This document shows positions 1-64,000 of a stretch of 64,000 nucleotides of DNA, piece by piece. Positions within the stretch are counted from its first letter, which is position 1, and each line of letters opens with the position of its first letter. The notes under the pieces are model-generated. The model had not been told where the DNA came from. It was given only the letters and a program-made list of their open reading frames with translations, and searched no databases. The stretch is from an uncultured Elusimicrobia bacterium. Lineage in GTDB: Bacteria; Elusimicrobiota; Elusimicrobia; Elusimicrobiales; Elusimicrobiaceae. The position numbers were made by a program, and so were the translations under genes. The DNA lies in contig CAMECJ010000001.1 in the NCBI GenBank assembly GCA_945913025.1, forward strand, positions 186,001 through 250,000, written 5' to 3'.

Positions 1-486
1 GGTATAATTGCGTTCTTCGCCGTAATCTTTTAAAATGCGTTCCAGTTCTGCCATTGGCCATTCGTTTACGATAACGGCCGCAGTCAGCGGGCTTTGCAAA
101 TCAAAACGCATATCCAGCGGCCCGTCTGCCATAATGCTGAATCCGCGCACAGGATTATCCAACTGATAGGAACTGAGTCCCAAATCAAACAGTGCGCCGT
201 CCGCTCCGTCAATCCCCAGTTCGTTGAGGACGGACGGAGCTTCGGTATAACTTTTGTGAAAAGCTCTCAGCCGCGTGTCGGCTACGCGCTCCTGCGCCAT
301 TTTTAAAGCTTCTTCGTCTTTATCAAACCCGAGTACGCGCGCCTGCGGCCCAAGGCGGCTTAAAAAGTATTTGGTATGACCGCCCAGCCCCAGCGTGCCG
401 TCCACATACACACCGTCTTGGCGCGTCAGCAAAAAATCGGCGATCTGCGGGGCCATAATGGGAATATGCGTCCACTCTTGCGTCAT
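1..486 (-). CDS. rsmH: 16S rRNA m4C1402 methyltransferase RsmH (partial, C-terminus outside window)
   Basis: The reading frame is open at the window edge, so it is absent from the ORF track. Translated from the ATG at 486 it begins MTQEWTHIPIMAPQIADFLL and shows the RsmH SAM-binding motif DGTLGLGGHTK near residue 30, then DGALFDLGLSSYQLD and RGFSIMADGPLDMRFD, all hallmarks of the RsmH/MraW family. The enzyme N4-methylates C1402 in the 30S decoding centre. About 162 of the usual ~300 residues are in the window. The start lies 5 nt after the stop of the upstream peptidase gene, with a GGAGG about 12 nt before the ATG, so it is cotranscribed with it. In many bacteria rsmH opens the division/cell-wall cluster, which may continue to the left. 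Confidence 0.93.
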   Translation of the reverse strand, partial: MTQEWTHIPIMAPQIADFLLTRQDGVYVDGTLGLGGHTKYFLSRLGPQARVLGFDKDEEALKMAQERVADTRLRAFHKSYTEAPSVLNELGIDGADGALFDLGLSSYQLDNPVRGFSIMADGPLDMRFDLQSPLTAAVIVNEWPMAELERILKDYGEERNYT

Positions 487-491
487 AAAAA

Positions 492-1802
492 TTAAAATCC
501 TCCCGAATATCCGTTCGTGGGAACCATTTCCAGCTTGTTAATTTGCGTTTTCTGCGTTTTGGCTGGCGGCGCCACGCGTCCTTGCTGCGGCAGCGTTTTT
601 TTAGCCGGCGCAGCCGCCGCGCCAGGGTGCTGATTCTGCTGCATACCGCCGCTTTTATAGGCTTTTTGCACATCGTGCAGCCATACGTTTTCCAACACGC
701 TTACTTTTGTAAACGGCATTCCGTAGGCACGGTATAACGCTTGATGCAAAGGCGTACCCGCTTTTAATTCATTGGCGAATTTATAAAATTCGTCCCGCGT
801 GCGCTTGGTCAGCAAATACTCCACCAAACTGTATGCCTGCGTATACCACAGTTCGGCCTGCGGCGTAGAGAGGGAGTTCAAATCCTCGGTTACCGTCATT
901 TCGGAAAGCGGAATAATGTTCCCCTCCACAATGCGCTGCATACTATGGTCTATCCAAGAGGGTTTTTGCTTTGTCGTATGGATTTGCATATATACGGCCA
1001 TTCCTTCCGAAAGCCACAAGGGCGAAATCGCCGGCAAAAAATAGCCGTCAAAATACAGGTGCGTCAGTTCGTGCACGGAAAGCGGATAAAAACTTTTTCC
1101 TTCTACCACGTACATCGTGTCGGCGCGCAAATCGGACGCGGCGCCGGACCATGGAGGCAGTTTGGTAAACGCGCTGTAACTTTCTTTTTGCCCAAAGAGC
1201 ATTACTAAAATTTTATTGGGTTTGATTAAAATAGTAAACGGCGTCAAATCCAACATTAAATTCCCGTGAATGGTATCCAGCGTAGTTTTAACCGTCGGCG
1301 TAACGGGGTGCTCTTCGCGGTAAATTAAATAGTTAAACGTCTCCGCCGTCAAAAACCCGGGGGGCGGCGGCGACCAGCGCACTTTTTTGGACGAATCGGC
1401 AGGACGGTGCGCTTGTACGGGCAATCCTTCAAGCGAATTTTTAGGCGCTGCCGCTTCCTTCGGCGCCACGGAAGCCGCTTGTTCAAGGCCTGAAATCATC
1501 TCCTCAAAAGCTTTTTTGTCTTGCGCGGGAGCCGGAGCCTCCGAACCGGCAGACTCTTCCGGCGGCGGAGGCACGTTAATATCAGGCCGTAGATCCTGTG
1601 CGTGCCCGCGCTGTGAATTATCATCGTGCTGTGCGAAAGATTGGGCGTTGTTTTGCAAAACGGCAGACGGGCGGGAGTTGGCCGCAAACAACGCGTTTAA
1701 AACGCCGTTGGGTTTGAAGCCAAAAGAACGCAGCAAAGGCGGCACTGCCAACAGGAGCGCCACCATCCACAGCATACACGTCAATTTCTTTATAATATTC
1801 AT
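492..1802 (-). CDS. Secreted/anchored MA-type gluzincin-like metallopeptidase
   Basis: 436 residues. An N-terminal hydrophobic segment (MLWMVALLLAVPPLL) reads as a signal or anchor, followed by a ~120-residue low-complexity Pro/Ala/Glu region. The C-terminal half has the zinc motif HELTH near residue 245 and the downstream LSEGMAVYMQ, which supplies the third-ligand glutamate typical of the peptidase MA-like family. Such proteins are predicted periplasmic or surface zinc proteases; the substrate is unknown. The tail after residue ~390 is Pro/Gln/Ala rich. It lies between rsmG and rsmH with almost no spacing, so it belongs to the mnmE-mnmG-rsmG transcript, an unusual place for a protease. The fold assignment is by motif only. 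Confidence 0.75.
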   Translation of the reverse strand: MNIIKKLTCMLWMVALLLAVPPLLRSFGFKPNGVLNALFAANSRPSAVLQNNAQSFAQHDDNSQRGHAQDLRPDINVPPPPEESAGSEAPAPAQDKKAFEEMISGLEQAASVAPKEAAAPKNSLEGLPVQAHRPADSSKKVRWSPPPPGFLTAETFNYLIYREEHPVTPTVKTTLDTIHGNLMLDLTPFTILIKPNKILVMLFGQKESYSAFTKLPPWSGAASDLRADTMYVVEGKSFYPLSVHELTHLYFDGYFLPAISPLWLSEGMAVYMQIHTTKQKPSWIDHSMQRIVEGNIIPLSEMTVTEDLNSLSTPQAELWYTQAYSLVEYLLTKRTRDEFYKFANELKAGTPLHQALYRAYGMPFTKVSVLENVWLHDVQKAYKSGGMQQNQHPGAAAAPAKKTLPQQGRVAPPAKTQKTQINKLEMVPTNGYSGGF

Positions 1803-2453
1803 TTATCCGTTTTTAATAAATAAAACCAAGTGACGTTTTTTGTCGTCCTGCACCGGCAAGCTGTATGTTTCCACTTCCGCCAGCGATGCACTATATTTGC
1901 CCGGATCCGTTTGGTCCGCCTGCGGGCGTTCCCCTTGATAGGCGATAAACGCACCGCCCGCTTTGACGGCGGACAGACAGTTCTCCAAAATATCGGGCAA
2001 TTGCCCCATTGCGCGCTCGGTTACGAAATCAAATTTTCCTGCGGCATTTTGCCCCAAACGGGCGTTTTTGACGGCGGCGTTTTTGATGCCCGCATTCAAT
2101 GCGGCCCAATTCATAAACGCACACCGTTTTTCGATACTTTCAACCAATGTAACCCGCGCCTGCGGCAGCGCAACAGCCAGCGTCAGCCCGATAAACCCGG
2201 CCCCCGCGCCCATATCAGCTGCTGTAAAAGCAGAAAGTCCTTTCGCTCCGGCCAAACCCTTTATTTTTGCGGCGCAAACAAGGCCGTCACACAAGTGTCG
2301 TTCTACTATTTCCCGCAAATCGGCCGCGCCCGTTAAGTTTAAAAAATTCTTTTTCTGAAGCACCAGCTCCGCGTATTTTACAAGCGTGTCCGCCTGCGCG
2401 TTCGTCAGCGGCAGGCCGAGGGTTTGGGCGAAATTAATTAGCCTGTTTTGCAT
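1803..2453 (-). CDS. rsmG: 16S rRNA m7G527 methyltransferase RsmG
   Basis: RsmG (GidB) methylates N7 of G527 in 16S rRNA. The sequence shows the family start NFAQTLGLPLTNAQADTLVKYAEL, the LNLTGAADLREIVERHLCDGL segment and the SAM motif ADMGAGAGFIGLTLAVALP. The ORF-track start at 2477 is too early. The ATG at 2453 has a perfect AGGAGG 7 nt upstream and gives 216 residues, the usual length. It overlaps the end of mnmG by 20 bp, so the two are translationally linked, as in many bacteria where mnmE-mnmG-rsmG are adjacent near the origin. Confidence 0.95.
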   Translation of the reverse strand: MQNRLINFAQTLGLPLTNAQADTLVKYAELVLQKKNFLNLTGAADLREIVERHLCDGLVCAAKIKGLAGAKGLSAFTAADMGAGAGFIGLTLAVALPQARVTLVESIEKRCAFMNWAALNAGIKNAAVKNARLGQNAAGKFDFVTERAMGQLPDILENCLSAVKAGGAFIAYQGERPQADQTDPGKYSASLAEVETYSLPVQDDKKRHLVLFIKNG

Positions 2454-4224
2454 GTTGCATCCTCCTGAAACGCTCAATATGCACGGCCAAAAGCTGGATA
2501 TCCGCCGGCGTTACACCCGGGATACGCCCCGCCTGCCCTAACGTCTGCGGTTTAATTTCGCGCAGTTTTTGGGAAGTCTCAAACAAAATGCCGCGCACGG
2601 AAGACGGGTCAAACCCTTCCGGAATTTTGATGTTATCGGCTTCGGCCAGTTTTTCGGCGTCTTTTTTATTGCGTTCGTAATATCCGGCATACTTGTTGTG
2701 AATATCCGCGTGCGTGCGGGCTTTTTCAAGCGTCCACGGGAACATGTCCGGGTCGTCCTGCACGTCCGCGTGCGGGTTTTCAATGAGTTTTTGCGTAAGC
2801 GATTGATACGCTTCAAACGGTTTTTGATATTCTTCGCCCAACATTCCCAGCCGCAGCGCGTACGGGGTAAGGCGCAAATCCGCGTTGTCGTTACGCAGTA
2901 AAATGCGGTATTCGGCGCGGGAGGTAAACATCCGGTACGGTTCGTTGACGCCTTTATTGACAAGGTCGTCAATCAGCACGCCGATGTACGCTTCATCGCG
3001 ACGCAGAACAAACGGATCTTTCCCCTGCGTTTTTAAGGCGGCGTTAATTCCAGCCATTAACCCCTGTCCGCCGGCTTCTTCATAACCGGTGGTGCCGTTA
3101 ATCTGGCCGCCCATAAACAGGCTGGGAATCAGCTTGCTTTCCAGATGCGGATACAAATCCATTGGGTCGGAAAAGTCATATTCAATAGCGTAGCCGGGGC
3201 GCGTAATCGTCGCACGTTCCATTCCCGGGACGGATTTAATCAGCGCGCGCTGGACTTCTTCGGGCATACTGGTGGAAAAACCCTGGATATAGTATTCTTC
3301 GGTATAAAAACCTTCCGGCTCCAAAAAGAGCGGGTGGCTGGTAACGTCCGGAAATTTTTTAATTTTGTCTTCCACCGACGGACAGTAACGCGGCCCCAAA
3401 CCGTGGATATTGCCGCTGTACATGGCGGAGCGGTGGGCGTTTTCACGCAAGATTTTATCGGTGGCGAGCGTTGTGCGGGTAATATAACAGCTTAAAAATT
3501 TCCGTTTTTTCTGTTCGTTTACATCAGTAAAATGGGAGATCGGCTGCAAGGGGTCGTCCGACGGCTGCAGACGGAATTTGGAATAATCAAGCCCGCGCGC
3601 GTTAATGCGCATGGGCGTACCCGTTTTAAAGCGTAACATATGCAGGCCCAGTTCTTCGCGCAAGTTTTTAGCCAGTCCGTCCGACGGCATATCGTTGTAA
3701 CGGCCGCCGCGGAACATGTCGGTGCCGATATGAATAGTCCCCGCCAAAAAAGTACCCGTCGTCAGCACCACGGCTTTGGCGCGGTAAAACGTATTGCGCA
3801 AAGTTACCACGCCGCTGACGCGCCCGTCCGTCGTGGCGATTTTGACGGCTTCGTCCTGCATCATTTCTAAATTAGGCTGTAATTCCAAAACGTGTTTAAA
3901 GGTAAACTGGTAAAGTTTTTTATCGCACTGGACGCGAGGCGAATGGACGGCAGGGCCTTTGCCCGTATTGAGCATGTGGTAGTGAAGCGCGGCGTGGTCC
4001 GTCACGCGGCCCATTGCGCCGCCGAGCGCGTCAATCTCGCGCACAATCTGTCCCTTGGCAATCCCGCCGATAGACGGGTTGCAGGACATCTGCGCAATCG
4101 TATCCAAACTTTGGGTTAAAAGGAGCGTTTTCGCGCCCAGTTTTGCACTGGCAAGCGCGGCTTCACTCCCCGCGTGGCCGCCGCCGATTACAATTACATC
4201 GTAAAGTTCTTCACAAACAAACAT
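2434..4224 (-). CDS. mnmG: tRNA uridine-5-carboxymethylaminomethyl modification enzyme MnmG (GidA)
   Basis: With MnmE this FAD enzyme builds cmnm5U34 in tRNAs that read mixed codon boxes. The N-terminal FAD dinucleotide motif is VIVIGGGHAGSEAALA at residues ~10-25, followed by SCNPSIGGIAKG with the conserved cysteine and TGTFLAGTIHIG. GGQINGTTGYEEAGGQGL near residue 370 is the GidA signature. The 596-residue length is close to the family norm of ~620. The start codon is 2 nt after the mnmE stop, so it is translated by coupling; there is no good Shine-Dalgarno of its own. Confidence 0.97.
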   Translation of the reverse strand: MFVCEELYDVIVIGGGHAGSEAALASAKLGAKTLLLTQSLDTIAQMSCNPSIGGIAKGQIVREIDALGGAMGRVTDHAALHYHMLNTGKGPAVHSPRVQCDKKLYQFTFKHVLELQPNLEMMQDEAVKIATTDGRVSGVVTLRNTFYRAKAVVLTTGTFLAGTIHIGTDMFRGGRYNDMPSDGLAKNLREELGLHMLRFKTGTPMRINARGLDYSKFRLQPSDDPLQPISHFTDVNEQKKRKFLSCYITRTTLATDKILRENAHRSAMYSGNIHGLGPRYCPSVEDKIKKFPDVTSHPLFLEPEGFYTEEYYIQGFSTSMPEEVQRALIKSVPGMERATITRPGYAIEYDFSDPMDLYPHLESKLIPSLFMGGQINGTTGYEEAGGQGLMAGINAALKTQGKDPFVLRRDEAYIGVLIDDLVNKGVNEPYRMFTSRAEYRILLRNDNADLRLTPYALRLGMLGEEYQKPFEAYQSLTQKLIENPHADVQDDPDMFPWTLEKARTHADIHNKYAGYYERNKKDAEKLAEADNIKIPEGFDPSSVRGILFETSQKLREIKPQTLGQAGRIPGVTPADIQLLAVHIERFRRMQHAKQAN

Positions 4225-4225
4225 A

Positions 4226-5572
4226 TTATTTTCCCATACAGAATTTGGAGAAGATGACGCCCAATACGTCGTCCGGCGTAACCTCTCCGATTAAATCTTT
4301 TAAGTGGTTGAGCGCGCCGCGCAAATGCTCGGCGTAAATTTCTCCCCCCGCGTTTGCGGACAGCCGTAAAAGAGCGCTTTCCAGTTCCGTCTGTGCGCGC
4401 AGCAGCGACTCGTAATGGCGCAAGTTGGAAATCATCAGTCCGTCGGCGGTGTGTGCTTCGTCCGTATCACGCACTATGGCTTTTTTAAGCGCGTCAATCC
4501 CGCTGCCCGTTTTGCACGACACGGGCAATACCGCGTATTGCTCCGCTTGCTCCAACCCACACGGCTGATAGGGCAAATCCGTTTTATTAAGTACGATAAG
4601 CGCGCGCTTACCCGTCCGGCGGATTTCATCCCAAAGCGTACGTTCTTCGTCCGTCAGCGCGCGGGAAGCGTCCAGTACAAACAAAATGATATCCGCGCTT
4701 TGCATCGCGCGCGCACTGCGGCGCATTCCTTCCTGCTCTGCGGGGTCTAATGCGTGTTCGCGGATACCGGCGGTATCGGTTAAAATGATTTTTTGACCGT
4801 TTATTTCAAGGGTTTCTTCCACGGTGTCGCGCGTGGTACCGCACGCGTCGGCCACAATCGCGCGGTCAAACCCGACGAGCGCATTTAAAAGGCTGGATTT
4901 GCCGCCGTTGGGCGCGCCCACAATCGCTGCGCGCAGGCCGTCTTTAATTAATCTCCCGACGGAAAACGTGTTCGCCAAGGCTTTAATATGCACAAGCACA
5001 CTGTTAATTTCCGTGCGGATAAATTCGTCAGAAAGGGGCGTCATTTCTTCGTCTACATCGTCCAAGCGGACTTCAATTTGCGCCAACAGCTCGGTCAGTT
5101 TGGTGCGCATTTCGCCCACGCGCGCGCTAAGCGCGCCGTCCAATCCCGCCATCGCCAGCCGGTGCGACGCTTTATTGCCCGCCGCGATTAAATCGCACAG
5201 CCCCTGCGCTTCCAACAAATCCATTTTGCCGTTTAAAAACGCCCGTTGGGAAAATTCCCCCCGTTTGGCGGGCACGGCTCCGGCCGCGCATAAAAGTTCC
5301 AACAAACGGCCTTTGATATAGGGCGACGCGTGTACGGCAAACTCCGCCACGTCCTCCCCCGTAAACGAATGAGGATTAGGGAAATAAGAGACAAGTGCTT
5401 TGTCCAGCACCGATTCGCCGTCGTAAATCGTACAAAAAATCTGTTTGCGGGGTTCCCAATTCTGGCGGCGGGTAAGGGCATTTAAGATACGCAAAACGGC
5501 GGGACCGCTCGTCCTAACTACAGCGACCGCTCCGCCCATTCCCGTTGCCAACGCGCAGATGGTTGTTTGCAT
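4226..5572 (-). CDS. mnmE: tRNA modification GTPase MnmE (TrmE)
   Basis: MnmE is the GTPase and formyl-THF-binding partner of MnmG in U34 modification. Residues 1-120 form the THF-binding domain. The inserted G domain has G1 GAPNGGKSS near residue 217, a switch II DTAGI and G4 NKTD. The protein ends in FCMGK, the C-x-GK terminus essential in this family. 448 residues is normal length. It is the first gene of the mnmE-mnmG-rsmG-peptidase-rsmH transcript. The ATG has no Shine-Dalgarno, but an extended -10 box lies 6 nt upstream, suggesting a leaderless message. Confidence 0.97.
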   Translation of the reverse strand: MQTTICALATGMGGAVAVVRTSGPAVLRILNALTRRQNWEPRKQIFCTIYDGESVLDKALVSYFPNPHSFTGEDVAEFAVHASPYIKGRLLELLCAAGAVPAKRGEFSQRAFLNGKMDLLEAQGLCDLIAAGNKASHRLAMAGLDGALSARVGEMRTKLTELLAQIEVRLDDVDEEMTPLSDEFIRTEINSVLVHIKALANTFSVGRLIKDGLRAAIVGAPNGGKSSLLNALVGFDRAIVADACGTTRDTVEETLEINGQKIILTDTAGIREHALDPAEQEGMRRSARAMQSADIILFVLDASRALTDEERTLWDEIRRTGKRALIVLNKTDLPYQPCGLEQAEQYAVLPVSCKTGSGIDALKKAIVRDTDEAHTADGLMISNLRHYESLLRAQTELESALLRLSANAGGEIYAEHLRGALNHLKDLIGEVTPDDVLGVIFSKFCMGK

Positions 5573-5575
5573 GGT

Positions 5576-5587
5576 TATATTTTATCA
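5576..5587 (-). promoter_or_regulatory. Extended -10 promoter of mnmE, leaderless
   Basis: On the minus strand the sequence reads TTGATAAAATATAACC-ATG. TGA-TAAAAT is an extended -10 box (5579-5584) ending 6 nt before the ATG. A start point about 7 nt downstream of the box is the A of the ATG itself. No Shine-Dalgarno is present. The role is inferred from position. Confidence 0.5.
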
Positions 5588-5694
5588 ATTTTGGCCTCGT
5601 TTTTGGGGGTTTTTTAGCACAAATTTATCCGACGGAAAAGCGGGGTTTTGCGGCAGCGCGGTTTTATGGTAAAATTTGCTGGGAGGATTTTTAT

Positions 5695-6249
5695 ATGAGC
5701 AAAAACATTTTGGTTCTGACCGGAAGCCCCCGCCAACTGGGTAATTCCGCCCTGCTGGCCGATGCCTTTATTCAAGGGGCCAAAAGCGCCGGAAACGCCG
5801 TACAAGTGTTTGAGACCGCCTTTCATCCCGTGCTTCCGTGCAAGGCGTGCGACAAATGCTGGAGCAATGACAAACCCTGCATTTTTGAGGACGATTTTTC
5901 CAAACTCGCCCCAATGCTGGAAGAAGCCGACGTACTGGTACTCTGCACGCCGCTGTATTGGTTTACGATGAGCGCCCAGTTAAAGGCGGCGGTGGACAAA
6001 TTATACGCCTATATGCAACCCAATGCCAAACGCAAGCTGAAAATCAAAGAATGTGTACTGTTATGCACCGCCGAAGGCACCGAAGAAGACGGCAATTTTG
6101 AAGGTTTAAAAGCCACCTATAAATCCATCGCCGATTACTTAAAATGGACGGACCGCGGCCGCGTACTGGCGGGCAAAACGTGGGAGGCGGGAGAAATTAT
6201 TAATACGGGAAAATTAAAAGAAGCGTTGGAACTGGGAAAAACGATATAG
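5695..6249 (+). CDS. Flavodoxin-like NADPH-dependent FMN reductase / iron-sulfur flavoprotein family
   Basis: 184 residues. It opens with MSKNILVLTGSPRQLGNS, the FMN phosphate-binding loop of the flavodoxin-like FMN reductase fold. A compact cysteine group CKACDKCWSNDKPC follows near residue 50, as in multimeric flavodoxin/iron-sulfur flavoprotein relatives, then TPLYWFTMSAQLKAAVDK typical of the family. It probably transfers electrons from NAD(P)H to quinones or other acceptors; the substrate is unknown. The tracked ORF starts at 5545, but the ATG at 5695 has GGGAGG 8 nt upstream and matches the family start. It is transcribed alone, divergently from mnmE, and ends at a strong hairpin. Confidence 0.85.
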   Translation: MSKNILVLTGSPRQLGNSALLADAFIQGAKSAGNAVQVFETAFHPVLPCKACDKCWSNDKPCIFEDDFSKLAPMLEEADVLVLCTPLYWFTMSAQLKAAVDKLYAYMQPNAKRKLKIKECVLLCTAEGTEEDGNFEGLKATYKSIADYLKWTDRGRVLAGKTWEAGEIINTGKLKEALELGKTI

Positions 6250-6262
6250 TGGAAAAAAAGCT

Positions 6263-6293
6263 AAACGCCCGAGGGAAATTGCCTCGGGCGTTT
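6263..6293. terminator. Bidirectional terminator between flavodoxin and prepilin genes
   Basis: A perfect 12-bp stem AAACGCCCGAGG / CCTCGGGCGTTT with a short loop lies between two convergent genes. A-rich sequence flanks it on the left, giving a T-run for the minus-strand transcript. Confidence 0.85.
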
Positions 6294-6316
6294 AAAATAA
6301 GGTGCGGACGGAGTAT

Positions 6317-6844
6317 TTAGTCTGCGTAGTAACAGTTGGAAGCGCCGCAGGTGGCACCGCACGTACAGATATTGGAATCGGAAGAATACTTGGTAAAACC
6401 TAATTGCTGGCAACCACCGGAGCCATAATCTCTGCAAGAACGACGGCCCGTTTTGGCATTCAGCCATAATTCCACAAACGGATTATTTTTATAAACAGCC
6501 ACGAATGCTACCGGCGTGCTGTGATTGCAGCTGATACTCCCGCCATAATAAAAATTCTTAGACTCCCTTACATCAACAGCAAGTTGATCTTCCAGACTTT
6601 CGTAGATCCCCGAAGTGGACGGGCTTTCCAAACACAACGCATTGCCTGCCATATTCAGGTTTTTTAAGTTCGTCCAAGCTTCCGCGGTGCGGCTTTTAAA
6701 TACGGCTTTTTGGTATTGAGGCAAGGCAACTGACGACAAAATACCGATAATTAATACAACAACCAACAATTCAATTAATGTGAACCCTTTTTTACTGGCC
6801 CCTGAAACAAGTTCAGGGTGACGACAAAACGTAAAACCTTTCAT
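6317..6844 (-). CDS. Type IV prepilin-like protein, Cys-rich tail, repeat-extended leader
   Basis: 175 residues. The class III signal is [19 protein letters not shown] with Glu5, followed by SSVALPQYQKAVFKSR, the standard hydrophobic alpha1 of pilins and pseudopilins. Cleavage by a PilD-type peptidase is expected after the Gly of KKG. The leader is unusually long (about 20 residues, MKGFTFCRHPELVSGASKKG) because a dispersed palindromic repeat sits inside it, leaving a second MKGFT upstream. The C-terminal domain has many cysteines and ends CYYAD, nearly matching the prepilin at 32.6-33.1 kb. It stands alone, with its own T-tract promoter and AGGAG. Whether it is a major or minor pilin cannot be told from the sequence. 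Confidence 0.9.
   Translation of the reverse strand: MKGFTFCRHPELVSGASKKGFTLIELLVVVLIIGILSSVALPQYQKAVFKSRTAEAWTNLKNLNMAGNALCLESPSTSGIYESLEDQLAVDVRESKNFYYGGSISCNHSTPVAFVAVYKNNPFVELWLNAKTGRRSCRDYGSGGCQQLGFTKYSSDSNICTCGATCGASNCYYAD
6801..6824. repeat. Palindromic dispersed repeat inside prepilin leader
   Basis: CCTGAAACAAGTTCAGGGTG is an inverted repeat around ACAA/TTGT, followed by ACGA. The same element is intergenic at 17821 and inside the prepilin leader at 33097, so it is a family. Here it is read in frame as RHPELVSGAS. Confidence 0.8.
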
Positions 6845-6959
6845 TTTATTTCTCCTATCAAAAAAGTCATCCTGAGTCGTTTCTGCTCAGCATCTACCGA
6901 TTTTAAGCCAACAACACTCAATCAGGAGTTCCCAAACAAAAACCTTTCGGGATAACCTT

Positions 6960-6987
6960 ATGTTATCAAAAAAAAAAACAGGGTCAA
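6960..6987 (-). promoter_or_regulatory. T-tract extended -10 promoter of prepilin gene
   Basis: Minus strand: TTGACC, a 16-nt spacer made of CTG, eleven T and GA, then TAACAT. TG lies one base before the -10 (TGATAACAT). The same layout precedes the other four prepilin genes in the window. A ~115-nt leader follows before the AGGAG and ATG. Confidence 0.75.
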
Positions 6988-7022
6988 CCCCCTTTTGAAC
7001 TTGAAAACATACAACAAAAAAA

Positions 7023-7050
7023 TCCCCGATTCCACTAGGGAGTCGGGGAT
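7023..7050 (-). terminator. Terminator after jag/khpB
   Basis: Minus-strand ATCCCCGACTCCCTAGTGGAATCGGGGAT forms a hairpin with one G-T pair, followed by a run of T. It ends the rpmH-rnpA-yidD-yidC-jag transcript. Confidence 0.85.
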
Positions 7051-7069
7051 AAATACAGCCTAATAAAAT

Positions 7070-8422
7070 TTATTTCTGTTCTTTCGCTGTTGCTTCCGTC
7101 TGCACCGTTTCAAAGAGCGGCCCGCACGCACAGCCGGTCTGCTCTTCGCCTGCTGTACAGTTGCGGGCAATTTCCGCTTGACAGGTGCCGCCCTGCGCGT
7201 CGTCAGTTATAGTTTCTACGGGCGTTTGCGCAGCGGTTTCAACGGGAGCTTCGCCCGCCGCTTCGTCCGTTTGAACAACAGCGGATTCCGCAGCAGGAAC
7301 GGCCTCAACGGGAGAAACCGCAGTTTCGTCCGACGAGGGCTGCACGGTTTCGCCGCACGCTTCGCACGCGTGTTCTTCTCCGCCGCAGCAGGAGCACGAT
7401 TCGTGATATGCTTGCATTTCTTTTTCGGCTTCTGCCTGTGCTACAGCTTCCTGTGCCGGTGTTTCGGACGGAGCTTCCGGCACATCTTCGCCGATTACAC
7501 CGGGCACAAAATCTGCCGGAGCTTTGTTTGCGTTAAACGCTTCGGTGGCTTTGGCTGTTGGACGGAAAGTTACCTTGCGCCATTTGCCTTCGCCTTCGGA
7601 GGCGGTGGATACAAATTCATTCTCTTCCACGGCACGGTGAATGTAACGGCGCAGCTGCGCGCTCATCGGGCGGAAGCGGAATACACTGTAGCCGTGTTTA
7701 ATCATATCAATCCCTTTTTCAATTTCGGCGTCTATTTTATCTTCCGCTTTTCTCCAATAATTTTGCGTATCGGTAATGACGGAGATCGGTTTGTCAAAAT
7801 GGCGGCTGAGCGCCAAGGTGCACAGGTACTGGATGGCTTCCAAGGTTTTGCCCTCTTTACCGATGACGATAGCCGGATGATCGCAGTCGAACGTCAGCAA
7901 AATGCGCTGTTGTTTTTCATCCCACCAAACATTTAAATTTTCGGTCTTTACGCCCATCTGTGTGAGCACTTTCTCCAAGTATTCTCTGGCTTCCTGCATA
8001 GGAGCTTTCAACTGTTCCGGAATGACGGCGTTACGGATTGCGTCGCACGGAAGCAGCTGAATTTCGTTGGCTTTGGGCGTTTTTTCGCGCGTTTCGCGCC
8101 CGACGGCACGTTCCGCACGGTGCCCGCTATGTTTGCCGCCGCGGAAATCGCCGCGTTCTTTACGGTTGTTGCGTCCGCCGCGGGCGGGTTTATTTTTGCG
8201 TTTCGGCACGTCCATATAAATTTGCGCGTCAAGGTTAGCGGACGTCCAACGTTTTTGGCGCAGCTCCACCACAGCGGGGCGGGAACCGATTCCCAAAAAG
8301 CCTTTTCTAGGCGTTTCCAAAACGGTAACTTCCACTTGATCTCTTCTTAAACCCATTTCTTTTAGGCCTTTTGCAATAGCATCGGCCACTTCTTTAGCTT
8401 GTACTTTAATTTTCATCGGCAT
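7070..8422 (-). CDS. jag: Jag/KhpB RNA-binding protein with long Cys-containing acidic tail
   Basis: From the ATG at 8422 (AAGGAG 9 nt upstream) the product is 450 residues. It has the Jag-N domain (AKEVADAIAKGLKEMG ... PRKGFLGIGSRPA), a basic linker, a KH domain with VIGKEGKTLEAIQYLC near residue 185, and an R3H region (MSAQLRRYIHRAVEENEF). This is KhpB/SpoIIIJ-associated protein, which in other bacteria binds RNA with KhpA. After residue ~310 comes an unusual ~140-residue acidic, Ala/Glu-rich tail with clustered cysteines (CSCCGGEEHACEACGE, later GCACG) that could bind metal; typical Jag proteins stop at R3H. It directly follows yidC and overlaps nothing. Confidence 0.9.
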   Translation of the reverse strand: MPMKIKVQAKEVADAIAKGLKEMGLRRDQVEVTVLETPRKGFLGIGSRPAVVELRQKRWTSANLDAQIYMDVPKRKNKPARGGRNNRKERGDFRGGKHSGHRAERAVGRETREKTPKANEIQLLPCDAIRNAVIPEQLKAPMQEAREYLEKVLTQMGVKTENLNVWWDEKQQRILLTFDCDHPAIVIGKEGKTLEAIQYLCTLALSRHFDKPISVITDTQNYWRKAEDKIDAEIEKGIDMIKHGYSVFRFRPMSAQLRRYIHRAVEENEFVSTASEGEGKWRKVTFRPTAKATEAFNANKAPADFVPGVIGEDVPEAPSETPAQEAVAQAEAEKEMQAYHESCSCCGGEEHACEACGETVQPSSDETAVSPVEAVPAAESAVVQTDEAAGEAPVETAAQTPVETITDDAQGGTCQAEIARNCTAGEEQTGCACGPLFETVQTEATAKEQK

Positions 8423-8441
8423 AACAAAATGCTCCTTAAAT

Positions 8442-10052
8442 TTAATTGGCTTTCGCCAGTTTACGGTTGACAAACGTCTGAATACCGTACGACAGCAGGC
8501 TGTTGGTCAGCCAGTACAGTACCAACCCCGAAGGGAAGTTCATAAACAGCAGCGTGAAAATAAGCGGCATATATTTAAACATCGCGGCTTGGGAAGGATC
8601 CGTTCCCGCAGGGATATTTCCCTTTTGCTGAAAAAACATTACCGCCCCCATCAAGACGGGTAAAATATAGTACGGGTCTTTAGAGGACAAATCCGTCAGC
8701 CAAAACACGAATTTCGCCCCGTGAAGCGCCCACGACGTGCGCAACGCATTGAACAGGGCCAAAAAGATAGGCAGCTGGATAAGCATCGGCAGACACCCCG
8801 CCAAGGGATTTACTTTGTGCTTTTGGTACAACTCCAAGGTGGCTTTGTTCAAGGCTTGTCCGTTGCCTTTGTATTTTTCCTGCAAACGCTTCATTTCGGG
8901 CTGGATTTTTTTCATCTGCGCGGCCGATTTAAACTGCATCAAGGTAAACTTGAATAAAACCGCCTGCAGCAGCACCGTCATCATAATAATCGCCACACCG
9001 TAGTTGCCCGTCCAACCGTAGAACGTCTCCAACACGTTGCGGGCGATTTTTCCGAGCGCGCCGAAAAAGCCGAACGCGATACTGCGGTCCAGATGATACG
9101 GCAACTCCAAAAATTGCTGATAATCTTTCGGGCCGAAATAGAAATCGGAATTATATTCCAATTTGGATTTGGCTTCCAATACAGCCGAAGGAACGGACAC
9201 GGTAAACTGAGGGCCGGTCAAATCATTTTGTCCGAAGAGGCCCCACAGCATACCGTCCTGTTTGCCGATGACGGGTTTATCCGCGGCGAAATCGCCCGCT
9301 TTCCAGCCTTGCGGAATCAGCACCGCCAGAAAGTAGCGGTTTTCTACACCGGCCCAAATCCACGGCAAATCCGGCTGTTTGGACTTTTGGGTAAACGTCT
9401 CCAAGGTGGGTTTCTTTTTCCCTGCTTCCTGCACGAGATAAACGGCTTTGGACTCGCGCTCGTTGTCCTTCATTTCGCTTTTTACCGTCGCAAGACCGGG
9501 GCCGAAATTATAATCCCACTGGCCCAGCGTGAAGGTTTGATTCGTGCGGTTTTCAAAAGTAATACTTAGGTTATTAATACCGTTTTCGTTAAAACGGTAC
9601 ATTTTGGAAACTACCAGGCCGGAGACAATGTCCCCCGTAAAAGTGATGGAATTTTTTGTCCGCGCAAATTCGGTAAAATCCACTTGCGGCATCGTGGCAA
9701 AATATCCCGCGCCTTCATAAGGGGTAAGGTTCACATCGGCAATTACATCTTTAAATAAATACGTTTTAATCCCCGCGCCTTTGGAAGAAAATGTAACCTC
9801 TGCCTGCGGCAAAGAAAGGGTAAACAGTTCTTCGGGCTTGGGTTTAGGGGCTTCTTTGGTAATGACGGAAGCGGAAGAAGAAACAAGCGATTCCGCAGAA
9901 GCGGAATCTTTGGCGGTTTCTTCGGTCGTTGTTTTCAGCCGGGCTTCGGCCGCTTCCTGCGCGGCGCGCGCCCGTGGCAGGGCTACAAACTGGTTGTAAC
10001 CGGTAATTACCAGCAAAAACAACATTGCGGTAATTAAAAACTGTCTGTTCAT
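8442..10052 (-). CDS. yidC: Membrane protein insertase YidC
   Basis: YidC inserts and folds inner-membrane proteins with or without SecYEG. The start at 10052 (AGGAG close upstream) gives MNRQFLITAMLFLLVITGYNQF, the first membrane anchor of Gram-negative YidC, then a large periplasmic beta domain (residues ~70-330). The conserved core has GNYGVAIIMMTVLLQAVLF, FKSAAQMKKIQPEMKRLQEKYKGN and NPLAGCLPMLIQLPIFLALFNAL. About 536 residues, normal for the Gram-negative form. The 584-residue ORF in the track begins too early. It sits between yidD and jag in the conserved rpmH-rnpA-yidD-yidC-jag order. Confidence 0.97.
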   Translation of the reverse strand: MNRQFLITAMLFLLVITGYNQFVALPRARAAQEAAEARLKTTTEETAKDSASAESLVSSSASVITKEAPKPKPEELFTLSLPQAEVTFSSKGAGIKTYLFKDVIADVNLTPYEGAGYFATMPQVDFTEFARTKNSITFTGDIVSGLVVSKMYRFNENGINNLSITFENRTNQTFTLGQWDYNFGPGLATVKSEMKDNERESKAVYLVQEAGKKKPTLETFTQKSKQPDLPWIWAGVENRYFLAVLIPQGWKAGDFAADKPVIGKQDGMLWGLFGQNDLTGPQFTVSVPSAVLEAKSKLEYNSDFYFGPKDYQQFLELPYHLDRSIAFGFFGALGKIARNVLETFYGWTGNYGVAIIMMTVLLQAVLFKFTLMQFKSAAQMKKIQPEMKRLQEKYKGNGQALNKATLELYQKHKVNPLAGCLPMLIQLPIFLALFNALRTSWALHGAKFVFWLTDLSSKDPYYILPVLMGAVMFFQQKGNIPAGTDPSQAAMFKYMPLIFTLLFMNFPSGLVLYWLTNSLLSYGIQTFVNRKLAKAN

Positions 10053-10126
10053 AAAACTCCTGTTGGATTCACGGCAAAAAGCAACCTCCTTGCCGGAGGC
10101 GGAAAGAACAGACGTTCGGAAAAGAT

Positions 10127-10363
10127 TTAAGGGAGCGGGTCGTATCCGCCCGAATGAAACGGGTGGCATTTCAGCACCCGCTTTGCGGCCAGCCACGCGC
10201 CTTTAAAGACGCCGTATTTGTTGACCGCTTGATACGCATATTGGCTGCAGGTCGGCGTAAACCGGCAAACCCCTTTCGGGCCTAATAACGGGCGCACCAA
10301 AAGCATAAACGCCCGAAACAGCCAAAGCGACAAATTTTTAAACAAAAGCGAAATTTTATTCAT
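10127..10363 (-). CDS. yidD: Membrane protein insertion efficiency factor YidD
   Basis: 78 residues with the full family signature: an amphipathic N-terminus, then [19 protein letters not shown] and [13 protein letters not shown]. YidD is a small peripheral inner-membrane protein that aids YidC-dependent insertion. It is in its usual place between rnpA and yidC. Confidence 0.97.
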
Positions 10364-10381
10364 AACTCTTCAATAATCAAG

Positions 10382-10759
10382 TTAAGCGTTTTCTGAAGAG
10401 GGGCTGAGCAATGCGGCTCTTGCGCACAGTGTCATGAGCGCGTTCTGCGCTGCGTGCACGTTGCCCAGCTTTTCGCCGTCGCGGGGACTTACGATAATGT
10501 CCGTTCCCGATAAAATATTTTTCCTGTTCAGTCTGAAAGCTTCCCGCAGCAGCCTTTTGGCGCGGTTGCGCGCAACCGCCGGACCCATTTTCCTGGATAC
10601 TACCACCGCAAACCGGACCGGACGCGAATCCTCCCGCATTCCGGACCGTGCCCACAGCACAACTCCGTTGTACTGCAGTTTAATGCCGCCCCGAATAATC
10701 CCCTCAAAATCTCTTTTAAGGTGCAGGCGGCACAAACGCGGCAGACCGTTGGGCTGCAT
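10382..10759 (-). CDS. rnpA: Ribonuclease P protein component
   Basis: 125 residues. RnpA assists the catalytic RNA in tRNA 5' maturation. The family motif appears as GPAVARNRAKRLLREAFRLNR near residue 55 (RNR motif), preceded by RFAVVVSRKMG and followed by DIIVSPR. It is located between rpmH and yidD as in most bacteria. The catalytic RNA gene rnpB was not recognised in this window. Confidence 0.96.
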   Translation of the reverse strand: MQPNGLPRLCRLHLKRDFEGIIRGGIKLQYNGVVLWARSGMREDSRPVRFAVVVSRKMGPAVARNRAKRLLREAFRLNRKNILSGTDIIVSPRDGEKLGNVHAAQNALMTLCARAALLSPSSENA

Positions 10760-10764
10760 AAAAC

Positions 10765-10902
10765 TTAGGCTCTGATAAGTTCGTGACGGCCTTTGGCTCT
10801 TCTGGCGCTGAGCACTTTTCTGCCGCCGGCAGTTGCCATTCTGGCGCGGAATCCGATGTGTTTGGCACGTCTTCTTTTGTTAGGTCTGTAAGTCGGTAAC
10901 AT
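10765..10902 (-). CDS. rpmH: 50S ribosomal protein L34
   Basis: Too short for the ORF track. Minus-strand translation from the ATG at 10902 gives [20 protein letters not shown]..., with [21 protein letters not shown], 45 residues: the full L34 signature. It is the first gene of the rpmH-rnpA-yidD-yidC-jag transcript, with a strong sigma-70 type promoter about 100 nt upstream. dnaA, the common neighbour on the other side, is absent. Confidence 0.97.
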
Positions 10903-11000
10903 ATCTCTTTATATACGTTAATTCTGGCCCGCCGTGCGAACTGGAAAAAACGTATCTCCTCTAATTAATTTAAAATGGTTTCTGTATGAAACTTATTGAT

Positions 11001-11029
11001 ATTATAGCTTTTCTTGCCGTTCTTTGCAA
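11001..11029 (-). promoter_or_regulatory. Sigma-70 promoter of rpmH operon
   Basis: Minus strand TTGCAA, 17-nt spacer, TATAAT: near-consensus elements at ideal spacing, about 100 nt upstream of the rpmH ATG. Confidence 0.8.
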
Positions 11030-11035
11030 AAACTC

Positions 11036-11782
11036 CTACTGAAGGGGAACAAAAAATTTCCGCCATGTTTTATTAGGAATCCCGCCAAAAAGAATTTGTC
11101 CTTCGCCGGTGGCGGGATAAAAGATAATCAAATCTTCATTTGGATCTAAATATCTGCTGGTATTGCCGGCAGGATGATAATAAATATTACTGAAGGGCAC
11201 ACGGTAAATTTTTCCTTCCTGCCTCACTGCACGGTTAAAAACCTTTTTTTCCGCTTTTCCTTCATAATACGCGTCAATGTCTTTGGCTAGATCAACTTGA
11301 TTATCATAGGAAAGTTTTCCGCTCCAAGCTTTTGCCGTCTGTTCCGCAGCGGGTTCCAACACAAAATCCAACAACGCAGGGGATGCCGCATCCAACCCCG
11401 CTTGAATATCCGCCGGCAAAACCTCCTCCGGTGCATAAAGGGTAATATCGCCCGCCTGATTTACTACTGCCAACGAGCCTTTGGGAACAAGTAAGTTTTC
11501 TTTTTCCAATGCAATATTGCGGGAAAAACGCACCGCGCGCAAGGGTTCCCCCGTGGAAAGAGAAAAATGGGTAACATTTGGCATACGCAAATAACCGTTC
11601 ACTACCGAAGAAAGTGATTGCTTTTGCACAAACCCGGACGCAGCCACATTTCTTTGTACTCCGGCAAGTAATTTTGTTTGTATACGGCCTGTCTGTAACA
11701 CGCCTTTCCACAGATTTCTCTGGGCAAAAGAAGATACCGCACATAACACACACAATCCGATTACTGCTACCATTTTATTCAT
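11036..11782 (-). CDS. Secreted protein of unknown function
   Basis: 248 residues. The N-terminus MNKMVAVIGLCVLCAVSSFAQ is a clear Sec signal peptide with likely cleavage after Ala-Gln or SFA. The mature part is mixed alpha/beta with no motif I recognise; it contains NIALEKENLLVPKGSLAVVNQ and a C-terminal EDLIIFYPATGEGQILFGG. It lies between the rpmH operon and recO, on the minus strand, with its own promoter. The product is probably periplasmic or exported; function is unknown. Confidence 0.75.
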   Translation of the reverse strand: MNKMVAVIGLCVLCAVSSFAQRNLWKGVLQTGRIQTKLLAGVQRNVAASGFVQKQSLSSVVNGYLRMPNVTHFSLSTGEPLRAVRFSRNIALEKENLLVPKGSLAVVNQAGDITLYAPEEVLPADIQAGLDAASPALLDFVLEPAAEQTAKAWSGKLSYDNQVDLAKDIDAYYEGKAEKKVFNRAVRQEGKIYRVPFSNIYYHPAGNTSRYLDPNEDLIIFYPATGEGQILFGGIPNKTWRKFFVPLQ

Positions 11783-11807
11783 ATAATATGCCCTCGCTGA
11801 AAAATAA

Positions 11808-11837
11808 ATTATGATATATATAATATCTGTTTTGCAA
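11808..11837 (-). promoter_or_regulatory. Promoter of secreted unknown
   Basis: Minus strand TTGCAA, 18-nt spacer, CATAAT, about 25 nt upstream of the ATG, with GAGGG between. Moderate match. Confidence 0.5.
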
Positions 11838-11850
11838 TGCTCAAGCCAGA

Positions 11851-11887
11851 GTCCAAAGACCTATCCGGCTCTAGGTCCAAAGACCTA
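11851..11887. repeat. Short direct repeat upstream of recO
   Basis: GTCCAAAGACCTA occurs twice, at 11851-11863 and 11875-11887, separated by 11 nt. A shortened AAAGACCTA also follows the recO stop at about 12622. Function unknown. Confidence 0.6.
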
Positions 11888-11926
11888 CTCGCGGGGAGCG
11901 GCGCAATATGCTATGCTTATAACAGT

Positions 11927-12619
11927 ATGATATTTACCGACTCCGGCATTATTTTGTTCCGGCAGGAATTCCGCGAAGCGGACCGTATCGTTTCCCTTTA
12001 CACCCGCGAACACGGGCGCATTAACGCGCGCCTGCCCGGGGTGATGCGGGCGGCCGGAAAACTGAAAGCCTTAAGCGAACCGTTTGCCTTTGGGGATTAC
12101 CGCATTTATGTGCGGCGCGGGGGCGTAATCGGCACGATAACGGGCGGAAAAATATCCAACATTTTCCCCAATATCCGCAGCAACCTCAAACGAACCGTAT
12201 TAGCAATGCACCTGTGCGAACTGGTGTTAAGGCTGACGCCCCTGCACCAACCGAGCGAAGGAAAATTCGATCTGTTATGCAAAGCACTGACCGAACTGGA
12301 ATACGGAGACGTTACTCCCGCCTTTCAAGCAGCCTTTACACTCCGGCTGATGGCATTAGCCGGCTTCGGGCTGGACCACCCCGTACTAAACATTGCATCT
12401 GAATTCTGGCGCAAAATACACGAGGACGATTTTTCCAATCTGCAATTTACGGAACCGGAAGATTTGCTGTCCCTGTCCAAATGCAACAGCGTCTGCCGAC
12501 GCTTTTTGAACCGTTATTTAACTTACCCGCTAAATACCTTGCGTAATTTTACCTTGGACCAAGACGCGACGGCCGCATTTGAAACGGAACCGGCTGACGA
12601 TATACACCAACTCGCGTAG
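11927..12619 (+). CDS. recO: DNA repair protein RecO
   Basis: RecO helps RecR load RecA onto SSB-coated DNA in gap repair. The ATG at 11927 begins the OB-fold domain (MIFTDSGIILFRQEFREADRIV ... ARLPGVMRAAGKLKA), followed by the helical domain with ALTELEYGDVTPAFQAAFTLRLMALAGFG. 230 residues, within the family range. The cysteines of the C-terminal zinc site found in many RecO proteins are not evident; only isolated Cys residues (KCNSVCRRF) are seen. The ORF track begins 30 codons earlier, inside the direct repeats. No Shine-Dalgarno precedes the ATG, and a TATAAC lies only 3 nt upstream, so the true start is a little uncertain. Confidence 0.88.
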   Translation: MIFTDSGIILFRQEFREADRIVSLYTREHGRINARLPGVMRAAGKLKALSEPFAFGDYRIYVRRGGVIGTITGGKISNIFPNIRSNLKRTVLAMHLCELVLRLTPLHQPSEGKFDLLCKALTELEYGDVTPAFQAAFTLRLMALAGFGLDHPVLNIASEFWRKIHEDDFSNLQFTEPEDLLSLSKCNSVCRRFLNRYLTYPLNTLRNFTLDQDATAAFETEPADDIHQLA

Positions 12620-12650
12620 CAAAAGACCTAAATCCGCGAATCTAAGCCAA

Positions 12651-12675
12651 AAGCCGACCTGTTACGGGTCGGCTT
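12651..12675. terminator. Terminator between recO and HAD gene
   Basis: AAGCCGACC TGTTAC GGGTCGGCTT stem-loop between two convergent genes. Confidence 0.8.
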
Positions 12676-12696
12676 TAGTGCATTTTTTATTGCGGG

Positions 12697-13356
12697 TTAC
12701 GATAATAATTCGTCCATATCCGGATAGATGTCTTTCAGGGAATGATATACTTTAAACGCGTGCTGCCGCACGAAAGAATTGGGCTGTTTAATCTGCGGAA
12801 CCACGCAAGTACGCATTCCGGCAGTGATAGCGGCCGTCGCGCCGGCGATGGAGTCTTCAAAGGCCAAACATTCAGCTACATCCACCCCCAGCTTTTGGGC
12901 CGTTTTCAAATATACTTCCGGATCCGGCTTGGGATTAGAAACATCATCAGACGTCGTAATGGACGAAAAATACCGTTTTATCCCCTTCTGTTCAAGCAAA
13001 TAATCCACCCAGCGGCGGATATTGCTGGACGCCAAGCCCACTTTTAAACCGCGTTTATAAAAAAATTTCACCGCTTCGCTAGCCCCCGGGCGAAACTCTA
13101 TTTCTTGGCCGGACGATACGTAATCCTCAAAATGAGCATATGTACGACGGTAGAGGTTTTCCACGTCAAAATGCGGGCCGAAATGATGTTTGATCAGCGC
13201 ACCCGCGTCTTTACTGCTCATCCCGACGCAGGTTTCAAACAGTTCAAAAGTAAAGGTTAAACCGTCCTCGGAGGCGGCTTTTTTATAACATTCAAAATAA
13301 ATGGGCTCGGTGCTGAAGAGAAGCCCGTCCATATCAAAAATTACAGTTGAAATCAT
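12697..13356 (-). CDS. HAD-superfamily phosphatase/phosphomutase (beta-phosphoglucomutase-like)
   Basis: 219 residues. HAD motif I is FDMDGLLFSTEPIY at residues ~7-20 with both catalytic Asp. Motif II Ser/Thr is in VGLASSN, motif III Lys in the SNPKPDPEVYL segment and motif IV in FEDSIAGATAAITAGM. The cap between motifs I and II is the small helical type of the beta-phosphoglucomutase/phosphatase subfamily. The substrate is likely a sugar phosphate but cannot be assigned. It is monocistronic. There is no Shine-Dalgarno, and TACAAT lies 8 nt before the ATG. Confidence 0.88.
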   Translation of the reverse strand: MISTVIFDMDGLLFSTEPIYFECYKKAASEDGLTFTFELFETCVGMSSKDAGALIKHHFGPHFDVENLYRRTYAHFEDYVSSGQEIEFRPGASEAVKFFYKRGLKVGLASSNIRRWVDYLLEQKGIKRYFSSITTSDDVSNPKPDPEVYLKTAQKLGVDVAECLAFEDSIAGATAAITAGMRTCVVPQIKQPNSFVRQHAFKVYHSLKDIYPDMDELLS

Positions 13357-13364
13357 ATAGTGTT

Positions 13365-13370
13365 ATTGTA
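13365..13370 (-). promoter_or_regulatory. -10 box of HAD gene, near-leaderless
   Basis: Minus-strand TACAAT ends 8 nt before the ATG and no Shine-Dalgarno is present. Transcription would begin 1-2 nt ahead of the start codon. Confidence 0.4.
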
Positions 13371-13433
13371 TAAATTTCCCAAGGAAGCAGACAACGCCTT
13401 ACCGCCCCTTTATTTTATATAATATAACTACTT

Positions 13434-14315
13434 ATGAAATACGGTATGAATTTTCAGGATATGATATCCGCCCTTAACCATTACTGGACTAAACAAGGCT
13501 GCATCCTCGTTCAGCCCTACGACTTGGAAAAAGGCGCAGGGACCTACAATCCCGAAACCTTTTTCGGCTCGCTTACCAAAAAACCCGTCAACCGCGCATA
13601 CGTGGAACCCTGCCGCCGTCCCGCCGACGGCCGCTACGGCGAGAATCCAAACCGTCTGGGCAAATACTACCAATATCAGGTTATTATGAAGCCCGCTCCG
13701 GCTAACATTCAGGAGATTTACTTAAATTCCCTAAAAGCCATCGGCCTTGACCCTAAACAGCACGACGTGCGCTGGATTGAGGACGACTGGCAGTCCCCCA
13801 CCCTGGGCGCGTCCGGCGTCGGCTGGGAAATTTGGCTCGACGGTATGGAAATTACGCAGTTTACATATTTCCAAAACATGGCCGGATATGCGTTAAACCC
13901 GATTACGGTGGAAATTACCTATGGGTTGGAACGCATTGCAATGTACTGCCAAAAAGTGGATAATGTTTTTGACCTGCGCTGGAACGATACAATCACCTAC
14001 CGCGATGTGCGCCACGAAGAAGAACGCCAGTTCTCCCACTACTATTTTGAGGAAACCGACCCCGAACGCTTACGCCGCTACATTCAGGAATGTGAAGAGG
14101 AATGCCTTAAACTGTGCAAAAAAGGATTATACCTTCCGGCATACGACGATACGATGAAACTTTCCCAATACTTTAATATGCTTGAAGCGCGCGGCGCGAT
14201 TTCCGTCTCCGACCGCACGAACAATATTACCAAAATCCGCAACCTGGCCAAAGCCTGCGCCAAAGCCTATGTGGAAAGTGTGGAAAAGAAAGAAGAACAG
14301 GAGGCCGCCAAATGA
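13434..14315 (+). CDS. glyQ: Glycyl-tRNA synthetase alpha subunit
   Basis: GlyQ carries the class II catalytic core of the tetrameric bacterial GlyRS. The start region MNFQDMISALNHYWTKQGCILVQPYDLEKGAGTYNPETFF is the family signature; VEPCRRPADGRYGENPNRLGKYYQYQVIMKP holds motif 2. 293 residues is normal. Two in-frame ATGs (13434 and 13446) are possible. Most homologues resemble the second, but a TATAAT ends 10 nt before the first and neither has a Shine-Dalgarno. It overlaps glyS by 4 nt (ATGA). Confidence 0.96.
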   Translation: MKYGMNFQDMISALNHYWTKQGCILVQPYDLEKGAGTYNPETFFGSLTKKPVNRAYVEPCRRPADGRYGENPNRLGKYYQYQVIMKPAPANIQEIYLNSLKAIGLDPKQHDVRWIEDDWQSPTLGASGVGWEIWLDGMEITQFTYFQNMAGYALNPITVEITYGLERIAMYCQKVDNVFDLRWNDTITYRDVRHEEERQFSHYYFEETDPERLRRYIQECEEECLKLCKKGLYLPAYDDTMKLSQYFNMLEARGAISVSDRTNNITKIRNLAKACAKAYVESVEKKEEQEAAK

Positions 14316-16390
14316 ACGCTTTACTTGAAATCGGCGTAGAACATTTACCCGCCCGCTTTATGGCGCCGGCGCTGAAACAATTAAAAACGCTGGCCGCAGA
14401 TTTGCTGGCCGAAAAGCGCATTTCTTATACTTCGGTAGAAACCTTCGGCACTTACCGCCGTCTGGTAACGGTCATTGAAGGTTTGGCAGAAAAGTCGGCT
14501 GACGTACAGAAAGAAGTCAAAGGGCCGCCCGCCAAACTGTTAAAAGACGCTGACGGCAACTTTACCCCCCAAAGCGCGGGATTTGCACAAAAAAACGGTT
14601 TAAAACCCGAACGGCTGACCGTCGTAGAAACGGAAAAAGGACCGTTCATTTACGCCAAAGTTAAAATTAAAGGCGAAAAAACGGCTAAACTCCTGCCGGA
14701 AATTTTTACACGGCTTGTAACGGGCCTTGAGTTTGCCAAAAATATGGTGTGGGAAGAATCCGGCCTGCGCTACGGCCGCCCGATCCGTTCCCTTATCGGC
14801 TTATACGGCGACAAAGTAATTAAATTTTCCGTCGCCGGCGTAAAATCGGACCGCAGCACCTATCCGCTTTCTTCCTTCGGGCGCAAACCGATTAAAGTGG
14901 CTCACGCCGACAAAGCCTATTACGCCGAACTGCTGCGCAACCAGCCGCAGCCCGTTTTAGCACTGCCGGAAGATCGCAAAGAAGCCTTAATCAAAACCGT
15001 TTCCAATGAAGCTGCCGTACGCGGATATCTGGCGGATTTGGACGAAAATTTAATCGAAGAAACCGTCTGGTTTACGGAACATCCGGTGGCCGTGGGCGGA
15101 GATTTCGAACTTAAATTTTTAACGCTGCCTAAAGAACTTGTTACAACGGTACTTAAAAAACAAATCAAAATTTTCCCCGTAGTAAACAAGGAGGGCGGCT
15201 TGCAGCCTTATTTTATTGCTGTGCGCGACGGGATTTCCGTCAACCAGAGCGAAGTGTCCGAAGGATTTAAAAAAGTAATGTCCGCCCGCCTGTCGGACGC
15301 GGTGTTCTTTTTTGAAAACGATAAAAAAGACGGCCTCTCCAAATTTCACGAAAAGTTGAAAAACGTTCAGTTTTTGGAAGGCCTTGGCTCAATGTACGAA
15401 AAAGCGCAGCGCACCCAAAAATTGGCCGCGTATTTGTGTGAAAAACTGGGTAAAACACAGCTGAAAGAAACGGTGGACTTTGCCGCTTCGCACGCGTATG
15501 ACGACCTTGCCAGCCACGTAGTGTACGAATTTCCGGAACTGCAAGGCTATATGGGCGGCTGTTACGCCGAACTGGAAGGTCATAAAGACGCCGCCACCGC
15601 CATGAAAGAGTTTTACTATCCGCTGACCTCTTCTTCCGAACTTCCGTCGGACGAAGCGGGGCAAATCGTTTCCTTGGCAGGCAAAATTGATACGCTGGTA
15701 GGGAACTTTTTAATAGGCCAAATTCCTACCGGAAGCGAGGATCCCTTCGCCCTGCGCCGCCAAGCGTTTGGCGCGGTGCGCATTATGTTGGAAAAAGGGA
15801 TGAAGGTTTCCTTAAAAGAACTGGTGGATACGGCGTCGTCCCTTTACCCCGCCGGCACGCAGGATAAAGGCCTCGCCCAACTGCAGGGCTTCTTATTCCA
15901 GCGTTTGGCCCTGGTGCTTGAACAGCGCGGCCACAATGCGCGCGTGCTGGACGCGGTTTCCAACTGGTACGAAATGCCGCTGCCGCAGATTGAAGCGTTG
16001 GTCAGCGCATTGGAAACCGTTAAAACGGGCGAAGAGTTTGCCGCTGTGCTGGAATCGGCCAAACGCGTGTGCAACCTCTTAAAGAAAGCCGGAGACGTAA
16101 ACGAAAACGTGGATGAAAAACTGTTTGAACTCCCTGCCGAAAAAGCGTTGTATGACAAAATTCAGGAAGTAGACGCTTCCCTGGGCTGCCGCGTGCATAC
16201 GGCTGCCGACAAAGAAGCATATTTGAACATACTCAAAACGTACGGTGCGTTTAAAGAAGTGCTGGAAAATTTCTTTAAAGACGTGATGGTCAACGCCGAC
16301 GACGAAGCCGTAAAAAACAACCGTCTGGCGCTCTTGGCGCGCGTACGCCGCTACTTAACGCAAACGGTGGCGGACATTACCAAGCTGTAA
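14312..16390 (+). CDS. glyS: Glycyl-tRNA synthetase beta subunit
   Basis: GlyS binds tRNA-Gly in the alpha2beta2 enzyme. The product starts MNALLEIGVEHLPARFMAPALKQL, has the TYRRLVTVIEGLA and GPPAKLLKDADGNFTPQSAGFAQKNG segments, an HD-like region (AHTAA variants) in the middle and a C-terminal anticodon-binding part (DVMVNADDEAVKNNRLALLARV). 692 residues, normal. AGGAGG inside the end of glyQ serves as ribosome binding site; the ATGA overlap gives coupled translation at equal stoichiometry. Confidence 0.96.
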   Translation: MNALLEIGVEHLPARFMAPALKQLKTLAADLLAEKRISYTSVETFGTYRRLVTVIEGLAEKSADVQKEVKGPPAKLLKDADGNFTPQSAGFAQKNGLKPERLTVVETEKGPFIYAKVKIKGEKTAKLLPEIFTRLVTGLEFAKNMVWEESGLRYGRPIRSLIGLYGDKVIKFSVAGVKSDRSTYPLSSFGRKPIKVAHADKAYYAELLRNQPQPVLALPEDRKEALIKTVSNEAAVRGYLADLDENLIEETVWFTEHPVAVGGDFELKFLTLPKELVTTVLKKQIKIFPVVNKEGGLQPYFIAVRDGISVNQSEVSEGFKKVMSARLSDAVFFFENDKKDGLSKFHEKLKNVQFLEGLGSMYEKAQRTQKLAAYLCEKLGKTQLKETVDFAASHAYDDLASHVVYEFPELQGYMGGCYAELEGHKDAATAMKEFYYPLTSSSELPSDEAGQIVSLAGKIDTLVGNFLIGQIPTGSEDPFALRRQAFGAVRIMLEKGMKVSLKELVDTASSLYPAGTQDKGLAQLQGFLFQRLALVLEQRGHNARVLDAVSNWYEMPLPQIEALVSALETVKTGEEFAAVLESAKRVCNLLKKAGDVNENVDEKLFELPAEKALYDKIQEVDASLGCRVHTAADKEAYLNILKTYGAFKEVLENFFKDVMVNADDEAVKNNRLALLARVRRYLTQTVADITKL

Positions 16391-16411
16391 GATTATCAAG
16401 TACAGATAAAA

Positions 16412-16442
16412 AATCCCGGGCTTTTAACATAAACCCGGGATT
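16412..16442. terminator. Terminator between glyS and prepilin gene
   Basis: AATCCCGGG ... CCCGGGATT followed by TTTTTTA on the plus strand, and preceded by a run of A. It can act in both directions between convergent genes. Confidence 0.85.
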
Positions 16443-16449
16443 TTTTATT

Positions 16450-16935
16450 TCAAAATACTTTTTCTTCAAGATCTAAACTTTTACATACAGATCTCCCTAA
16501 AGGTGTCAACCCCTCGCAAGTAATCTGATTTGGATAGGGAGAGTTCGCAAAATAGAAACTTAAACGAAGTTCTCTTTTTGCAAAATCAGCGTTTCTGTTT
16601 TGTGAAACACTTGCCGCAACACGCAAAGCAACGGGATTGTCGAATGTCCCTACCAAGTTATCAATAACAGCATAAGGACAATTTATGATAGAGGCATCAT
16701 TTGTTTTTGTGCAGGAAGAGTCAATTGTAACATCTAAATCTTCCAGCGAGAAGGCATACGTACCATTAGATAAAAAATACACTTCTTGGGCTTCCCGAAT
16801 AGATTTCAGTATAGGAAACAGGGTAGAAACACGGCTTTTGAATACCGCTTTCTGATACTGCGGCAATGCCACCGCCGATAAAATACCGATGATTAAGACG
16901 ACGACTAATAATTCTATTAACGTAAAACCTTTCAT
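16450..16935 (-). CDS. Type IV prepilin-like protein, short leader
   Basis: 161 residues. [35 protein letters not shown] is a canonical prepilin start with a three-residue leader and Glu5. The C-terminal domain (YFLSNGTYAFSLEDLDVTI) resembles the prepilin at 21.5-22.1 kb and differs from the CYYAD type. It has four Cys able to form disulfides. AAGGAG lies 9 nt upstream. The 5' leader (about 155 nt) contains a complete copy of the ~75-bp composite palindromic repeat. It stands alone, on the minus strand, next to a divergent structured RNA candidate. Confidence 0.92.
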   Translation of the reverse strand: MKGFTLIELLVVVLIIGILSAVALPQYQKAVFKSRVSTLFPILKSIREAQEVYFLSNGTYAFSLEDLDVTIDSSCTKTNDASIINCPYAVIDNLVGTFDNPVALRVAASVSQNRNADFAKRELRLSFYFANSPYPNQITCEGLTPLGRSVCKSLDLEEKVF

Positions 16936-16977
16936 CTTCTTATCTCCTTAATAATGTTTGGCGGCTTACGATGCTTA

Positions 16978-17052
16978 CGTCATTCCCGAATGTTTCTATC
17001 GGGAATCTGTCGTTTCGTAACTACAAGATTCCGCACTAAAACTCTACGGAAT
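16978..17052 (-). repeat. Composite palindromic repeat, copy 1
   Basis: Minus strand: ATTCCGTA...GCGGAAT, a linker with CGAAACGACAG, then ATTCCCGA...TCGGGAATGACG. These are two adjacent inverted repeats forming two hairpins. Copy 2 at 17961-18039 is the same element in the opposite orientation. It lies in the 5' leader of the prepilin mRNA. Confidence 0.8.
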
Positions 17053-17092
17053 GCAACAAGACGAAAAAACCGCCAAACCCTAATTTATCCCT

Positions 17093-17119
17093 ATAGTATC
17101 AAAAAAAAAAACGGGTCAA
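17093..17119 (-). promoter_or_regulatory. T-tract extended -10 promoter of prepilin gene
   Basis: Minus strand TTGACC, a 15-nt spacer (CG, eleven T, GA), TACTAT, with TGATACTAT as extended -10. Its -35 lies 5 nt from the -35 of the divergent RNA promoter. Confidence 0.75.
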
Positions 17120-17123
17120 CCCC

Positions 17124-17151
17124 TTGACAATTTTCCAAATTCGCTTATACT
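17124..17151 (+). promoter_or_regulatory. Sigma-70 promoter of structured RNA candidate
   Basis: Perfect TTGACA, 16-nt spacer, TATACT on the plus strand. No protein start follows with a ribosome binding site. It is the best-matching promoter in the window. Confidence 0.75.
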
Positions 17152-17157
17152 AGTTCA

Positions 17158-17630
17158 TAAGAAGTTTATCCGCAGGGTCCGACAGGGTGTCGCCCTTAGC
17201 AGTACGCGGATGGCGGTAGCGGCAATCGTTACCGCAACAGAAACGGCAGCAGCGCCGGAAGAAGTTGGCCTGCGCGCTCGGGCGGCTAGAACGGTTCGTC
17301 AAGAACCGGACGGGTGCTTGAAAGGCGCAGAGCAAGATGTTACGGCGGCAGAAAAATGATGCGTTAAGTGTTATTTTTCCGTTTATGGTTTCCGTTTCGT
17401 AAGACGTCATAAAGCGGTAAGGGGTGAGCGGAGGCGGTGGCCGCTTCACGCCTGTAAGCAAGTAAGACGACTGTCGTCGGGTTTCCGCCATAGATTGCTT
17501 GGAGGATAACCGGACGCAATGGGCGGCATAAATCCCGGTATCGGCCGGCAAGACGCAAAGAGGAGAAGCAAAGGAGTAAAGATGAGTAATAGTTAAACCC
17601 CTCGGTTTTAGCAACCGAGGGGCTATTTTT
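17158..17630 (+). ncRNA. Candidate structured non-coding RNA (about 470 nt), family unknown
   Basis: The unit runs from a consensus promoter to a strong intrinsic terminator, with no convincing ORF inside. Predicted pairings by eye: ATCCGC (17168) with GCGGAT (17206) enclosing AGGGtcCGACA/TGTCGCCCT; GCGGTA/TACCGC near 17215; CGGTTC/GAACCG (17292-17308); GACGAC/GTCGTC (about 17466); and CCGCC-ATTGC (17485-17498) with GCAAT-GGGCGG (17516-17526). Several long stems closing in order suggest selection for RNA structure. I looked for the conserved cores of RNase P RNA (GAGGAAAGUCC, CAGAA..GGCUUA) and tmRNA (3' CCA end, tag ORF), and for 4.5S RNA, and found none. A tiny ORF (ATG AGT AAT AGT TAA after AAAGGAG) sits just before the terminator. 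Confidence 0.6.
17598..17630 (+). terminator. Terminator of structured RNA candidate
   Basis: CCCCTCGGTT TTAGC AACCGAGGGG followed by CTATTTTT: a 10-bp stem with a T-run on the plus strand. Confidence 0.88.
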
Positions 17631-17680
17631 GTGCTGTTTCCGGCAAACGCTTCGTAAATGTCAGCCGCATGTACCCATTT

Positions 17681-17711
17681 GTCATTCCCGAGGACTATAA
17701 TCGGGAATGAC
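17681..17711. repeat. Half copy of composite palindromic repeat
   Basis: GTCATTCCCGA ... TCGGGAATGAC inverted repeat, matching the second hairpin of the composite repeats at 16978 and 17961. Confidence 0.75.
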
Positions 17712-17820
17712 GACAAAAAATAAATGCAGTGCAGAACAGAATAATATTATAGAAGATGCCTAATTGGATAAATTCGCTTCAAATTGCTCGGGTCAGTTAT
17801 ACGAAAAGAATCACTACTGG

Positions 17821-17845
17821 ATCCTGAAACAAGTTCAGGATGACG
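17821..17845. repeat. Palindromic dispersed repeat (intergenic copy)
   Basis: ATCCTGAAACAAGTTCAGGAT plus GACGA: the same family as the elements within two prepilin leaders. The surrounding stretch 17631-18060 has no gene I can support; it is made of these repeats and unremarkable sequence. Confidence 0.75.
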
Positions 17846-17960
17846 AGACAAAACTATGCCGTGCAGCGCAGAATCATATAGTCTCTCCGTCGTTTATGCC
17901 GCCTTTTGCTCCGCTTAGAAAAAGCGTTCACGGATATTTTGGCCGCTTAAACTAAAGTTA

Positions 17961-18039
17961 CGTCATTCCGTAGGGTTGTAGTACGGAATCTCGTTGTTGC
18001 GAAACGACAGATTCCCGATTACAGATTTCGGGAATGACG
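17961..18039 (+). repeat. Composite palindromic repeat, copy 2
   Basis: CGTCATTCCGTA...TACGGAAT, linker GCGAAACGACAG, ATTCCCGA...TCGGGAATGACG. About 79 bp with two hairpins, in opposite orientation to copy 1 roughly 0.9 kb away. Confidence 0.8.
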
Positions 18040-18063
18040 AGTGGGAAAGAGCGGCCAAAAGCA

Positions 18064-18096
18064 AGAAGGGGCAGAAAAACACTTTCTGCCCCTTCT
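18064..18096 (-). terminator. Terminator downstream of lipA-lipoprotein genes
   Basis: Perfect 14-bp stem AGAAGGGGCAGAAA / TTTCTGCCCCTTCT. It lies just after the minus-strand lipoprotein gene. Confidence 0.8.
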
Positions 18097-18126
18097 GCGA
18101 ATTATAGAAGTTAAGTATCGCCCTTT

Positions 18127-18456
18127 TCACTCTAGCACGCTGGGCGGAGGCAAACTATTTCCCTCCTGCGGCACGCTCTGTGCCGATGAGTCCCCGGTGT
18201 CGTTCTCGGTTTCCTCATCTTGCAAAGGCGTTAAAATCATTTCTTCAAAACTTTCGTCCGGCACGGATATATTTTCTTCCGCCGGCATTTGTTCAATGGG
18301 CGAAGGCGTAATCACACGTTCGCGCGGTTTTTCGTCCGACACCGTTTGGCGCGACGTGCTGGAATACGTATTGCCCGGGTTCCACCACGCGGGTGGCATT
18401 CCGGAACAAGCGCATACTAAAAAAGCGGCGGGAAACAACAGTAAAAGTTTCTTCAT
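18127..18456 (-). CDS. Small predicted lipoprotein
   Basis: 109 residues. MKKLLLLFPAAFLVCAC is a type II signal peptide with lipobox LVCAC|S. The mature part starts GMPPAWWNPGNTYSS and is then acidic and Pro/Glu-rich without a recognisable fold. It sits 14 nt after lipA on the same strand. TATAAT ends 6 nt before its ATG and overlaps the end of lipA, so it may have its own leaderless transcript. Function unknown. The overlapping plus-strand ORF of 175 codons lacks these features. Confidence 0.78.
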   Translation of the reverse strand: MKKLLLLFPAAFLVCACSGMPPAWWNPGNTYSSTSRQTVSDEKPRERVITPSPIEQMPAEENISVPDESFEEMILTPLQDEETENDTGDSSAQSVPQEGNSLPPPSVLE

Positions 18457-18462
18457 ACGTTT

Positions 18463-18468
18463 ATTATA
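18463..18468 (-). promoter_or_regulatory. -10 box of lipoprotein gene, leaderless
   Basis: Minus strand TATAAT-AAACGT-ATG: a perfect -10 with 6 nt to the start codon and no Shine-Dalgarno. Confidence 0.5.
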
Positions 18469-18470
18469 CC

Positions 18471-19367
18471 CTATTTATCCGCGCAAACGGAAATTCCTTT
18501 TGCCCGTGCATACAATGCGCCCGCACGATAACTGCTGCGCACCAGAGGGCCGCTTGCTACCCCTTTAAAACCCAGGGACAACGCATACGCTTCCCACGCG
18601 CGGTATTCTTCCGGCTCGGGGTAACGCGCCACGGGATAGTGCGCAGATGACGGCGCCAAATACTGCCCGATTGTCAGCAAATCTACGCCTGCTGAGCGAA
18701 GATCTTTCATCAAGTTTTTAATCTGCGCATCCGTTTCGCCAAGCCCTACCATAAACCCCGTTTTGGTAAGAATATGCGGTGCAATTTTTTTGCTTTTAGC
18801 CAGAACGTTAAGCGTCCGCTCATACTGCGCGCCGATACGCACGGCCCCGTATAATTCCGGCACCGTTTCCACATTATGCGCAAGCACGTCCGGCGCGGCG
18901 TCAAGAACAGTTTTTAACGCCTCTAAATTTCCTTGTAAATCCGAAATAAGCGGTTCCACTTTTACGTCCGGCGCGGTTTGATGAATGGCCTCAATCACGC
19001 GCGCGAAATGGGCGGCTCCGCCGTCGGGCAAATCATCGCGGGTGGGCATCGTTAAAACGGCATAGCGGATACCCCACTCTTTTACGGCCTCCGCCACACG
19101 GGCGGGTTCGCCCGAATCCGGCGGAAGCGGTTTGCCGCGCCCCACAGCGCAAAAACGGCAGCCGCGCGTGCAGATATCGCCCAATACCATAAACGTTGCG
19201 TCCCCGCAGTTAAAACATTCTCCCCTGTTGGGGCATTTGGCCGCGTGGCACACCGTATGAAGCGTATGGCGCTTAATGGAATCTTCCGCATTTAACGCAG
19301 CGGAAGAATGCAAGGCCGCTTTGTTGCGGCCGACTAAATCTTTAAGCCATTGAGGAATCGGGGTCAT
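18471..19367 (-). CDS. lipA: Lipoyl synthase
   Basis: LipA is the radical-SAM enzyme that inserts two sulfurs into protein-bound octanoyl groups. It has both 4Fe-4S sites: the auxiliary-cluster motif CHAAKCPNRGEC near residue 40 and the radical-SAM CTRGCRFC near residue 67. LTKTGFMVGLGE and the C-terminal VASGPLVRSSYRAG with the serine cluster ligand complete the signature. 298 residues, normal. The lipB partner is not in the window. TATAAT ends 7 nt before the ATG with no Shine-Dalgarno. Confidence 0.97.
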   Translation of the reverse strand: MTPIPQWLKDLVGRNKAALHSSAALNAEDSIKRHTLHTVCHAAKCPNRGECFNCGDATFMVLGDICTRGCRFCAVGRGKPLPPDSGEPARVAEAVKEWGIRYAVLTMPTRDDLPDGGAAHFARVIEAIHQTAPDVKVEPLISDLQGNLEALKTVLDAAPDVLAHNVETVPELYGAVRIGAQYERTLNVLAKSKKIAPHILTKTGFMVGLGETDAQIKNLMKDLRSAGVDLLTIGQYLAPSSAHYPVARYPEPEEYRAWEAYALSLGFKGVASGPLVRSSYRAGALYARAKGISVCADK

Positions 19368-19374
19368 ATATCCT

Positions 19375-19380
19375 ATTATA
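19375..19380 (-). promoter_or_regulatory. -10 box of lipA, leaderless
   Basis: Minus strand TATAAT-AGGATAT-ATG. Consensus -10 with 7 nt to the start codon. Confidence 0.5.
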
Positions 19381-19425
19381 CTAAAAAGGCATTATGATAT
19401 AATAAGAGAAAAAGAGGCGGTGTCC

Positions 19426-21504
19426 GTGAAAAAATTCCTGTTAAAAATTGTATGTTTTTGCTTTTTGTGTTCCACCGTTTCTGCCGCAGCCGATACGCCC
19501 GAAACAGAAACGGAGCGGCTGAAAGAAGCGGGCGATTTATATTTTTCCTACGAACCCGAAAAGGCGTTAAACGCTTATATCAGCCTTTCCAAAGAAACCC
19601 AAAACAAGCAAGCTTTTTTGAATGCGGCGTATATTGCTATGGAGCAGAACGAACCGAAAAAAGCGGCCGATATCGCCACCGCCGCTTACCGCGCCCATCC
19701 GCAAGACCGCGAAATTATTGAAACTGCCGCTGAAGCTTACTTGGCCGACGGGCAATATGCCAGCGCGGAGAAACTGCTTTCCGAACTGCCGGACGATCCC
19801 GCCCGTACCGAATTTTTATATATCAATCTGGCCCGCGCGCAAATGGGCTTAGGCGAAAACGGCCTGGCCAAATATAACCTGAAAATGGCAGCACGCGGAA
19901 AAACGCACACAGCCTTGTCCAATTATTTATTGGGGCTTTTATACGAAAAAGACAAAGACTATGAAAACGCCGCCGAAGCGTTTAAAAAAGCCTCCGTCTA
20001 CGACCACCAATTTATTGAAGCGAAAAAACATTACGGCGCCGCTTTGGAAAAAATAGGGAATTACAACGAAGCCTACCGCCAGTTCCGGATGATTTACTCG
20101 TCCGACAAATCAAGCGCCGAAGTCGCCCGCGCTATTGAACGGCTCCGCCCGCGCCTGACGCGTACGGAAAAAGAAATTACCGGCGGGAAAGAACTGCTGA
20201 AACACACGTTTGTAAAACCCGTCATCCCCCCCGCAGGCACGCGGGAGATAAAAGTAGGCCTCGGAATGCGCCAAACCGGCAAACCCGCCGTACGGAATAC
20301 GATACACTTTCTTCCGTCACACGATTTTACGGTAACAGATGCGGCGGGGAAAGTTATCGCCCGCGGCAAAGCGCGGGAAAGTTGGGTAGCCGTTCTGCAA
20401 AACGGCAAAGCGCATCTATCGGCCCCCAACGGTAAAAAATATCCGTTCTCCAAATCCGTTACCATTGTCCCCTCTTCCAAAACGGAAGGAGAAGGCCATA
20501 CGATTATCGTGAAAAGCCTGATGAGCGGGGCGGGAATGACGTGGGCCAGCGTGGACGATAAAGAATACCGCGGCAAACTGCAAATTTTACACAATGCCAG
20601 ACAAAACACGCTTGTGCCCGTCAATATCGTCAATATGGAGGAATACCTGCAAGGCGTTATTTCCTCCGAAATGCCGACCAAATTCCCAATGGACGCGCTG
20701 CGCGCCCAAGCCGTACTCGCACGGACGTACGCGCTAAAACATTTGGGCAAACACCGCGCGTACGGATATGACGTATGCGACACACAAAACTGCCAAGTGT
20801 ACGGCGGTGTAAGCGCGGAAAGCGAACGCGGCAACGCGGCGGTGGAATCCACAATGGGAGAAACGCTCAACTACCAAAACAAGCCGATTGAAAGTGTGTT
20901 TTCGGCCAACTGCGGCGGCATTACGCAAAGTGCCAAAGAAGCGGGCTGGAATGAAACGCCCTATTTAAACCCCGTATCGGACTATAAAGATTTTGATTTT
21001 AACAACCTGCAGCCGTATCATTTTAAGGAACTTTTGCAATATCCGCACGACGCCTACAGCCGTTACGATAAGCACGTCAGTATGGCAGCTTACCGTTGGA
21101 CGCGCGTGGTAGATGAAGAAGAATTGCGTGCCGTCATTAAAAAGCAAAAAAAAGACATCGGCAAAATTACGGCCTTGATTCCGCTGCGGCGCGGACGCTC
21201 GGGTTACGTCAGCCGATTGCTCGTCAAAGGCACCAAAGGCACCGTAACGCTTAATAAAGAAAACGTTATCCGCAACAATTTAAGCCTGGGAATGCTGCGC
21301 AGCAGTTATTTTATTGTAGAACCGCATTATGAAAACCGCGAATTAAAATACTTTGTGTTTTACGGCGGCGGGTGGGGCCACGGCGTGGGCTTCTGCCAGA
21401 CGGGCGCGGCCGGAAGGGCCGACGCGGGGCAGGACTACAAAACCATTTTACACCACTATTTCCCACTGGCGGAGTTTGCCAGCGCGGCACAAGAAGAAGA
21501 CTAA
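19426..21504 (+). CDS. TPR-SpoIID/LytB domain protein (peptidoglycan-acting, exported)
   Basis: About 692 residues. MKKFLLKIVCFCFLCSTVSAAA is a signal peptide. Residues ~30-230 are TPR repeats (ALSNYLLGLLYEKDKDYENAAEAFKKA). The C-terminal half is a SpoIID domain: VNMEEYLQGVISSEMPTKFPMDALRAQAVLARTYAL, then VFSANCGGITQSA and GWGHGVGFCQTGAAG. SpoIID proteins are lytic transglycosylases acting on stripped glycan strands; in non-sporulating bacteria they act in cell-wall remodelling. The track starts at a GTG (19420) only 2 nt after GAGG; the GTG at 19426 has proper spacing (8 nt), so I prefer it. It is divergent from lipA. Confidence 0.9.
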   Translation: MKKFLLKIVCFCFLCSTVSAAADTPETETERLKEAGDLYFSYEPEKALNAYISLSKETQNKQAFLNAAYIAMEQNEPKKAADIATAAYRAHPQDREIIETAAEAYLADGQYASAEKLLSELPDDPARTEFLYINLARAQMGLGENGLAKYNLKMAARGKTHTALSNYLLGLLYEKDKDYENAAEAFKKASVYDHQFIEAKKHYGAALEKIGNYNEAYRQFRMIYSSDKSSAEVARAIERLRPRLTRTEKEITGGKELLKHTFVKPVIPPAGTREIKVGLGMRQTGKPAVRNTIHFLPSHDFTVTDAAGKVIARGKARESWVAVLQNGKAHLSAPNGKKYPFSKSVTIVPSSKTEGEGHTIIVKSLMSGAGMTWASVDDKEYRGKLQILHNARQNTLVPVNIVNMEEYLQGVISSEMPTKFPMDALRAQAVLARTYALKHLGKHRAYGYDVCDTQNCQVYGGVSAESERGNAAVESTMGETLNYQNKPIESVFSANCGGITQSAKEAGWNETPYLNPVSDYKDFDFNNLQPYHFKELLQYPHDAYSRYDKHVSMAAYRWTRVVDEEELRAVIKKQKKDIGKITALIPLRRGRSGYVSRLLVKGTKGTVTLNKENVIRNNLSLGMLRSSYFIVEPHYENRELKYFVFYGGGWGHGVGFCQTGAAGRADAGQDYKTILHHYFPLAEFASAAQEED

Positions 21505-21511
21505 AAAAAGG

Positions 21512-22069
21512 TTAAGGAATTTCGTACTTCATACAGCCTTCTGACATCCCGTCCCCATTACAAGCGGAAAACCCTTGCGCGCCGCCGCTAACGGAAGAAC
21601 ATACCTTACGGCTGGTTGCATCCGCATACGCCACGCAAAAGGACTTTCCCGCCCACGTTGGGCTGTGGTCCATATAGAGGGCAAATCCCAAATGTTCCCG
21701 ATAGTGAAACGCATATACGCGATTTCCCGTACTGCCACACGCATCACCCACCTCTAATAAGCCCCCGCCGGGCAGCGTAATATCTCCGTTCGCCTCTATC
21801 CGCGCTACGGCGGGAGGAGTAATATCTAAAGCATAAAAATCGCACGTATACTCGCCGTTGGACATATAATAAATTTCCTGTGCGTCTTTTACGGCTTTGA
21901 CTATCGTTTGCATTTCCGTTAACCGCGCCTTGCGCACCGCCGTCTGATACTGCGGCAGCGCAACGGCGGATAAAATGCCGATAATCAACACAACAACCAA
22001 CAATTCGATTAAGGTAAAACCTCTTGGATTGAATACTGACATTAATTCAGAACAACGGCTTGTCGTCAT
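21512..22069 (-). CDS. Type IV prepilin-like protein, extended leader
   Basis: 185 residues. Leader [49 protein letters not shown]. The 17-residue leader encodes SRCSELMS, a degenerate match to the SRHSELVSES stretch from the palindromic repeat in other prepilin leaders. The C-terminal domain ([17 protein letters not shown]) is related to the prepilin at 16.5 kb and has several Cys pairs. GGGAG lies 6 nt upstream. The promoter is unusually close (about 30 nt). It stands alone and converges with the SpoIID gene 7 nt away. Confidence 0.9.
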
Positions 22070-22097
22070 ATTTACTCCCTTACTTGGAATTATTCTT

Positions 22098-22125
22098 AAT
22101 TTATCAAAAAAAAAAAACGGGTCAA
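22098..22125 (-). promoter_or_regulatory. T-tract extended -10 promoter of prepilin gene
   Basis: Minus strand TTGACC, 16-nt spacer (CG, twelve T, GA), TAAATT, extended -10 TGATAAATT. The leader is only ~25 nt here. Confidence 0.75.
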
Positions 22126-22409
22126 GACCCTGGGCCAGGGCTCCCTTCTTGTTCGTACTCTTTTGATTAGATGGGCCACACCGTTACTGACATGTTGCTT
22201 ATCTGCGTAACAACACTTTCCGGGGGCAGGCGTTGGGCGGCGCGCAGCGTCCTTGACCAGGGTTTAGTAATGGACGGTACTTACCACTTAGTATCTGCCA
22301 GTCTGCAAGCCCCAGGCCGCAGAGATTATCCGCATTCGTTTGTTTTATTGAACCGCATTTTTTGGAAATGCGACAAAAAATAAGGGGAGTTAAGCTGCCC
22401 AAAAAAACA
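22126..22409. other. Gene-free stretch with several hairpins
   Basis: No ORF with a ribosome binding site and no tRNA is seen. Hairpins include CCCTG GGC CAGGG (about 22129), GTTGcTTA/TAACAAC (about 22196), TCTGCaaGCC/GGCcGCAGA (about 22303) and CGCATTT/AAATGCG (about 22356). It may encode a structured RNA or an untranslated region, but I see no clear promoter for one. Confidence 0.35.
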
Positions 22410-22442
22410 AGGACGGGCAGAAAAATATTTCCCGCCCGTCCT
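22410..22442 (-). terminator. Terminator after helical-repeat gene pair
   Basis: AGGACGGGC ... GCCCGTCCT, followed on the minus strand by TTGTTTTTTT. Confidence 0.88.
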
Positions 22443-22476
22443 GGTAAATTATAAAAGATACATCCTGCCGTTTTAT

Positions 22477-24348
22477 CTATTGCCTCCCGCCGAGCTGCCG
22501 CTGTGCACGCTCCTGCAAAGCGGCGATACGCCGCTGTTTCTCGTCATCCGGTAAATCTGTTTCCGAAATCTCATTCATCCGGTGGAACATATCTTGTAAA
22601 ACAGGACGCGCCAAACGTTCAAAGGCCTCTTTTTCTTCGGGCGACGCATTGGCCAGGCCAGGGTCCTGCATCAGCTGCGCCATGGTGGAATTGACTTGCC
22701 CCTGTTCGCGCGCTTCGCGCATTTCGGGAGATTTTTGCACAGCCTCAATTTGTGCATTAGTATCTTGGCGGATTTCCATCATCTTCTTCTGTTTGGCGGC
22801 AACCGGCAAATTGCTGTGCATTACTTCATTCATACGGGATTCGTGCAAGTCGTAAATGGCGCTGACAGCCGCGCCGCCCGTTTCTCCATAAATCTGCTCA
22901 GCCAGCTCCAGTTTTTCGCGGCGTTCCCGTTGTAAATCAGCAGACACGGCTGCAATCGTTTTTTCATCAAAATGATGTTCTTTCGGTAAAGTTTTGCCTT
23001 CTTCTTCATCTTTCAGCGCCTGCGCTACACGGAGACGTTCCATTTCGTTCTCGGCGCCTTGAAGTCCCTGCAATGATTTACCGTTTTGCAAAAGCATGTG
23101 CTCCAAGTCTTTACGCAAGGCGCGTTGGTTGTCCAACTGTTGTTTATAATACTCTTCCTCTGGCAGGCCGGCCAGCGCAAGCTGCATGTCTTTTTCCCGC
23201 CAAGAGGCTAAAATCTCCCCCGCCTGCGCAGAGATATCCGCCCCGTAGGCTTGGGCCAACTGGTTTTGAAACGTGCTGTCTTTGGCTTCTCTTTGTTCTT
23301 TAAAATCTTTTAACGCGTGTTTCTGTCCGACTTTTTCCAATTCTTTTTCATACTTGGCTCCAATGGCGCGCGCCTTTTGGGCGGCCTGCTCCTGCGTCAG
23401 CCCGGGTTGGGAAAGCGCACCCAACAATTCTTTTTGATACGCGTCCATCACTTTCCCCGCTTCGTCGGCAGCTTCCTTGCCGAATGCCCCGTTCATACTG
23501 TTCATAATACCCGCTTTTTGGGCGTTCATCTGGTTCGCCACGCTTGCAAACGGGCCGGAAGAAGCAGAATAAGAAGAATTGCGCTGAAGGTATTTTTCGA
23601 TATTGGCGTCTTTACGGCTTTTGGGAAGCATAGCCTGCCATACGGCGCGTTCCACGCGGGACGAAAGACCCGTCAGCTGTCGTTTTAAAGACGCGGCGGC
23701 TTCGGGCGTGAGCGAAGTCAAATACGGAGAAAAGGTACGGGCCGAGCTTTCTTCCGCCGTCGGACGCGCTACGCCGGCTATTGCGGCGCCGCGCATATTA
23801 TTTTGCCCCAGGGCACCGGAAGCATTTGGCCGAAAAGATATCCCGCCGGCGCGGGCCGCAGCGGAAGCCCCCTCAAAAGAAGGAGAATTGATCGCCGCAT
23901 CTTCCCGCCCGCCATACCGCACGGACGACGGCAAAGGCGCCGCTACATTGCGAAGCACGGTATCTCCGCCAACAGATGCTCCGGCCCTCTTTCGCCCAGA
24001 ATCCCTTTGTGTGGAAGAGGAGTATCCCCCTCCCGCCTCCAAAGCGTTGCCTTTCCGTCCATAACGCCGCAATAATTGGGCGCGTTTGGAGTTTGGAACC
24101 AAACCAAGACTCCCTTCCGCAGCAGAGGGAGGCATCCCCAACAGCTCTTCATTTTTAAGCGATTCCACCGTTCTGTGCGCCGCTTCCGGCGGGATAAAAC
24201 GGTCCCCGGGAGCGTCTTTTTCTTGGCGGGAAGAAAATGGAATTTCTCCCCCTGTATCCGTGCCGGACATACGCATAAACGTAAGCCCTAAAGCCAAAAA
24301 TACAACAATCACAAACGATAGCTGCAGCAGACGATTCTTTTTTTCCAT
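22477..24348 (-). CDS. Membrane-anchored helical-repeat protein of unknown function
   Basis: About 623 residues from the ATG at 24348; the track's start at 24363 is also possible. One N-terminal membrane segment (LLQLSFVIVVFLALGLTFM) anchors it, with the bulk outside the cytoplasm. Residues ~30-240 are low complexity, rich in Ser/Ala/Gly. After that are at least three ~53-residue helical repeats starting AFGKEAADEAGKVMDAY, AYGADISAQAGEILASW and IYGETGGAAVSAIYDLH, each ending in a charged helix, plus a partial fourth. The upstream lipoprotein has the same kind of repeat. The start overlaps or abuts that gene's stop, so translation is coupled. No known family recognised. Confidence 0.75.
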   Translation of the reverse strand: MEKKNRLLQLSFVIVVFLALGLTFMRMSGTDTGGEIPFSSRQEKDAPGDRFIPPEAAHRTVESLKNEELLGMPPSAAEGSLGLVPNSKRAQLLRRYGRKGNALEAGGGYSSSTQRDSGRKRAGASVGGDTVLRNVAAPLPSSVRYGGREDAAINSPSFEGASAAARAGGISFRPNASGALGQNNMRGAAIAGVARPTAEESSARTFSPYLTSLTPEAAASLKRQLTGLSSRVERAVWQAMLPKSRKDANIEKYLQRNSSYSASSGPFASVANQMNAQKAGIMNSMNGAFGKEAADEAGKVMDAYQKELLGALSQPGLTQEQAAQKARAIGAKYEKELEKVGQKHALKDFKEQREAKDSTFQNQLAQAYGADISAQAGEILASWREKDMQLALAGLPEEEYYKQQLDNQRALRKDLEHMLLQNGKSLQGLQGAENEMERLRVAQALKDEEEGKTLPKEHHFDEKTIAAVSADLQRERREKLELAEQIYGETGGAAVSAIYDLHESRMNEVMHSNLPVAAKQKKMMEIRQDTNAQIEAVQKSPEMREAREQGQVNSTMAQLMQDPGLANASPEEKEAFERLARPVLQDMFHRMNEISETDLPDDEKQRRIAALQERAQRQLGGRQ

Positions 24349-24352
24349 ATGA

Positions 24353-25405
24353 TTACAACGCACGCGTTTGGCGCGCTAATAAAAGTTTTTGTTCTAATTC
24401 TTCGTTTAATTTCACTTGCAACGAGGTCATTTCTTCGCGGTAAGCATTATTTAATGCGTCCAATTTTTCCGAATACTCGGACAGTCTTCCAGCTTCAGCA
24501 AACAATTTATCCGCTCCCTTCAAATACTTTTCAAAGATGTCACGCGTTTGCAAGACGGCTTCTTTGCTGTATAATTTTTCAAATACCTGTTCCACACGCT
24601 GGTGTGCGGAAATCATCCGCGCCGTCAGCACGGAAACCTTCTCCGGCGACAAAATTAATAAGGGATCCCCGTAACGCGCGGTAATCTGCGCCAAGGCCTG
24701 ATCGGCTTCGCGCCCCACACGGGCAAGCTGCGGTTCAAAATCTTCCTCTGTTTTAACGGACGAAAGTACCAATCCGTAATCGTCGGCCGCTTTTTTTAGA
24801 ACAGGGAAGGCTTTTCGGGCACAAAGCGGCCCGTAATCGCGCTCCAGCAAGACGGCCAACTCCTGAAATACATTTTTTAACTCCGCTACGGACAAACGGC
24901 CCTGCTCTGCGTTCGCGCGCGTCCAGCCTTTCGCGGTTTCAGTCTCTCCCACAGCGGCAAAAGACTGTATGTAACGCGCCGTCACTTCCGCTACGCGGGT
25001 TTGCATTTCCTCCGGCGTCTGCGCCGATTCTGCGGCGGCGGCTGCTTCCTTCCCCAACTGTTCCGCCAAAGCAGACATTTTATCCGCGGCACGGCGGGCA
25101 AACGAAGCGCGGACCGCTTCTTTTAACGCCGCCCGACGGGAAGCCACCGCCTGTGAAATGCGCGTATCGGGCAATTTGGGGATAAATTCCCGCAGCGCTT
25201 CCGACGCCAAGAGCGGCTCCGACACCACAGGTTTGGAACGGGCCTGTTCAAGTGCGCGCAATTCCTGCCCCTTGGGAATATAGCGTTTTAAATTATAGGA
25301 ACGGGAGGAACTTTTTTTGGGGTGGACGTCCTCCTCAGGAGGAGTGCATCCGCACAGCCCCGCAATAACAGTAAATAAAGCAAGCCGGCCTAAAAGTGTT
25401 TTCAT
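24353..25405 (-). CDS. Lipoprotein with helical repeats, partner of downstream protein
   Basis: 350 residues. MKTLLGRLALFTVIAGLCGC is a lipoprotein signal with lipobox LCGC|T. The mature protein is almost all helix, with three related ~52-residue units: SFARRAADKMSALAEQL..., DYGPLCARKAFPVLKKA... and LYSKEAVLQTRDIFEKY.... The last resembles AFGKEAADEAGKVMDAY of the downstream protein. The two proteins probably form an envelope complex. TATAAT ends 6 nt before the ATG. Function unknown. Confidence 0.78.
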   Translation of the reverse strand: MKTLLGRLALFTVIAGLCGCTPPEEDVHPKKSSSRSYNLKRYIPKGQELRALEQARSKPVVSEPLLASEALREFIPKLPDTRISQAVASRRAALKEAVRASFARRAADKMSALAEQLGKEAAAAAESAQTPEEMQTRVAEVTARYIQSFAAVGETETAKGWTRANAEQGRLSVAELKNVFQELAVLLERDYGPLCARKAFPVLKKAADDYGLVLSSVKTEEDFEPQLARVGREADQALAQITARYGDPLLILSPEKVSVLTARMISAHQRVEQVFEKLYSKEAVLQTRDIFEKYLKGADKLFAEAGRLSEYSEKLDALNNAYREEMTSLQVKLNEELEQKLLLARQTRAL

Positions 25406-25411
25406 TCTTCC

Positions 25412-25417
25412 ATTATA
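25412..25417 (-). promoter_or_regulatory. -10 box of helical-repeat lipoprotein, leaderless
   Basis: Minus strand TATAAT-GGAAGA-ATG: consensus -10, 6 nt to start. GGAAGA touches the ATG, too close to act as a Shine-Dalgarno. Confidence 0.45.
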
Positions 25418-25537
25418 TCCAAAAAGAGCAGCTTTGTCACTTTGTAAAAATAATAAATATCCCCCTATAAGGCCGCAAGAGAACAGGTTGCCGGCTGCGG
25501 TTCCCGCGGATTGCGCGCTAGGAGATAAGCAAATACT

Positions 25538-25568
25538 ACAACCCCGCGTCTGGACGGCACGGGGTTGT
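25538..25568 (-). terminator. Terminator after hisS-aspS
   Basis: ACAACCCCG ... CGGGGTTGT stem-loop just after the aspS stop. Confidence 0.75.
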
Positions 25569-25585
25569 CTGGATAGCGGGTTAAA

Positions 25586-27334
25586 CTACTCTGTTACAAT
25601 CGCAATGCCTAATTCTTTTAACTGCGAATCGTCCACTTTGTTCGGAGACTCCGTCAGCGGGCAAAAGGCTTGCGCTGTTTTGGGGAAGGCGATAACTTCA
25701 CGAATAGACTCTTCGCCGCACAAAAGCGCGGTGATGCGGTCTAACCCGAGTCCTATCCCACCGTGGGGAGGCGCGCCCGCTTCCAACGCGTTTAAGAGCA
25801 TACCAAAGCGGATTGCTGCGTCCTCTTTTGAGTGTTTCATCAAAGCCAAAATGCGTTCCTGCACATCGCGGCGGCAGTTGCGCACGGAACCGGAAGCCAG
25901 CTCGTTGCCGTTAAGCACCAAATCAAACTGGTGGGAGCGGACGGAAGCCGGGTCAGATTCTAGGTGTTCCAAGTCTTCTTCTACGGCCGCGGTAAAGGGG
26001 TTGTGGGCGGCGTCCCAACGGTCTTCTTCCGGAATGTATTCCAACAGCGGAAAGTTGGTAATCCACGCAAAGGCCCATTCCTCCAATTTCGGCAAATCTT
26101 TGACGAGTTCTTTGCGAATGGCGCCCATAAAGTTCTGGCAGGTGCGGCGGGCTGCGTCGCTGCCGGCCAAAATAGCGTCCCCGTCCTGCGCGCCGACAGC
26201 GGCTTTTAACGCATTCATTTCGTCCGCTGTAAAGAACTTGGCGGACGGGCCTTCAAACGTGTCCCCTTTCACTTTCAGCCACACGAGGCCTTTGGCGCCG
26301 TTTTTCTTGGCGAGTTCGGTCAGCTTGTCAAAATAACTGCGGGAGTGTTCCGCCCCTTTTTCGCAGCGCACGGCATAAACCGCGCCGCCGGCGGAAAGGA
26401 CTTCTTTAAACACTTTAAAACCCGTGTTGGCAAAAATTTCGCCCACGTTTTTAATTTCCAGAGTGTAGCGCAAGTCCGGCTTGTCGGAACCGAAGCGGTC
26501 CATGGCTTCTTCAAACGGCAGTTTTACAAACGGCGTTTTTAAATCTTTGCCCGCAGTTTTGAAAATTTCTTTCACAAGCCCTTCCACGATTTCGTGAATA
26601 TCGTCAATCGTTACAAAGGACATTTCCATATCGATTTGCGTATGTTCGGGTTGGCGGTCGGCGCGGAGATCTTCATCGCGGAAGCAGCGCGCCAACTGAA
26701 AATAACGGTCAATGCCGCTGGCCATTAAGGTTTGTTTGAACATTTGGGGGCTCTGCGGAAGCGCGTAAAATTCCCCGTGGTGCACGCGGGACGGCACCAA
26801 ATAATCGCGCGCGCCTTCGGGCGTGGAACGCGTCAAAACGGGGGTTTCCACCTCAATAAACCCGTTCGCGTCCAAATACCGGCGGGCGGCCTGCATAATT
26901 TTATGGCGCAGGTGGAGATTGGCAAACATTTTGGGGTTGCGCAAATCCAGATAGCGGTATTTCAGACGGATTTCTTCCGCCACGGAGCGGGATTTTTCCA
27001 CATCAAAAGGCAACGGGATAGACGTATTAAGCAGTTTTAAATCTTCCGCCAACACTTCAATTTCACCCGTTTTCATATTCGGGTTGACCGCGCCTTCGAT
27101 ACGGCGTTTGACGGTACCCGTCACTTCCACCACATATTCGTTGCGAAGCGTGGAAGCCAGTCCAAAAAACGGACTCGCCGGCTCCACCACCACTTGGCAA
27201 ATACCGCTGCGGTCGCGCAGGTCGATAAATAATACGCCGCCGTGGTTGCGGTAGCTGTTTACCCAGCCGCATAAAGTTTGTTTGGTGCCCAACAGGGCCG
27301 CGGTTACGTCGCCGCAGTAATTAGTTCTCTTCAT
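25586..27334 (-). CDS. aspS: Aspartyl-tRNA synthetase (bacterial type)
   Basis: 582 residues with the N-terminal OB fold (LCGWVNSYRNHGGVLFIDLRDRSGICQVV), class II motif 2 (QLARCFRDEDLRADRQPEHTQIDMEMSF), the bacterial GAD insertion (residues ~290-410) and motif 3 (GIGLGLDRITALLCGEESIREVIAFPK). The presence of asnS in the same window lowers the need for this enzyme to make Asp-tRNA-Asn, though discriminating status cannot be told. Its ATG overlaps the hisS TGA (ATGA). Confidence 0.96.
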   Translation of the reverse strand: MKRTNYCGDVTAALLGTKQTLCGWVNSYRNHGGVLFIDLRDRSGICQVVVEPASPFFGLASTLRNEYVVEVTGTVKRRIEGAVNPNMKTGEIEVLAEDLKLLNTSIPLPFDVEKSRSVAEEIRLKYRYLDLRNPKMFANLHLRHKIMQAARRYLDANGFIEVETPVLTRSTPEGARDYLVPSRVHHGEFYALPQSPQMFKQTLMASGIDRYFQLARCFRDEDLRADRQPEHTQIDMEMSFVTIDDIHEIVEGLVKEIFKTAGKDLKTPFVKLPFEEAMDRFGSDKPDLRYTLEIKNVGEIFANTGFKVFKEVLSAGGAVYAVRCEKGAEHSRSYFDKLTELAKKNGAKGLVWLKVKGDTFEGPSAKFFTADEMNALKAAVGAQDGDAILAGSDAARRTCQNFMGAIRKELVKDLPKLEEWAFAWITNFPLLEYIPEEDRWDAAHNPFTAAVEEDLEHLESDPASVRSHQFDLVLNGNELASGSVRNCRRDVQERILALMKHSKEDAAIRFGMLLNALEAGAPPHGGIGLGLDRITALLCGEESIREVIAFPKTAQAFCPLTESPNKVDDSQLKELGIAIVTE

Positions 27335-28560
27335 AAAAGTTTTTTTACCTCATCAGTTAAAACGTCAAACGAAATCCGTTTTTGCCCGCCACTTTGTAAA
27401 TCTTTTAAAGTAATCTCCCGCGCGGCCAATTCGTCCGTACCCAAAATAAGCGCATACGACGCGCCGCAGCGGTCGGCCTGTTTCATTTGGCCTTTGATGT
27501 TTTTATCAAAAAGGCCGCCTTCGGTACGCACGCCCGCTTCGCGCAAGGCTTGCATCAAATTAAACGCCGTTTCGTTACAGGATTTGTCCATAGATACAAA
27601 ATACACGCTTTTGGCTTTTGGAGCAGATACCTCGCCGCGGGCCATAATTACGCGTTCGGCCCCCATCGCCCAACCAATGGCAGGGGTGGCAGGGCCGCCC
27701 ATATTTTTAACGAGCGTATCGTAACGTCCGCCGGCGGCAATCGCATTTTGGGAAGCGTCCCCCGCCTGAAACTCAAACACCGTGCGGGAATAATAATCCA
27801 GCCCGCGCACGAGCATCGGGTCCACCTCAAAATCAATTTTTCCCTTGAGAAGCGCCTGCACTTCGTCAAAATGCGCCTGACATTCCGGGCACAGAGTCAT
27901 GGTGGGAACGCGGCCTGCAAAGCGCGCGCCGTCGATTTTGCAGTCCAGTACGCGCAAGGGGTTTTTTTCCAGACGCGTTTGGCAGTTTTCGCACAAGGTA
28001 TCTTTTTCTTTAGACAAAAAATCGATTAACGACTGACGGTAGAGCGGGCGGCATTTGTCGCACCCCAGGCTGTTGATTTTTACTTTGTAATTTTTCGCGC
28101 CGAATTTGGACACGATGTCCTTTAACATTAAAATCACTTCCGCATCGGCGGCTGGAGCGGAGTTGCCCAAATATTCCGCGCCGATTTGTTCAAACTCGCG
28201 GTAGCGGCCCGCCTGCGGGCGTTCTGCGCGGAACATATTGCCGATATAATAAAATTTTTGGACGGGCGCGTTTTGCGTGAAATTATTTTCCAAATACGCG
28301 CGCACCACCCCCGGGGTACCTTCGGGGCGGATAGCCAGTTGGCGGCGGCCCGCATCTTCAAACGCGTACATTTCTTTTTGTACGATATCGGTTGTCTCGC
28401 CGGTGGACTTAATAAAAAGTTCTCTCAGTTCCACCGTCGGCAAGCGCAATTCTCCGAAACCGTAGAGGGAAAATACGCCGCGGGCGCAATTTTCCAATTC
28501 AGTAAAATTTTTGGATTGGGGTTCAAATATATCGCGGAACCCTCTTACTAATTTAGCCAT
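27331..28560 (-). CDS. hisS: Histidyl-tRNA synthetase
   Basis: 409 residues. Class II HisRS motifs: VRGFRDIFEPQSKNF at the start, RPEGTPGVVRAYLEN, motif 2 region FRAERPQAGRYREFEQIGAE and the histidine motif LVRGLDYYSRTVFEF, then AAGGRYDTLVKNMGG. An anticodon-binding domain forms the last ~90 residues. It is the first gene of a hisS-aspS pair, the usual pairing in many bacteria. It lacks a Shine-Dalgarno but has an extended -10 6 nt before the ATG. Confidence 0.96.
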   Translation of the reverse strand: MAKLVRGFRDIFEPQSKNFTELENCARGVFSLYGFGELRLPTVELRELFIKSTGETTDIVQKEMYAFEDAGRRQLAIRPEGTPGVVRAYLENNFTQNAPVQKFYYIGNMFRAERPQAGRYREFEQIGAEYLGNSAPAADAEVILMLKDIVSKFGAKNYKVKINSLGCDKCRPLYRQSLIDFLSKEKDTLCENCQTRLEKNPLRVLDCKIDGARFAGRVPTMTLCPECQAHFDEVQALLKGKIDFEVDPMLVRGLDYYSRTVFEFQAGDASQNAIAAGGRYDTLVKNMGGPATPAIGWAMGAERVIMARGEVSAPKAKSVYFVSMDKSCNETAFNLMQALREAGVRTEGGLFDKNIKGQMKQADRCGASYALILGTDELAAREITLKDLQSGGQKRISFDVLTDEVKKLL

Positions 28561-28566
28561 ATTTTT

Positions 28567-28575
28567 ATTTTAGCA
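28567..28575 (-). promoter_or_regulatory. Extended -10 promoter of hisS, leaderless
   Basis: Minus strand TGCTAAAAT followed by 6 nt and ATG. Transcription would start at the ATG. Confidence 0.5.
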
Positions 28576-28595
28576 TTTTATAGAGCGAAAAAAGA

Positions 28596-28627
28596 ACTCC
28601 CCGCTGCGGATTTCCACAGCAGGGAGA
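28596..28627 (-). terminator. Terminator after metzincin gene
   Basis: Minus strand CTCCCTGCTG ... CAGCGGGGAG followed by TTCTTTTTT. Confidence 0.82.
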
Positions 28628-28648
28628 TTTTTATAATATCACCGTCTT

Positions 28649-31066
28649 TTATTTTATTTTTTGACAGTAATCGGTGAGCGCTTGATTCGCTTTCATCTGC
28701 GCAAGACGGCGTTTTACGTGTTGCTGTTTATCCGTCAGATTTTTCCTTTCTCTCTCCCGTTTGGCTATAGCATCCAATACCCCGCGGTTGGCTGATTCAA
28801 AACGTGCGATGTCATCCGCCGTTACCACCACATAATTAGCGCATGTCTGAAGATCCCGCTGACGCTGCTCCCGCGCCGCCGCGTCCGCCTGCTGCTGTTG
28901 AGCATATCTGTCCGCTTCAGCACGGTACGCCGCACGCGCTGCTAACGTATACGCCTTGACCTCCGCTGGAGTTAGCCCCAACTTCTTCATCAACCCTTTT
29001 GCTGCAGTTACGCCGGTGGGTTCTCCCCCAAACAAATACGATTTGTTGTACAGCTCCAAACTGGTATCGTCCACCGAATAGAAACGCGAAAAATACTTAA
29101 ATGCACATTCCGAATGTTTATGTACGGGGCCGCGCCCTCTTTCCGGAGGAATATAAGCGTCCGCTTCGCTTGCAATTTTTTGACCGCACACGGAGCAGAC
29201 CAGTTCCGCAGGTGGGGCGGCAGATTGCGGTTGCGCCGAACCGGCTGTTGCCGTCGCTGAACCCGCAGGCGGTGTAGGGATAGGATCTACCTTTGCACGC
29301 GGACGGCCTGCCAGAGCGGTTTCCGAAAATTGATCCGCAGAGGTCGAAACGCGCGTCGTGGTTCCCGCCCCTGTTGCCGACGTTCCGGCTGTTGATGCAG
29401 TTGCGGAATGAGCCGAAGTATTAGCCGCAGGTTTACCCACACGCGTGTTATCCGCCAAAGGCGCCGCACCCGCAGCCCCCGATACCGTCGGAGTCCGCAA
29501 CGGTGTCCCCACATCAGCATTGGCCATAGTAACGTTAATACCCTCTTTTATAGCTTGCGCATACAGCTGTTGATATGTCGGTGCTTCGGTCTTTCTATCA
29601 TACCCGTACGTTTTGGCATACGCACGATAGTCGCTTACTTTCAAAGTCTTTCTCTTTTGCCGACATTTTTCGGTGTCGTGATAATAATACGTATGTTTTT
29701 CTGATGTGCCCTTGACAGAGACTTCACCCTGTACCTCATTATCCTTATCCGTAATTGGTTCGCCGCAAGCAATACATATATGCGTTGGTATAAGATCTGG
29801 CTGAGCGTTATTCAATTTCTCTTGGTTGTATAAGGGCGCGTCGGGAAGAAGATCTTTATTTTCATCAATCAGTCGCATAGCCTTATCGTACGCTGTCAAC
29901 AAGTTTTCTGACGACGTTAGTAGCAATTCCGCGCTATCGCCAAGGAAAGCAATTTCTCTATCTATGGCGTCTAAATAGTTAAGACGAGCAGACAGCATTA
30001 AGGCCTTCGTATCTAACGGGAGTTTGTCTGCGCGAAGCTTGGCGAGCCAATTATTCATTTCCCTTTGTAAACGATCCCGTTCCTCTTCTATACGAGCCTT
30101 TTGCTTATCCCAAACCGAAGTTCCGGTGGAAAAAAAAGCAATCGCTTCCAAACGTTTTTTATTCTTTTCTTTATCCTCCTCAGTCCGGTACGGCTGCCCA
30201 TAAGCGTACTTAAATGAATACTTGTCGCAGAAGCTTTTCCAACCATTCTGTACGCGGCGAGAAAAGCTTCCCCTCTTTCCCTGTATAATATCCGCCATAT
30301 TAATCACAGCATCCACATCATCGCAACCAATTTGTGGTGGGGTTGTGAAGGACATCTCTGTCATAATGGAAAAACTCTCCATATCGTTTTCTTTCAAACC
30401 CATACGCCGAAGAGAGAAATCCTCTCCCATAACAATGCTTTTATCCTTCAAAGGGTCACCTAATAAATCGGCCAAAGGTTCATATAAATCGGCAAGTCCC
30501 AACAGATGCCCGATTTCGTGCGCCAACAGATTAGTCGGATGTTCCTCACACGGATTAACAATGCGTGCTCCCTCCTCAAAAGACGAATCATCTGTGAACG
30601 TATGAGCATACCAGTCAATTCTATTTTGACGCGCTATCGCCCGCGCACAAGTTCCCCCTGAGACAGAATGCCCCACGGATACAGATATATTGGGGTAATC
30701 GTCGGAGGATTCCCCCTTTACCTCGACCGACTCGGGAAATAGCTTTAAGAAATCGGCAAATTCTTCTGTGCGGCCGGCGCGCTGAATAGACGTGCGTACG
30801 GCACTTATCCACATCTCCAACCCCGATTTAACAGTAGAACGAACTCCCTTTTTTAAATCATCAGCAGAAGAATTTCGATTCTGTAGGTCCTCAACCGTTA
30901 CAGACACGCGCGCATTAGTACCCGCGGAAAGAAAGTAGTATGCAAAACAAAGCCGAATCTTCGGCTCAATCCTCTCCCGATAAATACACTCCTTTTCCAA
31001 TCCCCACGCACCGGCAAGAGATGGACATAATACACACGCTAATAAAATAAAAGTAAGTTTGCGCAT
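28649..31066 (-). CDS. Secreted metzincin-type zinc metalloprotease with two zinc-ribbon-like modules
   Basis: 805 residues from the ATG at 31066 (GGAGG 8 nt upstream); the tracked start lies 14 codons too early. MRKLTFILLACVLCPSLAGAWG is a signal peptide. HEIGHLLGLADLY near residue 200 is the metzincin HExxHxxGxxD zinc site, followed by IMTEM as a Met-turn-like segment. Residues ~270-430 are helical. Two cysteine modules follow: CIACGEPI...HTYYYHDTEKC near 445 and CSVCGQKI...HKHSECAFKY near 660, separated by an Ala/Thr/Ser-rich linker. The C-terminus is a coiled coil. The catalytic site looks intact; the substrate is unknown. An extracellular protein with treble-clef-like Cys modules is unusual. 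Confidence 0.82.
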   Translation of the reverse strand: MRKLTFILLACVLCPSLAGAWGLEKECIYRERIEPKIRLCFAYYFLSAGTNARVSVTVEDLQNRNSSADDLKKGVRSTVKSGLEMWISAVRTSIQRAGRTEEFADFLKLFPESVEVKGESSDDYPNISVSVGHSVSGGTCARAIARQNRIDWYAHTFTDDSSFEEGARIVNPCEEHPTNLLAHEIGHLLGLADLYEPLADLLGDPLKDKSIVMGEDFSLRRMGLKENDMESFSIMTEMSFTTPPQIGCDDVDAVINMADIIQGKRGSFSRRVQNGWKSFCDKYSFKYAYGQPYRTEEDKEKNKKRLEAIAFFSTGTSVWDKQKARIEEERDRLQREMNNWLAKLRADKLPLDTKALMLSARLNYLDAIDREIAFLGDSAELLLTSSENLLTAYDKAMRLIDENKDLLPDAPLYNQEKLNNAQPDLIPTHICIACGEPITDKDNEVQGEVSVKGTSEKHTYYYHDTEKCRQKRKTLKVSDYRAYAKTYGYDRKTEAPTYQQLYAQAIKEGINVTMANADVGTPLRTPTVSGAAGAAPLADNTRVGKPAANTSAHSATASTAGTSATGAGTTTRVSTSADQFSETALAGRPRAKVDPIPTPPAGSATATAGSAQPQSAAPPAELVCSVCGQKIASEADAYIPPERGRGPVHKHSECAFKYFSRFYSVDDTSLELYNKSYLFGGEPTGVTAAKGLMKKLGLTPAEVKAYTLAARAAYRAEADRYAQQQQADAAAREQRQRDLQTCANYVVVTADDIARFESANRGVLDAIAKRERERKNLTDKQQHVKRRLAQMKANQALTDYCQKIK

Positions 31067-31153
31067 ATAAGGCCTCCAAAATAAAACAGTATATTTTATT
31101 ATAGGCAATTAAATCCCTAAAAACAAGGGGAGAACGATCAAAATCAATTTTTT

Positions 31154-31161
31154 GCTACAAT
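31154..31161 (+). promoter_or_regulatory. Extended -10 promoter of serC, leaderless
   Basis: TGCTACAAT followed by AAGAAG and ATG: extended -10 with 6 nt to the start codon. The GAAG is too close to be a usable Shine-Dalgarno. Confidence 0.5.
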
Positions 31162-31167
31162 AAGAAG

Positions 31168-32334
31168 ATGAAAATCCTCTTCAATCCGGACATTCTTCCT
31201 TCTTCCACTTTCGCCTGCGGCCCCGCTCAAGGGCACCCGTCCTTACGCCATACCCCGCTTGACCAAACCCTTTTTGAACGCAGCCACCGCGCGGCGGACA
31301 TTTCCGCCGAAGGCTTGTATAAAGAAGCGGCGGAAAACGCGCGCACGCTGCTTTCTGTGCCGCCGGATTATACTGTTATTTTCTTTTTAGGCGGAGCCAC
31401 CCCCGCAATGGATGCGGTGCTTTGGAATTTGACCAAAGATTCTTTATCCGGCCTCGCTTTCGGGGCCTTTAGCAAACGGTGGACGCACGAAATGGCCGCA
31501 CGGCTGGAAAATACGCTGCGGCTTTCTGTCCGCGAAACCGAAGCAGGCGAATTTTTCCCCCGCCAAAAACCGGATTATCAAGCAAGCCTAGTCGTACTGA
31601 CGCCCAACGAAACCTCTACAGGCGTACAAATACCAAACGATTATTTGGAAGAAGCGTGGAGTTTGCGCGGGCGGGATACGCTTATCGCTTGGGATTGCAC
31701 TTCCTGTGCCGGAGGACGTGTGCTTCCCGCCGGAAAATTTGACGTAATGCTCTTTGGAATGCAAAAATGCTTTGGAACAGCAGGCGGTTCCAGCGTGCTG
31801 ATTCTCAGTCCGGCCGCCGTCAAACGCTTGGAAGAAACAAAAAATTACCGCGCCGTGCCGTATTCGCTCGACTTAAAAACGGCGGTCCGCTTTGCGCGGG
31901 AAAAGTACCAAACGTCAAACACGCCAAATACCACCAATATCTGGATGTTTAACGAAGCGTGCAAATGGATGCTCTCCTGCGGCGGCCTGCCGGCAATGGA
32001 AGCGTTATGCAAGCGGCACGCCAACTACCTGTTGGACTGGGCCGCCGGAACGGATTATCTGGCCCCGCTAATCAAAGACGAAAAATTACGTTCGTTTACC
32101 AGCTTAACTTTGGAAATAACCGACCCCGCCATAAAAGATTCCGACATTTCCGCCGCCCTGCGCGCCACGGGCCGACCCAATTTGGCGGACGGGATAAAAA
32201 AGTATTCGTCGGTAGAGCAGAATTCCGTCCGCATTTCCTGCTTTCCGTTTGTGGACATCAACGGTACGGGCGAATATGAAAAACTGACGCGGACGGTGGA
32301 CGAAATTGTCCGCCAACTGCGCGCCCAAAAATAG
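31168..32334 (+). CDS. serC: Phosphoserine aminotransferase (class V, SerC)
   Basis: 388 residues. A PLP enzyme of serine synthesis converting 3-phosphohydroxypyruvate to phosphoserine. GCxxPAQGHPS-like start (FACGPAQGHPSLRHTPL), VIFFLGGATPAMDAVLWNL, the phosphate/substrate segment LTPNETSTGVQIP, DCTSCAGGR with the PLP-stabilising Asp, and FGMQKCFGTAGG with the PLP lysine. These match the PSAT subgroup of class V better than other aminotransferases. No serA or serB adjoins. It has a leaderless-type promoter. Confidence 0.88.
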   Translation: MKILFNPDILPSSTFACGPAQGHPSLRHTPLDQTLFERSHRAADISAEGLYKEAAENARTLLSVPPDYTVIFFLGGATPAMDAVLWNLTKDSLSGLAFGAFSKRWTHEMAARLENTLRLSVRETEAGEFFPRQKPDYQASLVVLTPNETSTGVQIPNDYLEEAWSLRGRDTLIAWDCTSCAGGRVLPAGKFDVMLFGMQKCFGTAGGSSVLILSPAAVKRLEETKNYRAVPYSLDLKTAVRFAREKYQTSNTPNTTNIWMFNEACKWMLSCGGLPAMEALCKRHANYLLDWAAGTDYLAPLIKDEKLRSFTSLTLEITDPAIKDSDISAALRATGRPNLADGIKKYSSVEQNSVRISCFPFVDINGTGEYEKLTRTVDEIVRQLRAQK

Positions 32335-32532
32335 CCCACTTATTTTATTTTCCAAAACAATGCAATAGAAATTTCTTTTGGGAAAGAGATAAAACCAGCA
32401 TCATTCCCTAACGCAGGCGCGCAAGAGGCGGGCATAATAAAAAAACACCATCCCCCAATGTTGCAGTATGCAAGGTTCTATAAGGTAATTTTAATTTAAT
32501 CCGACTGGAAACTGGCGGTATATTCAACAAAA

Positions 32533-32563
32533 GACCTCTCTTTTGTATCTGAAAAGAGAGGTC
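32533..32563 (-). terminator. Terminator after prepilin gene
   Basis: GACCTCTCTTTT ... AAAAGAGAGGTC, 12-bp stem. The rest of 32335-32532 is AT-rich with no gene I can support. Confidence 0.75.
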
Positions 32564-32593
32564 AAAACGAATCATTTGATTTGTCAAACACGG

Positions 32594-33142
32594 TTAGTCT
32601 GCATAGTAGCAACTTCTCGAAGCGCTCGCGCCGCACTCTGCGGGAGTAGAACCACACGCATCGAACGTGCAAACACTGGCATCCGAACCGCTTTTCGTAA
32701 AGCCAATATCTCTGCAGGAACTGCCATAGCAAGAGCGACGCCCCGTTTTAGGATTTATAGACAAAGCAATATTTGGATTAGGCAAATATACAGCCGAATA
32801 TGCTATTGCTCCGGCACTGCAATCTGCCCCGCCTGCAAAAAAGAAATTTCGAGTATTTCGAGTAGATTCAGATACCGAAACGGCTAAATCGTCCCAAGAA
32901 GGAATACCGTGAGCACTTGGATTTTCCAAACAATACGCAGTAGCCGCCATATTGAGGTTTTTCAAATGCACCCACGCTTCCGACATACGGCTTTTCAGCA
33001 CCGCTTTTTGGTATTGCGGTAATGCCACCGACGCTAAAATGCCGATAATCAGCACAACCACTAATAACTCAATTAGCGTAAAACCTTTTTTACTAGATTC
33101 TGAAACAAGTTCAGAATGACGGCTAAATATACAATCTTTCAT
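32594..33142 (-). CDS. Type IV prepilin-like protein, Cys-rich tail, repeat-extended leader
   Basis: 182 residues from the ATG at 33142 (AGGAGA about 8 nt upstream); the tracked TTG start contains the ribosome binding site and is rejected. The leader MKDCIFSRHSELVSESSKKG contains the in-frame palindromic repeat; cleavage is expected before [32 protein letters not shown]. The globular part (AWVHLKNLNMAATAYCLENPSAHGI ... KTGRRSCYG ... SCYYAD) is a close relative of the prepilin at 6.3-6.8 kb, so the two look like paralogues that duplicated after acquiring the repeat. It stands alone on the minus strand. Confidence 0.9.
   Translation of the reverse strand: MKDCIFSRHSELVSESSKKGFTLIELLVVVLIIGILASVALPQYQKAVLKSRMSEAWVHLKNLNMAATAYCLENPSAHGIPSWDDLAVSVSESTRNTRNFFFAGGADCSAGAIAYSAVYLPNPNIALSINPKTGRRSCYGSSCRDIGFTKSGSDASVCTFDACGSTPAECGASASRSCYYAD
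33097..33122. repeat. Palindromic dispersed repeat inside prepilin leader
   Basis: GATTCTGAAACAAGTTCAGAAT plus GACGG, read in frame as RHSELVSESS on the minus strand. Same family as 6801 and 17821. Confidence 0.8.
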
Positions 33143-33259
33143 TTTAATTTCTCCTATCAAAAAAGTTACCCTAAGTTGTTTCTATTCAGATTCTAGCGTT
33201 TTGAAAGAAATAAACCACCAACTGGAAACGCCCGCGCAGAAACCCTATAGGATACCCCT

Positions 33260-33286
33260 ACTGTATCAAAAAAAAAAACGAGTCAA
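33260..33286 (-). promoter_or_regulatory. T-tract extended -10 promoter of prepilin gene
   Basis: Minus strand TTGACT, 15-nt spacer (CG, eleven T, GA), TACAGT, extended -10 TGATACAGT. A ~118-nt leader follows that matches those of the 6.3-kb and 35.6-kb prepilin genes. Confidence 0.75.
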
Positions 33287-33299
33287 GCCCCTTTTAGCG

Positions 33300-33483
33300 G
33301 CGCGAAGCGCACCCCGTTCGCAACACGGTGTAAACTACCACGGGCTTCCGTCCGTGGCTTTTACGCTTCGCGAGTTTCAAACAGCCTTGCTGTTTGGCCG
33401 CGCCAACTACAAAGAAAAATCTACGATTTTTAGCGCGGCGTTTCCTCTCCTCCATAGGCTCCCGCCTATGGTTTCCACGGGTA
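33300..33483. other. Gene-free stretch with hairpins next to the tandem array
   Basis: 33303-33333 repeats the end of the tandem unit (GAAGCGCACCCCGTTCGCAACACGG). CCACGG/CCGTGG (33338-33357) and CCATAGGC/GCCTATGG (33452-33471) are hairpins. No ORF can be supported. Confidence 0.5.
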
Positions 33484-33916
33484 GTATAAAATTTAAAAAC
33501 CCCGCTTTCGCAGGGTTTTAAAATTTTGGACGTGATCGGGAGTCCTGCGGACGGCGGAGCTGACCTCCTCCTTACTTCACTTCGGAATCGAAGCGCGCCC
33601 CATTCGCAACACGGTATAAAATTTAAAAACCCCACTAACGTGAGGTTTTAAAATTTTGGACGTGATCGGGAGTTCTGCGGACGGCGGAGCGGACCTCCTC
33701 CTTACTTCACTTCGGAAGCGGAGCGCGCCCCATTCGCAACACGGTATAAAATTTAAAAACCCCGCTTTCGCAGGGTTTTAAAATTTTGGACGTGATCGGG
33801 AGTCCTGCGGACGGCGGAGCTGACCTCCTCCTTGCTTCACTTCGGAAGCGAAGTGCACCCCGTTCGCTACCCGATATAAAATTTAAAAACCCCGCTTTCG
33901 CAGGGTTTTAAATGGT
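33484..33916 (-). repeat. 130-bp tandem repeats carrying the tRNA-Ala 3' end and a terminator
   Basis: Three units begin at 33528, 33658 and 33788; the tRNA gene takes the next register at 33917. Each starts (plus strand) TGGACGTGATCGGGA, identical to the 3' end of the tRNA-Ala gene. A shared GACCTCCTC and degenerate middle follow, then the inverted repeat AAAACCCcGCTTTCGcAGGGTTTT. A further terminator copy is at 33484-33527. Units are ~95% alike by eye. On the minus strand the order is tRNA, terminator, then [tRNA 3' end-like, terminator] repeated. Confidence 0.88.
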
Positions 33917-33988
33917 GGACGTGATCGGGATCGAACCGACGACCTCCTCGTTGCGAACGAGGCGCTCTCCCAGCTGAGCTACACGCCC
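33913..33988 (-). tRNA. tRNA-Ala(CGC)
   Basis: 76 nt including encoded CCA. The minus strand folds as a standard cloverleaf: acceptor GGGCGTG/CACGTCC, D arm TAGCTCAGCTGGGAGAGC, anticodon stem CCTCG/CGAGG with loop TTCGCAA giving anticodon CGC, and T arm GTCGG-TTCGATC-CCGAT. It resembles bacterial tRNA-Ala throughout and reads GCG codons. TATAAT at 34034-34039 (minus) is a likely -10. Confidence 0.95.
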
Positions 33989-34033
33989 GAAAATCGGTAT
34001 TTTTTTATTGCTGGGCTTACTTCCGACTTATTT

Positions 34034-34039
34034 ATTATA
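34034..34039 (-). promoter_or_regulatory. -10 box of tRNA-Ala
   Basis: Minus-strand TATAAT about 45 nt upstream of the tRNA 5' end in AT-rich DNA; no clear -35. Confidence 0.4.
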
Positions 34040-34198
34040 GCATAATAAAAAACAAAAAGAAAAATATTTTTTGATTTTTCCGTCGTATTTCTTCCCTTCT
34101 ATTTGATTTTACAAAAACGAAAAGGGTAAAATTTCCCTTTTCCCCCGTAAAAAGATAAAATAAATAAGTACCCTATTTCTTATCGTTAAGAGGAATAT

Positions 34199-35497
34199 AT
34201 GTCTAGCAAAATTCGCGTTAAAGACGTGGGCCAATACCTGGGCCAAGAAATTACCTTAAAAGGCTGGCTGTACAATAAACGCTCCAGCGGCAAACTCCAC
34301 TTTTTACAGCTGCGCGACGGCAGCGGCATCATCCAATGCGTGATGTTTAAAGGAGACGTTCCCCCCGAACTGTTTGAACTGGCCGATAAAGTAACACAGG
34401 AATCTTCCATTATTGTTACCGGCACCGTGCGCGAGGACAAACGCTCCCCCTTGGGCTTTGAGCTTGGCGTTACCAACTTGGAAGTGGTGCAAATGGCGAA
34501 GGATTATCCGATTTCCCCCAAAGAACACGGGCCGGAATTTTTGATGCAGCACCGCCATTTGTGGCTGCGCTCGGCCAAACAGACGGCTATTTTAAGAATC
34601 CGAGACGAAATTATCTTCGCTATTCGCGAATACTTTCATAAAAACGGCTTCGTACTTTCCGACTCGCCGATTTTAACCCCCGCCGCCTGCGAAGGCACCA
34701 GCACGCTGTTTGAAACCGACTACTTCGGCGAAAAAGCATTCCTCTCGCAAAGCGGACAGCTCTATGGGGAAGCCTCGGCTATGGCGCTTGGCAAAACGTT
34801 CTGCTTCGGCCCCACGTTCCGCGCCGAAAAAAGCAAAACCCGCCGCCACCTGACCGAATTTTGGATGGTAGAACCCGAAGTGGCTTATAACGATTTGGAC
34901 GACAATATGGATTTGGCGGAAGATTTTATCAAATACATCGTCGGACAAGTGTTAAAAAACCGTGCGGACGATTTAAAAACCTTGGAGCGCGACACCAGCA
35001 AACTCCAAGCCACCGTAGAAAAGAAATTTCCGCGCATTGATTACACGGACGCGATTGAAATTCTGCATAAAAAAGGCAACAATACCGAATGGGGCGGAGA
35101 TATCGGCGGCGACGAAGAAACCTTACTGGGCGAAGATTACGATACGCCGATTATGATTCACCGTTACCCCGCCGCCATCAAAGCTTTCTATATGAAACGC
35201 GACCCGAAAAACCCCAAAGTGGTGCTGGCCGTAGATGTTATCGGCCCCGAAGGCGCGGGCGAAATTATCGGCGGCAGCGAAAGAGAAGCCGATTACGACG
35301 CGCTCTTGGCCCGCATTAAAGAACAAGGTCTCGACCCCGAAGGTTACGGCTGGTACCTGGACTTGCGCCGTTACGGCAGCGTGCCGCACTCCGGCTTTGG
35401 GATGGGCATTGAACGCATGGTGCGCTGGATTTGCGGACTCCAACACGTGCGCGAAACGATTCCGTTCCCGCGTATGATGGATAAAATTCATCCGTAA
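34199..35497 (+). CDS. asnS: Asparaginyl-tRNA synthetase
   Basis: 432 residues. N-terminal OB fold ([31 protein letters not shown]), class II motif 2 ([24 protein letters not shown]) and motif 3 ([27 protein letters not shown]). The [13 protein letters not shown] type of motif 2 and [15 protein letters not shown] mark AsnRS rather than AspRS. AGAGGA lies 6 nt upstream. It is monocistronic, ended by a strong hairpin. Confidence 0.95.
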
Positions 35498-35543
35498 CTG
35501 TTGCCGACTCCGCAGTTTCCGGCGGCAAAAACGCAAAAATTTA

Positions 35544-35568
35544 CCCCGCGTCTTATGTAGACGCGGGG
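35544..35568. terminator. Terminator after asnS
   Basis: CCCCGCGTCT TATGT AGACGCGGGG, 10-bp stem followed by GTATTTTA. Confidence 0.85.
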
Positions 35569-35611
35569 CGTATTTTATAAAGCAAAATCTACTAATTTAT
35601 AAAATACCAAA

Positions 35612-36106
35612 CTACTCCACTAAACAGGTATTTCCTTCTTCTAAATAAGCCCCTGATCCTGAGGTACATCCAATTCCAGATCTGGAAAATCCGAACTTTT
35701 TGCACGCGTCCAAATTATACAATCCCCGACAATGACGCAGTCCGTCGGCCAGATTAAAGGTAATATCTTCCCCCGTATTCGGCTTGGCATAAGAAGCGCT
35801 TCCCTTCACATAACTCCACTCTAAATAATAAGTAAAATTTTTCCCCACAAAAGCTCTTCCTGTTGCCGTGTTACCATTCTTATCCGTAAATGCAACAGGA
35901 AGATCATCAAATGTAACGCTACCTATATCTGTTCCACTTTCCATATTTATTACGGCATACGCGTCGTTAATGGATTTTAGTGTCGTCCACACTTCGCTTA
36001 AACGCGATTTGTTTACAGCTTTAGTATACTGCGGCAGCGCCACAGCCGATAAAATGCCGATGATTAGAACAACAACTAATAATTCAATTAAGGTAAACCC
36101 TTTCAT
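35612..36106 (-). CDS. Type IV prepilin-like protein, short leader
   Basis: 164 residues from the ATG at 36106, chosen because AGGAG lies 8 nt upstream; the ATG at 36112 is only 2 nt from it. [35 protein letters not shown]. The tail has DGLRHCRGLYNLDACKKFGFSRSGIGC with Cys in positions like those of the CYYAD-type prepilins. It lacks the repeat in its leader. It sits alone, converging with asnS, with T-tract promoter and conserved 5' leader. Confidence 0.92.
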   Translation of the reverse strand: MKGFTLIELLVVVLIIGILSAVALPQYTKAVNKSRLSEVWTTLKSINDAYAVINMESGTDIGSVTFDDLPVAFTDKNGNTATGRAFVGKNFTYYLEWSYVKGSASYAKPNTGEDITFNLADGLRHCRGLYNLDACKKFGFSRSGIGCTSGSGAYLEEGNTCLVE

Positions 36107-36221
36107 ATTCATTTCTCCTATTAAAAAGTCATCTTGTTGGGTTTCTGCGCAGCATCTACCAATTTTGACGAAATAAACCGCAATCGGGATATCCCGTTCA
36201 GAAACCCTACGGAATATCCTT

Positions 36222-36249
36222 ATCGTATCAAAAAAAAAAAACGGGTCAA
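36222..36249 (-). promoter_or_regulatory. T-tract extended -10 promoter of prepilin gene
   Basis: Minus strand TTGACC, 16-nt spacer (CG, twelve T, GA), TACGAT, extended -10 TGATACGAT. Confidence 0.75.
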
Positions 36250-36305
36250 GACCTTAGCGCTCGCCACCCGCTACCCGTAAAAATCCGCCAAATGACAGTA
36301 AAAAA

Positions 36306-36333
36306 GGCGGACGGAAAAACAAGTCCGTCCGCC
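36306..36333 (-). terminator. Terminator after SSS symporter
   Basis: GGCGGACGGA AAAACAAG TCCGTCCGCC, preceded on the plus strand by AAAAA (T-run on the minus strand). Confidence 0.85.
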
Positions 36334-36352
36334 CGTTTCAAATGAAATACTC

Positions 36353-37951
36353 TTACGCGGCAATGCCTAACGAAGAGAATAACACATATACGCCAAACAC
36401 GCACAGCACAATAGCGATACTTACCGCTACGCGCAGGTTCCACGGCGTTACGTCCACTACATTTAAGTTTTTCCCGTCGTCATATTTGTTTTGCGCCGGC
36501 CACAGTTTGCCCGTAATGTACATAAATACCACCGACACCGCAAACAAAATAGCCAAAATATGCAGGAAATGCAAGTTGGTTTTGATAACGCCTAGCTGCG
36601 TCAGCCCGTAACCCACCATAAAGAAGATAAGCGTTACTTTGGCTGACCACGCGGGCGCGGTTTTATTAAGCATACCGAAAATAATCAGCGTGAAAATCGG
36701 CACGTTGTAGAAACCGTTTACCATCTGCAAGTAGTTAAAAAGGCCCGACGGAGCCATCGCAATCAGCGGCGCCACGCACATCGAGAATACCGCCAGCAAA
36801 ATACCCACGTACTTGCCTTTGGTTACCAGTTCGTGATCCGTAGCCGTCGGTTTAATAAGCGGCTTGTAGACGTTTAACATAAACAGCGTAGAGGTGGAGT
36901 TCAAAGCCGCGTTAAACGAGCTTAAAATCGCCCCAAACAACACCGCGGCAAAAAAGCCGATTAAGTAGAAGGGCAGAACCTTATTAACCAACATCGGATA
37001 CGCCATATCTCCTACAGCCAGCGGCGTTTCGCGGAAAATATGGAATGCCACAATGCCGGGGATAATCAAATAAAGCGGGCCGAACAATTTAAAAATAGCC
37101 GCAAACAACAGGCCTTTTTGGCCTTCTTTTAAATTTTTGGCCGCCAACGCACGCTGGATAATCGTCTGGTTGCAGCCCCAGTAGAACAAGTTGACGAGGA
37201 ACATCCCCGTAAACATGGTGGCGAACGGCACGGGATCCGCCGGCCCGCCGATGGCATTAAATTTTTCGGGGTGGGATTGAATCACTTCGTTTAAACCCCC
37301 TAAAATATCGCCGCCGCCCACATACGCAAGCGCAAAAAGCGGCACCATCAGCCCGCCGATAATCAGCCCGATGCCGTTAAGTGTATCGGCAATCGCCATA
37401 ATGCGAAGGCCGCCGAAAACCGTATACAAACAGCCCAAAATGCCGATGGCCACCACCACCACGATAATCGCCATCATCGGAGAAAGGTTAAAGGTTCCCA
37501 TAATATCGAAAATGCCGCCCATACCAATTGCACCGGAATAAAGCACCGTGGGCAGTAAAATCAGCACGTAACCGGCCAAAAACAAAAAGTTTACAAACTG
37601 TTTCGTGGCGGAATCGTAGCGTTCTCCCACAAAATCCGGAATAGTGGCGTAACCTTTTTTTAAATAGCGGGGTAAAAAGAAAAAAGCTACGATAATAAGA
37701 GCTAAAGACGCCCCCACTTCGTAGCCCATACCGGACATATTAAACATATATCCTTGGCCGTTTAGGCCCACCATCTGTTCGGTAGACAGGTTTGTTAAAA
37801 GCAGCGAAGCCGCAATTACCCATCCGGTCAGTCCTCTTCCGGCCAAGAAATAGCCTTCCGAAGACGATGCGTCCTTTTTTCTGGTTAGGTAATACGACAA
37901 GCCCAAAACCAGCGCCGTAAAAGCGACAAACGACGTAATCGTCAGTACCAT
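36353..37951 (-). CDS. Sodium:solute symporter (SSS/SLC5 family)
   Basis: 532 residues, about 14 membrane segments. SSEGYFLAGRGLTGWVIAASLLLTNLSTEQMVGLNGQGY is the start of SSS transporters of the vSGLT type, with ATIPDFVGERYD and LGCLYTVFGGLRIMAIADTLNGIGLIIGG matching the family core. Na+-coupled uptake of a small organic solute such as a sugar is likely; the substrate cannot be read from sequence. It is monocistronic. Confidence 0.9.
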   Translation of the reverse strand: MVLTITSFVAFTALVLGLSYYLTRKKDASSSEGYFLAGRGLTGWVIAASLLLTNLSTEQMVGLNGQGYMFNMSGMGYEVGASLALIIVAFFFLPRYLKKGYATIPDFVGERYDSATKQFVNFLFLAGYVLILLPTVLYSGAIGMGGIFDIMGTFNLSPMMAIIVVVVAIGILGCLYTVFGGLRIMAIADTLNGIGLIIGGLMVPLFALAYVGGGDILGGLNEVIQSHPEKFNAIGGPADPVPFATMFTGMFLVNLFYWGCNQTIIQRALAAKNLKEGQKGLLFAAIFKLFGPLYLIIPGIVAFHIFRETPLAVGDMAYPMLVNKVLPFYLIGFFAAVLFGAILSSFNAALNSTSTLFMLNVYKPLIKPTATDHELVTKGKYVGILLAVFSMCVAPLIAMAPSGLFNYLQMVNGFYNVPIFTLIIFGMLNKTAPAWSAKVTLIFFMVGYGLTQLGVIKTNLHFLHILAILFAVSVVFMYITGKLWPAQNKYDDGKNLNVVDVTPWNLRVAVSIAIVLCVFGVYVLFSSLGIAA

Positions 37952-38046
37952 AAGTCCTCCAAGTTAATTTTTATACGGCTCTCCGGCTTTTGCGGGCCGG
38001 AAGCGGTGCTTGATTTCCCAGTGCTTAATTCTTATACTTTACAGTA

Positions 38047-38077
38047 GTGACACCGCTACTTTTATTCTAATTATAAT
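38047..38077 (+). promoter_or_regulatory. Possible promoter of LemA gene
   Basis: GTGACA, 19-nt spacer, TATAAT about 30 nt upstream of the ATG. The long spacer makes it tentative. Confidence 0.35.
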
Positions 38078-38108
38078 CCGGCCGTTAGTCAACAGCGGGG
38101 AGGAAAAA

Positions 38109-38651
38109 ATGTTTATCTGGTTTATCTTTGGGGCGATGTGTATGTTGGTCGTTCTTTTAATATTGGCTTATCTTAAATTTGTTTCCCTAAATAAGGCAGC
38201 CGCCAACGCGTGGCAGAAGTTGGATTTTAACATGAAAAACCGCGCGGAGCTAATTCCCAGTTTGGCCCTTGCGGCCGCCGCATTTGAAGAATTGGACCGC
38301 ACGTTTGTTTATGAACTTTCCGCTTTAAAAGACACCTGCCGCCGCGCTGCTTCGCTGCAGGAGCGCGTAAAATGTGAAAACGAAATTACCAAAAAATTTA
38401 AAAAAGTGTTTACCGCCGCAATGCACCATCCCGAAACGGAACAAAACGAACATTTTTTAAAACTGCGGGAAAATATCATTCAAGCGGAAAGCAAAGTGCA
38501 GCGCTCCAAGAAAAAATACAACAGCGCCGCACGGGATTTTAACACTATAGCCTCTATCATCCCGCTGAATTTGATTGCCCAAATGTTTGAATTTAAACCT
38601 TATGAGTATTTCGATTTCGACCCCAGCGTGGATAACAATATCAAAAAATAG
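38109..38651 (+). CDS. LemA family protein
   Basis: 180 residues from the ATG at 38109, which has GGGGAGG 6 nt upstream; the tracked start is 33 codons too early. An N-terminal membrane anchor (FIWFIFGAMCMLVVLLILAYL) is followed by the LemA helical domain (NAWQKLDFNMKNRAELIPSLALAAAAFEEL ... YNSAARDFNTIASIIPLNLIAQMFEFKPYEYFDFD). LemA proteins are widespread, of unknown biochemical role, thought to face out of the cytoplasm. It lies alone before an FKBP gene. Confidence 0.88.
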   Translation: MFIWFIFGAMCMLVVLLILAYLKFVSLNKAAANAWQKLDFNMKNRAELIPSLALAAAAFEELDRTFVYELSALKDTCRRAASLQERVKCENEITKKFKKVFTAAMHHPETEQNEHFLKLRENIIQAESKVQRSKKKYNSAARDFNTIASIIPLNLIAQMFEFKPYEYFDFDPSVDNNIKK

Positions 38652-38762
38652 TTTGCCCGAAGGACTGGCCGCCGTACGCTTTTCGTTCTATACACGGCAG
38701 ACGAAAACTGTTACAATATAGCATATCCGCCCAACACAAGCGGGCGCACAAAGGAGAAGAAA

Positions 38763-39179
38763 ATGATTAAAGAAGGTTCTAAAGTTAAATTTGATTACAC
38801 GCTGACGGTTGACGGTAAAGTGGCCGATACCTCCTCCGGACGCGGCCCGCTGGAATACACGCACGGCGCGGGGCACATTATCCCCGGGCTGGAAGAAGAA
38901 CTACTGGGTATGAAAGTAGGCGATAAAAAAACCGTCAAAGTCGCACCGGAAAAAGGCTACGGTAAAGTACTGGATGAAGCCATCCGCCGCGTACCGAAAG
39001 AAGCCGTCGGCGGTGCGGAAAACTTAAAAGTAGGCGATATGGTGGGCGCCAGCAACGAAGGACACACCTTCCGCGCAATAGTGAAAGAAATTACCGATAA
39101 AGAAGTAGTGCTTGATTTCAATCACCCGCTTGCCGGAAAAGAATTAACCTTTGACGTGGAAATTAAAGAAATCAACTAA
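38763..39179 (+). CDS. FKBP-type peptidyl-prolyl isomerase, SlyD-like
   Basis: 138 residues. FKBP fold with inserted flap: VKFDYTLTVDGKVADTSSGRGPLEYTHGAGHIIPGLEEELLGMKVGDKKTV, an IF domain of ~50 residues and DFNHPLAGKELTFDVEIKEI. It lacks the His-rich metal tail of E. coli SlyD and any signal peptide, so it is a cytosolic folding helper. AAAGGAG lies 6 nt upstream. A 20-bp terminator hairpin follows. Confidence 0.92.
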   Translation: MIKEGSKVKFDYTLTVDGKVADTSSGRGPLEYTHGAGHIIPGLEEELLGMKVGDKKTVKVAPEKGYGKVLDEAIRRVPKEAVGGAENLKVGDMVGASNEGHTFRAIVKEITDKEVVLDFNHPLAGKELTFDVEIKEIN

Positions 39180-39198
39180 ACTGTCCTTAAATGCAACA

Positions 39199-39242
39199 AC
39201 ATACAACAAACCCCGTTCTTCGGAACGGGGTTTGTTGTATGT
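39199..39242. terminator. Very long terminator hairpin
   Basis: ACATACAACAAACCCCGTTC - TTCG - perfect complement. A 20-bp stem with a UUCG-type tetraloop, shared by two convergent genes. Confidence 0.9.
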
Positions 39243-39245
39243 AAA

Positions 39246-42200
39246 CTAATACGTCTGCGAAGAAACTTGTGTTGTTTCGTCAGGATACAACGCCGCTCTA
39301 TCCTGCTCCGACCGTAACAAGTTATTGGCCTCGTCCAAGATCTTCTCTCTTTCTGAGATAATTTTTTGTATACATCTATTCAATTTATCCACTTTTACCT
39401 GACTTGGAACAGATGGATTCTGCAGATTCTTCAGTTCAGAAATCGCTCCCTGATAGATACCATCTAAACGTTCATATATCTCCGGATGAGAAAGAGCAAG
39501 CCCCACCTCATTCAAAGAGAGCAAATCATTGTACCGAGACTGCTCTAAAAGAGTAATTTGCTCTTCCACAGCAGTGTTAAACTGTCTATCGCAAAGTTGT
39601 TTATACTTAGACTCTATCTGCGTATACTTAGCCTGAAATTGTTTTTCGTATTGCTGTACAACCGCGGCTTTCTGTTTAATGCGCTCCCTGATATTGGTAA
39701 TTTTTTCAGCCGAGCGTAAGGCCTGTTCATAGTCATCCAACAGCGTCATCAACGCCTGTTCATCCTCCGCCCAGTTAGCCTCGGGAAAATCTGCTTTAAA
39801 GACCGCTATATTCTGTTGCAGGGATTCACGCACCTGCGCCAAATCATTGATATTATTTTCTGTTGCAGTAGATGAAAGATAATTGGCTTTGGCAATTTGA
39901 GCACGAGATAAATCCATACGGTGCGCATTAATGGCTATTTGCTGTTTAACGGCATCGGTAATAAAAGGATTGGAAGTTACGCCCGCCTCCGCCAATCCCG
40001 CGCGCGCAAACATAAACGGCGGTAAAATTAAAGAGCCGTCCGTCATATTCATTTCGGTAGGAGCAATACGCTGCCACACATAGCTGGGAAAGGTAAGCAC
40101 ATCCATCCAACTAAAAGATTCTTTAGAAATACCGCCCACGCGGGTTAATACGTCCCCCGGCTGCGATTCCGGCGCATCGGAATTTTGTGCGTTCACATCC
40201 GCGAGAGCCTTCTCTGACAGAGATTCCCCATATTTCGCCGCTTCGGCGGTTACGGCTGCCTCCTGCTTTTCCATCATCCAATGATTAAATTTGTCTCTGT
40301 ATACTATTCCGGTAAAAATATCGCCTGCTTTCCACCAAGCAAAGAAACGCAATGTTTTTCCGTAAGCGCTCAATCCCGCATTCACCCACGGATGTTCTGA
40401 TATGATAGCCCCCGGATAATACGACAATTGCGCACTCTTCGGATCCCACAGTTTATTAAAGGCATTTCTCCACATAATATTACTTTGGAACATCTCTCTA
40501 TCCGCAGCACTCCACACGTTACGTAAACCGTGGTGTTGGGCAAAACGCAAAAACTGAGCACGCTGAACGGGAAGAGCCCAACGTCCGACATTGGGGCTTA
40601 CCCCAAAAGTGCCTTGATAAGCAAGCCCGCTGGGAGCGTCTGCCGCCGTAATCGTTACACGCGTAGAGGGAGACGAAATACGGGCTGCATCTCCTCCATG
40701 TTGGACGGCTTTCACTAAACCGGGGGAGGCTGGGTCAGTAGCTGTTGTATACGCCATTCCGTTTTTGGCTAAATGTGCGTTAAAATTGGAATTGCTCATA
40801 TATTTAGAACCCACTTTCATACTGGCCTGTGCCCGTTTGGCACCCGCCGTAAATCGATAGATGCGCGTCCCCGCAGTGGCCTTATAAACCAATTTGCCGG
40901 AGCGAATGGCGCGAGGCAGGCTCTTTACCACGCCGGCCAACAAACGCAGCCCGCAGAAAGCACCGCTAATCAACGCACCGCCAAACACCCACATCAATGC
41001 CTCGCCAAAGAGTTCCATACCCATATTGGTAACTTCTGCTGTATATTTACGGCTGTTGCGGTAATTAAGGGCCGTCATTTCCACTATACCGGTACGGCCG
41101 CCAAAGACAAATATACCGCCGTTGGTATACTGATATGGACAATCCCCATCAAAAATTGCTCCTTGTTTTGTCTGTTGTAAGGTCTCCACGGTAATTGTTG
41201 TACGGTTTTCCGTATCAACCTTGTCAATGTGGCCGCAACGGCCTAACGTAACCGTAGGCGCTTCCATAGGCAAAAATTGCATATAAATACCGGCTAACTC
41301 GTTAGATAAAGAAAGCATTTCGTCCGAGTTTAACCCGTAATCTTTCATACCAGAAGTCGTATTTTGCAACGGCTCATACAAGCTTGCTACAGATTTCGCC
41401 AAATCAAACCTATCTTCATAAGACAACCAGTATTTATTAACAACGTCCCCCTCTTCCGTAACCGAAAAATCAGCCCTCATAGGCGTATTCTCAATGGAAT
41501 CCGTCTTTTCCGTAAGACGGCCCAACACCGCTAAGGCAAGCACGCGTGTATTCGTGGCGTGGGTATCCTTTGCTGCATCAAGTAAAAACATTATCGCAGG
41601 GAAATAGTGGTCACTTACGTTAAAATTACGCAACGTTTCGTATATACTGTTAAAAAGAGCGGCAAGCACCTCGGAATAGGTGGTTTTCATATCGCTCCCC
41701 GGCTTGTCCTCAAACAAAGCAAGTATATCTTTCAGTAATTTTTCATCCCCCGTCAATACGGCAAACTGGGCGGCATATTGGACAACTAACTGAAGCAGGG
41801 TAAATTCTTTTGATTCCTCTCCGGAGGCGTTGCTTTTTAGTTCCTTCAGCTCATTATAAAATTCCGTGCCTAAATCACCTGGGATTCCCTCGCGCAAAGA
41901 AGGGAATTCTTCTTCGGAAAAAACGCCTTGAATAGCCGTATTTTTCCGATAATCTGAATAAGTTACTGCCTGAATAGTCACATTGCCTTTAGCACGCGCG
42001 CTTTCCAGCTTGGGCGAAAGTTTTTCTACTACCATCGTATTATTTTTGACAAAATCGTTGTATGAAGGCCCCACATATTTGGCGCCCTCCGCCTGCATCG
42101 CTTTGGTTGGCTTCGGATATTGAGTATGCCACAGTTTTCTAGTAGGCGTAAGCACATAAAGCTGCTTTTCCAATAATTGAAGATTATTGGCGGCAGCGGC

Positions 42201-43061
42201 GTGTTCCAACTGCGCAAGCAAAATACGCACTGTACCGCGTGCCATATATAACGTTTCATCATAATTAAACTTCGATTCGTTCAAATGTTCTAATGAAGCC
42301 ACCGCACGGTAGCGCACGTGGGAAAAGAAAACCGTCATTTCTTCACGTTCTTCTTCCGAAATAGAATCCGGACGGGTAAACTCTTCCAACATATAATACA
42401 GCGTTTCGGCCGCGTATGCTATGGCAAGAAAGTTGGCGCAGTTAAAACCTAACGGATCAATGTACTCCAACAATTCTTCCGGCGCTTCAAATTGATTGTT
42501 TTTTAAGTTTTCCAAAAAATCAGCTGCCGAGGGACATCCATATCCCGCAAACTTACTGGAATATTCATCAGCCCGCACTAGCCAGTCTTTGGGATTGGAA
42601 CCGAAACGAGCGTCATATCCCAGCGTTTGGCTGATAGCGTCCGGAGCTACGTGGGGGTTTTGCCGATAATGCTCAAACATAACATTTCCTGAAGCGTGAA
42701 GAGCGTCGTTCTCCGCATCTCTAATCTGGGATTGGTAATCACGCAAGCGCTGGGAACCCTCGTTGCGGAGTTTATCTAATCTTTTATAAGACTCGCTCAT
42801 CGCTGCAAAAGTGGAAGAATTAAGAAAGTCATTATGGGCAGTATTCTGAACAGGAACAACACTTTCTAAATATTGTTGATGAGACTCTTCAAAGGATTCC
42901 ACAACCTTTTGCGCGATCTCGGCCTGCAGCCGAGCTTCAGTAACAGCAGAATGCTCCCTTCCAACCGAACGACGCGGATCCGCAGGCACCTGCGCATAAG
43001 CGGGGCTCAGCACATTTAACAGAAATACAACAGCCATCAGGCGGGATATCCACATATACAT
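39246..43061 (-). CDS. Giant exported protein of unknown function (1271 aa)
   Basis: Start chosen at 43061 because GGAG lies 7 nt upstream; the tracked TTG contains it. MYMWISRLMAVVFLLNVLSPAYAQ is a signal peptide ending in AYA-Q. Residues ~20-600 are mostly helical, with HEAT-like stretches (MFLLDAAKDTHATNTRVLALAVLGRL). Hydrophobic segments near 680-710 (ALMWVFGGALISGAFCGLRLLAGV) suggest membrane contact. The last ~250 residues are coiled coil. The codons are more AT-rich than in the neighbouring APE genes. It shares overall architecture (signal, helical N-part, hydrophobic middle, helical tail) with the 1495-residue protein at 59.2 kb but no clear motif. Function unknown. Confidence 0.78.
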   Translation of the reverse strand: MYMWISRLMAVVFLLNVLSPAYAQVPADPRRSVGREHSAVTEARLQAEIAQKVVESFEESHQQYLESVVPVQNTAHNDFLNSSTFAAMSESYKRLDKLRNEGSQRLRDYQSQIRDAENDALHASGNVMFEHYRQNPHVAPDAISQTLGYDARFGSNPKDWLVRADEYSSKFAGYGCPSAADFLENLKNNQFEAPEELLEYIDPLGFNCANFLAIAYAAETLYYMLEEFTRPDSISEEEREEMTVFFSHVRYRAVASLEHLNESKFNYDETLYMARGTVRILLAQLEHAAAANNLQLLEKQLYVLTPTRKLWHTQYPKPTKAMQAEGAKYVGPSYNDFVKNNTMVVEKLSPKLESARAKGNVTIQAVTYSDYRKNTAIQGVFSEEEFPSLREGIPGDLGTEFYNELKELKSNASGEESKEFTLLQLVVQYAAQFAVLTGDEKLLKDILALFEDKPGSDMKTTYSEVLAALFNSIYETLRNFNVSDHYFPAIMFLLDAAKDTHATNTRVLALAVLGRLTEKTDSIENTPMRADFSVTEEGDVVNKYWLSYEDRFDLAKSVASLYEPLQNTTSGMKDYGLNSDEMLSLSNELAGIYMQFLPMEAPTVTLGRCGHIDKVDTENRTTITVETLQQTKQGAIFDGDCPYQYTNGGIFVFGGRTGIVEMTALNYRNSRKYTAEVTNMGMELFGEALMWVFGGALISGAFCGLRLLAGVVKSLPRAIRSGKLVYKATAGTRIYRFTAGAKRAQASMKVGSKYMSNSNFNAHLAKNGMAYTTATDPASPGLVKAVQHGGDAARISSPSTRVTITAADAPSGLAYQGTFGVSPNVGRWALPVQRAQFLRFAQHHGLRNVWSAADREMFQSNIMWRNAFNKLWDPKSAQLSYYPGAIISEHPWVNAGLSAYGKTLRFFAWWKAGDIFTGIVYRDKFNHWMMEKQEAAVTAEAAKYGESLSEKALADVNAQNSDAPESQPGDVLTRVGGISKESFSWMDVLTFPSYVWQRIAPTEMNMTDGSLILPPFMFARAGLAEAGVTSNPFITDAVKQQIAINAHRMDLSRAQIAKANYLSSTATENNINDLAQVRESLQQNIAVFKADFPEANWAEDEQALMTLLDDYEQALRSAEKITNIRERIKQKAAVVQQYEKQFQAKYTQIESKYKQLCDRQFNTAVEEQITLLEQSRYNDLLSLNEVGLALSHPEIYERLDGIYQGAISELKNLQNPSVPSQVKVDKLNRCIQKIISEREKILDEANNLLRSEQDRAALYPDETTQVSSQTY

Positions 43062-43203
43062 ATATGCACTCCGGTACAAGAAAAGGTTATATTTTTATTA
43101 TAGAGAAAAATGTACATAAATACTAGTTAAAAAAAGCCCCAGTTTCATCAAAAAAAAGACCTACAATATTTCTAGGTCTTTTCAGCACCGAACAGAATAC
43201 AAC

Positions 43204-44589
43204 TTAATCTCGTTGGACAGATAAAATTCCCCCCGCCGCCGCACAAAACGCCCCAAATAAAAGCGCCCATTTGTATCCGCCGATAAATGCTTCGTGCGCG
43301 GAAAGCCCCAAAGATAAAAAATATTCTTGCAGCAAAGAAAATACGGCAACGGAAAGGGCAATTCCCAGAATCGTCCCCACGTTGCGCGAAAGTGCGTTGA
43401 CGCTTGCCACCACGCCCAGTTTCCCTTTCGGGGCCGCGCTGATGACCGTATTATTGTTAGGCACCTGAAACGTACCGCTGCCCACCCCCATAATAAGCTG
43501 CGCCAAAATAATATAGGAAATACTGGGAGAATCCCCGATGAAAGCAAACATCAGCGAGGAAATCAACAAAAATACAAAACCGGCCGTCGTAATAATCCGC
43601 GCGGGCCACTTGGCGCACAGCGCGCCGGATACGGCAGACGCAATGGCAAGCGTTACGGGAAAAGGCAAAATAAGCATACCGATTTTAATAGGGTCCATTC
43701 CCATAATATCCGTCAAATAAAACGGAAACAAAACGGAATTGGTAAACAGGGAGGTAAACCCCAACACCGCCACGGCGCAGCCGTAGGAAATAGCCGGAAT
43801 ACTAAAAATAGAAAGCCCTATAAACGGATTTTTAGACGTTTTCTCCCTCCGCATAAACAGCACAAAAAACACAACGGAGAGCGCAAACCCGCCCAAGATT
43901 TTGGGCGACGTCCACCCGTTGGCCGACGCAGTATTTAGTGCATATAGGAAAGCAAAACTGGTAATCGTGTAAAAGGCCGCGCCGAGATAATCCATTTTCA
44001 TCCGCTTGACAGGTTTAAACCGCGGGATTAAATAAATTCCGCGCCAAACGCCCAAAATACAAACAGGAATAGACACCCAAAATACGGACGGCCAGCCCCA
44101 CGCTTGAATCAGCAGCCCCCCTACGGCAGGACCGGCAAGCGTACCGCCGGCTACCACCGCCCCGATGGCGCCAAACGCCTTGCCGCGCGACGCACCGTGA
44201 AACACTTGCGCAATTAACGCCTGCGAGGTGGCCATCATTGCCGAAGATCCTATTCCCTGCACCGCACGGGCGAAAAGCATCATCCCCAAGCTGCCCGAAA
44301 CCGCGCCAAATAACGCGCCAATGCCAAATACAATAAACCCGCCCAAATACATCCATTTGCGGCTGTACAAGTCGGAAAGTTTTCCAAAAACGGGCAAAAA
44401 ACACGTCAGCACCAACAGATACAAGCTGACTACCAGCTGAATATGCTCCAAAGATACGCCAAACTCGCCTGACATTGTGGGCAGCGCAATGTTTACAATT
44501 CCGGCCGACAGCGTAGACATAAACGTCCCGTTGGCGGTAACGGAAAAAATCATCCATTTTCTGGACAGATGCGGAGCTTTCAATTTCAT
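43204..44589 (-). CDS. MFS drug/metabolite exporter (DHA2/EmrB-like)
   Basis: 461 residues, about 14 membrane segments. SAGIVNIALPTMSGEFGVSLEHIQLVVSLYLLVLTCFLPVFGKLSD holds MFS motif D1 and motif A, and RAVQGIGSSAMMATSQALIAQVF is motif B, with GPAVGGLLIQAWGWPSVFWVSIP as motif C of antiporters. It is probably a proton-driven exporter. It starts right after the methyltransferase stop (1 nt gap), so it is cotranscribed and divergent from the APE operon. It could move an APE intermediate or an unrelated toxic compound. Confidence 0.88.
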   Translation of the reverse strand: MKLKAPHLSRKWMIFSVTANGTFMSTLSAGIVNIALPTMSGEFGVSLEHIQLVVSLYLLVLTCFLPVFGKLSDLYSRKWMYLGGFIVFGIGALFGAVSGSLGMMLFARAVQGIGSSAMMATSQALIAQVFHGASRGKAFGAIGAVVAGGTLAGPAVGGLLIQAWGWPSVFWVSIPVCILGVWRGIYLIPRFKPVKRMKMDYLGAAFYTITSFAFLYALNTASANGWTSPKILGGFALSVVFFVLFMRREKTSKNPFIGLSIFSIPAISYGCAVAVLGFTSLFTNSVLFPFYLTDIMGMDPIKIGMLILPFPVTLAIASAVSGALCAKWPARIITTAGFVFLLISSLMFAFIGDSPSISYIILAQLIMGVGSGTFQVPNNNTVISAAPKGKLGVVASVNALSRNVGTILGIALSVAVFSLLQEYFLSLGLSAHEAFIGGYKWALLFGAFCAAAGGILSVQRD

Positions 44590-44590
44590 T

Positions 44591-45682
44591 TTATTTCACA
44601 CAGCGTATTAAGGTATAAGCAAAGCGGCCCACGCCGTCAAACATTTTTTCCACTTTCAGTCCGGCTTTTTTAATGCAGGCTTCCATCTGCGCCGCGCTGT
44701 ACATTTTGCTGTTGCCGTTGGCGATATTGGTAAAATACAAAGACGTATGGTTTAAACAGAACGAGGCGGCCTCGTATTCCTGCCGGTCCCACAGCGGTTC
44801 CAAAATGTAAATACGCGTATTTTTGCCGGAGGCGGCTTTGACTTTCTTTAAAATGGAAACGATTTGCTCTTCGGAAAAACAGTCCAAAAACTGGCTCATC
44901 AGCACCGCGTCCGCCCCTTTGGGCAGCACGGTTTTTTCGTCCAGTACGTTGACGGAGCAGAACTCCGCCCGCGCGCCGTACTTTTTAAGGTTCTTTTGGG
45001 CCACGTTTAACTGGCCGGCCAAGTCCACCAGCGTCATTTGGACGTTCTTGTCGTACTCCAAGCATTTTTTGGCCCACTTACCCGTATTGGCCCCAATATC
45101 CATAATACGCTTAGGAGATAACTCAAAAACAAGCGGCAGAATTTCCGGAAACGCAATATCGGAATAGAAATGGTCAAAAGCAAACCAGCTTTTTCGGATT
45201 TTGGCGGGCAGTTTGGAAAGCCCTTCATACACCGTTTTCCATTTGCCGAACACTTTTAACCCCGTGGGCTTGCCCTTTGTTAAAGACTCCTTGAGCGAAT
45301 ACATTCCCAAATAGCAAACATCGTTTACAAAATCCATATTGGCGCGGGTCATTGGGTCGCACAGCAAAAACCAACCCGTTTTGGTAAGGGAATAAAGGCC
45401 GTTTTTATCCTTGCTCACAAGTTCCAAGGCCACGCCGTTTTCCAACAGCGTCTGTACGGCATACAGGGAAAGTTTTAATTTTTGGGCGAGAGTTTTATCA
45501 TCAGACGGCGTATTATTTAAAAAATCCAAAATTCCCAAGTCGCGCAGGGCCAAAGCGGCTTGAAAGCTAATCGGCGCAAAAGCGATTTTTTGCGCGTCAA
45601 ACGCTACGTCCGCCATCGTACGCGCTTCTGTACGCGGGCGGCGGTAAGGAGTGTTGTGTTTTGCGTTGTTTTTAGTTATCAT
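44591..45682 (-). CDS. SAM-dependent O-methyltransferase-like protein (APE cluster)
   Basis: 363 residues. The N-terminal winged-helix dimerisation part (LRDLGILDFLNNTPSDDKTLAQKLKLSLYAVQTLLENGVALELV) is followed by a class I SAM fold with RIMDIGANTGKWAKKCLEYD as motif I. This is the layout of plant-type O-methyltransferases. Methyltransferases that modify the aryl head group are found in aryl polyene and flexirubin clusters, and its divergent position beside the APE operon suits that role. It is inferred, not shown. The true start may be MADVAF 21 codons in. Confidence 0.8.
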   Translation of the reverse strand: MITKNNAKHNTPYRRPRTEARTMADVAFDAQKIAFAPISFQAALALRDLGILDFLNNTPSDDKTLAQKLKLSLYAVQTLLENGVALELVSKDKNGLYSLTKTGWFLLCDPMTRANMDFVNDVCYLGMYSLKESLTKGKPTGLKVFGKWKTVYEGLSKLPAKIRKSWFAFDHFYSDIAFPEILPLVFELSPKRIMDIGANTGKWAKKCLEYDKNVQMTLVDLAGQLNVAQKNLKKYGARAEFCSVNVLDEKTVLPKGADAVLMSQFLDCFSEEQIVSILKKVKAASGKNTRIYILEPLWDRQEYEAASFCLNHTSLYFTNIANGNSKMYSAAQMEACIKKAGLKVEKMFDGVGRFAYTLIRCVK

Positions 45683-45693
45683 ATTCCTATAAA
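45666..45693 (+). promoter_or_regulatory. Possible promoter of APE operon
   Basis: TTGTTT, 16-nt spacer, TATAAA, about 28 nt upstream of the first operon gene. It lies in the 39-nt divergent gap and the 5' end of the methyltransferase gene. Confidence 0.45.
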
Positions 45694-45721
45694 TTTTATT
45701 TTTTTTAGAGAGAGTTTACAA

Positions 45722-46459
45722 ATGAATGACACCTCTGCGCGCAAAATTGCGCTCGTCACGGGCGGCAGCCGCGGGATCGGCTTGGCCGTTGCCAAACAGC
45801 TTGCCAAAGACGGTTTTAATATTTGGCTGAACTATCACTCCAATCACGCGGCTGCCAAAAAAGCCAAGGCCGAAATCGAAGACCTCGGTGCGGCGTGTAC
45901 GCTCCTTCCGTTTGACGTGGCCGACGCAGCCGCCGTGCGCGCGGCGTTAAACCCGCTCCTTGAAACCCAAACGCCCTACGCACTCGTCAACAACGCGGGC
46001 GTACGCAAAGACAACCTTTTAATTTGGATGCAGGACGACGAATGGACGAAAGTGATTTCCACCGTGCTCGGCGGGTTTCACAACGTAACCAAAACGGTAC
46101 TCGCGGCGATGATTCACGCCAAACGGGGCCGTATCGTCAACATCGCTTCCGCCGCCGCGCACGCGCCCGTTCCCGGGCAAACCAATTATTCGGCGGCCAA
46201 AGCGGGTATCGTGGGTGCCACTCGCAGTTTGGCGTTGGAAGTCGCCAAACGCAACATTTTGGTAAATGCCGTTTCGCCCGGGTTTATCGAAACGGAAATG
46301 CTAGACGGCCTGCCTATGGATAAAATTCTGTCTTTAATTCCCCTGCGCCGGCTGGGCCGTCCGCAGGAAGTGGCGGATATGGTTTCCTTTTTATGTTCGG
46401 ATAAAGCCGGCTATATTACCGGACAATCGTTTCAGATCAACGGCGGCGTTTGTATGTAG
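45722..46459 (+). CDS. 3-oxoacyl-ACP reductase (FabG/ApeQ-like)
   Basis: 245 residues, SDR fold. The cofactor motif is ALVTGGSRGIGLAVA, with NNAG and the catalytic Ser...Tyr-x3-Lys as IASAAAH...TNYSAAKAG. It reduces the beta-keto group after each elongation of the polyene chain, in concert with ketosynthases and dehydratases of the operon. The tracked ORF starts 54 codons too early; the ATG at 45722 follows GAGAGAG. It is the first gene of the operon. Confidence 0.9.
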   Translation: MNDTSARKIALVTGGSRGIGLAVAKQLAKDGFNIWLNYHSNHAAAKKAKAEIEDLGAACTLLPFDVADAAAVRAALNPLLETQTPYALVNNAGVRKDNLLIWMQDDEWTKVISTVLGGFHNVTKTVLAAMIHAKRGRIVNIASAAAHAPVPGQTNYSAAKAGIVGATRSLALEVAKRNILVNAVSPGFIETEMLDGLPMDKILSLIPLRRLGRPQEVADMVSFLCSDKAGYITGQSFQINGGVCM

Positions 46460-46488
46460 CCTCCGCGCGAAGCGTACGCTTAAAATAG

Positions 46489-46494
46489 TATAAT
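46489..46494 (+). promoter_or_regulatory. -10 box before the first ketosynthase gene, leaderless
   Basis: TATAAT ends 7 nt before the ATG; the gene has no Shine-Dalgarno. It may be an internal promoter of the operon giving a leaderless message. Confidence 0.42.
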
Positions 46495-46501
46495 TAAATT
46501 T

Positions 46502-47728
46502 ATGAACACGCTGAAGTATACAAAAATCGTCATTACCGGAGCGGGAGCCGTTTCCCCCTACGGCGCGGGAGTAACCGCGCTCGCGGACGGACTGTTTACA
46601 GGCAAAGGCTGCACACACACCGTGCCGGAGTTGGAAGGACTGCCGATGGTAAAAACCAAGGTGGCCGCCACCGTGCCGGAAATGGATTTTTCGTATATTC
46701 CGCGGCGGGACCGCCGCTCCATGAGCCGCATGGCCAAATACGCCTACGCCGCCGCGCAGGAAGCGTTAAAATCCGCCGGATACGAAACCGCCCCGCAGGG
46801 GTTGGGTTTTTTTATGGGCTCCACGCTTAACAGCATTTCCGTTTGGCTTGAAATCAGCAAAAACTGCCACGAAGGACACCTTGAACTCGTCAAAACATCC
46901 GATTTTTTGCAAATTATGAACCATTCGCCTTTGGCGACGGTATCACAGGCGCTTAAAATTAACGGGCCCTGCGTGGGCGCGTCCGACGCGTGCGCCACCG
47001 GCCTAATGAATATCGGCCTAGCCTATTTAGCCGTCAAAACAGGACTTGTAAAACAGGCGCTCTGCGGCGGAACGGAAGAATATCACCCGATGTTCAGCGC
47101 GTGTTTTGACATTATGCAGGCCACTTCACACAATTTTAACCATAAACCTAATGAAGCCTGCCGCCCGTTTGACAAGGACCGCACGGGGCTTGTCTGCTCC
47201 GAAGGGTGCGGCCTTCTGTTTATTGAAACGGAAGAAGACGCCAAAGCGCGCGGAGCCACTATTTTAGCCGAAATTGCGGGTTTTGCGTCCAACACGGAAA
47301 CGGAAAACATGGCCTATCCGTCGGCCCAGACGCTGCGCAGCTGTATGCTTGCCGCCTTAGCCGACGCCAATATAAAACCCGAAGAAGTGGACTTATTAAA
47401 CGCACACGCCACAGGTACAGTAGCGGGCGATATTGCCGAAACGCACGCGGCTGCCGCCGTATTCGGGCCGGCCGTCAGCATTAACAGTTTGAAAGGGCAC
47501 ATCGGCCACGCAATGGGCGCCAGCGGCAGTTTAGAAACCATCGCTTGCATAGAAATGCTTAAACGCCAAACGGTGCTGCCCACCCAAAATTTACACATAG
47601 CGGACGAACGGTGCGCGCCGCTCGCGTACGTTACCCGAACAGAAGAACGTCCGCTCAACGTGATTTTAAAGAACAGTTTCGCCATCGGCGGAAACAACTG
47701 TTCTTTGGTTTTAAGGAGACCCCTGTGA
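46502..47728 (+). CDS. Beta-ketoacyl-ACP synthase (FabF family, ApeR-like)
   Basis: 408 residues, complete thiolase-fold condensing enzyme. The catalytic triad is intact: Cys in GASDACATGLMNIG, His in NAHATGT and His in KGHIGHAMGASG. In known APE systems two ketosynthases act, ApeO with the chain-length factor ApeC, and ApeR. This one lies next to the ketoreductase gene and apart from the chain-length factor, so it best fits ApeR. The 42-nt gap before it is the only sizeable gap in the operon. Confidence 0.88.
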   Translation: MNTLKYTKIVITGAGAVSPYGAGVTALADGLFTGKGCTHTVPELEGLPMVKTKVAATVPEMDFSYIPRRDRRSMSRMAKYAYAAAQEALKSAGYETAPQGLGFFMGSTLNSISVWLEISKNCHEGHLELVKTSDFLQIMNHSPLATVSQALKINGPCVGASDACATGLMNIGLAYLAVKTGLVKQALCGGTEEYHPMFSACFDIMQATSHNFNHKPNEACRPFDKDRTGLVCSEGCGLLFIETEEDAKARGATILAEIAGFASNTETENMAYPSAQTLRSCMLAALADANIKPEEVDLLNAHATGTVAGDIAETHAAAAVFGPAVSINSLKGHIGHAMGASGSLETIACIEMLKRQTVLPTQNLHIADERCAPLAYVTRTEERPLNVILKNSFAIGGNNCSLVLRRPL

Positions 47729-47991
47729 TTACAAGAGACGAAATTATTAAATTGACTAACGACGCCCTTAAAAAAGAATTTGAACTGACCGATGAGCAGC
47801 TTATTCCTACGGCCCACCTGCAAAACGACGTGGGGCTTGACAGCCTTGACGCTGTGGATATGGTGGTTGTGCTGGAGCAGAAATTTGGAATGACGCTGCG
47901 CCAAGGCTACGATATCCGCTCTATCGTGACGTTAAACGATTTGTACGATTTTATAGAAAAACTCGCCCGTGAACACGAATCCGGACAGTAA
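47725..47991 (+). CDS. Acyl carrier protein (first of two)
   Basis: 88 residues from a GTG at 47725 (AAGGAG 6 nt upstream, GTGA overlap with the ketosynthase); the tracked ORF starts too early. The phosphopantetheine site is GLDSLDAVDMVVVLEQKFG with the modified Ser. It carries the growing chain. APE systems have two ACPs (ApeE/ApeF); which one this is cannot be told. Confidence 0.92.
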   Translation: MITRDEIIKLTNDALKKEFELTDEQLIPTAHLQNDVGLDSLDAVDMVVVLEQKFGMTLRQGYDIRSIVTLNDLYDFIEKLAREHESGQ

Positions 47992-47992
47992 T

Positions 47993-48721
47993 ATGGCGTA
48001 CCGATTGCGCACGTTTTTTAACACCGCCATAATTGGTTCTTCGGCCATATTATGGCTTTTTGTTTCCGGCCTTGTCGCCGGGCCGTTTTTATGGCTGTGG
48101 CCCGGTAAAAAAGGGCGGAATGTGCGCAAATTCGTTTATTGGCAGTCGCGCGGAATTTTATGTTGTATGCGGCTCTGTTCTTCCGCCTGGAAAACGCAGC
48201 AAACGGCAAGACCCAAGGAACCGTGCATTGTGGCGGCCAACCACGCCTCATCGTTAGACTTATACTGCGTGGCCGCGTTGGGGTTTGACAATGTGGTCTA
48301 CATCACTAAAGGCTGGGTATTCAAACTGCCGTTTTTCCGCTACGTAATGAACGGTGCGGGCTATTTGGACGCGGAAAAAACGCCGCCCGAAGAAATGCTC
48401 GCCAAATGCCAAGATGCCCTGCGAAACGGGTGCGATATCGTACTGTTTCCGCAGGGCTCGCGCAAGAACCCGAACGCGCGTTTTAAAAGCGGAGCCTTCT
48501 ATCTGGCCGAAAAAACGGGCGCGCCCGTAGTGCCCGTAGCCATTGGCGGAACGGGAGAAATGCTTCCGGCGGGATCTATAAAACTCCGCCCCGCAAAAAT
48601 CGTTTTAAAATCGCTGCCTGCCGTGTATCCGAAAGACTTTTCAGGCGAACTGGTACACTTGGAAATGGCACGCGAAACCAAAAACCGCATTATGCGGTCT
48701 TTACAGGAGGACATACAATGA
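47993..48721 (+). CDS. 1-acylglycerol-phosphate acyltransferase-like (PlsC family)
   Basis: 242 residues from the ATG at 47993, directly after the ACP stop (TAATATG); a GTG at 47969 is the alternative. An N-terminal membrane segment (IIGSSAILWLFVSGLVAGPFLWL) and the HX4D motif ANHASSLDLY, followed by FPQGSRKNPNARFKSGA as acceptor-phosphate motif. In APE clusters acyltransferases attach the polyene to its lipid anchor. An inner-membrane enzyme. Confidence 0.88.
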   Translation: MAYRLRTFFNTAIIGSSAILWLFVSGLVAGPFLWLWPGKKGRNVRKFVYWQSRGILCCMRLCSSAWKTQQTARPKEPCIVAANHASSLDLYCVAALGFDNVVYITKGWVFKLPFFRYVMNGAGYLDAEKTPPEEMLAKCQDALRNGCDIVLFPQGSRKNPNARFKSGAFYLAEKTGAPVVPVAIGGTGEMLPAGSIKLRPAKIVLKSLPAVYPKDFSGELVHLEMARETKNRIMRSLQEDIQ

Positions 48722-49095
48722 AAAAAGTATTCGTTTTGGCGGCTTTTGTAGCCGTACTGGCAGGGTGCAGAAGCCTGCCGCAGGTATATAACGTGCCCCG
48801 GCATACGGTCATGTTGGCCGAGGGTAAAACCATGCGCGAAGCCATTTTACAAGGCGGAGAAGGGCGCCGGTGGGTAATGAGCGAAACGGCCCCCGACGTC
48901 ATCACAGGCCGGCTGATGCTGCGCGGGCACATGGTAGAGGTAAAAATCCCGTATACCGAAAATTCCTACGCCATTGAATATGCAGACAGCCAAAATATGA
49001 AATACAACGCCAAAAAGAACCGCATCCACCGCAAATACAACCAATGGGTGCGTAATTTGGATTTAAATATTTCCCGCTTCGCGCAGAAAAAATAA
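48718..49095 (+). CDS. Small lipoprotein of the APE operon
   Basis: 125 residues. MKKVFVLAAFVAVLAGC is a lipoprotein signal with lipobox LAGC|R. The mature part (VMLAEGKTMREAILQGGEGRRWVMSE ... RLMLRGHMVEVKIPYTENSYAIEY) has the pattern of small envelope lipoproteins that occur in APE clusters. AGGAGG lies 8 nt upstream, with an ATGA overlap with the preceding gene. Probably involved in envelope placement; exact role unknown. Confidence 0.8.
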   Translation: MKKVFVLAAFVAVLAGCRSLPQVYNVPRHTVMLAEGKTMREAILQGGEGRRWVMSETAPDVITGRLMLRGHMVEVKIPYTENSYAIEYADSQNMKYNAKKNRIHRKYNQWVRNLDLNISRFAQKK

Positions 49096-49098
49096 AGT

Positions 49099-49551
49099 AT
49101 GACTTCCTTTTCCCCCGTAGACACCCTCGTTCCGCACAAAAAGCCGATGCTTTTGGTGGACGAAATTTTATCCGTTACCGAGCCGGACGCACGCGTCAAA
49201 AGCGTCGTCCGGCCGGACCACCTGTTTTTGCGCGCGGACGGAACCCTGTCGCCCGAAGCGTTAATCGAAACCGTGGCGCAGAGCTTTGCCGCGTGCGAAG
49301 CGCAAAGGCGGGAACTGGCCGGACTGTCCACCGACGGCGGCGGCTATATGGCCTCCGTACGGGAATTTGAGGTTTTTCTTCCCGTGCGCGCGGGGGACGA
49401 ACTGATTACCCGCGTTACGTTAAAGGACGATTTTATGGGTACGCGCATTGTGGCGGGCGAAGTGTTCCGCGGAGAAGAAAAAGCGGCTGCGGGAACCGTC
49501 TATATTTTTATGTGGGAGGGCAAAACTCCCCCGATTGGAGGCTTATTATGA
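49099..49551 (+). CDS. Hot-dog 3-hydroxyacyl-ACP dehydratase (ApeP-like)
   Basis: 150 residues. LVPHKKPMLLVDEIL carries the catalytic His of FabA/FabZ hot-dog enzymes, and LSPEALIETVAQSFAACEAQ the acidic partner helix. It forms the double bonds of the polyene after ketoreduction. With the second dehydratase at 52.8 kb it likely forms the ApeI/ApeP pair. The gap to the lipoprotein gene is 3 nt. Confidence 0.86.
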   Translation: MTSFSPVDTLVPHKKPMLLVDEILSVTEPDARVKSVVRPDHLFLRADGTLSPEALIETVAQSFAACEAQRRELAGLSTDGGGYMASVREFEVFLPVRAGDELITRVTLKDDFMGTRIVAGEVFRGEEKAAAGTVYIFMWEGKTPPIGGLL

Positions 49552-50150
49552 AAAAACTGCTGTTTGCTCTGTTATTTTTAGTCTCCGCCGTGCTGTGGGC
49601 GCAGCAACCCCCCGCCCAAATAAACGGCCCGTACGCGCAGGAAATCATTTCCCGCTTCGGCGCAGTGGAAACGCTGCAAAGCAAATTTACGCAGGAAAAA
49701 CATTTAACTTTACTGGCCGAACCCGTGCCAAGCAAAGGAACTTTTGCTTTTTCCAAAAAAGGCGCGCGGCTGCGTTGGGAATATACGGAGCCTTTCCAAA
49801 ACGGTTTTTTAATGGACGGGGATAAAACATACCGTTTGGAAAAAGGCGTCAAAAAAGAGGTCAAGGGCGTCATGTCGCACCATGTGGCATCGCAAATGCT
49901 TGTGTGGCTGACGTTTGATTTAAAAACGCTGGCCGAAACGTACGATATTTCGTTTTTTGAAGGAGGCGTAACCCTTACGCCAAAAAACAACGACAACCGT
50001 CTGCTTGACAAAATTACCGTTTGGTTCGCCAAAGACAATCCGCAGGCGCTCTCCGAAATCCGTTTGGACGAAAACGGGGGAGATTATACGCTGCTCAAAT
50101 TTTCGGACACGCAAATTAACCAACCACTGCCCAAGGACGCTTTTCTGTGA
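49548..50150 (+). CDS. LolA-like periplasmic carrier (ApeL-like)
   Basis: 200 residues from the ATG at 49548 (TTGGAGG 6 nt upstream; ATGA overlap). MKKLLFALLFLVSAVLWAQ is a signal peptide. LQSKFTQEKHLTLLAEPVPSKGTFAFSKKGARLRWEYTEPF is the LolA/LolB-like half-barrel signature. LolA-like proteins in APE clusters are thought to carry the hydrophobic product across the periplasm to the outer membrane. Confidence 0.88.
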   Translation: MKKLLFALLFLVSAVLWAQQPPAQINGPYAQEIISRFGAVETLQSKFTQEKHLTLLAEPVPSKGTFAFSKKGARLRWEYTEPFQNGFLMDGDKTYRLEKGVKKEVKGVMSHHVASQMLVWLTFDLKTLAETYDISFFEGGVTLTPKNNDNRLLDKITVWFAKDNPQALSEIRLDENGGDYTLLKFSDTQINQPLPKDAFL

Positions 50151-52417
50151 AAACGATTTTTCTCCCGCGTAAAACGCTGTGCCTGTGTGCCGTTCTGGCG
50201 TGCGCCGCCGTATGCGGCGCGCTCCTTACGCGCGTTAAGCCGCAGGAGACCGTCCACGCCATGATTCCCGCCGCCGTGCGGGAAAAAGTGGAGCTGTTTG
50301 AACATTCCCCGCTCAACAAAAAAATCTTTGCCGTCGTGCGCGCGGACACCGCAGAAAAAGCAGCCAAAGCCGCAACTGCACTGCGCCAAGAATTAACGGA
50401 CGCCAACCTCGTCCGCGCGCCGTTTACGCCGCGACCGGATTTTGCACTAGAACTTTTTTACGCGCTTCCCCCTCGTTTTACCGAGCAGGACGCACTGGCG
50501 TCGAAACAAATTTTATCGCCCGAATACGTTTCGCAAAAAATGCGTGAAAATTACGAACACTTGCTTTCTATGGAAGGCTTACTCTTAAAACCGCTTATCG
50601 CGGCCGACCCGCTGGGCCTTACGGGTATGATGACGTACAAACTGGCCGCGCTCGGCGCGGGAACAGGACTTGATTTTAAGGACGGTTTTTTATCTTCCTC
50701 CGACGGCAAAACACTGATCGCGCTGTATGACGGCACGGGAGAAGACAGCTTTAAAAGGGCCGAAGATTTTTCCCGCCGGTTTAATGCCATCGCCGCCCGA
50801 CTGGGCGATAACATTCAGGCCTTTTATTTGGGCGGACTGCGCTATACGGCGGAAAACATTTCCGTTATCCGCGCGGACTTATGGCGCGTAACCATACTTG
50901 CGCTGGCCGCACTGGCAGCGGTGTTTTTTATTTTTTTACGGCGAAAAAGCGCGCTTTTAATTTATCTTTTGCCGTTCGTTATTCTACCGCCCGCCGCGCT
51001 CGTAACGTATGCGGTTTTCGGAGAAATTTCCGGCATTACGCTCGGTTTTGGCAGCGTGGTGGCGGGATTGTCGGCCGATTATTCCATTTACCTGTTTTTT
51101 GCGCTTCAAAAAGGTCAACGCTCCGCGCAGGAAACCGTGCGTCTCCTGAAAAAACACCTCCTGTGCAATTTTATGACGTCCGCCTTATGTTTCGCCGCGC
51201 TTTTTTGTTCGTCTATAGAACTTTTTAAACAAATTGCTGTGTTCTCAGTAACCGGCCTGACGTGCGCGCTCTTGCTGGCATTGTACGTTTTCCCCCCGTT
51301 TTGGACGAATACGGACGAGGCCGTTTCCGTTCCCGTTTTTCCCGTAAGCCCCCTGCCGAAAAAATGGGCCGTTGGGGCGGCCTGCGCGGCGCTTGTATTC
51401 GGCGCGTGGGGCGTAACGCATACAAATTTTTCGGGCGACATTGAAGATTTAAACTCCACTTCCGCCGCCTTTAAAACCCAAAAAGCCATATTTGACGAAG
51501 CGTTTTCCCAAGCGGCAAACGACAACGCGCTTGTTTTCGTAAAAGGATCCTCGGTTGAAAACGCGCTTGAAAACAACGAGCACGCCTCCGCTTTTTTTCC
51601 CGCGCCGCTGGCCGCCGGCGGCGTGGTTCCGTCCGCTAAACAGCGCGCCGAAAACGCCGGACGGTGGAAAGCGTTCTGGACCGCCAACCGCACACAGTAC
51701 GCGCGGCTGCTTATCGAAGAAGAATCCGCCAAACTCGGTTTAAATCCGTCCGCTTTTGCGCCGTTTTGGCAGCAGCTGAAAAATCCCGCGCCGGACGCCT
51801 TTGATTTTACGCAAATCTATAACCCCGCCGTACAGCTTTCAAACGGCGCGTTTGCCGTCGTCAACGTGGTACCCAATACGGCGGAATATGAAGCATCCGC
51901 CAAACGGGCCGGCGCGGTTTTTGTGTCAGGCGCAGGGTTAAAAAAAGAGCTCCTTGCCGGCGTACGCGGGGAAGCCGTAAAAATTGTTTTTCTGTCGATT
52001 GTGTTTAATTTTCTGGCGGTACTGCTGGTGTTTAGAAACGCGCGCGAAACGCTGTTATGTTTTATCCCCGTTGTACTGGCTGGCGGTTTTACATTTGGGT
52101 GCTTTTGGGCGTTTGGCGTAAAAGTCAACCTGTTCGTCCTCGTATTCTTGCCGCTCTTAACGGGCTTGGGAATAGACTACGGGATTTTTCAGGTAATGAA
52201 ATTCCGCTCTGCAAAGGGAGATCGCATCATATATCCTCCCGCCGCGCTGTGGACGGCCGCGTTTTCCACGTTAGCGGGGTTTGGCGTCCTTGCGTTTGCC
52301 AAGCACGGGGTACTTTTTATTATGGGGTTGTCGTCCTTTTTGGGAATTTGCGGGGCGATACTGGCCGCGCAGTTTGTTTTACCCGCTCTCTTGGAGAATA
52401 AAAAATGCGTCCGCTGA
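50147..52417 (+). CDS. RND/MMPL-superfamily exporter (ApeM-like)
   Basis: 756 residues from a GTG overlapping the previous stop (GTGA). It has one N-terminal membrane segment, a periplasmic loop of ~200 residues, five to six membrane helices (ILALAALAAVFFIFL ... GFGSVVAGLSADYSIYLFFA), and a second loop and helix set (VFLPLLTGLGIDYGIFQVM) with the paired GLS/GID-Y signatures of MMPL proteins. Probably extracts the lipid-linked polyene from the inner membrane, paired with the LolA-like carrier. Confidence 0.88.
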   Translation: MKTIFLPRKTLCLCAVLACAAVCGALLTRVKPQETVHAMIPAAVREKVELFEHSPLNKKIFAVVRADTAEKAAKAATALRQELTDANLVRAPFTPRPDFALELFYALPPRFTEQDALASKQILSPEYVSQKMRENYEHLLSMEGLLLKPLIAADPLGLTGMMTYKLAALGAGTGLDFKDGFLSSSDGKTLIALYDGTGEDSFKRAEDFSRRFNAIAARLGDNIQAFYLGGLRYTAENISVIRADLWRVTILALAALAAVFFIFLRRKSALLIYLLPFVILPPAALVTYAVFGEISGITLGFGSVVAGLSADYSIYLFFALQKGQRSAQETVRLLKKHLLCNFMTSALCFAALFCSSIELFKQIAVFSVTGLTCALLLALYVFPPFWTNTDEAVSVPVFPVSPLPKKWAVGAACAALVFGAWGVTHTNFSGDIEDLNSTSAAFKTQKAIFDEAFSQAANDNALVFVKGSSVENALENNEHASAFFPAPLAAGGVVPSAKQRAENAGRWKAFWTANRTQYARLLIEEESAKLGLNPSAFAPFWQQLKNPAPDAFDFTQIYNPAVQLSNGAFAVVNVVPNTAEYEASAKRAGAVFVSGAGLKKELLAGVRGEAVKIVFLSIVFNFLAVLLVFRNARETLLCFIPVVLAGGFTFGCFWAFGVKVNLFVLVFLPLLTGLGIDYGIFQVMKFRSAKGDRIIYPPAALWTAAFSTLAGFGVLAFAKHGVLFIMGLSSFLGICGAILAAQFVLPALLENKKCVR

Positions 52418-52818
52418 TTTTTACCGCACTTTTTCTGTTTATGGGGTGTTCGTCGGGGCTTGTGTACAAAACCGCTCCGGCGGATAAGTTAATCCCTGCG
52501 CAGACGGCCCGCCTGACGGGAGAAGTGCACCCGTGGGGATTGTATTTTACGGCGCTCGCGCAGGCGGACGGCGATTCGGTACGCCTGATTGTACTAAGTG
52601 AAATCGGGCTGAAATTACTTGACCTAAACGTCACGCCCGAAGAAACCGCCGTCTATTACAAATTTGAAAAATTGCCCGATGCTGCGGCGGGCGCGTTCGG
52701 GCGCTTCGCGCGCGCGAGCTTATTGCAGCCCTGCCCGCCGAAAAATTTATCGTTTACGGATCCGCGCACCCGCGCGGTATTTAAAGCGTCCGTACAAGGA
52801 GCGAAAATATGTCTTTAG
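52405..52818 (+). CDS. Lipoprotein, probably DUF3261-like, of the APE operon
   Basis: 137 residues. MRPLIFTALFLFMGC is a lipoprotein signal (lipobox LFMGC|S). The mature part (QTARLTGEVHPWGLYFTALAQADGDSVRLIVLSEIGLKLLDL) looks like the small outer-membrane lipoproteins of APE clusters that resemble LolB in folding. It overlaps the exporter gene by 13 nt. It may receive the product at the outer membrane; inferred from context. Confidence 0.78.
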   Translation: MRPLIFTALFLFMGCSSGLVYKTAPADKLIPAQTARLTGEVHPWGLYFTALAQADGDSVRLIVLSEIGLKLLDLNVTPEETAVYYKFEKLPDAAAGAFGRFARASLLQPCPPKNLSFTDPRTRAVFKASVQGAKICL

Positions 52819-53165
52819 AAACATCTTTGCAAGCTTGTTTTGAACGCGCGGAAGGCTCAACCTTCGTCTATTTCATTGCGGAAAATTTTCCGGCGTTTGA
52901 GGGGCACTTTCCCAACAATCCGCTGCTGCCCGCCGTCTGCCAGATGGGGCTGTGCGCGGACGCGGCTTCGCGCCAAACGGGCAAACGTTTGGAGGTAAAA
53001 AGCGTTTTGCGCGCCAAATTTATGCGCCCGATACTCCCCCGCACAAAACTACGCCTTACGCTTACGCCGCGCGCAGACGGCAAAACGCTCTGCGAACTGA
53101 CCGATCCGGTAAACGGACAAAAATTCAGCCAGATGATTCTCTCTTTTAAGGAACGCAGCAAATGA
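52809..53165 (+). CDS. Hot-dog dehydratase (ApeI-like)
   Basis: 118 residues. PAFEGHFPNNPLLPAVCQMGLCADAA matches FabZ/FabA catalytic loop: His in GHFP and the helix after PLLPAV. Single hot-dog domain, shorter than FabZ. It pairs with the dehydratase at 49.1 kb. It overlaps the genes on both sides. Confidence 0.86.
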   Translation: MSLETSLQACFERAEGSTFVYFIAENFPAFEGHFPNNPLLPAVCQMGLCADAASRQTGKRLEVKSVLRAKFMRPILPRTKLRLTLTPRADGKTLCELTDPVNGQKFSQMILSFKERSK

Positions 53166-53635
53166 AAAAAATTACTTATTTTACCACGCCCGAAGGCGCG
53201 CCCGATCCGTTGGAAACGTCCGTTTTCCGCACGGTGCGCTTTAACGAAGTGGACCCGATGGGCATTATGTGGCACGGGCACTATGCAAGTTTTATTGAGG
53301 ACGCGCGCGTGGCACTAGGCGATAAACTCGGCATCGGCTACCAGGATTTTTATGACCACGGTGTCGTGATTCCCGTACGGCAGTTTCACGTGGATTATTT
53401 ATCCCCCTTAACTTACGGCAAATGCTACGAAATCAAAGCGCGGCTTTTTTACGCCGAATCGGCGCGGCTGAATTATGATTTCACGTTTTTGGACGAAACC
53501 AGCCGCATAATGGCGCGCGGCTACAGTGTGCAGTTAATGATTAACGAAAAGGACAAAAACCTGCTGTTTGAATGGCCGGCGTTTACCCGTCCGTTTTTAC
53601 AAAACTGGAAAGAAGGAAAAATTAATCTGAAATGA
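53162..53635 (+). CDS. Hot-dog acyl thioesterase (4-HBA-CoA thioesterase family, ApeK-like)
   Basis: 157 residues. VRFNEVDPMGIMWHGHYASFIEDARVALGD is the start motif of 4-hydroxybenzoyl-CoA thioesterase/YbgC enzymes, with the catalytic Asp in NEVDPMG. It probably releases or edits acyl chains on the ACP. ATGA overlap with the dehydratase gene. Confidence 0.9.
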   Translation: MKKITYFTTPEGAPDPLETSVFRTVRFNEVDPMGIMWHGHYASFIEDARVALGDKLGIGYQDFYDHGVVIPVRQFHVDYLSPLTYGKCYEIKARLFYAESARLNYDFTFLDETSRIMARGYSVQLMINEKDKNLLFEWPAFTRPFLQNWKEGKINLK

Positions 53636-54777
53636 AATTTCTCGCCGTTATTCCGCACTACAACCATGCCCGCACGCTTAAAAGCGTAGCACAGGACGTG
53701 CTGCGCCATACGCCCGATGCGGCGGTGTTTGACGACGGAAGCGACGAGAACCCTGCACCGCTTTTGGAAGTCCTGCCCGTTTCATTCGTGCGGTTTGAAA
53801 AAAACCGCGGCAAAGGGGCCGTCATTCTGGACGCGGCCCGTTACGCAAAAACACGCGGGTTTACCCATATTATTACCATCGACGCCGACGGCCAGCACAA
53901 CGCCGCCGATATCCCCCTACTTATCAAAGCGGCGCGCCAAAACCCGCACGCGCTGATTATCGGCGCGCGGCGGTTTGCCTCCCAAAAAGTGCCGTTTTCC
54001 TCGCGCTTCGGGCGGAAATTCGGCGGTTTTTGGGTACATCTTCAGACGGGCAAAAAAGTATCCGACATTCAAAGTGGCTACCGCTGTTATCCCGTGGAAA
54101 TGCTCCTCTGCCAACGGTTTTGGTGCAAACGCTATTCGTTTGAAGTGGAAGCAGCCGTCAAAGCGTTGTGGGGCGGATTTGGCGTCCAAGAGGTGCCCGT
54201 ATCCGTCGTCTACCCGCCGGACCGCGTGTCCCATTTCGGCGCGCTGAAAGACAATTTCCGTTTAAGCGTACTCAACACCTATCTTACCGTACGCGCGATG
54301 CTTCCCATTCCCCACCGCCAGTACGCCCCGAACAGAACGACGGGAGAACAAGTCAAACGCGGGTATTGGGAAGTGATGATTGAAAACTTAAAACTGCCGG
54401 ACAGCATTACTAAAAACGCATTTTCCGCCGCTTGGGGCATTTTTTGCGGCGCTATCGCGCTGCCCGGGGTGCGCCAAGTAATGCTGTTCTTCGGCGCTGG
54501 GTGGTGGAATTTAAATAAAATTTTAAGCATTTCGTTTGAAAAATTTTGTATCGGTCCGTTCGTACCCGCCCTGTGCATTGAAGCGGGCTATTTCCTAAGA
54601 TACGGACATTTTTTAACCGAACTAAATATGACCACCCTCGGCCGCCAGTTTTTACAGCGCGTGTGGGAGTGGGTGCTCGGCTCGCTCGTTGTCGCGCCGC
54701 TGCTCGCCGCCATAACCTTCGGCGCGGTGTGGCTCATCGGACTAACGCTGCACAGGAGTTTGCGTGAACGCGTCTAA
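53632..54777 (+). CDS. GT2 glycosyltransferase with C-terminal membrane DUF2062-like domain
   Basis: 381 residues. The N-terminal GT-A domain (FLAVIPHYNHARTL ... VFDDGSDENPAPLL ... ITIDADGQHNAADIPLLIKAA) carries the DxD-like DADGQ motif of polyprenyl-phosphate-type GT2 enzymes. After residue ~240 lies a membrane part (LPDSITKNAFSAAWGIFCGAIALPG ... VLGSLVVAPLLAAITFGAVWLIGL) like DUF2062. It likely adds a sugar to a lipid or the aryl polyene anchor. GT2 enzymes are common in APE clusters. Confidence 0.85.
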   Translation: MKFLAVIPHYNHARTLKSVAQDVLRHTPDAAVFDDGSDENPAPLLEVLPVSFVRFEKNRGKGAVILDAARYAKTRGFTHIITIDADGQHNAADIPLLIKAARQNPHALIIGARRFASQKVPFSSRFGRKFGGFWVHLQTGKKVSDIQSGYRCYPVEMLLCQRFWCKRYSFEVEAAVKALWGGFGVQEVPVSVVYPPDRVSHFGALKDNFRLSVLNTYLTVRAMLPIPHRQYAPNRTTGEQVKRGYWEVMIENLKLPDSITKNAFSAAWGIFCGAIALPGVRQVMLFFGAGWWNLNKILSISFEKFCIGPFVPALCIEAGYFLRYGHFLTELNMTTLGRQFLQRVWEWVLGSLVVAPLLAAITFGAVWLIGLTLHRSLRERV

Positions 54778-55696
54778 AGAAACCACGGGCCGCAGTTTAG
54801 GGTCCAAATTCAAGCACCGGTTTATGTACGCCCTTATTTCTGCGGGCGGACGAAAGCTGGCGTACGCGTTTTTATATATTGTGGTGTTTTTTTATTCCAT
54901 TTCTCCCGCTGTCAGCCAAAAATCCCGCGCGTATATTACGCGCCGTTTCAAACCGCGTTCCAAATGGGAGTTTTTTAAACATACGTATCTGTTAAATTTA
55001 AATTTCGGCCGCACGCTCATTGACCGCGCCGCATTGGGAATTTTGGGAACCGTTAAAGTAAACTCCACGGAAGAAGAACGCCAACTCTGCCGCCGCCTCT
55101 GCGCCCAAAGGCGCGGACTTATTTTGCTTACCGCCCATTGCGGCGCGTGGCACGCGGCGGTTAATTTGCTTGATTTTATTCCTGCAAAAATTCACGTGCT
55201 CTACTACAAAAATCCGCAGGACAACGATAAAACCGTCGCCGAACATTCCGGTAAAAATGCGCGGTTTTCGTTAATTAATCCGGCGGGGCCGCTGGGCGGA
55301 ATTATGGAAATGATGGCCGCGCTGGAAAAAGGAGAAGCCGTCTGCACTATGGCGGACCGCGTTTTCGGGGACCCCAAAAACGCCGTAGAAGCGGATTTTT
55401 TGGGCGGCAAAATACGCGTACCCTATAGCTTCTACCGTCTGGCGGCGGTGTCGGGCGCACCCGTGGCGGCGATGTTCTTCCCGCGGGTAGGCTCGGGAGA
55501 ATTTACCACATGGACGGCCGCCCATTTTTCCGTGCCCGATGCCGGCCCCTCCAAGGACGCGTACCGCGCGTTTGCGCAACAATTCGTGGACGCTTTGGAA
55601 GAATTTTGTATAAAATATCCGTATCAGTTTTTTAATTATTTTGACCTTTGGGAGGAGTCCTTATGCAAGAAACCATTAACGAAATCAAACAACTGA
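54764..55696 (+). CDS. LpxL/HtrB-like lysophospholipid acyltransferase
   Basis: 310 residues from a GTG (AGGAG 5 nt upstream), overlapping the previous gene by 14 nt. One N-terminal membrane segment, then the LABLAT-type acyltransferase domain. The catalytic motif region reads ILLTAHCGAWHAAVNLL where relatives have HX4E/D (for example HxGNWE). Here the acidic position is His, which may mean altered catalysis. The ADRVFGDPKNAVEADFLGG segment matches the second conserved block. Likely attaches the polyene or fatty chains in the inner membrane. Confidence 0.82.
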   Translation: MNASKETTGRSLGSKFKHRFMYALISAGGRKLAYAFLYIVVFFYSISPAVSQKSRAYITRRFKPRSKWEFFKHTYLLNLNFGRTLIDRAALGILGTVKVNSTEEERQLCRRLCAQRRGLILLTAHCGAWHAAVNLLDFIPAKIHVLYYKNPQDNDKTVAEHSGKNARFSLINPAGPLGGIMEMMAALEKGEAVCTMADRVFGDPKNAVEADFLGGKIRVPYSFYRLAAVSGAPVAAMFFPRVGSGEFTTWTAAHFSVPDAGPSKDAYRAFAQQFVDALEEFCIKYPYQFFNYFDLWEESLCKKPLTKSNN

Positions 55697-55923
55697 TTTC
55701 CTCCGGCATTGATTTGGGAGGGGCCGATTTATCCAAATTCGGCGCAGAGGACGCCATTTTTGGCGACCAGGGCCTCGGCCTGGACAGCCTAGATGCCGTG
55801 GAGCTGATTATGCTTATTCAAAAAAAATACGGCATTACGATTGAAAACATGCAGCAGGGCCGTGAAATTTTTAAAAATCTGGGCACCCTGGCCGCTTATA
55901 TTGAACAAAATCGGAAAAAATAA
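55663..55923 (+). CDS. Acyl carrier protein (second)
   Basis: 86 residues from the ATG at 55663 (GGAGGAG 5 nt upstream). GLGLDSLDAVELIMLIQKKYG contains the phosphopantetheine Ser. It overlaps the acyltransferase end and shares one base with the ketosynthase start (TAATG). Its place beside the ketosynthase/chain-length-factor pair suggests it carries the growing polyene. Confidence 0.92.
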   Translation: MQETINEIKQLISSGIDLGGADLSKFGAEDAIFGDQGLGLDSLDAVELIMLIQKKYGITIENMQQGREIFKNLGTLAAYIEQNRKK

Positions 55924-57122
55924 TGAACTCCGCCGTAATAGCCGGAACCGGATGTCTTTGCGCTTGCGGGAACTCGGCGGAAACTTGTTTTGAAGGCGCG
56001 CTTACATCAAGCGCGCGGTTTGCGCTTCCCTTGGGACGGGTGGAAAGCGCGTACGCCGCTTCGTATCCGGTCTTTTTGGCAGCGGACGAAATCGTAAACG
56101 CACGCCCGCAGGACGAAAGTTTAAGCCTGCACTATTTTTTAACCGCCGCCGGCGAAGCGTTTTTTAACGCGGGCGTATTTCCCGCCGAACTGGCCGCAAA
56201 AAAACGCGTGGGCGTCATTGTGGGAACGTCGGTGGACGCTTCGTTTCATTGTTTTGACTTATACAAAAGCCGCCGCATAGGAAAGACATCCCCCGCAAGC
56301 GAACAAGAACTGGCGCATTATTTTGCTTCTTCCACTGCACTCGCCGTCAGCCGCCGTTACGGGTTTAACGGACCGTTTCAAACCGTAGTTACCGCCTGTG
56401 CAAGCGGCACGGACGCCGTCGGCCTAGCGCGCAGTTGGATTTTGTCCGGCCTGTGCGACGCGGTTCTCTGCGGCGGCACCGACGAAATCAATCTAATTCC
56501 CTATGACGGTTTTATCCGCCTGATGATTGCCGCCAAAGAACGATGCCGCCCATTTGACAAAACCCGCTGCGGCATTAATATCGGCGAAGGCGCGGGCGCA
56601 CTCCTTTTAATGAACGAAGAAACCGCGCGCGAATTTTCCGTCCGCCCCAAAGGCTACGTGCTGGGATACGCAAACGCCTGCGACGCCTATCATCCTACTG
56701 CGCCCGACCCCGAAGCCAAAGGACTAATAAAAGCCATCTCTTTTGCGTTAAAAGACGCGGGCCTTGCGCCGCAAGAGCTGGCGTTTATCAACGCGCACGG
56801 CACCGCCAGCCAAGCCAACGACGCGGCCGAAGCGGCGGCGTTTAACACCCTTTTAAAAGGGGTTCCCGTATGGGGATCCAAAGGGGTAACGGGACATACG
56901 CTCGGAGCGGCGGGAGCGGTGGAAGCCGTCCTAACAATTTGCGCTTTAAATAAAAAAATTCTGCCGCCCACAACCGGATTTTCGCAGCCAGACGACACTA
57001 TTGGGTTTTCGCCGTCCACAAAAACGCTCCCGCTGGCGAAAAAAGCGGCTCTGTCCGATTCGCTGGCGTTCGGCGGCTGCAACGCGGCGGTAATTTTAGG
57101 CGCGGAGGATTACTATGGCTGA
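55923..57122 (+). CDS. Beta-ketoacyl-ACP synthase (FabF family, ApeO-like)
   Basis: 399 residues with a complete catalytic set: Cys in VVTACASGTDAVG, His in NAHGTAS and His in KGVTGHTLGAAG. It directly precedes the chain-length-factor gene and overlaps it by 8 nt, as expected for the KS-CLF heterodimer that extends the aryl starter. Confidence 0.9.
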   Translation: MNSAVIAGTGCLCACGNSAETCFEGALTSSARFALPLGRVESAYAASYPVFLAADEIVNARPQDESLSLHYFLTAAGEAFFNAGVFPAELAAKKRVGVIVGTSVDASFHCFDLYKSRRIGKTSPASEQELAHYFASSTALAVSRRYGFNGPFQTVVTACASGTDAVGLARSWILSGLCDAVLCGGTDEINLIPYDGFIRLMIAAKERCRPFDKTRCGINIGEGAGALLLMNEETAREFSVRPKGYVLGYANACDAYHPTAPDPEAKGLIKAISFALKDAGLAPQELAFINAHGTASQANDAAEAAAFNTLLKGVPVWGSKGVTGHTLGAAGAVEAVLTICALNKKILPPTTGFSQPDDTIGFSPSTKTLPLAKKAALSDSLAFGGCNAAVILGAEDYYG

Positions 57123-57894
57123 TTTTTACATCAACGGATTTTCCGCTTTAACGGGCGACGCGGAAACAGACTTATTCACGCCTTATTTTGAAGCGCGCCG
57201 CCTAAGACGTATGGAATCCATCGCCAAAAATGCGCTTTTATGTTCGTGCCGCGCGCTTGAGCAGGCGGGGGCAGATCTGCACAACCCCAAAGATACGGGC
57301 CTCAGCGTCGCCGTCGGGGCGGGGTCCTTAGAAAGCACGTGTAAATTTATGGATACGATTATTGACGACGGAGACGAATTTTCCTCCCCCACCGCTTTTG
57401 CAGGCTCCGTCCACAATTCCACCAGCCTGACTCTTTCCATATTCTTACGCTTAAACGGCCCGTGCGTAACGACGGGGCAATTTGACTTTTCCTTTGCGGG
57501 TGCCCTGCTTACCGCGCGCGAATTTTTAAAACGTAAAATGTGTAAAGAATCCCTTGTGGCCGTGGCCGAGGATGTCAACCCCGCCGCCGCATGTATGGCG
57601 CCGCAGCACCCGTCGCTATTTGCCCCTGTATTGCGCGGGCCTAAAGGCCCTTTTATGCGCGCGGCTGCTGCGTTCGTCATTTCCGGCGAACCAACAGAAA
57701 ACACGCGGTTTTCCGTTACCAATTTTCATTTTTCCCGTACGGACGCGCCCGCCGCGCCATGCTCTGATTTTTCTTCCGCCGCCGCACCCGCACTGGAAAC
57801 CGTGCGTCGTTTGGAACAAGGCTGCGCGTTTACGCTAAAAGACGTATTTGGCGGAGCGGAAATGACATTGGAGGCTATCCCTTATGTTAATTAA
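57115..57894 (+). CDS. Chain-length-factor-like ketosynthase (ApeC-like), Cys replaced by Gln
   Basis: 259 residues, shorter than a full ketosynthase and lacking the C-terminal His motifs. HNSTSLTLSIFLRLNGPCVTTGQFDFSFAGALLTAREFL aligns with the active-site region of ketosynthases but has TGQFDFS where the catalytic Cys would be. Gln at this position is the mark of type II PKS chain-length factors. It likely forms a heterodimer with the preceding ketosynthase, supporting chain-length control. GGAGG precedes the ATG inside the ketosynthase gene. Confidence 0.88.
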   Translation: MADFYINGFSALTGDAETDLFTPYFEARRLRRMESIAKNALLCSCRALEQAGADLHNPKDTGLSVAVGAGSLESTCKFMDTIIDDGDEFSSPTAFAGSVHNSTSLTLSIFLRLNGPCVTTGQFDFSFAGALLTAREFLKRKMCKESLVAVAEDVNPAAACMAPQHPSLFAPVLRGPKGPFMRAAAAFVISGEPTENTRFSVTNFHFSRTDAPAAPCSDFSSAAAPALETVRRLEQGCAFTLKDVFGGAEMTLEAIPYVN

Positions 57895-59017
57895 AGATGA
57901 TATTAAACGCATGCTGGGCGATTTAATGCGCACCGAACTCGCCCGAAGAAAGGTGGACGCTCTGGCTGTTTTTGAATTGGACGATATGGATGAAGTGTTC
58001 GTACGCATGCCGCAAGAACTGCTGCAAAACGTGTTTGCGCGCGCCGCAGCCGTTTTTGGTTTTGAACCGCGCACGTTTTCCGGTTTGGATGTTATGACGG
58101 ATTTTGCGTTTGCATCCTATATTAAAACGGGCGGAGTAACCTTTTTAACCTCCGGCAGCACAGGTGCACCTAAAAAATGCTTCCATTCCGATTCCATGAT
58201 AAGAGAAGAAGCATACGGATTAAAATTCTTATTTCCCGATGTGAAACGCATTGTTTCGCTGGTGCCCGCCAATCATTTATACGGATTTTCTTTTACCGTC
58301 ACACTGCCGCGGGCGCTAAACGTACCTGTGGTTACTCTGCCCGCACTGCCCACCCAGCCGTGGGAAAAATTGCTCCATGCGGGCGATCTGGTGGTAGGAT
58401 TTCCGCTATTTTGGAATTATTGGCTGCGCTGCGGCAACCATTTTCCCCAAGGGATTTACACACTCTCGTCTACTTCCCCGTGTAAAGATGAAGTCATACA
58501 GGGTCTGCTGGACGCCGGAACCGCCGGTTTTACCGAAATCTACGGCGCCAGCGAAACAGGCGCCATCGCATGCCGGCACGCCCCCGCCGTACCGTTTGAA
58601 ATTCTTCCGTTTTGGGAAACGCTTAACGGTCCGACGCCCCAAATCCGCCGTATTGCGGGAGGAGAATGGAAACAACTACCCGATCAAGTGGAACTTACAA
58701 GCGAACGCTTTTTGATTCCGCTCAAACGCACGGACGAATGTGTGCAAGTGGCGGGAATTAACGTCTATCCCAAGCACGTTGAGGAAGTTCTGGCCGATCA
58801 CCCCGCCGTAAAGGCATGCCGCGTGCGCCTGATGCGCCCCGAGGAAGGGAACCGCTTAAAAGCGTTTATCATCCTCAACGAGGGATATTCCCAAGACCAC
58901 TTGGGCATTATCCGTACCTATCTGACAAAAAAGCTGACGGTGCATGAACTGCCGCGCACATTTACGTTTGGGGAACAGCTCCCCGTATCACATCTGGGCA
59001 AAGATGCCGATTGGTAG
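57884..59017 (+). CDS. Adenylate-forming aryl-acid ligase (ApeH-like)
   Basis: 377 residues, compact ANL enzyme. P-loop VTFLTSGSTGAPKK near residue 90, EIYGASETGAI near 225, hinge RTDECVQVAGINVYPKHVEEVL, and the C-terminal catalytic Lys in LPVSHLGKDADW. Short relatives in APE clusters activate the aryl starter (4-hydroxybenzoate type) and load it on an ACP. It is the last gene of the operon. No tyrosine/histidine ammonia-lyase or chorismate lyase is present nearby to make the starter, so it must come from elsewhere. Confidence 0.88.
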   Translation: MLIKDDIKRMLGDLMRTELARRKVDALAVFELDDMDEVFVRMPQELLQNVFARAAAVFGFEPRTFSGLDVMTDFAFASYIKTGGVTFLTSGSTGAPKKCFHSDSMIREEAYGLKFLFPDVKRIVSLVPANHLYGFSFTVTLPRALNVPVVTLPALPTQPWEKLLHAGDLVVGFPLFWNYWLRCGNHFPQGIYTLSSTSPCKDEVIQGLLDAGTAGFTEIYGASETGAIACRHAPAVPFEILPFWETLNGPTPQIRRIAGGEWKQLPDQVELTSERFLIPLKRTDECVQVAGINVYPKHVEEVLADHPAVKACRVRLMRPEEGNRLKAFIILNEGYSQDHLGIIRTYLTKKLTVHELPRTFTFGEQLPVSHLGKDADW

Positions 59018-59160
59018 TCCGCGTTTCCCTCTTTCGGAATTTTTGTCCGCACTGGTCGCTGCCCGTGCAAAAAACCGGCTTTGTGATACCATAAAAGAGG
59101 GAAAGCCTTTTAAGGTGTTTCAAGTTTTACATAAGGGTCAAAGGGGCCCAAAAAAATTAT

Positions 59161-59178
59161 GGGCCTTTTGGCCCTTTT
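59161..59178 (+). terminator. Probable terminator of the APE operon
   Basis: GGGCC TTTT GGCCC followed by TTTTC; GGGGCCC upstream can pair instead. The remaining gap 59018-59238 has no gene. Confidence 0.55.
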
Positions 59179-59238
59179 CATTCACACAGTTTTGTATTAA
59201 ATTAAAAGTATAGGCTGTGTAACTCTTTTATATTTTTT

Positions 59239-62200
59239 GTGAAAAAACTTATGAATAAAGTCCTATCCGTCTTTCTCAGCATTTCCCTTATTTTCGGCAG
59301 CGTTGCGCCTTCGATGGCCCAAAAGCAACTCATCACCGCGGGACGTGCCGCCTCCACGTTCAAACCAATTTTAACGGCTCAAACGCGCGCCGTTTTACGG
59401 CAAACGGTCGCTCCCATTATGTTGCCCGCCGCTTTCCTGCCCAATGCGTTGCGCGCCAGCTACAAAGTCGCAGCCCTTCCGCCCAACGCCACTTTAAGCC
59501 GAAAAGTTACACAAAGCGTACAAGCCCAACAGAAAACGGCCCAAACGCTCGTGGATTTTACCAAAATTCAGCTGACCGACAAACAGGCGTTGGAAACCGT
59601 CGATAATTTTTTCGGCGCCTCTCTCAGCGATAAACCCCTGCTGCTTTTAAACGGCCTGCCGCATCTGCATATCGTCAAAAGCCACCCGATTACCAAATCC
59701 CAGCACGATCAGGCCATCCAGTATTACCGCCGCGCGCTAAAAGTATCCCTTAACAACACCACCGAGAAAAAATCCCGCAGCGTTATTTTGGATTTGTGGG
59801 GCCGCAAAATGGCCGCCATCTCCAATTTGGGGCTTTATGGCACTGAAGCCGATGCGAAAATAATTATATTGGCCGCCCAATCTGTACCGGAATATTTAAT
59901 TCCTTGTACCGACATCATCGTCGCACGCGCGTTGCTGAGCTTGGAAGCCTACGAAGTGCTTAAAGAATTTGCCGACGTCCGCGCCCTCAACGGCCCGTTG
60001 GGCGCGCATTGGCAGCCTATTTCCCAGTATGCCAAAAAGCACGCGCTCGCCTTGAAATTTCCGGCCATTGCCGAAGGGAAACCGGTTGCGGTTTCCGACG
60101 AAACGGTTAAAAGCTTAAAAACTTGGAACGCGCTCAACGCGTATCACGCGGATATGTCCGTACAAGCCACCGAAAACTGGCTTGAACTGCGCACGCACAC
60201 GTCTTACGTGATTGAAGATGAAGCCGTTACCGCAGCGGTTAAACCGCTTGAAACGCCGTCGCTGCAGGAGCCCCTCACAATTTCTGCCCCCGTCGAGGCA
60301 AATTTATCCTTGGGCGCAACCGAAATCCCCGCCGTTACGTCTGCGGAAGCCGCAGACGTAACCGCCGGCACGGCGGCGGACATTGCTTTGCCAAATTTGA
60401 CGGCCCAATCCGCAACTCCGCTTGTAAAGAAAACGGAAGGCTTTTTATCCCGCTTTACGGGCCGGCTTAAAACCTCCTCCGCTAACGTCTCAGCCAAACG
60501 GATTTTGTCCCAAACATATCCGCTGCCCACGCTTTTAAAACAAATTATCGAAAGCCACGCCGCCGATCAATTTAAAGAAGAAGCGTTTGTCCGCCTATAT
60601 GAACAAAATATGCTGCAGGACATAATCGCCACGATGCCGGAAGCCACCCAGCAAAGAATCAAAGCTTGGTATGGCAGCAAAGAACTGGGAAAACGCCTTT
60701 TGGGCTTATATAACGACGGCACTATTTTCGACGGAGTTTCCCGTATTACCAACGCCAAAAGGCAGGAATCCCTGCTGCAGCAGTTGGATAATATGGTCAC
60801 CCGTCCGGAATGGGCCGAACTCGCCAAAGCCGCGTATGACGATACTCCCGTCGTTCACTCCACCTTTTCGGGCGTAGTTCCCCCCGTTCCCACCATTGAC
60901 AAAGCCGAAATTCTGGCCACCTTCCGGCCGGCCGGTTGGGCCGATACCAACCGCGGAAGCGGCGTGGAAAAAGGCGGAGAAATCTATTTCCAAAACCAAA
61001 TTCCGTTCTATTACCGCTACGCCAGCGGCAAATTAAGTAGCAAACCCGTAGGCTTGTTATCACAGGAACAGGCCAACTGGTACGGGAGATTGCTTTCCAA
61101 TCTTCATCTGGCCACACAGCCAGGGTTCTCCATTCCCAAAGGGTTTGTACTCGCTTTGGACGAAATGGGCCAGTGGAAATTTGTAATGCCCAACGGAAAC
61201 CGCGCAATCGTGGAATCGAACCCGAAATCTAAAAAGCTGTTGGAAGAAATTCAGGAAAACGGATCCAAACAAGTCGCCGTAGATACCCCCTATTCTTCTT
61301 CCGACTTGCTGGCTATGGCCAATTTGTTGGAGCACAACAGCGATTTAAACTTGGAACTTATAATGGGAGCCCCGCATTCGCTTAATTTATTCTTAAAAGT
61401 ACTGGGAAGCTACATCGGGTTGGACTCCGCCGGTGCCTTAACCGGTCCCTTTAAAGCCACATTAAAAGACTTCCAGGGCGTAGCCAATATGATGGGCAAC
61501 CTCGTCAGCGGCGTGGGCTATTTGTCGCCGTGGGCGGGCGGCGCGGCCCAAGGGATCATGACAAAATTCGGCTCCATCAGAACGCTTCAGGTTTTGTTTA
61601 TCGCGTCCATACTAGGGTTGGGCTATTCCCTCTTCAGTTTGGGAATGACGGGCTTCCAGTCCGCCGAAGCATTAAAATCCATTCCGCTTGGGCTGATGGC
61701 AATCCCGATGCTTACCGCTGTATTTGCGGGCAGCTTGCTCGGTACGCAAATGAATGTATTTTTAAACTACTTTAAAGATCCCGTAGCCCGAACCTCTGCA
61801 CACTTGGGATTTGCGGAAACCAAACAGTGGTCCCGTCTGGGACTGGTTACCAGTACGGCTCTGCTAAGCGCCACGCTCGACGTAAACTGGAGTGTTGTTG
61901 TGCCCATAGCTTTTATTTTGGTGGGACTGTCGGCGGCGCTCTTATATAATACGCCCGTATACAAAGCATTCAACTCCGCGCAGACCGCCAAAAAGGTGGC
62001 CGATGCGAATGAAAAGACGCGTTTGGCGTCCTTAACCCCCTCCCAGCTCGCCGCAGAAACGGCCGAGCGTCAGGAAGCCGCGCTTATCAAGAAACAAGAC
62101 AAAAAATCGTTTGAACGGTTTTACAAAAATATCTTCCGCACCAAGAGTGAAGTAAAAGACATCGCTTTCCGCGTCAGAAGAGTATACGCTAGCTATGCGG

Positions 62201-63726
62201 CCAGCTTGATGATGTTAGGGCAAACCTCGACCGAGTTATTGGGTTCCTCGGGTGGGCAGTTCTTGGTAGGCGTATTTATGCTTGCCACCGCGCTGATGAG
62301 AAGATTTGCCTCCAAAATGGTTTCGTCCAACAAAATAACGGATAACCAGCTGACGGGTATGTCGCTGCCGCTGTTGGCGGGAACCGCCGCCGGACTGACC
62401 TTGGTTCCCACCGACGGATTTTGGATTCTTGGGTTCGGGATATTGGGTATTGCCCATTACGTCGCCACCGCCGTGCCCGGGCAGCTCGACGCCGCGCGCC
62501 TGCAGAACCTTGTATCTGCGGAAATGAGCAGACGCAAACAAGCGGTTACCGATTACGAAAACTTATCTCCTGCCGAACAAACTACAGTACAAGCGAACTG
62601 GGACGAAATGGATAAACTTGTATTTGCCAAACCCACAACGAAAGAACGGTTGGATTTGCTCAATCGGATTGAAAAGTCGTGGGCCAGCAAAGCCTCGCGC
62701 GATTATTCCTACTTTAACGGTAACGGCTTAGTCGGTATTCTTACGGCCGCTGGTGCGGGCTATCTGTTTGCCGACCTCGGCCCGCAATGGACCAAAGACT
62801 TGCTGGATAATGTAGGCTCTTGGCTGGGAGACAAATCCTCCCTCATCACGTTAAACCGCTTGGTATTGGGTTATTCTACCAGTGTCGCCATGTGGCTAGC
62901 CTATAAAAACCGCGCCTTGACCAAAGATTTCTTCTCGCTGTTTAACAAGAAAAAAATTACGGCGGAAAACCTTGCGGCCGGCCTAGTAACGCCTAAAGAT
63001 TTCGGCTTAACGCCCGAAACGATGGACCGCCAACTTGTCGGCATACGCAAAAACCTGAAGAAAGTGGAAGACGAATTAGTCAACTACGCCGTAAACTCCG
63101 AACGCAAAATGACGAAGCACCTGCAGGCCTTGATTAACGTGCACAACCGCTTTGTCGCCGCCCAACAGTTGGAACGCGAAGCGGGGCAGGAAACGTCGTC
63201 CGCGTTACTGGCTGATTTCAACCACTTGAGAAACGTCCTCAAGGAATACCAGATATTAATGCAGCGCAGCGACCCGTCCATTATGCTCCAGCGTGAATTT
63301 GACGCGCTCGCCACTGCGCTGTGCGAGGACGGAGCCGCCCTGCAAACGCTGAAAAAGACCCCCGACTATATGCCCGAAGGCTCCTATACGATGCCGAAAG
63401 AATACGCCAAGTACGAAGACGCCATCCAGTTGCTTGCGGAATTGGACCAACTGGCCGGACAAATTTTGAACGGCACCGTCAGCAAAGAAACATACCGCCT
63501 GTTTATTACCTATCAGGCGCGCGTAAATGACCTGTTTTCCGACTACAGAAAGGCAAACCCCGCCGATTCCGCACGCGTACTGCAACAGTTGCAGAAGCTC
63601 AATAAAATCGTCAAAGGCTTAAAAGACAAAGACGCGACATACGGTATTCTAGAACACAACGCAGGCACCACCAGTCCGCAAGACATTCAGGAACTGCGCG
63701 ACGTGCTTGCCGGTTACGCCAACTAA
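59239..63726 (+). CDS. Giant protein: signal peptide, helical N-part, MFS-like membrane core, helical tail (1495 aa)
   Basis: KVLSVFLSISLIFGSVAPSMAQ is a cleavable-type signal peptide. Residues ~25-690 are soluble and helical, with a Thr/Ala-rich linker near 340-390. From about 700 to 1230 there are roughly eleven hydrophobic helices (VLFIASILGLGYSLFSLGM, VVPIAFILVGLSAALLY, LLAGTAAGLTLVPTDGFWILGFG) resembling a major-facilitator core split by long loops. The last ~250 residues are coiled-coil helices. I know no characterised protein of this layout. Start is GTG at 59239 or ATG at 59251; neither has a Shine-Dalgarno. A strong terminator follows. Confidence 0.78.
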   Translation: MKKLMNKVLSVFLSISLIFGSVAPSMAQKQLITAGRAASTFKPILTAQTRAVLRQTVAPIMLPAAFLPNALRASYKVAALPPNATLSRKVTQSVQAQQKTAQTLVDFTKIQLTDKQALETVDNFFGASLSDKPLLLLNGLPHLHIVKSHPITKSQHDQAIQYYRRALKVSLNNTTEKKSRSVILDLWGRKMAAISNLGLYGTEADAKIIILAAQSVPEYLIPCTDIIVARALLSLEAYEVLKEFADVRALNGPLGAHWQPISQYAKKHALALKFPAIAEGKPVAVSDETVKSLKTWNALNAYHADMSVQATENWLELRTHTSYVIEDEAVTAAVKPLETPSLQEPLTISAPVEANLSLGATEIPAVTSAEAADVTAGTAADIALPNLTAQSATPLVKKTEGFLSRFTGRLKTSSANVSAKRILSQTYPLPTLLKQIIESHAADQFKEEAFVRLYEQNMLQDIIATMPEATQQRIKAWYGSKELGKRLLGLYNDGTIFDGVSRITNAKRQESLLQQLDNMVTRPEWAELAKAAYDDTPVVHSTFSGVVPPVPTIDKAEILATFRPAGWADTNRGSGVEKGGEIYFQNQIPFYYRYASGKLSSKPVGLLSQEQANWYGRLLSNLHLATQPGFSIPKGFVLALDEMGQWKFVMPNGNRAIVESNPKSKKLLEEIQENGSKQVAVDTPYSSSDLLAMANLLEHNSDLNLELIMGAPHSLNLFLKVLGSYIGLDSAGALTGPFKATLKDFQGVANMMGNLVSGVGYLSPWAGGAAQGIMTKFGSIRTLQVLFIASILGLGYSLFSLGMTGFQSAEALKSIPLGLMAIPMLTAVFAGSLLGTQMNVFLNYFKDPVARTSAHLGFAETKQWSRLGLVTSTALLSATLDVNWSVVVPIAFILVGLSAALLYNTPVYKAFNSAQTAKKVADANEKTRLASLTPSQLAAETAERQEAALIKKQDKKSFERFYKNIFRTKSEVKDIAFRVRRVYASYAASLMMLGQTSTELLGSSGGQFLVGVFMLATALMRRFASKMVSSNKITDNQLTGMSLPLLAGTAAGLTLVPTDGFWILGFGILGIAHYVATAVPGQLDAARLQNLVSAEMSRRKQAVTDYENLSPAEQTTVQANWDEMDKLVFAKPTTKERLDLLNRIEKSWASKASRDYSYFNGNGLVGILTAAGAGYLFADLGPQWTKDLLDNVGSWLGDKSSLITLNRLVLGYSTSVAMWLAYKNRALTKDFFSLFNKKKITAENLAAGLVTPKDFGLTPETMDRQLVGIRKNLKKVEDELVNYAVNSERKMTKHLQALINVHNRFVAAQQLEREAGQETSSALLADFNHLRNVLKEYQILMQRSDPSIMLQREFDALATALCEDGAALQTLKKTPDYMPEGSYTMPKEYAKYEDAIQLLAELDQLAGQILNGTVSKETYRLFITYQARVNDLFSDYRKANPADSARVLQQLQKLNKIVKGLKDKDATYGILEHNAGTTSPQDIQELRDVLAGYAN

Positions 63727-63740
63727 CGTAATTTACCCAA

Positions 63741-63773
63741 AATCCCCGATATTTTTACGTCGGGGATTTTTTT
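63741..63773 (+). terminator. Terminator after the 1495-residue gene
   Basis: AATCCCCGA ... TCGGGGATT followed by nine T. Confidence 0.9.
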
Positions 63774-63829
63774 TTGCCGAAAAGACGGATAAAATTCGAA
63801 AATTTAAGATGATAAACCCAATGAATTTT

Positions 63830-63970
63830 GTTATAATTGTAGTGTCTAATCATTCACAAACAAACGGGGATTATTCTTCCCCTCTTTCTAACGAGTGAGC
63901 GTTTTGGCGGGGAGCCGGCGCCGGAAAGGTGGAAGAAAAGTCTCTGTTTTATTTCTAAACAGGAGATTAT
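63830..63970 (+). promoter_or_regulatory. Promoter -10 and structured 5' leader of the last gene
   Basis: TATAAT near 63830, then a ~130-nt leader with hairpins: GGGGA...TCCCC, AACG-AGTGAG-CGTT and GCCGGCGCCGG. It ends in AGGAG 6 nt before an ATG. I could not match it to a known riboswitch core. A cis-regulatory leader is possible. Confidence 0.4.
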
Positions 63971-64000
63971 ATGTTCGCAAAAATTGCAAATTGGTTCAAA
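63971..64000 (+). CDS. Start of an unknown gene (partial, 10 codons)
   Basis: ATG at 63971 with AGGAGA 6 nt upstream encodes MFAKIANWFK before the window ends. Too short to name. Confidence 0.5.
   Translation, partial: MFAKIANWFK

What the first reader, a model, noticed from the sequence alone, without database searches (positions are those of the whole stretch)
17124..17630. Possible undescribed ~470-nt structured RNA
A consensus promoter (TTGACA-16-TATACT) and a strong terminator frame a region without a credible ORF that has many nested perfect stems. No RNase P, tmRNA or SRP RNA core was found. Its promoter is back-to-back with a prepilin promoter, their -35 boxes 5 nt apart, so the two transcripts could interfere.
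Basis: partly seen in the sequence, partly recalled or inferred. Interest (0 to 1): 0.8.

Follow-up and report, generated by a model that had tools for sequence, protein, structure and literature searches.

The report
Structured RNA with tiny terminal ORF
A gene for a previously undescribed ~470-base folded RNA, kept by nearly every species of one bacterial genus, carries at its very end a complete ribosome-binding site and an open reading frame of only a few codons pressed against the transcription stop signal, and a second, different RNA in the same genomes carries the same ending.

Summary
It has a near-consensus promoter, a strong terminator, a fold 4.2 sd below shuffles, and no Rfam match. 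It is single-copy and mostly syntenic (glyS/pilin side, lipoprotein-lipA side) in 56 of 66 genomes of the genus. In close relatives its structure covaries strongly: 26 pairs changed on both sides, against 8.5 in shuffles and 1-6 in slid controls.

Immediately before the terminator lies a Shine-Dalgarno site, AUG, a few codons (usually four) and a stop (window 17570-17596, peptide MSNS). All 43 aligned homologues have the mini-ORF. Start, stop, frame and length are kept, but the peptide is not. None of about 220 other terminators in the fetched DNA has it. A second genus-wide RNA (49 of 66 genomes), found with a body-only model, carries the same tail.

Most likely this is a trans-acting structured RNA that engages ribosomes through a minimal docking ORF, where the act of translation matters more than the peptide. 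Expression, translation and function are untested. The promoter-interference idea is not supported: the pilin neighbour is not conserved.

The parts
17124..17151 (+). sigma-70 type promoter: -35 TTGACA 17124-17129, -10 TATACT 17146-17151
   Evidence: 11 of 12. TTGA...TATACT(A/G) is present in all 29 full-length homologues aligned.
17158..17630 (+). RNA-1: predicted transcript, ~470 nt (start inferred from the promoter, +/- a few nt)
   Evidence: z = -4.15. Full-length homologues. Covariation in 12 relatives; column-shuffled alignment z = -13.
17481..17627 (+). conserved 3' domain (covariance model R1); the window copy is divergent in the GGUUGAU...UUCGGCC hairpin that is nearly invariant in relatives
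   Evidence: own copy 79.6 bits, E 8.8e-20.
17570..17576 (+). Shine-Dalgarno sequence AAAGGAG, 5 nt before AUG
   Evidence: Read. The SD-AUG region is predicted 83% unpaired, more open than any 15-mer of the body.
17582..17596 (+). mini-ORF ATG AGT AAT AGT TAA (MSNS, 4 codons); most relatives have 5 codons
   Evidence: 43 of 43 aligned homologues; 39 distinct RNA-1 ORFs, 36 of them 5 codons; absent from other terminators.
17598..17630 (+). intrinsic terminator, stem 17598-17622 and T tract, one base after the stop codon
   Evidence: paired changes on both sides across the genus (columns 185-210).

Best explanation
A dedicated, vertically inherited chromosomal gene makes a structured RNA ('RNA-1') from a strong housekeeping-type promoter. 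The body folds into a multibranched structure closed by a long-range helix between its 5' end and the stretch before the 3' tail. The open 3' tail carries a ribosome-binding site, AUG, a few codons (usually four) and a stop, then the terminator. The tail most likely works as a minimal ribosome-docking site: it is about as long as an initiating ribosome needs before meeting the terminator stem, and it releases the ribosome at once. The RNA would therefore act in trans on or with ribosomes (or be held, protected or sensed through them), and the act of initiation or termination, not the peptide, would be what selection keeps. Shown here: the gene, its structure, its conservation, and conservation of the mini-ORF as an ORF. 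Inferred: transcription, ribosome engagement and a ribosome-linked role.
For: Promoter and terminator. Fold z -4.15; alignment z -13. 26 of 149 pairs with both-side changes against 8.5 +/- 2.0 in shuffles and 1-6 in slid controls. One strong model hit in 56 of 66 genus genomes; synteny with glyS and lipA. No Rfam family. Mini-ORF in 43 of 43 aligned homologues; 39 distinct RNA-1 ORFs of 4, 5 or 8 codons only. Of 324 terminator-like hairpins in the loci, 104 have the SD-mini-ORF and all 104 lie in RNA-1 or RNA-2; in the window 1 of 26, this one. A second RNA found by a body-only model (R2) in 49 of 66 genomes carries the same tail: 43 read directly, 1 lacks it, 5 unresolved by script. SD-AUG is the most open part (mean unpaired 0.63 against 0.33 in the body). 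Peptide not conserved: 4 synonymous to 10 non-synonymous single changes, 20% synonymous expected. The downstream neighbour is convergent in the loci inspected, so there is no gene to control in cis.
Against: No expression or ribosome-profiling data. The window copy has lost the otherwise nearly invariant GGUUGAU/UUCGGCC hairpin, so it may be a divergent member. Some RNA-2 copies have a weak SD (L204-L210) and one lacks the ORF (G009). Hydrophobic residues are under-represented in RNA-1 peptides (9 seen, 24 expected), which could mean some selection on the peptide. Nothing shown here links the RNA to a particular target.
Confidence: 0.42

Rival explanations
1. Plain large structured RNA whose mini-ORF only serves RNA metabolism: a ribosome on the tail protects the 3' end from nucleases or insulates the terminator, and the RNA's real job is unrelated to translation.
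For: The body is the larger, covarying part. The ORF is always at the terminator edge. A two-codon minigene is proposed to stabilise an mRNA in cis (axe-txe, PMC8708949).
Against: The genome's RNase P RNA is followed by a terminator-like hairpin but has no such tail, so stable RNAs here do not need it. A terminator hairpin already protects 3' ends (established knowledge).
Confidence: 0.25
2. Dual-function RNA: the 4-6 residue polar peptide is an active product, or modulates a partner, in addition to the RNA.
For: Peptides of both RNAs are polar and similar in type (METSR, MEESTR, MNETK, MKEST); hydrophobics are depleted in RNA-1.
Against: Residues change freely between close relatives, 10 of 14 single changes being non-synonymous. 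The window has MSNS and others MKGRP, MHSCN or MTPSN. An A-rich open tail by itself favours polar codons.
Confidence: 0.12
3. Regulatory minigene: translation of the very short ORF causes peptidyl-tRNA drop-off or ties up initiator tRNA and ribosomes, tuning global translation.
For: 4-6 codons with a good SD in an accessible region. Early peptidyl-tRNA drop-off is documented (PMC10192219, abstract).
Against: No fixed last-codon signature: last residues K, N, R, S, T and others. It would not need a 400-nt structured body.
Confidence: 0.09
4. A divergent housekeeping RNA (SRP RNA or 6S RNA), since neither was found elsewhere in this genome.
For: RF00169 and RF01854 find no SRP RNA in the genome, RF00169 none in 40 relatives, and RF00013 finds no 6S RNA.
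Against: No SRP or 6S match even at permissive thresholds. By model R1 the RNA is confined to one genus, whereas SRP RNA also goes undetected in a neighbouring family of the order. Length, multibranched fold and mini-ORF fit neither.
Confidence: 0.05
5. Cis-acting leader or attenuator whose leader peptide controls read-through into a downstream gene.
For: A short ORF directly before a terminator is the anatomy of attenuators.
Against: The downstream neighbour points the other way in the loci inspected: lipoprotein/lipA for RNA-1, an ABC-transporter-like gene for the own RNA-2, a 369-aa ORF for L124. There is no run of one regulatory codon.
Confidence: 0.02

Closest known systems
Large ornate bacterial RNAs of poorly known function (OLE, ROOL, GOLLD; PMC12286853)
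   Same: Long, highly structured, non-coding body with covariation; function poorly known.
   Different: No Rfam match to any of them. Single chromosomal copy, genus-restricted, no phage or plasmid match. Ends in a conserved SD-mini-ORF; no Shine-Dalgarno or ORF tail is mentioned for them in PMC12286853.
Dual-function regulatory RNAs (VcdRP/VcdP, PMC8672173; SgrS/SgrT and RNAIII from own knowledge)
   Same: A regulatory RNA that also holds a translatable ORF with its own SD.
   Different: Their proteins are larger (VcdP 29 aa; others from memory also longer) and the proteins have functions. Here the ORF has 4-6 codons, the peptide is not conserved, and the position against the terminator is fixed.
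Bacterial minigenes (axe-txe two-codon minigene, PMC8708949; lambda bar from own knowledge)
   Same: ORFs of a few codons whose translation, not product, has the effect.
   Different: The axe-txe minigene has two codons and lies in an mRNA leader acting in cis; here it is the 3' end of a separate structured RNA.
tmRNA
   Same: Structured RNA with a short ORF that interacts with ribosomes.
   Different: The genome has a normal tmRNA elsewhere (130.8 bits). RNA-1 shows no tmRNA match and its ORF begins with SD-AUG.

Membership tests
Any of 4227 Rfam 15 families | Covariance-model score near the family's gathering score | tested here: not met
   Window region and 14 further loci with RNA-1 or RNA-2 homologues: none.
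RNase P RNA (RF00010) | CM match; one gene per genome | tested here: not met
   The genome's RNase P RNA is at G000:C7:65669-66013, 212.8 bits; no match here.
tmRNA (RF00023) | tRNA-like ends plus tag ORF, CM match | tested here: not met
   tmRNA is at G000:C9:24264-24610; no match here.
SRP RNA (RF00169, RF01854) | S-domain core, CM match | tested here: not met
   No match in RNA-1. None found anywhere in the genome either, so the genome's true SRP RNA is unknown.
6S RNA (RF00013) | ~180 nt rod with central bubble, CM match | tested here: not met
   No match in the genome; RNA-1 is ~470 nt and multibranched.
Dual-function regulatory RNA | ORF with RBS conserved as an ORF | tested here: met
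   43 of 43 aligned RNA-1 rows; only 4, 5 or 8 codons.
Dual-function regulatory RNA | Peptide sequence under purifying selection | tested here: not met
   4 synonymous to 10 non-synonymous single changes, 20% synonymous expected. Small sample; hydrophobics are depleted in RNA-1.
Dual-function regulatory RNA | Demonstrated target regulation and translated peptide | not testable with these tools
   Needs experiments.
Transcription attenuator/leader | Sense-oriented downstream gene | tested here: not met
   Convergent neighbours in the loci inspected for RNA-1, own RNA-2 and L124.
OLE/ROOL/GOLLD | CM match, or for ROOL and GOLLD phage context | tested here: not met
   No Rfam match; no phage or plasmid match; chromosomal synteny.

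The most novel reading that the evidence does not exclude
A new class of bacterial RNA that docks on ribosomes through a self-contained minimal ORF at its 3' end, used by at least two different structured RNAs per genome (RNA-1 and RNA-2), so that ribosome loading rather than coding is the function of the ORF.
Probability: 0.33. Interest if true: 0.92.

Novelty: new variant of a known kind. Interest (0 to 1): 0.8.

Why it matters
Two genus-wide structured RNAs absent from Rfam, one in 56 and one in 49 of 66 genomes, are a substantial addition for a little-studied lineage. The SD-mini-ORF-terminator tail blurs the coding/non-coding line in a precise and testable way: an ORF conserved for start, frame, stop and position but not for peptide. 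If ribosomes do load there, this is a new way for a structured RNA to contact the translation machinery. If they do not, the conservation of AUG, frame and stop over dozens of species needs another explanation.

Tried and rejected
Promoter interference with the pilin gene: the pilin is missing next to RNA-1 in most close relatives, and its promoter is weak. The 188-aa minus-strand ORF 17150-17716: no Pfam match, and most alignment gaps are 1-2 bases, so no frame is kept. Mini-ORF as a general tail of stable RNAs: RNase P RNA lacks it. Sequestration of the start codon by the RNA's 5' end: seen in the window and one close clade (helices 1-2, which never vary), but only 10 of 71 sequences can form 5 or more pairs, and on average they pair less than control windows. 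Weak R1 hits outside RNA-1 and RNA-2: those printed and inspected (L121-L123, L125-L130) look like ends of protein genes or A-rich stretches plus terminators, not homologues. Phage or plasmid origin: no match. Pattern scan of genome contigs for the shared tail: one hit, in an unrelated MAG, about the number expected by chance; near relatives may be left out of that collection. Literature: no paper on such RNAs in Elusimicrobia was found in the held library.

Full report
WHAT IS THERE. The stretch 17124-17630 has a sigma-70 type promoter (TTGACA-16-TATACT, 11 of 12 matches) and, 446 bases after the -10 box, a 10-pair terminator at 17598-17622. The transcript folds at -182.1 kcal/mol against -157.4 +/- 5.9 for dinucleotide shuffles (z -4.15). 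No Rfam family reaches a credible score. RNase P RNA and tmRNA are present elsewhere in the genome.

HOMOLOGUES AND PLACE. A plain DNA search found short matches in 15 other genomes of the same family. The loci showed that most sit in the same place: glyS (and in some a pilin gene) on one side, a small lipoprotein-like gene and lipA on the other. glyS and lipA searches then gave the interval in the other genomes. Iterated nhmmer recovered full-length relatives of 366-553 nt, promoter to terminator. A covariance model of the 3' domain (R1) gives one strong hit (E below 1e-10) in 56 of 66 genomes of the genus. Matches in the rest of the phylum are weak; of those examined, all but the one in G067 (below) look spurious. 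In five genomes (G012, G017, G018, G020, G034) the match has the opposite orientation relative to its neighbours, as expected of an independent unit. It has no match in phage or plasmid collections.

STRUCTURE. On 12 close relatives the consensus structure has 149 pairs. 26 of them changed on both sides in at least one sequence, against 8.5 +/- 2.0 in shuffles and 1-6 when partners are slid by 1-3 columns; 98.4% of cells are paired against 37-46% in slid versions. Column-shuffled alignments fold 13 sd less well. The structure was derived from these same sequences, which favours the slid comparison, but the counts of both-side changes also exceed every shuffle. The 5' end pairs with the stretch before the 3' tail: UAGGCC/GGCCUA in the close clade, GCAGGC/GCCUGC in others. 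This covariation between clades was read by eye.

NOT A LONG ORF. Longest stop-free stretches on the plus strand stay at or below shuffled expectation in nearly all relatives; minus-strand stretches are longer but in different frames. 26 of 36 distinct alignment gaps are 1 or 2 bases. The 188-aa minus-strand frame has no Pfam match.

THE MISSED FEATURE. Directly before the terminator the window reads AAAGGAG-TAAAG-ATG AGT AAT AGT TAA-A-CCCC (17570-17601). In all 43 aligned RNA-1 relatives there is an AUG, a short frame and a stop at the edge of the terminator, in most of them with a clear SD. The 39 distinct ORFs collected have 4 (window), 5 (36 of them) or 8 (two) codons. The same script over 324 terminator-like hairpins in the fetched loci finds it 104 times, always in RNA-1 or in RNA-2 (below); in the 64-kb window it finds 1 of 26, this one. 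SD and AUG are the most open part of the RNA: mean unpaired probability 0.63 against 0.33 in the body, and in the window no body stretch is as open. Peptides vary (METSR, MKEST, MNETK, MHSCN, MKGRP, MSNS): 10 of 14 single-base differences are non-synonymous, near the 80% expected by chance, although in RNA-1 hydrophobic residues are fewer than base composition predicts. The ORF is thus kept as an ORF, not as a fixed peptide.

A SECOND RNA. Weak hits of R1 led to another RNA with the same anatomy. A model of its body only, without tail and terminator (R2), finds it once in each of 49 of the 66 genomes, including the window's own genome at G000:C6:27592-27750, and nowhere else among 336 genomes. 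Of the 49, the tail was read directly in 43 (own copy MEESTR), one lacks it (G009), and five were not resolved by the script, four of which show an SD-AUG or the full tail in other calls. Because R2 did not contain the tail, this is independent support for the association. A genome of a sister genus (G067, L124) has a shorter RNA with promoter, fold (z -4.1) and tail (MSKLTN). From memory its length, 1,643,562 bases, is that of Elusimicrobium minutum Pei191; this was not verified. RNA-2 has no Rfam match. Whether RNA-1 and RNA-2 are homologous beyond the tail is open.

MECHANISM. The neighbours downstream are convergent in the loci inspected, which argues against a cis-acting attenuator. RNase P RNA of the same genome is followed by a terminator-like hairpin but has no such tail, so this is not a general tail of stable RNAs. 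An initiating ribosome covers about 15 bases downstream of the AUG (established knowledge), and the terminator stem starts about 16 to 20 bases from the A of AUG. The module is therefore about the shortest ORF on which a ribosome can initiate and terminate before the stem. I infer that ribosome loading is the selected property. The role of the body (target, partner, localisation) is unknown. My confidence: RNA gene 0.97; mini-ORF translated 0.65; ribosome engagement as the RNA's working principle 0.42.

CAVEATS. No expression data. The window copy lacks the hairpin GGUUGAU...UUCGGCC that is nearly invariant elsewhere and has the shortest ORF, so it may be a divergent member. Many genomes are incomplete, so absences mean little. 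E-values of the models are rough. Related sequences are not independent, so counts of genomes are not counts of events. SRP RNA was not found in the genome, nor in 40 relatives by the small-SRP model, which is unexplained.

Noticed in passing
G000:C6:27592-27750 (L192), and L150-L161, L162-L191, L193-L210: RNA-2: a second genus-wide structured RNA (~400 nt) with the same kind of promoter and SD-mini-ORF-terminator tail. In the own genome it lies between a helix-turn-helix (repressor-like) gene on the same strand and a convergent ABC-transporter-like gene. No Rfam match.
   Followed up: yes
L124:1343-1582 (G067, sister genus): Shorter RNA with promoter, strong fold (z -4.1), SD, six-codon ORF MSKLTN and terminator; possibly in Elusimicrobium minutum, judged from genome length by memory.
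   Followed up: partly
whole genome G000 and 40 relatives: No SRP RNA found with RF00169 (own and relatives) or RF01854 (own only), although most control genomes ring with RF00169. Either very divergent or missed.
   Followed up: partly
window 16979-16989, 17681-17711, 18028-18038: Dispersed palindromic repeats GTCATTCCCGA...TCGGGAATGAC flank the RNA locus (8 matches with up to 1 mismatch in the window, 0.75 expected).
   Followed up: no
L038, L039, L050, L051, L059 (G017, G018, G020, G012, G034): RNA-1 is inverted relative to its glyS/lipA neighbours in these genomes.
   Followed up: no
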